Made by a program: the position numbers and the translations under genes. This document shows positions 1-37,100 of a DNA stretch of 37,100 nt, piece after piece. Every line of letters starts with the position of its first letter. Position 1 is the stretch's first letter. The notes under the pieces were generated by a model. It saw nothing but the letters and a program-made list of their open reading frames with translations. It was not told where the DNA came from and did not search any database. Source of the stretch: an uncultured Treponema sp. (lineage in GTDB: Bacteria > Spirochaetota > Spirochaetia > Treponematales > Treponemataceae); NCBI GenBank assembly GCA_946532115.1, contig CAMNBC010000009.1, positions 1 through 37,100 on the forward strand. The letters are read 5' to 3'.

Positions 1-206
1 CCGCACCCAGTTGCAAGAAGAAGAGCAAGACAGACAGAACCCGAACAGTCAGCTTCCAAAAGATTTTCCTTACCGCTCACATAATGCAAAAACTGCATCC
101 GCCCCAGGTAATACTGGTAACGCTGAGCCTCAGTCAAATCTTCCGTAAGTTCTTTTTCAGCTTCCAGCATCAGCCTAATTTTCAAATCACGAATCTTATC
201 GTTCAT
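1..206 (-). CDS. NlpC/P60-like phage endolysin, N-terminal part (runs off window)
   Basis: Only the first 68 or so codons lie in the window; the gene continues past base 1. The start ATG at 206 is preceded by a good ribosome site (GGAGG, 3-4 nt before the ATG). The protein begins MNDKIRDLKIRLM and after about 50 residues reaches ADCSGSVCLALLLATG. DCSG followed by a hydrophobic helix is the catalytic-cysteine motif of NlpC/P60 cysteine peptidases, which cut peptidoglycan stem peptides. It lies directly after a small membrane protein gene at the end of a phage-like gene run, the usual place for a lysis cassette, so an endolysin is the likely role. The His and third catalytic residue are outside the window. 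A host cell-wall peptidase is the alternative. Confidence 0.6.
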   Translation of the reverse strand, partial: MNDKIRDLKIRLMLEAEKELTEDLTEAQRYQYYLGRMQFLHYVSGKENLLEADCSGSVCLALLLATGC

Positions 207-216
207 ACACCTCCGC

Positions 217-241
217 GGTGGTGGAGCCTGTCGAAACCACC
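217..241. repeat. REP-like palindromic repeat (GAGCCTGTCGAAACCAC type), copy 1
   Basis: The core GAGCCTGTCGAAACCAC is bracketed by GGTGG and CCACC arms. It fills the short gap between the stop of the small membrane protein gene (243) and the endolysin start (206). Near-identical copies occur at 4023-4048 and 29152-29175, all inside the phage-like blocks. Related palindromes are scattered through many bacterial genomes. It may act as an mRNA hairpin between the two lysis genes. Confidence 0.7.
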
Positions 242-242
242 T

Positions 243-545
243 TTATAAACCTTTGACCACCAGAGTAATCACCGTCACCGCCACATTAAAGCAGGAAATA
301 ACGCAGGCAATTACAGCCATGTTTCTTCCTGCTTTGCCACTGTCTGCCTTAATGTGTTCTTCAAGTCTGCGGGCCGTAGCACACACGTTCGGATTAAACT
401 GGCAGGCAGTAGACCTTGAATCCAGACAATCCACACGTTTCTCAACAGCCTGTTTAAATTCTTTCATTTCCGATCGGAAACCGCTTAATTCAATTTTCAA
501 GTCATTTAATGACTTCACCAATAAATCAAGATTTTCTATACCCAA
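243..545 (-). CDS. Small coiled-coil plus membrane protein, candidate holin
   Basis: 100 residues. The first 45 are a charged amphipathic helix with a heptad-like pattern (LVKSLNDLKIELSGFRSEMK), followed by a Cys-containing loop and one C-terminal hydrophobic segment (about residues 75-98, AVIACVISCFNVAVTVITLV). This architecture resembles phage XhlA/holin-associated proteins. Together with the adjacent NlpC/P60 gene it suggests a lysis cassette, but the family is not recognised from sequence. The start is uncertain: the TTG at 545 has a strong AAAGGAGG only 1 nt upstream, closer than usual, and TTG/GTG codons at positions 9-10 are alternatives. A phage promoter-like element lies just upstream (565-619). 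Confidence 0.55.
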   Translation of the reverse strand: MGIENLDLLVKSLNDLKIELSGFRSEMKEFKQAVEKRVDCLDSRSTACQFNPNVCATARRLEEHIKADSGKAGRNMAVIACVISCFNVAVTVITLVVKGL

Positions 546-564
546 ACCTCCTTTGTTAGATTAC

Positions 565-619
565 AGTGTAAAGTCAGCCTGCCTTAACTTTGAGTTAATA
601 AATCTTTATTGGGTTTTAA
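565..619 (-). promoter_or_regulatory. Phage promoter-like element, site 1
   Basis: Read on the minus strand, AATAAAGATTTATT (near-palindrome, 609-596) is followed exactly 26 nt later by TACACT (570-565), a -10-like hexamer. The candidate holin start and its ribosome site are just downstream. The same arrangement with the same 26-nt spacing occurs at sites 2, 3 and 4 in this window. The near-palindrome may be an activator or phage-regulator site. Confidence 0.6.
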
Positions 620-632
620 TAGAAATAAAAGT

Positions 633-801
633 TTACTTATGACATGAAAAACAGGGGGAAATAGAGTATAAACTCCGTTCGGTCAAAGTAAAGGCCAAGC
701 CCTTCGGGTCGTCGCTGCGCTCCGAGCCTTGACTTTGCCTTCACTTCGTTTACATTTTCTTTTCGCCCCCTGTTTTCCAAAGGCATATTTACATATGCTT
801 T
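633..801. repeat. Structured palindromic repeat, copy 1
   Basis: A 169-nt stretch identical to copy 2 (3463-3631) except at two bases (681 and 718). The ends are complementary (ACAGGGGG near 651-658 and CCCCCTGT near 767-774), and inner arms near 682-694 and 727-739 also pair. A separate short hairpin, GCATAT...ATATGC, follows at 782-798. With copy 3 (27656-27815) there are compensatory changes in the arms. Together with sites 1 and 2 the similarity of copies 1 and 2 extends over about 240 nt. No open reading frame is expected here. The remaining bases to 941 are AT-rich and hold only the Rpn flank repeat. Confidence 0.8.
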
Positions 802-860
802 GCAGGGAGTTGTTTGTAAATGGGGCAGCCGTTTGTAATAAGCTATAATCTTTAATTCTA

Positions 861-906
861 AATTAATTACACACTAAGCATTACGAATTAAGCATTGTTA
901 ATTCTC
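861..906. repeat. AT-rich flank repeat, left of the Rpn gene
   Basis: The segment AATTAATTAC..CACTAAGCATT (861-882) and a second AATTAAGCATT (886-896) recur in slightly changed form on the other side of the Rpn gene (1855-1876), both followed by ATTCTCT. This is a direct-repeat pair enclosing about 1 kb. Confidence 0.5.
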
Positions 907-941
907 TATACTTTTAATCAATTATTTACTATATTTAAATT

Positions 942-1823
942 ATGGCAGAGAAAGACATTACAGAAAAAAATCTCGAAGCTCTTAATGATGTATTTGCAGA
1001 TATTGTAAATGTACTGTTATTTAAGGGTGAAGAAGTCATCAAGGAAAAAGAACTTGAAGCTGATACAACAAAAAGCATGTTTAAAGCTGATGGCAAAATT
1101 CATGAACAGGAACGTGATGTTTCAAAGTTTTGGAAAAATGGAGAAATCCGCATTTCAATTTTAGGAATTGAAAATCAGACTGCCCAGGATTCCGATATGC
1201 CTCTCCGTGTAATCAGTTATGATGGAGCAAGCTATAAGCAGCAGCTTCTGGATAATAAACAGAAGAAGCGTTATCCGGTTGCAACTCTGGTTTTATATTT
1301 TGGAACTGAAGAAAAATGGTCCAAAGCCAAGCATCTTTACGAATGTTTTGATGTCCCTGAAAAATTAAAGCCCTTTGTAAATGACTACAAAATCAATGTA
1401 TTCAACATTGCTTTTTTAAGTCCAAAGACTATTGCAATGTTTAAAAGTGATTTTAAGATTATTGCAGAATATTTCAGAACAAAGCGCTTAAATCAAAAAT
1501 ATAATGGTTCAAAAGAAAAGCTCAAGCATGCCAATGAAACCTTAAAAATGTTTTCTGCATTAACAGGTGACGATTCTTTTGAAAAGGTGTATAATGAAGG
1601 TAACTTTAAGAAAGGAGGTATTACTATGTGCGATGTTGTTGAAAGAATCAGAGATGATGGTAGAACAGAAGGTAGAATCGAAGGTATTGCAAAAGAACAA
1701 GAAAGAATTATTATGAATCTTATTGAATCAAATGCCGGAACAATTGAGCAGATTGCAGCATGGGTAAAACTTCCTGTAAAAGAAGTAAAGAAAATCGCCC
1801 AGAAAGTTCCTGTAAATGCGTAA
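942..1823 (+). CDS. Rpn-family recombination-promoting nuclease / putative transposase
   Basis: 293 residues, the usual size for Rpn (PF04754-like) proteins. Residues 1-200 carry the PD-(D/E)XK-type nuclease fold; the visible landmark is EIRISILGIENQT near residues 68-80, the strand with the conserved GIENQ of this family. The charged C-terminus (DGRTEGRIEGIAKEQERI, then a helix-turn-helix-like IEQIAAWVKLPVKEVKKIAQ) is typical of the treponeme and clostridial members. E. coli Rpn proteins are DNA nucleases that raise RecA-independent recombination. The gene is on the plus strand, opposite to all neighbouring phage genes, and is enclosed by AT-rich direct repeats, so it looks like an insertion into the tail/lysis region. 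Confidence 0.8.
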   Translation: MAEKDITEKNLEALNDVFADIVNVLLFKGEEVIKEKELEADTTKSMFKADGKIHEQERDVSKFWKNGEIRISILGIENQTAQDSDMPLRVISYDGASYKQQLLDNKQKKRYPVATLVLYFGTEEKWSKAKHLYECFDVPEKLKPFVNDYKINVFNIAFLSPKTIAMFKSDFKIIAEYFRTKRLNQKYNGSKEKLKHANETLKMFSALTGDDSFEKVYNEGNFKKGGITMCDVVERIRDDGRTEGRIEGIAKEQERIIMNLIESNAGTIEQIAAWVKLPVKEVKKIAQKVPVNA

Positions 1824-1880
1824 ATTAATGCTTAATGCATAATTCTTAATTCATATTTAATTACGCATTAAGCATTCTCT
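1824..1880. repeat. AT-rich flank repeat, right of the Rpn gene
   Basis: Contains TAATGCTTAAT (1826-1836) and its inverted partner ATTAAGCATT (1867-1876), so it can fold as a hairpin after the Rpn stop codon. ATTTAATTACGCATTAAGCATT (1855-1876) is also a direct-repeat match to 861-882. It overlaps the 3' end of the neighbouring tail gene by a few bases and may act as a terminator as well as a mobility footprint. Confidence 0.5.
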
Positions 1881-3387
1881 AAACCCTTGTTACCCAAATC
1901 TCCGAACTAAACGCAGCTTCCTTCTTATAACGAAACGTGAGTTCATCAATTCTCACTTTCTTAAAATTTGATTGAGCGTTGAGCCTAATATCCATAAAGG
2001 CACCAACGCGGGCATGAATAAGAGGAAGATAAGTTGTTAGGTAGTAAGCACCTTTGCAGTTAATACATTCCTGCAATAAATCTTTTGCACGTCGCAGGCA
2101 GAAAGGTTCATCTTCAAATAAATCATCAGACAAAAACTTTGAAGTCACATTTTTGACAATCTGACTTTTGGCCGCAATCTCGTTATCATCTTTTACAAAA
2201 ATGCTATAGTTAGTTTCAGAAATAATCGCACGGCCATAAATCGCAGCCTTATAAAGTCCAATCAGATTTCCATTTCTCGAAAGCTGGATGATGGCCCTGT
2301 CTTTGTAAGTTGTCGTATCGTACTGTACGACTTCGAACGAAGGTGTCATCGTCGGGCTTGACCCGGCGATCTGCATATCACGAAGAAATTCTTCCTCAGT
2401 AGTCAGCTGGTCCGCAAACACAACGTTCCTAGTTTTTCCTTCCTCATTTTTAGCCGTATAAATAGCCTCGTAATCATTATCAGAAATAATCTTTCTGCTA
2501 TCATCCGTAAATGGATAATAAGGCTTCATGTCCTCGTCATACCACACAGGAGCATCAGAATAAGACCAGAGCTCCTGGCGTTCAGTCTGCACATAACGTG
2601 TATACTTCAGGCGAATATTGTTTGCATACTTATCATTGTTATTAAAAAATCTGTAATGAGTAATCTGAGTTTCATCCAATGTAAAATCACTTTCTTCAGA
2701 ATATTCATTTTCAACATCATAAGGACTTTCAATAAAAGAAAGAGTCAGATCCTTACCGCATTCAACAACAGCGTCATAGGCCTTTGCAAGTGCGCAAAGT
2801 TCTTTCCAAGCAGAACCTGCAACAACAACATAAGGAATATCAAATCGCAGAGTGCCGCAGTTAATTTCATTTGCATTCAGTCCGCCACGTTTTGCAATAA
2901 TATGAACAAGAGAGTTTTCAGGATTCGTTCTGTCACAAACAACAGAGTGAACAACAGTCTGCGCATCAGTCCAGTTATGCTGCAGCTTTGTATCATCAAG
3001 CTTAGAGCTCAAATCAATTAAGCGTACCTTGGTAGTCTTATCAAGAAAGCCTGTCTCCTGGCTTTGGAATCCGTTATCATCTACAAAAAGGTGAAAGCGG
3101 AAAAAAGTGTTTTCACGTTCTCCAAAGCAATACCAAATCTGAACACCAAGCCCTGTTGTATATTCCGCATTATGCTCAGCATCATAAAGACCTTTAAGCA
3201 AAAGCTCTCCGCAGTTTACAATTCCACCAGCCTCTGTGTTGTAAGAAGTTGCAACGCATTCAAGAATATCAGAATCTGGAATATAAACATCACCATTGGC
3301 AAGCTCAAACACAACTCTTACAAATGGGCGGCTGTTAGTTTCGCGGATTCGATTTTCTACTTCTGGTGGTAACTCATAGAACTTCAT
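1879..3387 (-). CDS. Phage tail hub/baseplate-like protein
   Basis: 502 residues, soluble, no signal peptide. It opens with ETNSRPFVRVVFELANGDVY and ends in a beta-rich region (ARVGAFMDIRLNA..., VRIDELTFRYKKEA), a layout seen in phage tail proteins that build the hub or baseplate below the tube. I do not recognise a specific family, and the call also rests on its position between a tail-tube-like gene and the lysis genes. The start ATG at 3387 has no ribosome site. A -10-like TACACT lies only 7 nt upstream (3400-3395), so the mRNA may be leaderless. No tape-measure gene, expected between tube and hub, is present. Confidence 0.5.
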   Translation of the reverse strand: MKFYELPPEVENRIRETNSRPFVRVVFELANGDVYIPDSDILECVATSYNTEAGGIVNCGELLLKGLYDAEHNAEYTTGLGVQIWYCFGERENTFFRFHLFVDDNGFQSQETGFLDKTTKVRLIDLSSKLDDTKLQHNWTDAQTVVHSVVCDRTNPENSLVHIIAKRGGLNANEINCGTLRFDIPYVVVAGSAWKELCALAKAYDAVVECGKDLTLSFIESPYDVENEYSEESDFTLDETQITHYRFFNNNDKYANNIRLKYTRYVQTERQELWSYSDAPVWYDEDMKPYYPFTDDSRKIISDNDYEAIYTAKNEEGKTRNVVFADQLTTEEEFLRDMQIAGSSPTMTPSFEVVQYDTTTYKDRAIIQLSRNGNLIGLYKAAIYGRAIISETNYSIFVKDDNEIAAKSQIVKNVTSKFLSDDLFEDEPFCLRRAKDLLQECINCKGAYYLTTYLPLIHARVGAFMDIRLNAQSNFKKVRIDELTFRYKKEAAFSSEIWVTRV

Positions 3388-3394
3388 AGCCTAC

Positions 3395-3449
3395 AGTGTA
3401 GGGGCAAGCTACCTTAACTTTGAGTTAATAAATCTTTATTGGGGTTTAA
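3395..3449 (-). promoter_or_regulatory. Phage promoter-like element, site 2
   Basis: Minus strand: AATAAAGATTTATT (3439-3426), then 26 nt, then TACACT (3400-3395). Transcription would start about 7 nt on, which is the ATG of the tail hub-like gene at 3387. There is no Shine-Dalgarno sequence, so a leaderless transcript is implied. Very similar to site 1 over its whole length. Confidence 0.6.
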
Positions 3450-3462
3450 GAGGAATAAACGA

Positions 3463-3631
3463 TTACTTATGACATGAAAAACAGGGGGAAATAGAGTATA
3501 AACTCCGTTCAGTCAAAGTAAAGGCCAAGCCCTTCGGGTCGTCGCTGTGCTCCGAGCCTTGACTTTGCCTTCACTTCGTTTACATTTTCTTTTCGCCCCC
3601 TGTTTTCCAAAGGCATATTTACATATGCTTT
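3463..3631. repeat. Structured palindromic repeat, copy 2
   Basis: Matches copy 1 (633-801) at all but two of 169 positions and lies in the same orientation. It sits between the tail-tube-like gene (stop 3671) and the promoter-like element of the hub gene. This 280-bp gap therefore holds only the repeat, its trailing small hairpin (3612-3628) and the promoter. Confidence 0.8.
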
Positions 3632-3670
3632 TGAAGGAAGAGGTTTATTCTTTTTAAATCTATATTTGTA

Positions 3671-4633
3671 TTATAAGACTATTTGATAAAAATCTTTTTC
3701 ATTACGTATATTAAAAACTACATTACTTTTTACTCTAAAGCTTTGTGATGCAAGTACGGTATCTGCACAGTTAATGTCTACCAGTTCACCTGCAGCTTCC
3801 AGGTCATACAGGTCTAGCCAGATGCCGTCTTTTATGTCGATTGGGATTGTAAGTTTTTGAATTGAATTTTTTGATGGGAAGAATTCTGTTGAGAGGGGAT
3901 AGTATAAGGTGAGTTTATATTTTGATGTTTCCGTATATGTTCCGGTAAGTTCGAATCTATAAATTAAGGGTATTGTTTTGTTATTGTTTATGGAAATCAG
4001 GTGGCCGTCATAATGGTAAGTGCGGTGGTTGAGCCTGTCGAAACCACCGGACATAGAGCCTGTCATTGCGAGGGCGGAGCCCGAAGCAATCCATCCGTTT
4101 GTCATTCCCCGGCTTGACCTGCCTAAAATCGAAGAGCCGTTAACAAAAAATGCATCGCATTTTTTAGGCTCTTCCACCGTTCTGGCTCGGAACAACTGGT
4201 TGTTCCGGGGAATCTCTAAAGACGGTGTATTTATCGGCCAGTCCTTTGTGTAAGAGTTTTCTGTACTCTCTACATCTACGCGCAGCTTAAATGCTTCACC
4301 GTTTTCTGCACGTAGTTCAAAGTTTTTTACTTTTATATTTTTATAGATTATCTTTTCAAAGATTCTGTCTGCATATAGGTCAAAGCTTTCAATGTCGTTT
4401 TTAAAAAGCAAAAGGAACAGAGCAAGTATGCAGCTGTAATCCAGGCGGGTAACGAAGCAGCCTTCTATTACCTGTCTGGTAGCTACAAACTTTTCTCTGT
4501 TCCTTTTACCGATAACCGCTGGCAGAAAATAGCCTTTGGACCTTTGTCTTACAGTTTCCTCGCTGTAGGGTAATGGATAATATTCATCGTCTTTTGCTAG
4601 TGTCAGTGTGCAGTCTCTGCCTTGGATTTTCAT
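3671..4633 (-). CDS. Phage tail-tube-like protein with in-frame palindromic insertion
   Basis: 320 residues. The N-terminal part (MKIQGRDCTLTL..., VIEGCFVTRLDYSCILALFLLLF near 55-77) and the beta-rich C-terminal part (YRFELTGTYTE..., KLTLYYPL) resemble tail tube proteins, but the family assignment is tentative. Residues 139-204 are foreign: they are encoded by stacked palindromic repeats (4022-4219) read in frame, giving Gly/Ser/Arg-rich sequence such as GSALAMTGSMSGGFDRLNHR. Without them the protein would be about 254 residues. The ATG at 4633 has no ribosome site but a perfect TATAAT 6 nt upstream (4645-4640), again implying a leaderless message. Whether the protein still assembles with the insertion is unknown. 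Confidence 0.5.
   Translation of the reverse strand: MKIQGRDCTLTLAKDDEYYPLPYSEETVRQRSKGYFLPAVIGKRNREKFVATRQVIEGCFVTRLDYSCILALFLLLFKNDIESFDLYADRIFEKIIYKNIKVKNFELRAENGEAFKLRVDVESTENSYTKDWPINTPSLEIPRNNQLFRARTVEEPKKCDAFFVNGSSILGRSSRGMTNGWIASGSALAMTGSMSGGFDRLNHRTYHYDGHLISINNNKTIPLIYRFELTGTYTETSKYKLTLYYPLSTEFFPSKNSIQKLTIPIDIKDGIWLDLYDLEAAGELVDINCADTVLASQSFRVKSNVVFNIRNEKDFYQIVL
4022..4219. repeat. In-frame composite palindromic repeat inside a coding gene
   Basis: Three palindromes lie end to end: a REP-like copy (GAGCCTGTCGAAACCAC, about 4023-4048), a GTCATTGCGAGGGCGGAGCC type element (4063-4092), and a larger one with outer arms CATTCCCCGG (4104-4113) and CCGGGGAAT (4205-4213) that encloses a second hairpin around AAAATGCATCGCATTTT. 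The total is 198 bp, a multiple of three, and the reading frame of the host gene stays open throughout. The layout recalls Rickettsia palindromic elements. Confidence 0.75.
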
Positions 4634-4639
4634 AGGGAA

Positions 4640-4678
4640 ATTATAGGCAGAGGTAGGGTTTATTTGGGGTTAAGAAAG
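4640..4678 (-). promoter_or_regulatory. Phage promoter-like element, site 5 (shortened form)
   Basis: Minus strand CTTAACCCCAAATAAA (4674-4659) matches the first half of sites 1-4, and TATAAT lies at 4645-4640. The distance from AATAAA to the -10 is 13 nt instead of 34 nt, a loss of 21 nt or about two helical turns. The second half of the near-palindrome is missing. The start codon is 6 nt beyond the -10. Confidence 0.5.
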
Positions 4679-4745
4679 GTTAATTTGTAATTAATTATAA
4701 AATCATAAAGTTTATAAAAATCAAAAATAGGTATATAATAAAGAT

Positions 4746-5540
4746 ATGGAAACAATTAGAAACGGTATTTTTACAACAACAGGAAATATAGCACTTTCTC
4801 TTTCAAAAGAAGAACTTGATAAGTTTGTAGATTCAGATAAACTTGGTTTACTTACCATTAAATGTAAGACAATTTTGCCATCATATACATTGCTTCATTA
4901 TTGTGAAGAATTAATACAAACGTTCATTAAAGTTCAATCAATGTGTAATTTTGTTGATATAATCAACAATTATGCAATCCCACTAAACAATTTTTTTATT
5001 AGAACACAAAGTAAAGACTTATTTCCATATAATGACATTAATTCTTCTAAAACCACAACTCTTTCTTTTGATAAAGCAAATCAAATGAATTTCATTTGTT
5101 TAGTTTTCGAAAACAAATGAAACAAAGAGTTTTTTGATCAGTTCAAAAAAACTCAACGTCCAGACATATATGTAAAGGTTCAAGATTGTTTATATCCTCT
5201 ATATGATTTTAAACAGAAGAATGCAATTCAGTTAAAGTCATTATCAATAAACAGTCCTGGTCTTATGACATTCATAGGTGCACTAGGGACAATTGTTTCA
5301 ATCTATTGCAATTTACAGAAAAATTATAGAGAAGATGTTTTAGCCCAAAGTCAATTATCAGGAAGCTTATTGCAAAACGCAGATAGAGTTACAAATTTAT
5401 ATAAACAATTAAATGATCCAAATACACCTGAAGAAATGAAAATTTATATAAAAAATACTTTAAATGTAGTTATGTCAAAACAGTCCCAAATAATTAGCGC
5501 ATTAGGTATTAAAGAAATTTCTGTAGATGAAATAGTCTAA
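4746..5540 (+). pseudogene. Unknown protein gene interrupted by an in-frame TGA
   Basis: An ATG at 4746 opens 124 codons ending at TGA (5118-5120). The same frame then continues without a break from 5121 to the TAA at 5538-5540, giving about 264 codons in all. The join reads ...VFENK, stop, NKEFFDQF..., so a point nonsense mutation (or a sequencing error) in one gene is the simplest reading. The product would be soluble with a possible short hydrophobic stretch (SPGLMTFIGALGTIVSIY) followed by a helical C-terminus. I do not recognise the family. It sits on the plus strand between the phage tail block and manC, is very AT-rich, and may be a remnant from the arrival of the polysaccharide locus. 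Confidence 0.55.
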
Positions 5541-5588
5541 ATTTTTATGCATATGTTCAAACTCTGAATAAATCGTTATACTTCCGTT

Positions 5589-6665
5589 ATGACAATTATA
5601 CCAATTATTCTTTCCGGCGGAGCCGGAACTCGCTTATGGCCGCTTTCATGGGGCGACCATCCAAAACAGTTTTTGCCACTCGTAACTGAACGCACCATGA
5701 TTCAAGAAACCCTTCTTCGTCTCAAAGGTCTAAATATCAGTTCACCAATCATTTCCTGCGGCGAATCACACAGATTTATGGTTGCCCAGCAGATTGGAGA
5801 AATCTTGCCAGAAGTTGTTACAGACGATATTATAAAACCAACAATTCTTCTGGAACCAATGGCTAAAAACACAGCTCCTGCTATAGCCGCTGCATGTTGT
5901 GCAGCAATGAAGCAGGATAAAGATGCAATAGTTGTCGTGCTCCCAAGCGATCATGTTATTGCTGATGTACCTGCATTCCAGAAAGCAGTTCTTACTGCAG
6001 CAACTAACGCTGAACAAGGATATCTTGTTACATTCGGAATCATACCAACATTTCCAGCAACAGGCTACGGTTATGTAAAAGCTGCCGGCTCTGAAACAAA
6101 TGGAGCTTTCACTCTTGAAAAATTTGTAGAAAAACCATGTTTAGAAAAAGCTGAAGAATACCTTGCAAGCGGCGAATATGCATGGAATAGCGGAATGTTC
6201 GTTTTCAAGGCTTCAACATTTATTGAAGAGTTAAAAATCCATAATCCAGAAATGGCCACTCTTTCTGTCGAATCTTTTGAAAAAGCTACCATAGACACCG
6301 ATTTTGTTCGTTTGAATAAAGATTCATTTGCTCAGATAAAAGGTGACTCAATCGATTATGCCGTGATGGAAAAAACAAAAAAAGGAAAAATTGTAAAACT
6401 CAACGCAGGGTGGGATGATTTAGGTTCATGGTCTGCACTTTATGACATAAGTAATAAAGATAGCAATATGAATGTATTGAAAGGGGATGATATTATTGCA
6501 CTAGATACAACATCGAGTTATATCCGAGGTGGGAAGCGCACTATTGCAACTATTGGTTTAGATAATATTGTTATTGTAGATAGTGATGATTCACTGCTTG
6601 TCGCAGCTAAAGGCAAGATTCAGGATGTAAAAAAGATTGCAGAAGAGATAAAGAAAAGAGAATAG
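5589..6665 (+). CDS. manC: Mannose-1-phosphate guanylyltransferase
   Basis: 358 residues. Makes GDP-mannose from GTP and mannose-1-phosphate, the precursor for the gmd/fcl pathway next door. The nucleotidyltransferase signature LSGGAGTRLWPLS is at residues 8-20, KQFLPL follows, then VVVLPSDHVI and FVEKP (the pyrophosphorylase motif) and WNSGMF. It is the short form: the C-terminal isomerase domain of long bifunctional ManC/AlgA proteins is absent. It is the only polysaccharide gene on the plus strand and converges with fcl across a shared terminator. The start ATG has no clear ribosome site; a TATACT-like -10 lies only a few bases upstream. No mannose isomerase or phosphomannomutase gene is in the window. 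Confidence 0.93.
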   Translation: MTIIPIILSGGAGTRLWPLSWGDHPKQFLPLVTERTMIQETLLRLKGLNISSPIISCGESHRFMVAQQIGEILPEVVTDDIIKPTILLEPMAKNTAPAIAAACCAAMKQDKDAIVVVLPSDHVIADVPAFQKAVLTAATNAEQGYLVTFGIIPTFPATGYGYVKAAGSETNGAFTLEKFVEKPCLEKAEEYLASGEYAWNSGMFVFKASTFIEELKIHNPEMATLSVESFEKATIDTDFVRLNKDSFAQIKGDSIDYAVMEKTKKGKIVKLNAGWDDLGSWSALYDISNKDSNMNVLKGDDIIALDTTSSYIRGGKRTIATIGLDNIVIVDSDDSLLVAAKGKIQDVKKIAEEIKKRE

Positions 6666-6687
6666 AAACCTTTTTTATGCATCAAAC

Positions 6688-6719
6688 AAATAAGGCTCCG
6701 ATAACTCGGAGCCTTATTC
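6688..6719. terminator. Bidirectional terminator between manC and fcl
   Basis: Perfect 11-bp stem ATAAGGCTCCG / CGGAGCCTTAT with a 6-nt loop, between two convergent genes. T-rich sequence follows only loosely on either side. Confidence 0.75.
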
Positions 6720-6720
6720 A

Positions 6721-7698
6721 TTACTTTCTAACTTCCCCATGCAGGAAGTCGTTATATGCAATTTCTACACCTGCACGTAAATCAATTTTTGCTTTCCAGC
6801 CAAGTGCATTCAGTCGAGTGACATCACAAAGCTTACGTGGTGTACCGTTTGGTTTTGACGGGTCCCAGTCCATTTTACACTTACGTCCGTCTTTACGAAC
6901 ATCTGCATAAACCACATCTTCTACTGTTTCAGCAAGTTCTTTGATTGTACATTCTTTGCCAGTTCCAACATTTACGAAGTCACCAGTTGGAGTACGAAGG
7001 TCTGCAGCATCTTTGTTTTCCATAAGGTAAACAACTGCATCGGCGAGGTCTCCGGCATACAAGAATTCTCTTAATGGAGAACCATCTCCCCAGAGGTGTA
7101 CTATATCCTCTCCACTTGCTTTTGCTTCATGGAACTTACGAATCATTGCAGGAAATACATGACTTCCCTGGAGTTCGTAGTTATCACCCAAACCATAAAG
7201 ATTTGTTGGCATTACGCTCAAAAAGTTTGTTCCAAATTGTTTGTTATAAGCAGTACAAAGCTTGATTACAGAAATCTTAGCAAGAGCATAAGCATCGTTA
7301 GTTGGTTCAAGAGGTCCTGTAAGCAATGATTCTTCCTTGATTGGCTGTTCGGCCATCTTTGGATAGATACAAGTTGACCCCAGGTTCATCAGTTTCTTTA
7401 CACCATTAACACGAGCAGCTTCAACAACATTAAAGCCAATGACCATATTCTGGTAAATGAAATCTGCAGGATAAGTTGAATTTGCTCCTATTCCACCTAC
7501 ATGTGCAGCAGCAAGGAATACGTATTCTGGTTTTTCTGCAGCGAAAAACTCATTTACAGCAGACTGATTCAACAAATCAAGTTCTTTATGTGTACGAGTA
7601 ATAATATTTGTGTAACCTTTTTCTTTAAGGCTACGAACAATTGAGCCACCAACAAGTCCGCGATGACCAGCTACATAAATTTTTGCATTCTTTTCCAT
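6721..7698 (-). CDS. fcl: GDP-L-fucose synthase
   Basis: 325 residues. A short-chain dehydrogenase/reductase that epimerises and reduces GDP-4-keto-6-deoxymannose to GDP-L-fucose with NADPH. Visible are the nucleotide-binding motif VAGHRGLVGG at the N-terminus, the Ser region NLGSTCIYP, the catalytic YALAK and the product-site segment around EFLYAGDLADA. Length and motifs are normal for the family. It starts 2 nt after the gmd stop, so the two are translationally coupled, and it ends at the terminator shared with manC. Base composition is less AT-rich than in the glycosyltransferase genes further right. Confidence 0.95.
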   Translation of the reverse strand: MEKNAKIYVAGHRGLVGGSIVRSLKEKGYTNIITRTHKELDLLNQSAVNEFFAAEKPEYVFLAAAHVGGIGANSTYPADFIYQNMVIGFNVVEAARVNGVKKLMNLGSTCIYPKMAEQPIKEESLLTGPLEPTNDAYALAKISVIKLCTAYNKQFGTNFLSVMPTNLYGLGDNYELQGSHVFPAMIRKFHEAKASGEDIVHLWGDGSPLREFLYAGDLADAVVYLMENKDAADLRTPTGDFVNVGTGKECTIKELAETVEDVVYADVRKDGRKCKMDWDPSKPNGTPRKLCDVTRLNALGWKAKIDLRAGVEIAYNDFLHGEVRK

Positions 7699-7700
7699 AA

Positions 7701-8777
7701 TTATCTTTGGTGTAAAGTCTTTTCAGCCTTTACATACTCCATATCGTGTTTCATCATAATTTTAACAAGTTCTGGGAATGTTGTCTTTGTTGGATTCCAG
7801 CCGAGAACTGATTTTGCTTTTGTCGGGTCACCAAGGAGTGTTTCAACTTCTGCAGGGCGGAAGTATTTTGGATCAACTTCAATAAGGACTTCACCAGTTG
7901 CTTTGTTATAGCCCTTTTCGTTTACACCTTCACCCTTGAATTCAATTTCAATTCCTGCTTCGCGGAATGCATACTGGCAGAACTCACGAACTGAATGCTG
8001 TTCACCTGTTGCAACTACGAAGTCATCCGGTTTGTCCTGTTGAAGAATGAGCCACATACATTCAACATAGTCTTTTGCATAGCCCCAGTCACGGAGAGCG
8101 TTGAGGTTTCCAAGATAAAGCTTTTTCTGAAGTCCCTGTGCAATGCGCGAAGCCGCAAGAGTTATTTTACGAGTTACAAAAGTTTCACCGCGACGCTCTG
8201 ATTCGTGGTTGAACAAGATACCGTTAGAACAGAACATTCCATAAGATTCACGATAATTCTTCATAATCCAGAAACCGTACATTTTTGCAACGGCATAAGG
8301 TGAACGTGGATAGAAAGGAGTTGTTTCCTTCTGTGGAACTTCCTGAACAAGTCCGAAAAGTTCTGAAGTTGATGCCTGATAGATACGACAGGTCTTTTCC
8401 ATACCCAAGAAGTGAACTGCTTCGAGAATACGAAGAACACCAGTAGCATCACAGTCAGCAGTATATTCAGGAACTTCAAAAGAAACCTGGACATGACTTT
8501 GTGCACCAAGATTGTAGATTTCTGTTGGTTTAATTTCACGGATTAAGCGGATAAGGCTTTCTGAATCTGTAAGGTCGCCATAATGGAGCTGAACACGGCG
8601 TGCTTCGTGCATATCCTTTAATGCAGTTTCAAGATACAAGTGTTCGATACGTCCTGTATTAAAAGATGAAGAACGGCGGATAATTCCGTGTACTTCATAA
8701 CCTTTCTCAAGCAAAAATTCTGCTAGGAAAGATCCATCCTGTCCTGTAATACCTGTAATCAGTGCAATGTTTGCCAT
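7701..8777 (-). CDS. gmd: GDP-mannose 4,6-dehydratase
   Basis: Converts GDP-D-mannose to GDP-4-keto-6-deoxy-D-mannose, the first committed step to GDP-L-fucose. About 358 residues from the chosen start: [16 protein letters not shown] has the Rossmann glycine motif, and the AGGAG ribosome site lies 9 nt upstream of the ATG at 8777. A longer frame back to 8834 has no ribosome site and begins with low-complexity residues. Catalytic YAVAK follows FYPRSP, and [16 protein letters not shown] is the family's loop. It heads the gmd-fcl pair. The 131-nt gap upstream (8778-8908) is AT-rich and could hold a promoter, but no strong one is evident. Confidence 0.95.
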
Positions 8778-8908
8778 CTGTATACTCCTATAAAAAAGAT
8801 TTATATAAAAAAAAACTTCTTTATATTTATTCAATAAAATTTATATTATTATGTATGGAAGAAAAAAAAAATAGCAAATATAAACTAAAAGTAGCACAAT
8901 ATTGACAT

Positions 8909-9784
8909 TTACCAGCGTTTTCTATATTCACCCGGTGTAAGTCCCTCAATTTTCTTAAAACTCCGGATGAAATAATTTGCACACTCAAATCCGCATTCTT
9001 CAGCAATTACATCAAGTGTTTTATTTGTAAAACGGAGTTCTGTTTTTGCCAGAAGAATCCGTTTTTGTAAAATATAATTATTTACCGTAATCCCTGTATT
9101 TTCCTTAAAAAGCCTCAATAAATAAGATTTATTCACATTAAACTGCTTAGCAACTATTTCAAGGGCAATCTTCTCTGTAAAATTCTGATCAATAAAAGCC
9201 TTTACATTTGAAATATTCAAACATTTTGTATTTGATACTTTTGGTTTTTCAGGATTCCAGGAATATTCCATTAGAGTAGTAAGCAATTTTGACAAACATT
9301 CGTTTATCTTCATATCACGAATATAAGAAGTCGAAGATGCAATTTCTATAATCGAATCAAGTACAGGAACAAAGGGGTTATAGTTTTTATCATCAACAGA
9401 AAAACAGATTTCACCACCACGTTCTAAATATTTTGAATAAATCTCGCTCATATTAGAGCCATTAAAATGTACCCACTTTAATGACCAAAGATTTTTACTT
9501 GAAGAACTCTGAGAATATTTATTCCGGCAATCGATAAAAGCACAATCGCCTTTTTTCATTGAATATGTTTGATTTTGATAAGTAAGACTTCCATCTCCAT
9601 CTTCTACATAGAAAAATAGAAATGAAGATAGATTTTTTCGACTTGAAGTATGAGGCTTAATTGCAGTTAGAGAACCTGTTTCTTGCAAATATAACAAGCT
9701 CTGCATGGCAAAAGAGGAGGGTTGGTAAATGATTCGGCGACTTTGTACAAGGTCGCCGATAAATAATGGTGGTGATTTAGCCAT
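8909..9784 (-). CDS. AraC-family transcriptional regulator
   Basis: 291 residues. The N-terminal half is a cupin-like sensor (SLTYQNQTYSMKKGDCAFID, with the typical turn and glycine). The C-terminal 100 residues hold two helix-turn-helix motifs: ALEIVAKQFNVNKSYLLRLF and TLDVIAEECGFECANYFIRS, followed by FKKIEGLTPGEYRKRW, the classic AraC ending. It is read in the same direction as the flanking glycan genes, 24 nt after the acetyltransferase and just before gmd. Such proteins usually respond to a sugar or surface signal; control of this locus is plausible but inferred only from position. Confidence 0.9.
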   Translation of the reverse strand: MAKSPPLFIGDLVQSRRIIYQPSSFAMQSLLYLQETGSLTAIKPHTSSRKNLSSFLFFYVEDGDGSLTYQNQTYSMKKGDCAFIDCRNKYSQSSSSKNLWSLKWVHFNGSNMSEIYSKYLERGGEICFSVDDKNYNPFVPVLDSIIEIASSTSYIRDMKINECLSKLLTTLMEYSWNPEKPKVSNTKCLNISNVKAFIDQNFTEKIALEIVAKQFNVNKSYLLRLFKENTGITVNNYILQKRILLAKTELRFTNKTLDVIAEECGFECANYFIRSFKKIEGLTPGEYRKRW

Positions 9785-9808
9785 ATAGATAAAGATTAAT
9801 TACAGTAA

Positions 9809-10468
9809 TTATATATGCCAATTTATATTTCGTTTTATTAATTTTATAGGTTGTCCTGCATAAATTGCATTTTCATCAAAAAATGGACCTACACATAGAC
9901 TACCAGCACCTACAACAGAATCATTCGGTATTATCGTTCCTTTTAGAATAGTCGTTTTTGCTCCAATCCATACATGATTTCCAATTTCTATCTGTTTATC
10001 TTCGTTTAGAATCTCTTCATTATTATATATTTTGTGAAAGTCTGTATCTAAAATTAAACAATCCCATGAAATTAAAGAATTATCGCCTATTTTAATTTTT
10101 TTATTACAGATTATTGAAGTATTTCCTGTAATATTTACATTATTACCTATTTCGATTTGTGAAGATATAGAAAATCTTATTCCACATCCTAGAAAAACAC
10201 GTCCATGAAATATAAGTTTTCCATTTTTCCCAAACTCTATAATAGATCTTTCATACCTTTCGTCTATAATTCCACTACCTTTATACCCAATTTGTATCAT
10301 ACCAGGAGATATTAAATCACTATTTATTTGTACCCCCCCCCTATACAAGCCTTTTATTTTACAATGTCTTGAAAATAAAATTGGTAAATAAATAGCTTGT
10401 GCAAAAGGTAGAAGATAAAAATTTAATAGTATTGACCTTATATTAATTTTTCTTATTTTATTTAACAT
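9809..10468 (-). CDS. Hexapeptide-repeat acetyltransferase with G9 tract
   Basis: 219 residues. Residues 90-210 show the left-handed beta-helix repeats (IEIGNNVNITGNTSI, IKIGDNSLISWDC, IEIGNHVWIGAKTTIL) and the closing VVGAGSLCVGPF...AGQPIKLIK of acetyl-CoA dependent acyltransferases of the maltose/galactoside O-acetyltransferase group. It most likely O-acetylates a sugar of the polysaccharide; N-acetylation of the 3-amino sugar made by FdtB is an alternative. Codons 43-46 contain nine consecutive G, which in this frame encode Arg-Gly-Gly-Val; loss or gain of one G would truncate the protein. Confidence 0.85.
   Translation of the reverse strand: MLNKIRKINIRSILLNFYLLPFAQAIYLPILFSRHCKIKGLYRGGVQINSDLISPGMIQIGYKGSGIIDERYERSIIEFGKNGKLIFHGRVFLGCGIRFSISSQIEIGNNVNITGNTSIICNKKIKIGDNSLISWDCLILDTDFHKIYNNEEILNEDKQIEIGNHVWIGAKTTILKGTIIPNDSVVGAGSLCVGPFFDENAIYAGQPIKLIKRNINWHI
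10333..10341 (-). repeat. Homopolymeric G9 tract in coding sequence
   Basis: Nine C on the plus strand (G on the coding strand) inside the acetyltransferase, the only such run in an otherwise AT-rich region. Runs of this length slip during replication and are known contingency loci in treponemes and campylobacters. Confidence 0.8.
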
Positions 10469-10484
10469 ATATTACCCAAGTTTT

Positions 10485-11594
10485 TTAATCCATAAAAAAA
10501 ACTTTTACAGTTTCAAAAATTGCTTTCTCTGTAAAATTCTTCTCTACCCATTTTCTTGCATTTTTGCCATATTTTTCTTTTGAAACTGACATAAGAGCTT
10601 GTGCGTATTTCTTTGCATCCAAATCATGAACTTCAATTCCTGTGACACCATCTTGATTTACAAAGTTTACACCGCTTCCTTCAATAGTAAATGTAACAGC
10701 AGGAAGCCCACAATATAAAGCTTCTGCTAATGCTATTCCGAATGCTTCATTTTTTGTAATCGATGGAAATGCATATATATCAGAAGCCCAAAGATATAAT
10801 TTTTTTTCTGCATCACTTATTCGCCCAATAAAGTGTACATTTTTGAGATTAAGATTAGCTGCTTGTTGTTTTAAGTTATCGGAGAGTGGACCACTACCTG
10901 CTATTACAATTTCGTATTCATCAGTTAAATATTTTGCAGCTTCTATTAAATATTTTAGACCTTTATATTCACGGTGAACACCAATTGAAAAAACTATTTT
11001 TTTCCCTAAATAAGTCTTCTTAATTTCATTAATATGTTTTTCTTCATCTTGAGTAAGATTATCAAGGAACTCAGTTTCAACAATATTTGGAACTACAAAA
11101 ACTTTATCAAGAAATTTATTTATTGTATCTGACATTTCAGCATATATTTTACTAGTTGCTAAAATCTTATCAGCTCTTCGTAATAAAGCTTTTTCGAAGG
11201 GAGCATATAATTGCTTTAATCTTTTTTGTTTTACAATATCAGAATGCCAATGTAATGTTATTTTACATTTAGGTTTAATCATTAATAGATAAGTAGCTAT
11301 TAAGGGGTTAGGTAAATGAATATGAATTATATCTGGGCAAAATTCTTTTATTAACTTCTTTAATATAAAATAATAATTTACACTAATTGCTTGCGAAGCT
11401 ATTTTCTTTTTATATCCAACCCTTGTAATTTCTATTCCATCATAGTAATCTCTTACAGTTTTTTCAGTGTTATTAAAACATATAACTTTTACTTCATGTT
11501 CTTGTTTTTTAAGAATCCGACTAAAATCATATGCAACTTGTTCTATCCCCCCAAAATTGGGTAAATAATAAGTAGAAATTTGGAGTATTTTCAT
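10485..11594 (-). CDS. GT4-family glycosyltransferase
   Basis: 369 residues, GT-B fold. N-terminal KILQISTYYLPNFGGIEQVA has the glycine-rich acceptor-side loop. The C-terminal half shows FSIGVHREYKGLKYLIEA and the EX7E donor motif EAFGIALAEALYCGLP, as in retaining GT4 transferases that use nucleotide sugars. Acts on the cytosolic face of the membrane to extend a lipid-linked glycan. 17 nt upstream of the acetyltransferase in the same transcript. The donor sugar cannot be told from sequence. Confidence 0.9.
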   Translation of the reverse strand: MKILQISTYYLPNFGGIEQVAYDFSRILKKQEHEVKVICFNNTEKTVRDYYDGIEITRVGYKKKIASQAISVNYYFILKKLIKEFCPDIIHIHLPNPLIATYLLMIKPKCKITLHWHSDIVKQKRLKQLYAPFEKALLRRADKILATSKIYAEMSDTINKFLDKVFVVPNIVETEFLDNLTQDEEKHINEIKKTYLGKKIVFSIGVHREYKGLKYLIEAAKYLTDEYEIVIAGSGPLSDNLKQQAANLNLKNVHFIGRISDAEKKLYLWASDIYAFPSITKNEAFGIALAEALYCGLPAVTFTIEGSGVNFVNQDGVTGIEVHDLDAKKYAQALMSVSKEKYGKNARKWVEKNFTEKAIFETVKVFFMD

Positions 11595-11665
11595 ATAACC
11601 TCAAAAATTATTGAATATAGTAGAACTTTATTATTTTAATTTGATTAAAATAATAAAGTATAAAC

Positions 11666-12397
11666 CTATCTTTTCATAAGATTAATAAAAGCAATTAATC
11701 GCCAATTAATTTTTTGAAAAAATGAATTATTAGATTTTTTTCCTAAATAAGAATTATTTGAATCATGTACGCGATGCATAAATAATACATCTTCTATAAA
11801 TTTAACTTTTCCATATTTATTTGCACACAATCCTAACCAGTTATCATGTCCACAAGACAATTCATTTGGAAATGGAATAGCATAATCAAGAACTTCTTTT
11901 TTAAATGCCATTGCACAACCTGTAAAATGCGGATTAAATGGTTCAATAAACCATTTTTTTACATTGGGCATTCTTTTGTAAAATGCAGGCAAAATAATTT
12001 CATCATAAGAATTAATAATTGAAAAATTTGATATAATCAAATCATAATTTTGTAAATATGCTAAAGATTTTTTTATTTTTTCTGAAGACCAAATATCATC
12101 TTGATCTGAAAAAAAGATAATATCCCCATTTGCATACTTCAATGCATTTAAAAAATTATAAGATATTTTATGATTAATAATTGAAAATTTCCGTTCTTTA
12201 GGATAAATCCCGTCAAAATTTACAATTTTAATTCTTTTATCTCTGATAGATTCAATTATGCTTATAGTATTATCAGAAGAACCATCATCCGAAATAATAA
12301 GTTCATCATTCTCATTTAATTGAATCAGAATAGATTCAATTTGTTTTAAAATATATTTGGAACCGTTATGAGTTCCCATACAAACAGAAATTTTCAT
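11666..12397 (-). CDS. GT2-family glycosyltransferase
   Basis: 243 residues, GT-A fold. MKISVCMGTHNGSKYI and ELIISDDGSSDNT are the classic GT2 nucleotide-binding motifs, and FFSDQDDIW contains the metal-binding DXD; GHDNWLGL near residue 175 is the catalytic ED-like segment. The layout is like rhamnosyltransferases of O-antigen clusters, but the donor is not certain. It starts 1 nt after the neighbouring GT4 stop. A 71-nt AT-rich gap separates it from the next GT4. Confidence 0.9.
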   Translation of the reverse strand: MKISVCMGTHNGSKYILKQIESILIQLNENDELIISDDGSSDNTISIIESIRDKRIKIVNFDGIYPKERKFSIINHKISYNFLNALKYANGDIIFFSDQDDIWSSEKIKKSLAYLQNYDLIISNFSIINSYDEIILPAFYKRMPNVKKWFIEPFNPHFTGCAMAFKKEVLDYAIPFPNELSCGHDNWLGLCANKYGKVKFIEDVLFMHRVHDSNNSYLGKKSNNSFFQKINWRLIAFINLMKR

Positions 12398-12398
12398 A

Positions 12399-13445
12399 TT
12401 AATCAGTTACAATATTAATAAATTTTTCCCTTGAATTTTCTAATGAAAAATGTTTCATTTTTTCAGAAGCATTCCTAACTAAATGTTCATGCAGTTCTTT
12501 ATTCTTAATAAGTTGTATTATATTTTCAGCTAATTGTTCATAATCATATACAGGAGAAACAAGTGCGGTAACTCCATCTTCTGCCATAATTCGAAAACCA
12601 TGATTATCCGTACAAGCTACAGCGCATCCACATAACATAGCTTCCCCAATCGTAAGTCCCCATCCCTCTTCTTTGCTGGCTGCTACATAAACATATGAAG
12701 TATTATATAATTCTGAAAGTAATTTTGGACTAGCTTTATGATAGAATTTATATTCGAATTCTTTAATTTTGGGATTATCAAATGCACTAAAAACTGATAT
12801 AGATATTCCAGGTATGCATTTTTTTACAATTGAAATCGCTTTTATTGTATCTTCACATCGTTTTTGTTCATCTTCATGGTACATAAAAAGAATTGATTCA
12901 GATTTTCTTGGTATATTGCTATTAAAAAATATTTTTGTATCAAAACCATTCGGTACCAAAACAATTTTTTTATCATATTGATTAACAATATCTCTAAGCC
13001 ATTCAGAAACAACAATTTTTTTTAATCCTAACTTATAAGAATCAATAACTCTTTCAGTTTTTACTGCCCAATTTTCGAATCCTTGAATAAAATAAAATTT
13101 CTTTTTTGTTTTAATATATTTATCTAAATAAAACGCAGTTTCGACATAAGTAGCAATACAAATATCTGAATCTGGAATATTTTTTTCTGCTAATGACCAA
13201 ACTAATTTTCCTTGTACATTTTCATTTGTATCATACCATTTTGGTTGATATTTTTTCGTAAATTTGTAATAAATATAACGTCTCAATGCATTAATTACAG
13301 TTGTTGTTGTTTTAGACAAAAAACATGGTTGAATAATATAAACCTTGTGCCCCTTTTCTGCTAATGCATTTGCATAATCAAGTATAATTTTAACTCCACC
13401 AGATGGTTTACGAATGCCACTATGTAATAAAAAAGAAATTACCAT
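12399..13445 (-). CDS. GT4-family glycosyltransferase (rhamnosyltransferase-like)
   Basis: 348 residues, GT-B fold. N-terminal SGIRKPSGGVKIILDYANAL is a typical start of GT4 rhamnan-type transferases. The donor half has VLVPNGFDTKIF, then EEGWGLTIGEAMLCGCAV with the EX7E motif (E..GLTIGEA). Tightly packed between a GT2 gene and the polymerase. Donor and acceptor are not known. Confidence 0.88.
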   Translation of the reverse strand: MVISFLLHSGIRKPSGGVKIILDYANALAEKGHKVYIIQPCFLSKTTTTVINALRRYIYYKFTKKYQPKWYDTNENVQGKLVWSLAEKNIPDSDICIATYVETAFYLDKYIKTKKKFYFIQGFENWAVKTERVIDSYKLGLKKIVVSEWLRDIVNQYDKKIVLVPNGFDTKIFFNSNIPRKSESILFMYHEDEQKRCEDTIKAISIVKKCIPGISISVFSAFDNPKIKEFEYKFYHKASPKLLSELYNTSYVYVAASKEEGWGLTIGEAMLCGCAVACTDNHGFRIMAEDGVTALVSPVYDYEQLAENIIQLIKNKELHEHLVRNASEKMKHFSLENSREKFINIVTD

Positions 13446-13454
13446 TTTTTTTCC

Positions 13455-14621
13455 TTATTTTGAAAACATTTTTTCAACTTGTTTATTTGCTTCTATTCTT
13501 TCTTCCATGCTTGCATGAGGAAAAAGTAAATTATCATATCGTTGATTTGGAAGTTTGTCATATTCATACATAACTAAAGAACCGTATAAGAAAAACATAA
13601 TTAAAAATACGTATTTTTTTTCGCGAGATAGTATTGAATATATTAAAGGATAAATAATCCAATAAGAAATACAAAATAATGCTGAAAATCTATCATAAAC
13701 TACTGCAAGCTCAGAACAGAAAAAAGTTACAAGCATATAAAATATAAAAAGATTTATATATTTTCTATATTTTGTATTTTTCTCTAAGATTTTATCATAA
13801 TAGATAAATACAATTATGCTTGAGAATAATCGTTCAAGGAATCCAAAAGAGAGTCCTCTAGTTGCTCCACCAGAGTACAATGAAATCAAATATGCAACTC
13901 GACCAAACTTTCCAAAAATGGGGAGTCCTAATACCAATGTTAGAAATGGAAAATTGATAATATAAATACCTGTCCCTAAAATAATTAAACATAGAAAAAA
14001 CTTCCTTGGTATTCTCATTTTTAGAAATGGCATTATAGCAATATATATAAAAGCGCTAGTATGAAAAATAGCCCCCAATAAGTTTAATAATATATATTTT
14101 ATATATTGTTTCCTATCAATATATTTTAAGGATATAGCAAATAAGAGAATTGACTTTTCGTTTCTCAATATATTTATTTCCTGTTGCATGCCTTTGTAAA
14201 CAAGAAAGAAACAAACAATAAGATATAGGTTTAAATTATCTTCCTTAAAATCTTTAATAAAAATATAAAATAAAAAAACATTCGTAATGAAATTAATCAC
14301 TTGAAAAGCTTCGTATGAATCTGTAAAAATTTTTACGAATGACATACAAACTAAAAGTCCGGGCTCCCAACGGCGAGAATAGTTTGTAATCAGTTGAATT
14401 ATTGAACACTCTCGGAGGCTTGGAGTTCCCTTAAAGTATAACCAATACCAATACCAATCCGAAAAAACATACCCTCTAAAACCTAAAAAAAATATTATAA
14501 CTAATAAATAAAGATAAATTTGGTTTATCTTATAACATTTTATTGTATCACTATTTTTTAAACATGAACAAAGAGGAAATGAAAAAAGCAATAAAATATA
14601 AAAAAAGAGAAGATAAGACAT
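13455..14621 (-). CDS. Wzy/EpsG-like polysaccharide polymerase
   Basis: 388 residues with about ten to twelve hydrophobic segments beginning at residue 2 (YLLFFYILLLFSFPLC). The loop FRGYVFSDWYWYWLYF after the second segment resembles the GxRG...D.Y region of EpsG-type polymerases, and a central IFHTSAFIY matches the conserved H-x-S/A region of that family. It would join lipid-linked repeat units in the periplasm after Wzx export. Wzy proteins are poorly conserved, so the call rests on topology and context. Confidence 0.8.
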   Translation of the reverse strand: MSYLLFFYILLLFSFPLCSCLKNSDTIKCYKINQIYLYLLVIIFFLGFRGYVFSDWYWYWLYFKGTPSLRECSIIQLITNYSRRWEPGLLVCMSFVKIFTDSYEAFQVINFITNVFLFYIFIKDFKEDNLNLYLIVCFFLVYKGMQQEINILRNEKSILLFAISLKYIDRKQYIKYILLNLLGAIFHTSAFIYIAIMPFLKMRIPRKFFLCLIILGTGIYIINFPFLTLVLGLPIFGKFGRVAYLISLYSGGATRGLSFGFLERLFSSIIVFIYYDKILEKNTKYRKYINLFIFYMLVTFFCSELAVVYDRFSALFCISYWIIYPLIYSILSREKKYVFLIMFFLYGSLVMYEYDKLPNQRYDNLLFPHASMEERIEANKQVEKMFSK

Positions 14622-14623
14622 AA

Positions 14624-15391
14624 TTATTTTTTTAGAGCTTTCATCAAAGAAAAATAAATAAATTTTAATATAAATGAGGTAAAACTTATTGTTTTATGCC
14701 TGTATTGAACTAAAATACATTCTTTTTTTCCAGTAAAGCTATCTGACATTCCTCCAAGCAGATAGTTTGCCAAGATTTTTTCAATAAATACAAAAGAATA
14801 TCCTTGTTGATAGAATGTCAAAAATAAATCATAATCTGCCGCTGATTTGTATTGTATATTATATTTATTCTTTAAATATAGTTCTTTACGAACAAAACAT
14901 GTAGGATGAGCAATCATAAAATTATTTAGTACTTTATGCCCATAGCCGTATACCCATAGGGGTTCTTTATTTTCAGAAAGAACATTCATCAAACCATAAA
15001 AGATATCAGTCAAAGGATGATCTAATACATTTTTAGCAATAATTGAAACTGTATCATTTTCATACCAGTCCCCTGAATTCAATAAAGCAATGTAATCACC
15101 ATTTGAAACTGCAATACCTTTATTCATCGCATCATAAATACCTTTATCAGGTTCACTCTGCCAGTAGTCTATTTTATCCTCATAGTTTTTTATAATATCT
15201 AGAGTACCATCCTTGCTTGCACCATCAATTATTATGTACTCTATATTATCGTATGTCTGATTTATAACACTTTGAATTGTTTGCTCCAATGTTTCTGCAC
15301 CGTTATATACAACTGTTATTACAGTTATTAGAGGTTTATCAGATTGTGATGATTTTATTTTTCCGCACGTGCGAAGTCCGCCATTTTTCAT
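14624..15391 (-). CDS. GT2-family glycosyltransferase
   Basis: 255 residues, GT-A fold. LITVITVVYNGAETLEQTIQSV and YIIIDGASKDGTLDII are the nucleotide-binding motifs; ALLNSGDWYENDT carries a modified DXD region, and SAADYDLFL is the catalytic loop. The N-terminal GGLRTCGKIKSSQ is characteristic of WcaA-like enzymes. It has a plausible ribosome site (GGAG). The 129-nt gap upstream (15392-15520) is AT-rich with -10-like TATATT sequences and may hold an internal promoter. Confidence 0.9.
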   Translation of the reverse strand: MKNGGLRTCGKIKSSQSDKPLITVITVVYNGAETLEQTIQSVINQTYDNIEYIIIDGASKDGTLDIIKNYEDKIDYWQSEPDKGIYDAMNKGIAVSNGDYIALLNSGDWYENDTVSIIAKNVLDHPLTDIFYGLMNVLSENKEPLWVYGYGHKVLNNFMIAHPTCFVRKELYLKNKYNIQYKSAADYDLFLTFYQQGYSFVFIEKILANYLLGGMSDSFTGKKECILVQYRHKTISFTSFILKFIYFSLMKALKK

Positions 15392-15520
15392 TGAATATAC
15401 TCCATAAAATTGACATTATCAAAATATAATAATATCAAAGTTTTGAATGTTTTTTATTCTTATTGTAAAATAAGTTCATTATTGTTTTTTTGAAATTGTC
15501 GTTTCATCTTGTAAAATTTG

Positions 15521-16549
15521 TTATCTATGAATAATACGTTTAATATTTTTTCCTACAAAATGCTTAAAGTCTCGTAATATTAGCAATACTTCAATCTTCC
15601 AAAAAGTAAATTTGGAACCTGATTTTATATTTTCAATAACAAGACTTGTCCCCTGCCAATAAATTTCCCTGCAAGCAATATATTTTTTATACTTCTGAAA
15701 ATTAACAGGCATTTTGCATGAACTCGTATCAAAGTTATCTTGTAATACTCTTATGCAGACTTTTCCTTGAGTCTGTGGAATCATAAAATCAAAATGGTTT
15801 CGCTCGAAATGACACCATCTATCCCATAAATCAATTTTCTGAGATGATTTATTATCATATTCTATATTACAGATTCCACTATGCCTTCCAATAATACCAA
15901 ATATCCCTAAAATATTAGCATCGAGAGTTAAATCTATGTTCTTGAAAAAAACTCTGTTTACTACCATTTTTTGAATTGATTTATAAGCAGCATTATCTAC
16001 ATAGCATTCAGGTTCTAATACAAGTGGATTATAATATTGTAATTCTTCATTGATAATCTCTGCATATTTTTTTCCACCATTTTTAGTGGTATGTATACTA
16101 TCCCGTAGAATATTTGATAAATCAGTTTTTCTCAATTTATCATCAATATCAATAAAGTATGCATTACGCTGTTTTAATGCTTTTCTACAAAAATTATAAA
16201 ATTGCTCCTGCTCATTATATCTTGGATCAGAACGATTTCCTGGTAAAATTAAGAAAACAATAGAACAATTTCTCTGACTGAATTTATATAGAATAGTATC
16301 AATACATTCCAGTGTCTTTTCTGTACACTCCATATATCCCGTACTAAACCAATCAATCAAACAAACTTCTGGTTTATAAGATAAAACTTTATCAATAAAA
16401 CATACTCCAGCATCTGGTAAATGCATTCCTCCATAGCCAAATTTCTTGATTTTTACATCAAGTTTTTTTGCTAATTGATCTGCATATCCATTCTCTTGCT
16501 GTGTTACACTTGCTCCAAAGGCAGCTATTCTTTTATAATTTTTCAACAT
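15521..16549 (-). CDS. SGNH/GDSL-fold hydrolase or acyltransferase-like protein
   Basis: 342 residues. Block I is FGASVTQQENG near residue 11 (nucleophile Ser 14) and block V is DSIHTTKNG near residue 150, with Asp and His spaced DxxH as in SGNH enzymes. The Gly block is plausible at KFGYGGMHLPD. The C-terminal 160 residues (from about 180) are a beta-rich domain of unknown kind. Such proteins in glycan loci remove or move O-acetyl groups. No signal peptide, so it probably works in the cytosol. Overlaps the upstream transferase gene by 17 nt. Confidence 0.7.
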   Translation of the reverse strand: MLKNYKRIAAFGASVTQQENGYADQLAKKLDVKIKKFGYGGMHLPDAGVCFIDKVLSYKPEVCLIDWFSTGYMECTEKTLECIDTILYKFSQRNCSIVFLILPGNRSDPRYNEQEQFYNFCRKALKQRNAYFIDIDDKLRKTDLSNILRDSIHTTKNGGKKYAEIINEELQYYNPLVLEPECYVDNAAYKSIQKMVVNRVFFKNIDLTLDANILGIFGIIGRHSGICNIEYDNKSSQKIDLWDRWCHFERNHFDFMIPQTQGKVCIRVLQDNFDTSSCKMPVNFQKYKKYIACREIYWQGTSLVIENIKSGSKFTFWKIEVLLILRDFKHFVGKNIKRIIHR

Positions 16550-17537
16550 TTTTCTGTGCTTGATTAAAAATCTCTTTATATTTAGAATATTTCTTAATAT
16601 ATCCTAAAAATAGTATTATTCTTTTAATTATAGATGTATTTATTGATTTATATCTTTTTTCAACAAGCCCCTTTGGATATTTATCCTCTTCTTTATATAA
16701 TTTTTTTATATAAGGTCGAAATAATAGTTCTTTTTCAGCATTAGATAAACGATAATGTGAAAAACACCATTTCCTCATTCCAATCTCTGTAAGAGCATGA
16801 TAATGAAAGAACACAAGTTTTTTTGTTATTTTCGTAATTCTTTCAGTAACATATAACGTTTCACTTTTCTTTGTTACGTCATACTTTTGAACATTCCACG
16901 GAGCAACACCACAACCAATATTTCTACAATTGTAAACAATTCCTTCAAAACGGCTTTCCCAATCATCAAGATATTTCTGGTCACCAAATTTTCCATCTTC
17001 CATCCGGTTATAACACCATTCTTCACATTTACTACGCCAGTATTCAAGAACCTTATTTCCGTCGTTATTGTTTTTAAAATACATAAATTGAACGCAAAAT
17101 TTTCCACTTGTAGCAGATTGGTCATATTCAGGTGTGTAATTATGTTCAGTAATCAATACTGATTTTTCCCCCATTTCATTTAATAAGATTTGAGGATCAT
17201 TATAAAAACAAATATCCGAATCTACATAGGTACACGAATCCAAATTAAATTTACGAATAGCATATTGAATACTGAATGATGATAATGTCCAACTGAATTC
17301 CCCGCGTGTACGTTCTTTTTCCAAACGCTGCAAAACAGGATACATTATCTTCATATCAGCAACTGTTATTACAATTAAATTCTCATAATGCAGATTTATT
17401 AAGTATTCAGCAGTAATCTCGTCCATTGCAAGCACATACAATGAAAATTTAGAACTGCAGTTCTCTACAAGAGAATTATAAAGTACAATTCCACGAGACA
17501 TGTAATTTTTATCAAACAAAGTTACAAAATTTAGCAT
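16533..17537 (-). CDS. GT8-like glycosyltransferase
   Basis: About 334 residues from the ATG at 17537, which has a short GGA ribosome site; an in-frame ATG at 17549 is possible but overlaps fdtB more and has none. The sequence begins MLNFVTLFDKNYMSRGIVLYNSL, like GT8 enzymes, and TYVDSDICFYNDP contains the DXD. HYHAL near residue 245 is a likely metal-binding His region. The C-terminus is basic and could contact the membrane. The donor is not known. Confidence 0.75.
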   Translation of the reverse strand: MLNFVTLFDKNYMSRGIVLYNSLVENCSSKFSLYVLAMDEITAEYLINLHYENLIVITVADMKIMYPVLQRLEKERTRGEFSWTLSSFSIQYAIRKFNLDSCTYVDSDICFYNDPQILLNEMGEKSVLITEHNYTPEYDQSATSGKFCVQFMYFKNNNDGNKVLEYWRSKCEEWCYNRMEDGKFGDQKYLDDWESRFEGIVYNCRNIGCGVAPWNVQKYDVTKKSETLYVTERITKITKKLVFFHYHALTEIGMRKWCFSHYRLSNAEKELLFRPYIKKLYKEEDKYPKGLVEKRYKSINTSIIKRIILFLGYIKKYSKYKEIFNQAQKNVEKL

Positions 17538-17539
17538 TT

Positions 17540-18643
17540 TTAGTTCCATTTATTGAGAATATCAATAACATACTGAACTTGCGAGTCTGACAATGTTGGA
17601 CTCATAGGCAAGCTCAATTCTGTTTCATGAATCTTTTCTGTTACGGGGAAAGAAAGATTATTCCATTCTTTATACGCTACCTGTTTGTGTGGGGGTATTG
17701 GATAGTGAATAATAGTCCCAATTTCATTTTCTTTAAGATATGTCTGAAGTTCATCACGCTTTTCTGTAAAAATCGGGAATGTGTGGAATACATTTTTTTC
17801 GTATGGAAGAATTGAAGGCATTTTGATTGCAGGATTTTTGATACCATCATAATACATCTTTGCAATCTGCTTACGACGGTTATTATCATCGTCCAAATGA
17901 CGTAGTTTTACATCAAGAACTGCTGCCGACATTTCATCTAATCGGCTGTTTTCTCCGATGTAATCAAATACATATTTCTTTGAAGAACCGTAGTTTCCAA
18001 GAACACGAACAAGGTCTGCAATTTCTTTATCATTAGTTGTTACTGCACCGGCATCACCAAATGCACCAAGGTTTTTTCCTGGGTAAAAGCTGTGTGCAGC
18101 AACAGTTCCCAAAGATCCTGTTCTTTTTCCGTTAAAGCAACATCCATGAGCCTGTGCGTTATCTTCAAAAAGTTTTAAGTTATGATTTTTACAGATTTCG
18201 CCAATCTTTTCGTTATACAAACAGCGTCCGTAGAGATGTACAAGCATAACTGCACGTGTCTTATCTGTAATTGCATTTTCGATTGTTTCCGGTTCAAGTT
18301 CCAGAGTCTCAGGATTTGGATCAAGAAGTACTGGCTTCAAATTGTTCTGTGAAATTGAAAGAATGGTTGCAATATAAGTGTTTGCCTGAACAATAATTTC
18401 TTCACCATCTTTCCAGCCATACAAAATCTTACAAGCTCGAATCATCAACTCCAAAGCCTGTAAACCGTTTGCAACACCTACACAGTATTTTGTGCCAATA
18501 TATTTAGCATAGTTTTCTTCAAAAACTTTATTCTCATTTCCCTGCAAATACCAGCCGCTGTCTGTAACACGAAGCACTGCTTCATGCAATTCGTCTGCAT
18601 ATTTTGCAGTAATATCTTTTAATGAAAGAAATGGTACATTCAT
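17540..18643 (-). CDS. fdtB: dTDP-3-keto-6-deoxyhexose 3-aminotransferase (DegT/DnrJ family)
   Basis: 367 residues, PLP-dependent. VPFLSLKDITAKY at the start, the substrate loop QANTYIATILSI, LFEDNAQAHG, and SFYPGKNLGAFGDAG with the Schiff-base lysine are all in place. Next to an FdtA-like gene it most likely forms dTDP-3-amino-3,6-dideoxyhexose (Fuc3N or Qui3N). The pair is separated by 13 nt. rmlA and rmlB, which supply the dTDP-4-keto substrate, are not in the window and must lie elsewhere. Base composition is nearer to gmd/fcl than to the AT-rich transferases. Confidence 0.88.
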   Translation of the reverse strand: MNVPFLSLKDITAKYADELHEAVLRVTDSGWYLQGNENKVFEENYAKYIGTKYCVGVANGLQALELMIRACKILYGWKDGEEIIVQANTYIATILSISQNNLKPVLLDPNPETLELEPETIENAITDKTRAVMLVHLYGRCLYNEKIGEICKNHNLKLFEDNAQAHGCCFNGKRTGSLGTVAAHSFYPGKNLGAFGDAGAVTTNDKEIADLVRVLGNYGSSKKYVFDYIGENSRLDEMSAAVLDVKLRHLDDDNNRRKQIAKMYYDGIKNPAIKMPSILPYEKNVFHTFPIFTEKRDELQTYLKENEIGTIIHYPIPPHKQVAYKEWNNLSFPVTEKIHETELSLPMSPTLSDSQVQYVIDILNKWN

Positions 18644-18656
18644 ATTAAAACTCCAA

Positions 18657-19064
18657 TTATTTTTTAACGCCTATAATCTTTAAATATTCATCATAATCAC
18701 GAATATATTCTTTTCCATCATAATGAGTGTTTGCAAGAACAAGCAAAACTGAATCAGATGAAAAATCATACATATCTTTCCATATCATTTTTGGAATAAA
18801 AATAGCCTGCATAGGTTTACAAAGTTCGACAATTTGTTCTCCAATACCATCTGTGACACGAACCTTTGATTTTCCAGCTACATTAACAAGAACAAATTCA
18901 CTTTCTCTATTCGCATGTTGACCACGAATTACATTTTTGTCTGAACCATATATATAAAAAACTCGTTTAATTTCGAATGGAATATCTTTTTCTCCCTCAA
19001 TAACAACAAGCTTTCCTCGTTCATCTCCTAGATCCTTAAAATCAAGCAATCTACAAAGTTCCAT
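18657..19064 (-). CDS. fdtA: FdtA/QdtA-like sugar 3,4-ketoisomerase (WxcM-like cupin)
   Basis: 135 residues, single cupin domain. Family landmarks: FKDLGDERGKLVVIEG, VFYIYG, then IRGQHANRESEFVLVNVAGK and AIFIPKMIWKDMYDF. Known FdtA/QdtA enzymes shift the keto group of dTDP-4-keto-6-deoxyglucose to C3 using two His in a HAH motif. Here the motif is HAN, so the second His is replaced by Asn, as I recall for a wider WxcM-like subfamily. The neighbour is the matching aminotransferase, so the pathway role is likely, but the exact reaction is less certain. Confidence 0.75.
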   Translation of the reverse strand: MELCRLLDFKDLGDERGKLVVIEGEKDIPFEIKRVFYIYGSDKNVIRGQHANRESEFVLVNVAGKSKVRVTDGIGEQIVELCKPMQAIFIPKMIWKDMYDFSSDSVLLVLANTHYDGKEYIRDYDEYLKIIGVKK

Positions 19065-19072
19065 TCTTCCTC

Positions 19073-19999
19073 CTATTTTTTACCAACTAACTTTTTTAGA
19101 CAGCCAATAAATCCATAATTTTTTAATGCCACAAAATATGATTTTAGATTTCGTTTATAAATAAACGAAGCTTCATATTTTTTTGTATATTCTTTATCAA
19201 TCACAAGCGTATCTTGCAATGTAATATCCATTTCATACGATTGGTCAGTATACCAATCAGGTGCTACGGCTGTATGAGTAGAATCCATTTGAAAACCTAA
19301 ATTTCTAACAAGAGGTTTTCTTGGAAAAATAGAATACCTACCATTAACAGCCATATAATCTTCCATTTGATAATCCCAAGCATCGATTTCATTGTTTGCT
19401 GATTTCAAAGAAAGATTTAATAAAATTTTTTTAACTTTCTTATTTAAAATAATTGTTTTTATATCTTTAAGTTTTTTATCTTGTAAGCTAGCATAATCTG
19501 GATTAAAATCTTTTATAACATGTGCCCAACTTGCCCATCCCCAACCATCAATAATAGTAGTCATGAAATAGTCATTCTTAACACTAACACAGTTTTCCAT
19601 TGTACAACCACAAATATATCCTACATTGATAGAATCTTTATATTTGTTTAAAAGTAATTCACAATAATTAAAGAAAGATTTTGTAGCAAGTATATCGTCT
19701 TCAAGTATAATTCCCTGTTCCACATTCTCAAAGAACCATTTAATAGCACCAGCAGGCCCATATTTACATCCGACATTTTCTTCGCGAAATAAAGTATGAA
19801 CGTTACAGTCCCAATCAATATGTTGCAGAATATAATTTCTTACTTCAAGAACTTTTTCTTCCTCACCAGCCTTATTTTTTCTTGCCCCATCAGAAGCGAT
19901 ATACAATTCCTTAGGTTGTATTGCTTTTATACCATTAAAAGTCTCTTTTACAGTATCAAGCCTATTAAATACAATATATAATATTGGTGTACAAAACAT
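19073..19999 (-). CDS. GT-A type glycosyltransferase
   Basis: 308 residues. Starts MFCTPILYIVFNRLDTVKET, then ELYIASDGARK and GIILEDDILATKSF with the DXD-like metal site, and DGWGWASWAHV near residue 150, which is typical of a small group of GT-A proteins (HlpA-like annotation) in capsule and O-antigen clusters. C-terminal region is charged. Starts 8 nt before the FdtA gene in transcript order. Donor unknown. Confidence 0.78.
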   Translation of the reverse strand: MFCTPILYIVFNRLDTVKETFNGIKAIQPKELYIASDGARKNKAGEEEKVLEVRNYILQHIDWDCNVHTLFREENVGCKYGPAGAIKWFFENVEQGIILEDDILATKSFFNYCELLLNKYKDSINVGYICGCTMENCVSVKNDYFMTTIIDGWGWASWAHVIKDFNPDYASLQDKKLKDIKTIILNKKVKKILLNLSLKSANNEIDAWDYQMEDYMAVNGRYSIFPRKPLVRNLGFQMDSTHTAVAPDWYTDQSYEMDITLQDTLVIDKEYTKKYEASFIYKRNLKSYFVALKNYGFIGCLKKLVGKK

Positions 20000-20028
20000 A
20001 TTTCCATTATCCTTATATACTAACAGTT

Positions 20029-21342
20029 TTACGAATTAATAAAATCATTTTTTAGCTTTTCTTTTATAAAATAACCTGCACCATCATTTGGAATATAGAA
20101 TTCACTTTTTATCAATTCATTTCTTTTATCTTTAAGAGGGTCAGTTCCTGAACGTAACATATCTAGCGTAGCTCTTAATTCATTCCAGTTCTCAACCCAA
20201 TAAAAACCACCTGTATACCCCTTATTTTTTATAAAGGAATTTGTACTTCCTTTTTTATGACAATAAATAATCGGTTTACCAGTCAGAAAATATTCTGGAA
20301 TAATACTTGAAATATCAGTAACTAAACAATCTGATGAATTGAAAGTTTTTATATAATCTTTTTGAGTGTCAATTTTCATATTATTTGTCTGTTCGTATAA
20401 TTTCTTATATTCCTCGATTTCTTTTTTTGAAAGAACACCTGTTATAAGCCAATTACTAAATGCTTGTGGATGAGGTCTAAATATAAAATCAATATTATTA
20501 GATGAAATACAATAATTAGGTAATAAATCTTTGTATTCAAAAAAATTACAATTTCCTTCATCAAGACACCATCGTGGAGTCCAAATAACACGAAATTTTG
20601 AATTATCTCCTGGAAAATTCCAATTTTTATCGTCATAATCTATCTTTTCATTCAAATAATCGAAGCATGGATTACCAGACATAATTACTTTACAACGGGA
20701 ACTTGGTATGGTATTTATTCGTGATTTTATGTAATTTGTATTTTCTGGACATTGTGTAAAATATATTGACAAATCTTTGAGAAAATCACTTGGATTACAT
20801 TGCTCATTTACTAAATTATTCTCTTTATTTGCAAGGAATGTAAAATATGGTACATAACATACTTTAGCAAAAGTAGAGATGTTAGAACTCTTTAGTAAAT
20901 CTGGTTTCAATATATTATAAGGCTGTTGTATAAAAACATAATCAGGTTTCAAATCTTTTAAATCAATAAAATCTTTAGTTTCATAGTTATAGCCTGAAAT
21001 GACATCTTTACCTGTCCAAAATTTCTCAGCCCCTTCTGATTCATAAGTATCATGATTAAATCCTATTTTAGGTAATTGTTTTTTATTAGGTATAGTTACA
21101 ATTTGTACATCAAAAGACTCATCAGACTTCATAGCCTCATAAACAGTTTTCAAACTTCCCCATACAGCTGGACGATGACACAAGAAAATTACCTTAATTT
21201 TTTCGTTATTCATTTTTTTAATTTTGAATCGTAGATTTATATTTTCTTGACTCAAAATTGAAATCTTAGATTCCAAGGAAGTTATATCATTTTTATAACG
21301 ATTATATATTCTTTTTAACAAAGGTATTTTTGAATAATTCAT
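20029..21342 (-). CDS. CDP-glycerol glycerophosphotransferase-like protein (TagF/TagB family)
   Basis: 437 residues. Residues 1-50 form a coiled coil (ITSLESKISILSQENINLRF). The rest is a GT-B type domain: KVIFLCHRPAVWGSL, WTPRW near residue 250, FRPHP near 290, and SDCLVTDISSIIPEYFLTGK, the family's donor-site segment. Relatives transfer polyol phosphates from CDP-polyols in teichoic-acid and capsule synthesis. Close by is a nucleotidyltransferase fusion that could make a CMP-activated phospho-compound, so this may be its transferase. No signal peptide; probably membrane-associated in the cytosol. Confidence 0.78.
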   Translation of the reverse strand: MNYSKIPLLKRIYNRYKNDITSLESKISILSQENINLRFKIKKMNNEKIKVIFLCHRPAVWGSLKTVYEAMKSDESFDVQIVTIPNKKQLPKIGFNHDTYESEGAEKFWTGKDVISGYNYETKDFIDLKDLKPDYVFIQQPYNILKPDLLKSSNISTFAKVCYVPYFTFLANKENNLVNEQCNPSDFLKDLSIYFTQCPENTNYIKSRINTIPSSRCKVIMSGNPCFDYLNEKIDYDDKNWNFPGDNSKFRVIWTPRWCLDEGNCNFFEYKDLLPNYCISSNNIDFIFRPHPQAFSNWLITGVLSKKEIEEYKKLYEQTNNMKIDTQKDYIKTFNSSDCLVTDISSIIPEYFLTGKPIIYCHKKGSTNSFIKNKGYTGGFYWVENWNELRATLDMLRSGTDPLKDKRNELIKSEFYIPNDGAGYFIKEKLKNDFINS

Positions 21343-21420
21343 ATCTATTATGAACCACCTTAAAATTTTGTATCGGAATAATTTTTTATAAACAAATCTT
21401 AATAACCATGATAGTTTCTT

Positions 21421-22344
21421 CTATACCCAAAATTTTGAAATATTTACTGATTCCATCATTTTCAATTTTTCCAAAATTTTTGACGCAAAGAAAACATCTT
21501 GCACAGAAATTCCTATGTTGTACGCAAGAATTCGTTCATTTTTATCTCGTACAAACATATCATTGTTTAGGACATCTGTCATTTCTGTAACCGATTTATA
21601 TTGCTTGAAATATTTGAATTCAGAAATATGTGGAATATCATCGCAGAAAATTTTATCAAATGCAAGATCACAATTTTGAAAACCTCTTGTCATAACAGGA
21701 ACGACGAGAACTCCTTTATTAAAGTCGCTTTCATCAGCAAATAAATCATCCTTTGCTGTTACACAAGAAACAATAACATCTGATTCTCGGATAAGTTCTT
21801 TTGTATCAGTGTATACCTCGAAATGTATATTTTTATATTCCTTAAAACGTTCAGCAAAAAGTTCGTGTTGATTTTTGTATGCAAGGATTTTTACTGTAAT
21901 ATCTTTTTGCTTATAAATCGAATCAATACATAGAACAAAAGCTCGTGCAATATTACCAAGTCCAATTATTGAAATTGATTTTGCATCTGGCTTTTTTAAT
22001 GCATTCACAGTGATTGCAGCAACAGCTGCTGTTCGCCAAGCTGTAATCCATGTTCCATCCATAAAAGTAAGCATGTCACCAGTTTCTGAATTATATAATA
22101 GAATATCCCCCTGTAAAGCAGGTTCTCTCTTGGGAATTCTTGAAACAACTTTTACACCAAAAAGATTTTTTTCAGGTACATATGACGGCATTGTATTAAA
22201 ATAGCAATTATCACCATATTTTATGCTTATTTTATGTGGTAGTACATAATTATTTTTATTTTTTATAACTTCACTTGCCCATTCTACACATTCTGCAGGT
22301 GTAATTCCTAGATTTTTAATCTGCTCAAAAGACACTTCTTTCAT
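21421..22344 (-). CDS. Ornithine cyclodeaminase / mu-crystallin family protein
   Basis: 307 residues, about the usual family length. KISIKYGDNCYFNTMPSYVP and the FMDGTWITAWRTAAVAA segment contain the family's substrate and dimer residues; SISIIGLGNIARAFV is the Rossmann dinucleotide site. Members include ornithine cyclodeaminase, ketimine reductases and SbnB-type enzymes in diaminopropionate synthesis, so the amino-acid substrate cannot be fixed. It is unusual in a polysaccharide locus and lies 3 nt after the nucleotidyltransferase-aminotransferase gene, which implies a joint pathway. Confidence 0.85.
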   Translation of the reverse strand: MKEVSFEQIKNLGITPAECVEWASEVIKNKNNYVLPHKISIKYGDNCYFNTMPSYVPEKNLFGVKVVSRIPKREPALQGDILLYNSETGDMLTFMDGTWITAWRTAAVAAITVNALKKPDAKSISIIGLGNIARAFVLCIDSIYKQKDITVKILAYKNQHELFAERFKEYKNIHFEVYTDTKELIRESDVIVSCVTAKDDLFADESDFNKGVLVVPVMTRGFQNCDLAFDKIFCDDIPHISEFKYFKQYKSVTEMTDVLNNDMFVRDKNERILAYNIGISVQDVFFASKILEKLKMMESVNISKFWV

Positions 22345-22347
22345 AAA

Positions 22348-24177
22348 TTACCCCTCTATTTCTTTTTTTATTGCTTCAACTAATAAATCATTATTTTCAG
22401 GTGCAATTACAGCTACCCTCATATATTGAGCACCACAGCCATATTTTCGTGTAAGGTTCTTTACAAGAAGATTATGCTCTTGTAAGAGATTTTCTGTTAT
22501 TTCTGTAACAGTTTTATTTCCAGTATACTTACACATAATATAGTTAGCTTGACTTGGAAAAACTTGAATATCTTTTATTTCTGAAAGCTTTTTTGCAAAT
22601 CTAATTCTTTCTGTTGCCAGTTTATCACAAGATTCTTTATATGAAGATTTATACTTATCATAAATCTGTAAGAAATATTCTGCAAAAGAGTTAATATTCC
22701 AGATAGAATTATTTTTCTGGACTTCTTGTATAAGTTGAGGCTTAGAAGATACTAAAACACCAAGTCGTAAACCAGGAACACCATAACTCTTGCTTATAGA
22801 TTTCAAAATTACAAGATTTGGATATTTTTCAATTATTGCTTCATCAATCATTGTATATCTGATTGTAGGTTCAGCAAAATCAATAAAAGATTCATCAAAA
22901 ATTAACTGTACATTTCTTAATTTTAATTCATCCAGTAATTTAAACAAATCTTCTTTTTTAAAAAAGTGACCTGTTGGATTATCTGGATTTATCAAAAGAA
23001 CATTAGTTGCATTATTATTATCAACAGTTTTTAGAATATCTTCAACAGAATATTCGAAATTCTCTTTATTTACAGGTATCTCAACAGTTTCTGAATTACA
23101 GAAACGTGCAGGATATTCATTGAACGTAGGATATGGGATTGCAGTTTTTCCTGTTACCATCTCCCCAAATGATTTTATAAGCTCTGCAGCTCCATTTCCA
23201 ACAACAATGTGCTCTGGTAAAATATTGAAGATTTTTCCTGCTAAAAGATTCTGTTGTCTAGCACCACTAGGATAAGCTGCAATTAAAACATCAAAACTAG
23301 CTTTTAATTCATCCTTAAGTTTTTGCGGAGGAAAGAACGGATTTACCAGATAACAGAAATCTTTTATTTGTGGAAATCGCCAGTAACCTCCATAATTATT
23401 TTCCATAAGTCGGAGTTTTTCCTGTACAGGTGCAAAACGAGTTTCAGCAATAGCAAGATCTGCTGGGTCATCAATTTCATACCATTGATCACCACGCACA
23501 ACCATACCCTTCAATGTTTTTGAATCCAAAAGGGTTAGAACTTTTAAAACCGTTTCATAATACTCATTTTTTCCAAATGATTTTTGATAAGCTTCAAGGA
23601 AAGGAATATAATATTTTTCTGAAAAATCTTTTGAAAGTTTATAAATATTTACGGTTTTGAAATAATCATTTATATCATTCCAATTAAAATGTGCTTTATC
23701 CAACATTCCTACGATATTCTTTTCTTTATCAAGAAGAGTACAAGTTCCGTCCATCCATGGTTCAAAGGGTGAAACCATAGCAAGATTTTTTTCAGGGTTC
23801 GATATTAAATCATTTAATATCTTTGAATCAAAAATCAAATCACTTTCAAGTAGAATTGTATCATCAGAAGAAAGCACATCTTTAGCAAGCCAGAGAGAGT
23901 AAATATTATTTGTTTTGTCATAAACAGGATTTTCAATATATTCAATTTTCATTCCATTTAAATTCTTTTCATTGAATTTTGATGAAATAAAAGATTTCAA
24001 AACATCACTCCGATAGCCAGTTACAAGTGTAAACTTTTTAATTCCAGCATTCACAAGTGCTTCAATTGCATATTCAATCAAAGCCTTACCATTTACTTGA
24101 ACCATACACTTGGTCCCATTCTGTGTATATCTACCTAATCTTTTGCCCATACCGGCAGCTAACATTAATGCTTGCAT
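22348..24177 (-). CDS. Nucleotidyltransferase-aminotransferase fusion (PntC-like)
   Basis: About 609 residues. Start chosen at the ATG at 24177: AAGGAAAGG lies just upstream and MQALMLAAGMGKRLG is the natural N-terminus. A frame back to 24201 lacks a ribosome site. Residues 1-235 are a LicC-like cytidylyltransferase (TKCMVQVNGKALIEY, LESDLIFD). Residues about 245-609 are a class I/II PLP aminotransferase of the HisC/CobD type: VGNGAAELIKS, LINPDNPTGHF, DESFIDF and SISKSYGVPGLRLG with the lysine. The order matches PntC of T. denticola, which makes CMP-aminoethylphosphonate. No pepM or ppd gene is present here, so the substrate may instead be phosphoserine- or phosphothreonine-derived (CobD-like decarboxylation) or phosphonoacetaldehyde made elsewhere. 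Confidence 0.85.
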   Translation of the reverse strand: MQALMLAAGMGKRLGRYTQNGTKCMVQVNGKALIEYAIEALVNAGIKKFTLVTGYRSDVLKSFISSKFNEKNLNGMKIEYIENPVYDKTNNIYSLWLAKDVLSSDDTILLESDLIFDSKILNDLISNPEKNLAMVSPFEPWMDGTCTLLDKEKNIVGMLDKAHFNWNDINDYFKTVNIYKLSKDFSEKYYIPFLEAYQKSFGKNEYYETVLKVLTLLDSKTLKGMVVRGDQWYEIDDPADLAIAETRFAPVQEKLRLMENNYGGYWRFPQIKDFCYLVNPFFPPQKLKDELKASFDVLIAAYPSGARQQNLLAGKIFNILPEHIVVGNGAAELIKSFGEMVTGKTAIPYPTFNEYPARFCNSETVEIPVNKENFEYSVEDILKTVDNNNATNVLLINPDNPTGHFFKKEDLFKLLDELKLRNVQLIFDESFIDFAEPTIRYTMIDEAIIEKYPNLVILKSISKSYGVPGLRLGVLVSSKPQLIQEVQKNNSIWNINSFAEYFLQIYDKYKSSYKESCDKLATERIRFAKKLSEIKDIQVFPSQANYIMCKYTGNKTVTEITENLLQEHNLLVKNLTRKYGCGAQYMRVAVIAPENNDLLVEAIKKEIEG

Positions 24178-24210
24178 AAAATACCTTTCCTTATACCTCA
24201 CAAAGAAGTC

Positions 24211-25740
24211 TTATTTCTTTATTTTATTTCCCAGCTTTTTTATATATAAAATTATACTTTTTCTTTCGCTTTTATTACAACCTATAAAGAAGCACAACAT
24301 AAATGTACTAATTACTGAAACTCCACAGCTACAAAAAAATTGTAACAAACCATTTAAATGACAAAAGGTAATATATGTACAAGAAAAAGAGATAATTGTT
24401 ATCAAAATAATTGGAAAAACAACGTTTTTTATGTAACTTAATACGGGAAATTCCATTCTTCGATACAAGTATCCTAGTCTCCATGTTGAAAAAATAAGTA
24501 TTGCTATAATTTTTATAAGTATTACTGTATATGCAGGATAACCTATTTTTAACACTACCCATAATAAAGGTAGTTGACTTAATGAAATAAAAAAGGCCAC
24601 AATTTGATAATTTCTTATATTACCTATTGCATATGCTACCATCCACATAGGACCAACAGCAGAATTAAATAATGAATAAATTAAAATTAATCGTAAAAAA
24701 ATAACTGAATACTCAGGCACATCTTTTAGCCAGAGTTCAAGAACAAACGATGCGTTTATACTTAGGGGTAAAACAAAAATATATAATAAAAAATAAGAAA
24801 ACTTTGAAGTCTTAAATATTAAATTTAATAAATAATTTCTGTCATTTGCAGCATAAGATTTAACAATTTGCGGTTCAAATGCTACTTGAAAATTACTTAT
24901 CAGGCCGTAAACTGCATTATTTACTTGATTAGCAATTCCCATAGCAGCATTTACAATTACACCATAAAAACGATTAACAATAAAATTTAACCCTTGTGTT
25001 GCTACCACATCTCCAATGCTACTAATAAGATTCCATCCAGAAAATGAAATAAGCTCTTTATATAATTCTTTGTCCTTATTCCTCTTAAATTTGCTTATTT
25101 CATAGTTCTTTGTAACATAAATAAAAAATGCTAAAAAAAGAATTAACGATATCGCAGCAATAAAAATTGAATACAAAATAAGTTTATCAAATGAAAAAAC
25201 TTTCAATAAAAATACAATTAATAACTTTGATACTCCCTCTATAATGCTTAAAAAAGCGAAAAAGGACATTTTTTCATATGCAATAATTGTAGCATTATAT
25301 GGAATCTTTAAGATATTTATAATTGTAGTTATAACAGAAAACTGATAAACCCAGTTTGCAGCAACCATCCTTTCTTCAGGTATTACAAGGTAATAATTCA
25401 AAAGTAACAAACCGACAGTTTCTGATAAAATCAGAATAATCAACGCTACAACTAAATGAATAACAATACTTGAATTAAATACATTTTGAGCCTTTAGGTT
25501 ATCATTTTCACCAAGCGCAAAATTCAAATATCTTTGAGTCGAAGCAGATGACGATGCATTTATAAAAGAGAAAAGGACAACAATACTTCCTACAAGATTA
25601 TAAATACCATAATCTTCAACACCAAGAACACTTAATACAACTCTTACCGTATACAATCCGATAAGAAGAAGAAAAAACATTCTTATATATAAGAAAACAG
25701 TATTTTTTGCAATTCGCTTTGTATTTTCGTTGGTAGCCAT
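24211..25740 (-). CDS. wzx: Wzx-type polysaccharide flippase
   Basis: 509 residues with about 12-14 hydrophobic segments. KRIAKNTVFLYIRMFFLLLIGLY and VLGVEDYGIYNLVGSI at the N-terminus are typical of MOP-superfamily flippases (O-antigen flippase Wzx). Moves the lipid-linked repeat unit across the inner membrane for Wzy. First gene of the long leftward polysaccharide run; no clear ribosome site precedes the ATG at 25740, which is very AT-rich upstream. No initiating sugar-phosphate transferase, chain-length regulator or ligase is seen in the window. Confidence 0.92.
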   Translation of the reverse strand: MATNENTKRIAKNTVFLYIRMFFLLLIGLYTVRVVLSVLGVEDYGIYNLVGSIVVLFSFINASSSASTQRYLNFALGENDNLKAQNVFNSSIVIHLVVALIILILSETVGLLLLNYYLVIPEERMVAANWVYQFSVITTIINILKIPYNATIIAYEKMSFFAFLSIIEGVSKLLIVFLLKVFSFDKLILYSIFIAAISLILFLAFFIYVTKNYEISKFKRNKDKELYKELISFSGWNLISSIGDVVATQGLNFIVNRFYGVIVNAAMGIANQVNNAVYGLISNFQVAFEPQIVKSYAANDRNYLLNLIFKTSKFSYFLLYIFVLPLSINASFVLELWLKDVPEYSVIFLRLILIYSLFNSAVGPMWMVAYAIGNIRNYQIVAFFISLSQLPLLWVVLKIGYPAYTVILIKIIAILIFSTWRLGYLYRRMEFPVLSYIKNVVFPIILITIISFSCTYITFCHLNGLLQFFCSCGVSVISTFMLCFFIGCNKSERKSIILYIKKLGNKIKK

Positions 25741-25976
25741 AAAAAAAAGAAAATTAGACTTATTTATAATAAAAAAATCTTTAAAGACAATTTACCCATT
25801 GGCAACACACGTTATTTCAGCCGTTACCCGTATTGGTATTATTCCCCACCTGGAAAGCGTGCTTGAACCAAGCTCCGCATCAAACAATGGGTGCCTTTTA
25901 GTCTATAAATAATATCATAAAGGGACTGTGTTGTAAACTGTTCAAAAAATGAATATTCTAATATATAATTTTTTCA
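25741..25976. other. Intergenic region with palindromic fragment between divergent genes
   Basis: Outward-facing wzx (minus) and the unknown gene at 26004 (plus). 25794-25892 is richer in GC than its surroundings and is bracketed by ACCCATTG and CAATGGGT, with an inner hairpin GCTTG...CAAGC (25861-25873). It may be a small palindromic element or a remnant of an old gene at the edge of the cargo. A short frame through it is not convincing. Confidence 0.35.
25941..25969 (+). promoter_or_regulatory. Candidate promoter of the unknown gene at 26004
   Basis: TTCAAA (25941-25946), 17-nt spacer and TATAAT (25964-25969), about 35 nt before the ATG at 26004. Matches a vegetative sigma-type promoter. 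Confidence 0.55.
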
Positions 25977-26003
25977 TTGTTTTCAAACTTGCTTTTTACT
26001 ATA

Positions 26004-26723
26004 ATGAGCAATATGGCATCTATTCGTATTGTAGGGGACATACTTAGCTTAAATTGGGCTGAAAGAAATTTTAATGAATCTGACTGTAATGTCTGTAAAG
26101 AAGAGCACGGTAATTTTTCTGATTTTTGGATTCATTCAGATAAAATAGAAAATTTAGAAGATATTCATAACATTAAAGAAGTTGCTTCAGAACTTATAGA
26201 ATATATAAATTCTATTTTATATTTTGAAAAAGAAAATTATTCCACTATTAAGTATGACAACATAAAAATTGGCAATACTATTTACAGTGAAGTTAATGAA
26301 TGTTTAGGTGTTCAGGAAGACTGCTTTATCATAGAAAACAATAAAGAAAAAGAACTTAATTCAGCGCAAACTGAAAAAATGAAAATTTGCTATCGGATAG
26401 ATTCTCGTGCAAAAGAAATTCTTAGACTTTACCAAAAAAAAGGTATTGATTTTGTAAACCTTTATCGTATATGTGACAAACTAAAATCATTTCAAATGGA
26501 TCCAGTAAAAAAGAAATGGGTTACAGCACAGAAGTACAGTGACTTTACAAATTCAGCAAATAATCCTCTAGTTTCAGGTGATGAAGCTCGTCATGGTAAA
26601 TCTATGGGGCAACCACCAAAAAATCCTATGACAATTCAAGAAGCAAAGCAATTTATTGATGGCATAATTATTCAGTTTATTGATGAAATTTACAATTTTT
26701 TAAGTTCTCAAGGAAAGGAATAA
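26004..26723 (+). CDS. Unknown protein, single gene opposite the phage strand
   Basis: 239 residues from the ATG at 26004 (a TTG at 25977 would add a hydrophobic stretch and overlap the promoter; ATG 26013 is also possible). It begins MSNMASIRIVGDILSLNWAE. Middle part is acidic and helical; the C-terminal third reads NPLVSGDEARHGKSMG, then EAKQFIDGIIIQFIDEIYNF. I do not recognise the family. It stands alone with its own promoter between the cargo locus and the phage connector genes, a position often held by lysogenic-conversion or defence genes. That function is only a guess. It converges with the connector gene at 26743. Confidence 0.6.
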   Translation: MSNMASIRIVGDILSLNWAERNFNESDCNVCKEEHGNFSDFWIHSDKIENLEDIHNIKEVASELIEYINSILYFEKENYSTIKYDNIKIGNTIYSEVNECLGVQEDCFIIENNKEKELNSAQTEKMKICYRIDSRAKEILRLYQKKGIDFVNLYRICDKLKSFQMDPVKKKWVTAQKYSDFTNSANNPLVSGDEARHGKSMGQPPKNPMTIQEAKQFIDGIIIQFIDEIYNFLSSQGKE

Positions 26724-26742
26724 TTTTTCTTTATATCAAAAA

Positions 26743-27138
26743 TTATACAATAATATTATAATAAATTTTATTTTTATTTATCTTCTTAATTTTAAAATCT
26801 AGAAATTTTGAATTATAATTCTTAATGCTTTTGTCTATAGCCTTTACATAACGATAAACGTCAATATTATCTGTTATATTATTTGTTTTTGTTTTTATTT
26901 CAGTCATAAACTCAAATACAATATTTTCAATAATCCTGTCTTTTTCAGAATACTCAGCTTCCAGCATTTCAAACTTAAAACATGGCAATTTCTGGCAGTT
27001 TTCAAACAGTGTTTTGTTTTCAAAGGGTAGGATTATTATTCCGTCATTCTTTTCTTTGTTAATTTTTTCTATATATAATGGTAGTTTTTCAATAAATAGT
27101 TCATGTAGTGTGGGTAATATATCTTCAATTGTTATCAT
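26743..27138 (-). CDS. Head-completion / neck protein candidate
   Basis: 131 residues, helical start (DILPTLHELFIEKLPLY), beta-rich end (FKIKKINKNKIYYNIIV). No motif identifies the family. It overlaps the gp6-like connector by 4 nt (ATGA), the usual coupling of head-tail joining genes, so a head-completion role is likely from position. It is the last head gene before the cargo. No tail terminator or tube gene follows on this side. Confidence 0.5.
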   Translation of the reverse strand: MITIEDILPTLHELFIEKLPLYIEKINKEKNDGIIILPFENKTLFENCQKLPCFKFEMLEAEYSEKDRIIENIVFEFMTEIKTKTNNITDNIDVYRYVKAIDKSIKNYNSKFLDFKIKKINKNKIYYNIIV

Positions 27139-27638
27139 AAATGCTTCCTGGTGTAATGGTTGATTGAGTCTTTTATTTCAGCTGGTAATGTTTCTTTTGT
27201 TTCTTCTGTTTCATTATTAGTAAGTTTATTTAATGTTTTTTGTTTTAGAAGGAACAGTTTTATTATGGCTTCTTTAAGATCTGCTGGTAGCGTTTCTTTT
27301 GTAAATCCTGCTTTGTAGTTTATAAATATAATATGGTCATTTGTTTTCGCTGGTATAAAATATATGCTTTTATTTCCGTAATCTACTGTAAAGTAGTCTA
27401 TATCTTTCTTTGTTTCTAAGTCTTGTATCTCAATTACTTCTATTATATTTAAGGCATCTAGAATAATTCTGTTATCTTTTACTGTTTGTACTTCGCAATA
27501 TTCTTTTTCTTCTAAGGGGTAGGCTATGTATTTTTCAAGTTCTGTGTATGCTGCGTTTAAGCACAACTGGTCAAAAGTTTTATCTTTTAAATCTAGAGTA
27601 AATAGCTTTGCAATATCTTCGTATTCTATTAATTGCAT
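27135..27638 (-). CDS. gp6-like head-tail connector protein
   Basis: 167 residues. The helical N-terminal part (LCLNAAYTELEKYIAYPL) and INYKAGFTKETLPADLKEAI are typical of HK97 gp6-type connectors that form the adaptor ring below the portal. Follows the capsid gene, as in HK97-like phages, with palindromic repeat copy 3 in between. The ATG at 27638 has an AGGA ribosome site about 9 nt upstream. Confidence 0.78.
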   Translation of the reverse strand: MQLIEYEDIAKLFTLDLKDKTFDQLCLNAAYTELEKYIAYPLEEKEYCEVQTVKDNRIILDALNIIEVIEIQDLETKKDIDYFTVDYGNKSIYFIPAKTNDHIIFINYKAGFTKETLPADLKEAIIKLFLLKQKTLNKLTNNETEETKETLPAEIKDSINHYTRKHL

Positions 27639-27655
27639 TCTTTAATTCCTGTGTA

Positions 27656-27815
27656 CTTGAAAAACAGGGGCTAAAGCATTATAACCTTCGTTCAGTCAAA
27701 ATCAAGGCCAAGCCCTTCGGGTTGTCGCTGCGCTCCAAGCCTTGATTTTGCCTTCACTTCGGTTATCTAAATTTTCGCCCCCTGTTTTCCAAGCCAGCAA
27801 TATAATTGCTGCTTG
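27656..27815. repeat. Structured palindromic repeat, copy 3 (diverged)
   Basis: Same orientation and layout as copies 1 and 2 but with many changes that keep pairing. The inner arms CAAAATCAAGG (27697-27707) and CCTTGATTTTG (27740-27750) are perfectly complementary; in copies 1 and 2 the same arms carry a G-C pair instead of the A-T. The ATAACC / GGTTAT outer arms replace ATAAAC / GTTTAC. It is also followed by a small hairpin of different sequence (AGCAAT...ATTGCT), which may be the terminator of the capsid gene. Confidence 0.75.
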
Positions 27816-27821
27816 TCTTTG

Positions 27822-29129
27822 TTAGGTATTTGCTGTCTTCAGTATCACGATATTTGCATTTGCACGGGTTACTAAAAATCCATCGCGTTTACGGAATCTC
27901 AAAAAGAGTTCTCCGTATTCCAGGGATTCTGTTGTTTCGTCGAATCTCTTGATTTCAATTCCCTTGCGGTTTCCGTGGAGAATCTTTTTTGGATTCATAA
28001 AGATTGCTATAGGGCTGTTGGCTTCTATGTCTGCAAACTGTGGCAGGATGCTTGATTCTACTACTTCGTAGCCGTCTATCTTTCCAGGCATATTGTCACC
28101 TGGCTTTCGCCAGATCGGGTTTCCGTTGTCGTCTTTAATGTTTACTACGTGGTTTAATACAGTTTCGTTCATAAACCACTTGCATTCAATGCGTTCTTCC
28201 TTGGCAATTTTGAGTTCTGCGTCACGGAAGTCGGTCCAGGTAAGCTTTGCTACATCTGCATCTTTTATTGCGTGTGTTTTTACTTTTGAGGCATTTAATG
28301 CTCCGGTAAATGGTGCATTGTTGGCTATGAGGCACTGTTTGTCAAACTCCTGGCCGTAGGCTTCTGTCATATCTTCTATGAACATCTTTCCAAGGTCTAC
28401 GTAGACATCTTCTTCAAACTCATCAAACCATGGAATAAAGCCTGCAAGGGTGTAGGCTTTGAGTTCTGTTCTTGTTGGTGTATTTGGCTTTGTAGCTTCA
28501 ATCTTCTGGCCGTAGCTTGTAAGCCACTTGAGTTCTACGCCGCCGCGGTCGCGTTCGGGAATAAAGATGCTGGCATTTTTCATTGGGCGGTTTGTAACGA
28601 GGTTCATCATTACAGACTTCTTTGCCGCTTCCTGCATGATTGTCTCTTCATAAATCGGGTTAATCAGGTACTGGTCATTTGTTGTAAGGTTTCCAATCGG
28701 CTCTCCAAGAGCAGCTTTGGATGGTACAAAGCCTTTTTCTGGTACCCAGTTAAAGTCTTTGGGGTTGTTCCATTTTTCTGAGCGTACGTTAGGGCAGAAC
28801 TTTAATTCTGCAAGAGTTTTCTCGTCACGGTTCCAGGCCGCAACCATTGCTTTACCCATCTGGTAGTAAAGGTCTCGCATGCTAAGCGGCTCAATAATTG
28901 TGTCATTCTTTTTAAGCAATCCGCGAAGCTCTTTTACTGTCTGCTTTACGCCTTCAAGCTCTGTAGTAAGGGCATCTTCCTGGTCGCAGGCTGCCTTCAA
29001 AATACCTTCAATAACTTCCTCAGTGTCATTAAAGTACTTTTTAATCTGTTCCGGAGAAGCAGCTTCTGTCGGTACTAAAGCCTTCATCTCCCCAAGTTTC
29101 TTCTGTAATCCTAAAATTACTTCATTCAA
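27822..29129 (-). CDS. HK97-type major capsid protein
   Basis: About 435 residues. N-terminal coiled coil (scaffold-like delta domain, residues 1-90), then the HK97 fold: NLTTNDQYLINPIYEETI, FIPERDRGG, AYTLAGFIPWFDEFEED, EFDKQCLIANN, and the C-terminal IFMNPKKILHGNRKG and ESLEYGELFLRFRKRDG. Start chosen at TTG 29129 because CAGGAGG lies 8 nt upstream. A frame back to ATG 29189 would read through the REP-like palindrome (TWFRQAQPP is the translated repeat), so that extension is unlikely. Expressed from phage promoter site 3 with about 120 nt of leader that carries two palindromes. Confidence 0.9.
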   Translation of the reverse strand: MNEVILGLQKKLGEMKALVPTEAASPEQIKKYFNDTEEVIEGILKAACDQEDALTTELEGVKQTVKELRGLLKKNDTIIEPLSMRDLYYQMGKAMVAAWNRDEKTLAELKFCPNVRSEKWNNPKDFNWVPEKGFVPSKAALGEPIGNLTTNDQYLINPIYEETIMQEAAKKSVMMNLVTNRPMKNASIFIPERDRGGVELKWLTSYGQKIEATKPNTPTRTELKAYTLAGFIPWFDEFEEDVYVDLGKMFIEDMTEAYGQEFDKQCLIANNAPFTGALNASKVKTHAIKDADVAKLTWTDFRDAELKIAKEERIECKWFMNETVLNHVVNIKDDNGNPIWRKPGDNMPGKIDGYEVVESSILPQFADIEANSPIAIFMNPKKILHGNRKGIEIKRFDETTESLEYGELFLRFRKRDGFLVTRANANIVILKTANT

Positions 29130-29151
29130 TTTGTAATCCTCCTGTGTAATT

Positions 29152-29175
29152 GGTGGTTGAGCCTGTCGAAACCAC
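29152..29175. repeat. REP-like palindromic repeat, copy 3
   Basis: GGTGGTTGAGCCTGTCGAAA-type copy in the leader of the capsid mRNA; same core as those at 217 and 4023. Confidence 0.7.
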
Positions 29176-29209
29176 GTTTTATTTTTCACTGCAATTCCAA
29201 CACACTATC

Positions 29210-29232
29210 ATTGCCCGGCTAGACCGGACAAT
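29210..29232. repeat. Palindrome in the capsid gene leader
   Basis: ATTGCCCGG / CCGGACAAT arms around CTAGA. Related in type to the CATTCCCCGG palindrome inside the tail-tube-like gene. It can form a hairpin in the capsid mRNA leader. Confidence 0.55.
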
Positions 29233-29254
29233 CCATCTCTTTCTCATAAAGAAA

Positions 29255-29310
29255 ATTATAAATTGAATCAGTATTAATTTAGGGGTAATAAATCTTTATT
29301 CTAAGTTAAG
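29255..29310 (-). promoter_or_regulatory. Phage promoter-like element, site 3
   Basis: Minus strand: AATAAAGATTTATT (29300-29287), exactly 26 nt, then TATAAT (29260-29255). It would drive the capsid gene and the connector genes downstream. Flanked upstream by CTTAACTTAG, like the CTTAA of the other sites. Confidence 0.65.
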
Positions 29311-29330
29311 ATAAAAGAAAAAAAGGAGAG

Positions 29331-29368
29331 GAATAAAAAAAGGCGGCAATTAAATGCCGCCCGTTATA
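29331..29368 (-). terminator. Terminator of the toxN operon (second copy of the antitoxin terminator)
   Basis: GGCGGCA / TGCCGCC stem with a T run, preceded by TATAACG. It matches the antitoxin terminator at 30109-30142 almost base for base including the flanking TATAAC, so the toxN-small gene pair is bracketed by two copies. Confidence 0.75.
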
Positions 29369-29374
29369 TAGTTT

Positions 29375-29602
29375 TTATCGAATAGCAAACTGCTTTAATT
29401 CAGAATCAGACATAAGTGTAATATTTTTATTATTTGCTTTTGCATATTTTGCAAGGGAACGCAAATCAATTCCTAAACCAGGTTTAGTTGAGTATGGATT
29501 TACGGTTTTAATAAATTCTTGTGCCATTTTATCTTTTTCAGCACTTTCATTTACATTAAAGTTCTTCAATTGTTCTAACATATTACTTTTTTTTGTATTC
29601 AT
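29375..29602 (-). CDS. Small protein co-transcribed with toxN
   Basis: 75 residues from ATG 29602 (MNTKKSNMLEQL); this start overlaps the toxN stop by 20 nt, and ATG 29581 just after the toxN stop is an alternative. Hydrophilic; visible motif-like stretch KPGLGIDLRSLAKYAK. No family recognised. A conserved third gene is not a standard part of type III systems, so it may be an accessory or an unrelated passenger. Ends at its own terminator. Confidence 0.6.
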   Translation of the reverse strand: MNTKKSNMLEQLKNFNVNESAEKDKMAQEFIKTVNPYSTKPGLGIDLRSLAKYAKANNKNITLMSDSELKQFAIR

Positions 29603-30098
29603 CGCACATCTTTTCAAGATTTACGAAATCAAGAGTTATTTCCATCAGTTTGTTTTTATTTTGTTCTGGTTTATAGGTTGTTCGCATTTTATGAAGACGA
29701 ACTGCAGTTTTCTCTATTCTGTCTCTGTTTGCATTAATAAAGAAGTATTCACTCTGCATAAGAATCTTGTACTTAAAATCACCCTCATCATTAACAGTAA
29801 CTTCTTCAAGCTCAGATGCAGGAACAGGAATCATATAATTAAAGCGTATTGTTCCGTAAAGAACATTCTTGCTGCGCATGTATATCTTAATAAGGCTATC
29901 CTTCTTTATATCTCCATTTGGAAGATAGTCAACATCTTTTGGAGAGGACATAGGCACAAAGTACTTGTGTCCATGTAATTCAGTAACAAGGCCTATATAC
30001 TTTCTGTGATAAGTTCTTGTTTCCTGCTTATTAGACATTACATGAGGATTCTCTTTACTCAAATAATCAATATATTCATCTGTAATTGTATAAAACAT
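29583..30098 (-). CDS. toxN: Type III toxin-antitoxin toxin, ToxN/AbiQ-like endoribonuclease
   Basis: 171 residues, the length of classic ToxN. Family landmarks: FYTITDEYIDYL at the N-terminus, KYIGLVTELHGHKYFVPMSS followed by PK (the core strand and S-x-P-K active-site region), and YGTIRFNYMIPVP. ToxN cuts cellular and phage RNA and is held inactive by small antitoxin RNAs made from repeats upstream. Exactly such repeats, with promoter and terminator, lie at 30143-30256. Ribosome site GAGAG precedes ATG 30098, directly after the antitoxin terminator, so toxin would come from read-through. Located between prohead protease and capsid genes, inside the phage head module. Likely role: abortive defence against other phages, or prophage maintenance. 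Confidence 0.88.
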   Translation of the reverse strand: MFYTITDEYIDYLSKENPHVMSNKQETRTYHRKYIGLVTELHGHKYFVPMSSPKDVDYLPNGDIKKDSLIKIYMRSKNVLYGTIRFNYMIPVPASELEEVTVNDEGDFKYKILMQSEYFFINANRDRIEKTAVRLHKMRTTYKPEQNKNKLMEITLDFVNLEKMCDEYKKK

Positions 30099-30108
30099 AT
30101 TATTCTCT

Positions 30109-30142
30109 CAAAAAAAATAAGGCGGCAATTGAATGCCGCCCG
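30109..30142 (-). terminator. Leaky terminator between antitoxin RNA and toxN
   Basis: GGGCGGCA / TGCCGCC hairpin followed by TTATTTTTTTT on the minus strand, ending a few bases before the toxN ribosome site. This is the standard layout for keeping antitoxin RNA in excess over toxin mRNA. Confidence 0.85.
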
Positions 30143-30256
30143 TTATATCCTTCACTTTAAAGGCGGAAGTGCGCCTAGGATTATATCCTTCATTTTAAAG
30201 GTAGAAGTGCACCTAGAATTATATCTTCCACTTCAAGGGCAGGAACGCTCCCAACT
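30143..30256 (-). ncRNA. toxI: ToxI-like antitoxin RNA, three 38-nt tandem repeats
   Basis: Three exact 38-nt units (30256-30219, 30218-30181, 30180-30143 in transcript order). In each RNA unit positions 5-8 can pair with 17-20. The pairs change together: position 5-20 is A-U in two units and G-C in the first; position 8-17 is U-A in one and C-G in another. This supports a conserved pseudoknot stem. Units two and three resemble the ToxI pattern (AGGTG..., CTACCTTTAA). Each unit ends GAUAUAA, a likely ToxN cutting region. Confidence 0.85.
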
Positions 30257-30262
30257 ACCTAT

Positions 30263-30291
30263 AATATAAGTGATAAATACCTGGAAGTCAA
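30263..30291 (-). promoter_or_regulatory. Promoter of the toxI-toxN locus
   Basis: Minus strand TTGACT (30291-30286), 17-nt spacer, TATATT (30268-30263). The start point, 6-7 nt on, falls at the beginning of the first antitoxin repeat. Confidence 0.8.
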
Positions 30292-30297
30292 GCAATA

Positions 30298-30975
30298 TCA
30301 CTGCTGAGCAAGCCCCATCCGTAATCGACTAAAGAATGATATTCCTCCCTCATCCTGAGCAGGCAATGCATTCTCGCTCTTTTCCCCGGCTCTCGCAAAC
30401 GGATTGGCCGGTACACAACAGATAGAAAATTCCAGAAGCTCCTGCTTTCTGTAAATCAAGTCACAATCCTTGTCTTTAGAATCCAGGAATTCAACTTCTT
30501 CTACAGCAAAGCCAACAGACCCGCAGCGAAGACTGCCGTTCTTTACCCGCTGCCCGATGCTCCAGCCAAACTCATCGTAGTCTCTGTTGTTAAAAAACAC
30601 ATCACCTTCAAGCACACTCTCGGCCTTTACATTTTCTGCATATCCAATTGCCGGAACATAATAGTCATGGCTCCAGAGTATCACAGGGTTTTGAATGTAC
30701 TTATCAAGCTTCCAGCCGCTTGGATCAATCCGCTCAAAGTCCCGGTCCGTGTCAAAGGTACTCATAATCCAGTGAATACCTTTGTTTTCATTACAGTTGT
30801 AATTCTTGCCCTTACCACTTTCTGCCACCTGCGGTTTTTGGAACATTGCACTCTTAAAAAGCTCAACGTGAGCATCAAGTCTGCCAGAATGTGTGTTTTC
30901 CTTTAAGAACTTACAAAAGCGGTTGCGGTCCGCTCCCAGTTCCTTATTCAGAACACCATCAACCTTTACAATCAA
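30298..30975 (-). CDS. HK97-family prohead protease
   Basis: 225 residues. Contains ILWSHDYYVPAIGYAENV (catalytic His), SLRCGSVGF (catalytic Ser region) and ELLEFSICCVPANPFARAG, the signature of caudovirus prohead maturation proteases. Start is TTG at 30975 with AGGAGG 5 nt upstream. One base follows the LuxR-type gene stop. The antitoxin promoter begins directly at its stop codon. Confidence 0.88.
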   Translation of the reverse strand: MIVKVDGVLNKELGADRNRFCKFLKENTHSGRLDAHVELFKSAMFQKPQVAESGKGKNYNCNENKGIHWIMSTFDTDRDFERIDPSGWKLDKYIQNPVILWSHDYYVPAIGYAENVKAESVLEGDVFFNNRDYDEFGWSIGQRVKNGSLRCGSVGFAVEEVEFLDSKDKDCDLIYRKQELLEFSICCVPANPFARAGEKSENALPAQDEGGISFFSRLRMGLAQQ

Positions 30976-30976
30976 A

Positions 30977-31657
30977 TCAGCCTCCTATAAAACCAAAATT
31001 TTCAGAACTCAGTAAATCCCTGTAAGTAATTCCATATTCAATTTCATTCAGAATTCCAAAATCAAGAGGGCTTCTGTGAGCAGTCTTATTTCTTACAGAA
31101 CTTGCCTGAACATCCACAGTGTTCTGAGACTTTCCAAGCAAGTTTGCAATTTCATTCTGCCTCATACCTTGTCCAAGATAGTAGGCCACCGTCTGTTCCT
31201 CATCAGAAACATCCGTGTAATTCTTAGGAACAGAAATAAGCTTTGTCTCAATATCCCTCTCAATCTCCACCGGAAACACTTTCTTCCCGGAAAACTTTTT
31301 CTCAATCTCACTTTTTAAATGCACTTCGTCATTAATATGAGTAATGTAACCATCACCCTTCAAATAAAAAATCCTGTGCCCGTAAGTCAGCACACAGCTG
31401 CCAACATCACAAAAACAGATTTCCGCTTTCGGGTTACCTCTCTTCAAAGCTTCAATCTTGTCCTTAAGCTTGTAGCCGTAAAAGTATTTGTCACAAAAAA
31501 CAACAGTTTCCTGCCCAAGCTTGCTGGACATCCATAAAACCTCCTGCTGAAACTTACATTCCACAACATCAGAAACAAACCTGTTTCCTTTAAGCACGTT
31601 TTCAAGAAGACACCTCACATTTTTATCGTAACAAGCAATAATTACTTTTTTATTCAA
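30977..31657 (-). CDS. LuxR-type HTH protein with degenerate receiver-like domain
   Basis: About 227 residues from TTG 31657, which sits 5 nt after the portal stop with a GGAG ribosome site (a start at 31711 would overlap portal). N-terminal NKKVIIACYDKNVRCLLENV looks like a response-regulator fold but lacks the acidic pocket; one Asp (VVFCDK) remains. C-terminal DEEQTVAYYLGQGMRQNEIANLLGKS followed by NTVDVQASSVRNK is a GerE/LuxR helix-turn-helix. A regulator between portal and protease is unusual; it could control the late promoters, but that is inference. Confidence 0.75.
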   Translation of the reverse strand: MNKKVIIACYDKNVRCLLENVLKGNRFVSDVVECKFQQEVLWMSSKLGQETVVFCDKYFYGYKLKDKIEALKRGNPKAEICFCDVGSCVLTYGHRIFYLKGDGYITHINDEVHLKSEIEKKFSGKKVFPVEIERDIETKLISVPKNYTDVSDEEQTVAYYLGQGMRQNEIANLLGKSQNTVDVQASSVRNKTAHRSPLDFGILNEIEYGITYRDLLSSENFGFIGG

Positions 31658-31662
31658 AGTTA

Positions 31663-32844
31663 CTAATTCTCCGATACAAGAGAAGCATTGCGGAACCAGG
31701 TATTCCCCCAAGGCTTTTCCTTTTCACCCCGTGCCCTTAGCACGTCATTAATCGTTTTTAATCCCGCATTTATCTCTGCTATATCCCTGTTGCTCTGAGC
31801 ATCCTCGCTCTCCTGCAATTCAGGAATGGCTTGTAAATTGAAAATGCCTTTTTCCTCCAGACCAAAACGGTTAAAAAACTGCACTTCCAACACCTGCTCA
31901 TAGTTCCTTAAGAGCGGTATAAGAGTGAAGTTCCAGAAAGCACGGTGCTGCGAATCAGTATCAGTACCGCTCAAAGAACTTTTTGAATCCTGTATATTAG
32001 CCACCCGTGGCGGAATCCCGTATTTAGCAAGCAGGGTATACAAGTTCCATTTCTTCATATCGTAGAGCTTAAGGACATCCGGACTAAACGTAAGAGGCTG
32101 GTACTCAGTACCACGACCCAAAACTGCTACACGATTTTTCATTCCTTTTCCGTACTTTTTGTCCCAGGTACGTGCAAGTAATTCTGCTTCAGCTTCAGTC
32201 AAAACCTGGTCTGTTTTCAAAAGTCCCTTAGGCACACCCCCTTCCTTCAAAAGCCCCGTATTCTGCCTGGACGCAAGTAAATCCTGTTCCACCTCAAGAC
32301 CAAGACTCACCAAAGGGCTTACACCCCTGTGCTCATTCCAGGGGTTCCAGTCCTTAAAATGAATTATTTCATCTGGAAGAATCACACAAGGCTTACCGTT
32401 TTCACTGTCCGTATAAACCCACTTAACAACTCTTCCGTTTTCTACTACATGCTGAATATGACGCGGAGAAAGCACCTTAAACTCACAAGGCACCCCGCAG
32501 GTATAAGATTCTCCAAACCACCAGAAGGCTTCGCCCTCTAAACTCCACCAGGCACAAGTCTGCTTCCATAAATCAAAACGGCTCATAGTAGCGCTCGGGT
32601 ATCTGAAAAGCCTTGCAACCTTACCATCAGAAATACACTTGCCATCTTTACGAATTTCAAATTCCGCCCTGGCAACATTACGAGTCAAAATATCAATACA
32701 AACCGAAACCCATGCATGCTGCATATAAGGGTCAGAACAAACAGTTTTTTCAACATCACCAAAATCCTCAGTCACAGATTCATTATTAATCTGTTCAAAA
32801 GAGCGAAGCTTCTTCTGTCTACGATGTCTACTAAACAACCCCAT
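31663..32844 (-). CDS. Phage portal protein (HK97 type)
   Basis: 393 residues. Begins with a basic stretch, then DPYMQHAWVSVCIDILTRNV, EGEAFWWF, LPDEIIHFKDWNPWNEHRGVSPL and the central QNTGLLKEGGVPKGLL, all typical of HK97-like portals. Forms the dodecameric ring through which DNA enters. ATG 32844 has AGGAG further upstream (about 13 nt). Confidence 0.93.
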   Translation of the reverse strand: MGLFSRHRRQKKLRSFEQINNESVTEDFGDVEKTVCSDPYMQHAWVSVCIDILTRNVARAEFEIRKDGKCISDGKVARLFRYPSATMSRFDLWKQTCAWWSLEGEAFWWFGESYTCGVPCEFKVLSPRHIQHVVENGRVVKWVYTDSENGKPCVILPDEIIHFKDWNPWNEHRGVSPLVSLGLEVEQDLLASRQNTGLLKEGGVPKGLLKTDQVLTEAEAELLARTWDKKYGKGMKNRVAVLGRGTEYQPLTFSPDVLKLYDMKKWNLYTLLAKYGIPPRVANIQDSKSSLSGTDTDSQHRAFWNFTLIPLLRNYEQVLEVQFFNRFGLEEKGIFNLQAIPELQESEDAQSNRDIAEINAGLKTINDVLRARGEKEKPWGNTWFRNASLVSEN

Positions 32845-32881
32845 ATAAATTATCGGTCTCCTAACAAAGTGTTATTGCATA

Positions 32882-34093
32882 TCATCCCATCACAACGCCA
32901 CCAGTCGCAGCACTAAAAATCGCATACCGCATGGCATCCATGTAATGATCATTCACTTTCACAATCTGATTATTCTCATCCCGCGAATAATCCCATATCT
33001 CCCCAAGCACCCCAGTACAGTCCTTACAAACAAAAAACTGGCCGCGTTCAATCTTCGCAATAATAAAATCAATTCCCGCATCCACACTGTTATTTGCTTT
33101 CACACCGCTTGGAATCTCCTGAATTCTCTCTCCGCCAGCCGGGTCACAGTAAGTAACAAAACTCTCCCTGTACCAGCCGCAAGCCTCCTGCTTTTCAACA
33201 GAAGTCTTAGTCGTAATATTAAAGCCGCCCGAATCCGCAACCACATAAACAACCTCGCCAACCCAGCCAACCTTAACCGCCGCAATATGAAGCCCAAAAT
33301 CCTGCCCGCCGGTAAACTTGTCAAACTTCTCTGGAAGCTTATCTTTGGGAAGAATCATAGCTTCTTCAAACTTCTCATAAACCGAACCCTCAGGCTTAAC
33401 CCAAAGTCCGTCGCGGAAACGGGCTCTCTGTTTTTCCGGCATGTTATCCAGAATGTCAGAAATATAATCCTCATTCAGGTTCTCAGCATTATCCGCCGGA
33501 TTCAAAACCGCACTCGCATATAAGTCCGGCTTCTGTAATTTTTCATCAGTCCTCGGTTCAAGCTTCCGGATAAAAACCTTATAAGCCCAGTGCATAGGCG
33601 AACACGGGTTACAGTCATAAAAAAACTTGTTCTTACAGCCTTCCACCTTCATAGCAAGACGACTGTAAGCCGTAGTAATGGCAGAGTAGGAAATCTGACT
33701 CACCTCGTTAAAGTAAATAGTCACATACTCATGCCCGAGGATTCGGTCAACCTGTTCCTTATCCCCAAGCCCGCCAATCCAGATCTCGCTGCCGTTCCAC
33801 AAGGTAATCAAACCATCGTGAACATTAGCCTTATAGTTCTTTGCCCCAATCGTCTTATTCAGCCAGGGAAGCAGCGTCTCATGCAGCACAGAACTCCTCG
33901 CATCCTTAGCCCTAAAACGACAGATAAGGTGACGGCTTCCCGGATACCTGCAGGCCCGAAAAATAATCGCCATCACCAGCACCGTAGTCTTCCCAGACCT
34001 TGACCCGCCAAAAAGCAAAATGTGTTTTGCGCTACTTGCCAAAAGCTTTAAAGCCTTTTTTTGCACTTCAGTAGGTTTGAATAATTCACGCAT
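32882..34093 (-). CDS. terL: Terminase large subunit
   Basis: 403 residues. Walker A GGSRSGKTT (about residues 29-37), Walker B VTIYFNEVSQI, the coupling SAITTAYSRL and the nuclease domain with GGQDFGLH, YCDPAGGERIQEI and DHYMDAMRYAIF. Packages DNA into the prohead. Only a weak AGG ribosome site; lies 22 nt after the small subunit. Confidence 0.95.
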   Translation of the reverse strand: MRELFKPTEVQKKALKLLASSAKHILLFGGSRSGKTTVLVMAIIFRACRYPGSRHLICRFRAKDARSSVLHETLLPWLNKTIGAKNYKANVHDGLITLWNGSEIWIGGLGDKEQVDRILGHEYVTIYFNEVSQISYSAITTAYSRLAMKVEGCKNKFFYDCNPCSPMHWAYKVFIRKLEPRTDEKLQKPDLYASAVLNPADNAENLNEDYISDILDNMPEKQRARFRDGLWVKPEGSVYEKFEEAMILPKDKLPEKFDKFTGGQDFGLHIAAVKVGWVGEVVYVVADSGGFNITTKTSVEKQEACGWYRESFVTYCDPAGGERIQEIPSGVKANNSVDAGIDFIIAKIERGQFFVCKDCTGVLGEIWDYSRDENNQIVKVNDHYMDAMRYAIFSAATGGVVMG

Positions 34094-34115
34094 CAGAAAA
34101 CCTAAAACCTAGAAC

Positions 34116-34643
34116 CTACAAATCCTTAAAACTATCCACAAAGCTAATCGCCAGCTCCCCCTGAACCGGCTGCTTCACATTCTCCTTATCCGCCCCCGTA
34201 ATAAAGGAGTCTAGCTTCGCAGACCTCTCAAGCAAATTCATAGCTCCATCCGCATCAAGCTTTTCCGGATCCAGAGTCTTAAGCCGCTTTCCAACCAGCT
34301 CATCAAAACCGTTCAGCATCTCCATCTGCCGTTTCTTACGCTCAACGCGTTCAGCAATCAGCTCCCGTTCAGTCTCCCTGGCCACATATTCATCATAAGC
34401 CGCAGCCCTCTCATTCCAGCGAAAGAGCCTTGCATAACGAGCCCAGGAGCCATACTTTTTAGAATCAATTCCATTCAGTTCAAGACAAGCCTTAATACTC
34501 CTCTTGTACCCCATGGAGCGAAAAAGACAGAAAGCCTTAAAGGCCCTGGCAGACTCATCTGGCAACCGAGTCTCCCAGACCTTCAAGACATCCGTCTTAT
34601 CAAGTTCACTGCTTATAGGTTTCACAGTGCCTTGTTCTCCCAC
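34116..34643 (-). CDS. terS: Terminase small subunit-like DNA-binding protein
   Basis: 175 residues from GTG 34643, which has AGGAGG 8 nt upstream. SYGxW-type middle (YGSWARYARLFRWNERAAAYDE) and a helical C-terminal half are found in small terminases of related prophages. It lies directly before terL, where TerS is expected. Recognises the packaging site. Confidence 0.75.
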   Translation of the reverse strand: MGEQGTVKPISSELDKTDVLKVWETRLPDESARAFKAFCLFRSMGYKRSIKACLELNGIDSKKYGSWARYARLFRWNERAAAYDEYVARETERELIAERVERKKRQMEMLNGFDELVGKRLKTLDPEKLDADGAMNLLERSAKLDSFITGADKENVKQPVQGELAISFVDSFKDL

Positions 34644-34663
34644 CAGTTAAACCTCCTGCCTGA

Positions 34664-34849
34664 TTATTTTCTTACAATCTGTCCAGTTCTCCGCTGAACA
34701 AATCTCGCACAAAAACTTTGTGTTATCTTTACCGGCACCCCATCATTCAGCGTGACAGTCACCGTAATATCCCCATACTTTTTTTCCTCAGCCATCTGCC
34801 TTATATAGCTGTTGCATTGTTCAATCGCATCATTAATCCTTAAATCCAT
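34664..34849 (-). CDS. Small phage protein of unknown function
   Basis: 61 residues (MDLRINDAIEQCN...). Basic C-terminus (FVQRRTGQIVRK), short beta segment DITVTVTLNDGVPVKIT. Overlaps the end of the HTH gene by about 10 nt, so co-expressed. No family recognised. Confidence 0.5.
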   Translation of the reverse strand: MDLRINDAIEQCNSYIRQMAEEKKYGDITVTVTLNDGVPVKITQSFCARFVQRRTGQIVRK

Positions 34850-35082
34850 TTCAACACCCCCTTACTCTCAGGAACAAAATTAGACAAAGAACCAATCCAG
34901 TTGAACAAATCAATTTTGCGAAATATCAGATGTCTTCCTAAAACTGTATGAGGAATCTTATTTTCACCCGCAAGCTTATAAATATAATTCCTGCTGAACT
35001 TCAAATAAGCCGCCGCTTCCTCAACAGAAAGAAGATCTAAACATCCCTCAAGAACAAACTCATTCTTCTTTTCTCCAGCCAT
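34840..35082 (-). CDS. Excisionase-like / MerR-type HTH protein
   Basis: 80 residues from ATG 35082, chosen because CCGGAGG lies 6 nt upstream; an in-frame ATG at 35118 would run through the terminator hairpin. LLSVEEAAAYLKFSRNYIY then KLAGENKIPHTVLGRHLIFR and DLFNWI match HTH_17-type excisionase or AlpA-like regulators. It likely helps excision with the integrase or regulates the phage operon that follows it. Confidence 0.82.
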   Translation of the reverse strand: MAGEKKNEFVLEGCLDLLSVEEAAAYLKFSRNYIYKLAGENKIPHTVLGRHLIFRKIDLFNWIGSLSNFVPESKGVLKWI

Positions 35083-35097
35083 CCAAAACCTCCGGAA

Positions 35098-35135
35098 ATA
35101 AAAAAAGCCACGACACAATCTCTTGTGTCATGGCT
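35098..35135 (-). terminator. Terminator after integrase, overlapping site 4 start region
   Basis: 13-bp stem AGCCATGACACAA / TTGTGTCGTGGCT with loop GAGA (one G-T pair), then T7. It ends the integrase transcript. Transcripts from site 4 would begin inside its 5' arm and carry only a shortened hairpin. Confidence 0.75.
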
Positions 35136-35136
35136 A

Positions 35137-35193
35137 AATATTAATCAAGTAATTATTAAACAAGGGTTAATAAACCTTTATTTTGCGTTAAGG
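35137..35193 (-). promoter_or_regulatory. Phage promoter-like element, site 4
   Basis: Minus strand CCTTAACGCA, AATAAAGGTTTATT (35182-35169), 26 nt, then AATATT (35142-35137). The -10 is weaker than at the other sites, but the spacing is identical. It would drive the HTH, terminase and portal genes. Confidence 0.55.
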
Positions 35194-35198
35194 TCTTA

Positions 35199-36770
35199 TT
35201 AAGCCGCAATCAAAACATTCCAGCCCTGACTAAGCACCTCTTTCGCATTATTCAACTTCAACTGAGTTTCATGCTCAGAGTAGAGACGTGTCATCTCCTC
35301 AGTTCTGTGACCAAGAATCTTCATAGCAATTTCAAGACTAGCACGCTGCGCAATCTGAGTAGCACAGTAGTGACGCAAACTGTGGAACACAATATTACGC
35401 TCTTTTCTCTGTTCCTCACTGATTCCAATCTTCTGCATAGCAATATAAAAATCATCATCAAAAGAACTAGGCCACATAGGCTGGTCATAAATCTTATGAG
35501 ACCAGAACACAAAACTCGTGTCAGAATAATTCGGATTCCGTCTCGCATTATTCAAAAGCTCAAGAGCGACACCATGCTCAATCGGAATCGTCCTGTCGTC
35601 ACCATTCTTAGTCTCTTTCAGCTTGTCAGTATCATTCCAGCTATGACGTATATAAAGCAGATCAGCAACAGGGTCCACATCACAAACCTGGAGCCCGCTT
35701 ATTTCCCCCGCACGAAGTCCAAACAAAGCCGACACCTTAAAGGCAAGCTTATAAACAGGATCCGCCCAATCCCAGTCCAAATCCATCAACTGCTTCATTT
35801 CAGTCTCAGTAGGAATACCACGCTTCTTGTGCTGCACACGGAAACGCTCAACACCAAGAAGAGGATTCTTATCCAAAAGCCCCTCTTTAATCAAAAACTC
35901 AAAAGCCATATTCCCAGCCGTCATAGTTTTATTTACAGTATCAGCAGAAAGCCCCTTATCACGACGAAGCGAAAGCAAAAACTCATCCAGCTCCCGGCTA
36001 GTCAAACTCTGCACAGTCCTCTCAGAATCAAAATAAGTCGCCCAGTAACGACGCACAATACCAGTCTTCTCCTTACAGTTTCTCTGCTTAATCTCAAACC
36101 CCCTAAGCTGGCGCCGCTTAATATACTCCGAGTTTTCAAAATCCCAGAACTTAAAAAGATACTCCACAAGCTTCACACCACAAGAAGCTTTCTGCTCAGG
36201 ACAAGACACAAGGTCACAAGAAACATTTTTATCAACAGCCTTCAAGTCCACAGAGCCAGCATCAACAGAACTCTCACAAACAACAGACTTACAATCGTTA
36301 GTTACAACAGGAGCAGCATTTTCACAAGCCTCAGAAATTTCTACAACATCTTCACAATCTTCAGCAGTATCATCATTAGCAGCAGAGGCAACTTCAACAG
36401 ATTCAACACATTCACTTTCGTCAGTCCTAACAAAGTCAGAAGTTGGCTTCAAGGTTTTCACTTCATCAAGCACAAACCCCGAATTCCCAAACCGCTCAAC
36501 AAGAAGCTTCGAAAGCTCCACCGCCTCAGAAGGCGAGAGCCTCTGAACAAGAGAGACAAGGTCCACCCCGGCAGTAACCTCAGAAAAAGTCCGCTCACAA
36601 GACCGCCCCGCAGGAGGCCCATTACGATACCATTCATCCGCAATAAGAGTCGCCTGCTGCCGATTCTTAGTATGCGTACTCTTCGCCTTACCAAGCTTAC
36701 CAGTAACAGGATCCGGAAAGCGAACCCTAAAATAACCATGCTGATTTCTAGAAAGATAGAACGCCTGCAT
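35199..36770 (-). CDS. int: Tyrosine recombinase integrase
   Basis: About 523 residues from ATG 36770 (AGGAGG 4-5 nt upstream; the longer frame to 36860 reads through the GGTACC repeats). Order: N-terminal arm-binding domain (YLSRNQHGYFRVRFPD), a long acidic Cys/Ser/Val-rich linker (about residues 110-220, for example CEDVVEISEACENAAP), a core-binding domain (TVQSLTSRELDEFLLSL) and the catalytic domain with ALFGLRAGEISGL, KNGDDRTIPI, FHSLRHYCA, ILGHR and TRLYSEH giving R, K, H-R, H and Y. It inserts the element at the adjacent tRNA-Lys. The linker is longer than in most phage integrases. Confidence 0.93.
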   Translation of the reverse strand: MQAFYLSRNQHGYFRVRFPDPVTGKLGKAKSTHTKNRQQATLIADEWYRNGPPAGRSCERTFSEVTAGVDLVSLVQRLSPSEAVELSKLLVERFGNSGFVLDEVKTLKPTSDFVRTDESECVESVEVASAANDDTAEDCEDVVEISEACENAAPVVTNDCKSVVCESSVDAGSVDLKAVDKNVSCDLVSCPEQKASCGVKLVEYLFKFWDFENSEYIKRRQLRGFEIKQRNCKEKTGIVRRYWATYFDSERTVQSLTSRELDEFLLSLRRDKGLSADTVNKTMTAGNMAFEFLIKEGLLDKNPLLGVERFRVQHKKRGIPTETEMKQLMDLDWDWADPVYKLAFKVSALFGLRAGEISGLQVCDVDPVADLLYIRHSWNDTDKLKETKNGDDRTIPIEHGVALELLNNARRNPNYSDTSFVFWSHKIYDQPMWPSSFDDDFYIAMQKIGISEEQRKERNIVFHSLRHYCATQIAQRASLEIAMKILGHRTEEMTRLYSEHETQLKLNNAKEVLSQGWNVLIAA

Positions 36771-36814
36771 AAAACCTCCTTCCGCATCGCAAAGCGACGC
36801 AAAAAAACAAAAGG

Positions 36815-36862
36815 TTGGTACCCATCTTGATACCATCTTTGGTACCTCTTTTGGTACCATCG
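36815..36862. repeat. Four 12-bp iterons upstream of integrase
   Basis: TTGGTACC, TTGATACC, TTGGTACC, TTGGTACC, each followed by a 4-nt spacer, in perfect 12-bp steps (36815, 36827, 36839, 36851). Located 45 nt before the integrase start and beside the attachment region. Likely arm-type integrase sites or operators of a phage regulator. Confidence 0.75.
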
Positions 36863-36972
36863 AACCTTTCAGGCTTTAGCTTCCGTTCCACCAGAGGAGG
36901 GATAACTAAAGAAATTTAAGAAAAATACATCATTCAAACACCCGTAAATCCTTACATTACAAGCATTTAAAC
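36863..36972. other. Prophage end / attachment region
   Basis: Gene-free stretch between the iterons and the tRNA-Lys terminator. An attachment core is expected in the tRNA 3' half or here, but no second copy of that sequence is visible in the window, so the boundary is not defined. Confidence 0.35.
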
Positions 36973-37005
36973 AAAAAAAAGGTTTCTGGAAGCCAGAAAC
37001 CTTTT
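36973..37005 (-). terminator. Terminator downstream of tRNA-Lys
   Basis: 11-bp stem AAGGTTTCTGG / CCAGAAACCTT with a 3-nt loop, then T8 on the minus strand. Confidence 0.85.
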
Positions 37006-37007
37006 AC

Positions 37008-37080
37008 TGAGCTACACTGGATTCGAACCAGTGACCCACGCCTTAAAAGGGCGTTGCTCTACCTACTGAGCTAGTAGCCC
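37008..37080 (-). tRNA. tRNA-Lys (TTT anticodon)
   Basis: 73 nt. Acceptor GGGCTAC / GTAGCTC (one G-T), D arm GCTC...GAGC, anticodon arm ACGCC-CTTTTAA-GGCGT giving anticodon TTT, T arm ACTGG-TTCGAAT-CCAGT, discriminator A. CCA is not encoded. The 3' end faces the integrase, so it is the likely attachment target. Confidence 0.95.
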
Positions 37081-37100
37081 ATCCATTCTTGCGAATGTTT

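Follow-up and report, generated by a model that had tools for sequence, protein, structure and literature searches.

The closest described relatives of the locus reported here include two plasmid-borne systems, AbiQ/antiQ of Lactococcus lactis and ToxIN of the Pectobacterium atrosepticum plasmid pECA1039, together with ToxIN of Bacillus thuringiensis. In the family mechanism, as outlined in two papers (PMC5086642; PMC8860590), toxI is co-transcribed with toxN, a terminator sets the ratio of the two, ToxN processes the repeat array, the resulting units bind ToxN and block it, and phage infection frees the toxin. The active site of the Escherichia coli ToxN is lined by Lys33, Thr52, Ser53 and Lys55, and Lys33 is naturally Arg in two E. 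coli ToxN clusters (PMC8860590). One type III toxin-antitoxin locus in a prophage is already mentioned in a review (PMC5086642). A literature search returned no text joining ToxN, AbiQ and Treponema.

The window analysed here is a stretch of 37,100 nucleotides that makes up one whole contig of a draft assembly (2.45 Mb, 72.7% complete). It was found to contain a complete toxIN locus on the minus strand, in the order promoter, three toxI units, intrinsic terminator and toxN, followed by a small open reading frame:

30263..30291, minus strand: toxIN promoter, predicted, -35 TTGACT, 17 nt, -10 TATATT (sigma-70-like consensus, 10/12)
30219..30256, minus strand: toxI unit 1, 38 nt (3/4 pairs in stem 1, 4/4 in stem 2)
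30181..30218, minus strand: toxI unit 2, 38 nt, full predicted pseudoknot, same sequence in the sister copy G019
30143..30180, minus strand: toxI unit 3, 38 nt, full predicted pseudoknot, same sequence in G019
30120..30141, minus strand: intrinsic terminator at the toxI-toxN junction (GC-rich hairpin and T tract)
29583..30098, minus strand: toxN, predicted 171-aa ToxN/AbiQ-family endoribonuclease (Pfam, PADLOC and PDB sequence matches)
29375..29581, minus strand: orf68, a 68-aa open reading frame that starts one base past the toxN stop
29332..29369, minus strand: second copy of the toxI 3' end and terminator, after orf68 (92% over 38 nt)

The ToxN/AbiQ protein, the pseudoknot repeats and the ToxIN gene order bear out the original prediction of a complete type III toxin-antitoxin locus, and the promoter, the hairpin terminator between repeats and toxin gene, and the 171-residue ToxN/AbiQ-like protein that it had named were each found. 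We hold with high confidence that the locus is a ToxIN/AbiQ-family type III toxin-antitoxin system that a single lineage of phage-like elements, integrated at tRNA genes in rumen Treponema, acquired at the protease-capsid junction of its head operon. The system itself is ordinary, and its address is rare.

The assignment of the toxin was evaluated with three independent libraries, which agreed in placing it in the ToxN/AbiQ protein family. The profile search that the original prediction had proposed, run with hmmscan, matched Pfam ToxN_toxin (PF13958) at 1.4e-34, with 120 bits against a cut-off of 25; PADLOC gave an AbiQ match at 3.4e-37, and a phmmer comparison with solved structures gave 4ATO (1.2e-22) and 2XD0 (4.3e-15), and also 7D8O and the AbiQ structure 4GLK. 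The product also matched a PHROG family of unknown function. Residues R32, S51, S52 and K54 of the window ToxN align with K33, T52, S53 and K55 of the E. coli protein, and these predicted active-site positions differ from it by the natural variant K33 to R and the conservative change T52 to S.

The number of promoter hexamers by itself was not above chance (3 found versus 5.9 in shuffled sequence), and the evidence for the predicted promoter upstream of the array is the conservation of its consensus hexamers between loci: despite divergent spacers, they are TTGACA/TATATT in G019 and TTGACT/TATATT in a chromosomal copy, G025, and are thus kept in three copies. The terminator (30141..30120, minus strand) lies between array and toxin gene, as in ToxIN and AbiQ systems. 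Its core was present twice in the window versus none in shuffled sequence, and in G019 its loop is changed and its stem kept.

The array of toxI units (30256..30143, minus strand) lies just upstream of the toxin gene. It had been described as three exact 38-nt repeats, and this holds for length and spacing, which are exactly 38 nt and slightly above the approximately 34-36 nt of cited members; it does not hold for sequence, because the units are only 100, 87 and 66% identical to the toxN-proximal unit. The units fit a predicted H-type ToxI pseudoknot in which stem 1 pairs unit positions 5-8 with 17-20 and stem 2 pairs positions 12-15 with 28-31, written as S1(4)-N3-S2(4)-N1-S1'-N4..8-S2'. A first model with stem 2 at positions 10-14/24-28 was dropped, as it was broken by unit 2, whereas 12-15/28-31 fits all units. 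In six distinct 38-nt units from three loci, the model positions were paired in 93.8% of cells, and sliding the partner strand by 1-3 columns lowered this value to 46-73%. Four pairs were doubly compensated, namely 5-20 and 8-17 in stem 1 and 12-31 and 14-29 in the second stem. The first two are the covariations that had been noted originally (5-20, A-U to G-C; 8-17, U-A to C-G), and both are real, with 8-17 mismatched in unit 1.

The same topology, which was defined after some of these units and the pECA1039 array had been viewed, had 52 matches within the 260 nt preceding 44 toxN open reading frames, compared to 1.9 in shuffled sequence. It was present at about two dozen Treponema toxN loci besides the window, and the test also recovered the toxI array of pECA1039 from P. 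atrosepticum. Units of 34 nt at loci L008-L010, which lie upstream of toxN, are strongly diverged and were left out of the definition, fit it fully. In 16 diverse units, 127 of 128 cells were paired, versus 93 +/- 3.6 when the 3' strands were reshuffled among rows, and stem 1 alone gave a covariation score of 0.76, versus 0.30 in shuffles (17 units). When each unit was searched for a pseudoknot without constraints, units 1 and 2 gave no significant result (p 0.46 and 0.62), and the significance of the pseudoknot thus comes from the fixed family topology and the covariation. A search of the array with Rfam covariance models gave no ToxI match and only sub-threshold chance matches driven by the terminator, a miss that may be as expected for short diverged pseudoknots. 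We count this miss, and the one stem 1 mismatch in unit 1, against our interpretation of the locus.

The neighbouring genes on which the placement of the locus depends are as follows:

30298..30975, minus strand: prohead protease, the upstream neighbour of toxIN (Pfam Peptidase_S78, 1.1e-4; PHROG head maturation protease, 2.4e-8)
27822..29189, minus strand: major capsid protein, the downstream neighbour (Pfam Phage_capsid, 8.4e-31)
31663..34643, minus strand: genes of this head module for the portal and the large and small terminase
35199..36860, minus strand: tyrosine integrase, adjoining tRNA-Lys(ttt) at 37007-37081, which marks the element's integration end

The position between prohead protease and major capsid genes was thus as originally described. 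Upstream of toxIN are the prohead protease, a variable 244-aa protein, portal, terL, terS, an HTH protein, the integrase and tRNA-Lys(ttt), and downstream are the capsid, a head-tail adaptor and a 131-aa protein. This order, always adjoining a tRNA gene, is repeated in L052, another element of this genome, and in G004, G019, G021, G048, G063 and G077 (two elements); it is common to the eight compared elements, so that the description as a prophage head operon was right in substance, and the locus lies within an integrated phage-like element. An exact 43-bp repeat of the 3' part of tRNA-Phe, its copies 28.6 kb apart, flanks the G004 element; an att site of the window's element was not found in the contig, which ends inside the element. 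The element may be either a full phage or a satellite. The named relatives of the capsid gene come from Treponema of rumen and gut, T. bryantii among them, and from termite-gut and other spirochaetes, which identifies the spirochaete-like genome of the original prediction as that of a rumen Treponema host.

The head module is separated from a second conserved block by about 22 kb (window 4700-26700) of mostly surface-polysaccharide genes, among them EpsG, glycosyltransferases, GDP-mannose dehydratase, FdtA and a DegT aminotransferase. Other copies of the element have different genes in this middle part, such as a type I restriction system in L052, and its length varies from about 1 to 22 kb. 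The second conserved block (window 1879-3387 and 3671-4633; L096 2559-8014) encodes proteins without a Pfam match, a weak podophage-fibre-like protein and a D5-type primase/helicase.

The rarity of the address was quantified among 143 related loci that have both the protease and capsid genes. The gap between the two genes was 874 nt in one of them, L121 (also G019, on a contig of 74,828 bases), and at most 204 nt in the 142 others (median 20), and L121 was the only one with a ToxN match. It carries toxIN at the same junction, with a ToxN 92% identical to that of the window. The location had been called unusual, and it is, with this one other case among the 143 related head operons. Because two independent assemblies carry the locus, an assembly artefact is unlikely. 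The gap was considered as a general cargo hotspot, and this was rejected, given that it exceeds 204 nt at a single one of the 143 loci. By eye, many related elements without toxIN (L025-L042, L052 and L053) show an inverted-repeat-like sequence in the gap, often after an A tract, which is possibly a processing or attenuation signal.

Comparing the window with G019, 17% of toxN bases differ, with dN 0.048, dS about 2 (saturated) and dN/dS 0.024. The nucleotide identity of toxN is 83% versus 80-82% for terL, portal and capsid, a similar divergence that is as expected if toxN travels with the element. Units 2 and 3 of toxI are identical between the two copies and unit 1 differs at three positions, whereas the terminator loop and promoter spacer have drifted. 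Judged from these alignments, purifying selection on toxN together with unchanged units should be the pattern expected of a functional toxin-antitoxin system travelling with the element. The insertion is one old, rare and selectively kept acquisition.

A third copy of the same subfamily (G025, locus L075) shares the promoter hexamers and contains two units, and it lies outside phage genes, beside an EF-G-like gene, with a 5'-truncated toxN that has lost its start and N-terminus. In the toxN tree, the window, G019 and L075 form one clade (100/100), in which the window is nearer to L075 than to G019 (99/87). Together, the G025 copy and the tree indicate that the module moves between phage-like and chromosomal places; the subfamily is not phage-specific, and we count this against our interpretation.

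The open reading frame that follows toxN, orf68, gave nothing significant in Pfam and is absent from the toxIN of G019, and its relatives (58-62%) in G019, G009 and G002 occur in other contexts. There was thus no support for orf68 as a third gene that belongs regularly to the module. It is either a local addition in the window or a loss in G019, and the duplicated terminator suggests that orf68 was captured between two toxI ends. Of the loci L044, L045 and L046, the first two have the orf68 relative behind a protein of about 181 aa that has no Pfam match, close to Rhs-like sequence; the two genes may be a cassette of polymorphic-toxin loci.

ToxN is frequent in Treponema, with matches in 41 of the 148 relatives searched, 40 of them above the cut-off and all in one genus among 33. 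Several of these same-genus matches contain stops or are fragments. At six loci (L005, L006, L012, L015, L016 and L019), a single ToxI pseudoknot unit (AAGGATATCGCGCCTTTAATCGCGAAA...) is flanked by promoter and terminator with no tandem array, and the toxins of these loci form one clade (96/94). A one-unit antitoxin would be unusual, because the review gives minimum repeat numbers of at least 1.8 for antiQ and 2.5 for P. atrosepticum ToxI (PMC5086642). In another toxN group (L020, L060, L062 and L067), one longer RNA (AGAAGGTCTCCATTAACCTGCGGTTTCAATCCGTGAAGAGATGAA...), which has a promoter and a terminator, precedes toxN, and no tandem units were seen upstream of toxN at these four loci.

With the window ToxN as query, matches were found in 3 records of the sequenced phage collection versus 180 plasmids. 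A profile scan of 2.9 million viral contigs gave at least 11 loci, a lower bound because the scan was pattern-limited. In Fusobacterium phage phiFN37 (L084, 8986-9510), ToxN lies beside a Neck1-like/tail-completion gene in the morphogenesis region, apparently as an independent toxIN within phage structural genes, and L253 looks like a relative. A prophage toxIN has already been reported, the prior prophage cases being those known through the review (PMC5086642), and the present locus stands out by its rare address. Details that go beyond the original prediction are orf68, the second copy of the toxI terminator and a possible self-tolerance through read-through of the late operon. With the present locus, a ToxIN that is conserved and maintained by selection joins the known content of spirochaete phage-like elements.

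The homology, active-site residues, RNA architecture and covariation, promoter-terminator layout, shared insertion site and purifying selection were shown here, and by analogy with the family the locus would work as follows. Its own promoter would make a toxI transcript that mostly ends at the terminator, with partial read-through giving toxN mRNA. ToxN would cut the precursor into 38-nt pseudoknots, which would bind back to ToxN and keep it inactive. When a competing phage shuts down or degrades host transcription, the short-lived toxI would drop, and the freed ToxN would cleave mRNA and abort the infection. By the same logic, loss of the element would be penalised.

The module probably protects or keeps the phage-like element. 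Defence against competing phages, which the original prediction had suggested, is plausible from knowledge of the family and from the purifying selection, and maintenance of the element is a close rival, as both fit the data. The narrower proposal that the module is kept mainly for addiction or stabilisation of the element, with no role against other phages, seems to us somewhat unlikely: type III systems stabilise plasmids according to the review (PMC5086642), and the element is integrated, carries cargo and has a module under purifying selection, but chromosomally integrated elements are seldom lost, the best-studied ToxIN members also abort phage infection (PMC5086642; PMC3475682), and the two roles are not exclusive. 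The module might instead have landed by chance in an intergenic gap that tolerates it and be decaying there as a passenger with no current function. This would be in keeping with the truncated G025 copy and with the interrupted or fragmentary toxN matches of the genus, and yet both halves are intact in the window and G019, dN/dS is 0.02 with synonymous sites saturated, and units 2 and 3 have stayed the same while promoter spacer and terminator loop drifted; we regard it as scarcely credible.

Two further proposals concern the head operon itself. An RNA element of the phage operon that resembles toxI might process or attenuate the head transcript, with a ToxN-like protein recruited as its nuclease. 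The inverted-repeat-like sequence seen by eye in the same gap of related elements without toxN, and the two terminators oriented with head transcription, speak for this, but the repeat unit matches the canonical ToxI pseudoknot, a conserved promoter belongs to the module itself, and in G025 the module also occurs away from head genes, which makes the proposal very improbable. Alternatively, a ToxIN at this position might be functional through its location: induction of the element would flood the cell with toxI by late-operon read-through, so that the element would tolerate its own toxin and heterologous phages would not, and the protease and capsid transcripts would also be parted when ToxN cuts the array in the head mRNA. 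The self-tolerance step is known to work in principle, because phage PhiTE escapes ToxIN by making extra toxI-like RNA (PMC3475682); the proposal as a whole we consider unlikely. If true, it would mean that a type III toxin-antitoxin system is coupled to the expression of virion genes and so provides self-immunity. Nature offers a clean comparison between the 2 elements whose head operon contains the module and the 142 others in which it is missing, which could test a late-operon toxin-antitoxin system for phage competition, element retention or tolerance of its own toxin.

Compared with the known systems, the module, which we take to be a ToxIN/AbiQ-family system, shares with ToxIN of pECA1039 (P. 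atrosepticum; PDB 2XD0) the order promoter, repeats, terminator and toxN, the pseudoknot topology S1(4)-N3-S2(4)-N1-S1'-N4..8-S2', the ToxN family and the active-site positions. It differs in having 3 units of 38 nt versus 5.5 of 36 nt, a ToxN of about 29% identity, a location in the head operon of a phage-like element instead of a plasmid, and an extra open reading frame and second terminator. ToxIN of B. thuringiensis (PDB 4ATO) is the best solved structure by sequence (1.2e-22), and its 2.9 units of 34 nt, as listed in the review (PMC5086642), are close in number to the 3 of the window, whereas the window units are 38 nt and the replicon is another. AbiQ/antiQ of L. lactis (PDB 4GLK; PADLOC AbiQ) is alike in protein family (3.4e-37) and is likened by unit number and size, with 2.8 units of 35 nt versus 38 nt in the window (PMC5086642); the abortive-infection role belongs to this named L. 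lactis system. Phage phiFN37 also has a type III toxin-antitoxin system within its morphogenesis region, but not between protease and capsid genes, and its ToxN is 36.5% identical to that of the window. The locus mentioned in the review is like that of the window in being a type III toxin-antitoxin system in a prophage (PMC5086642).
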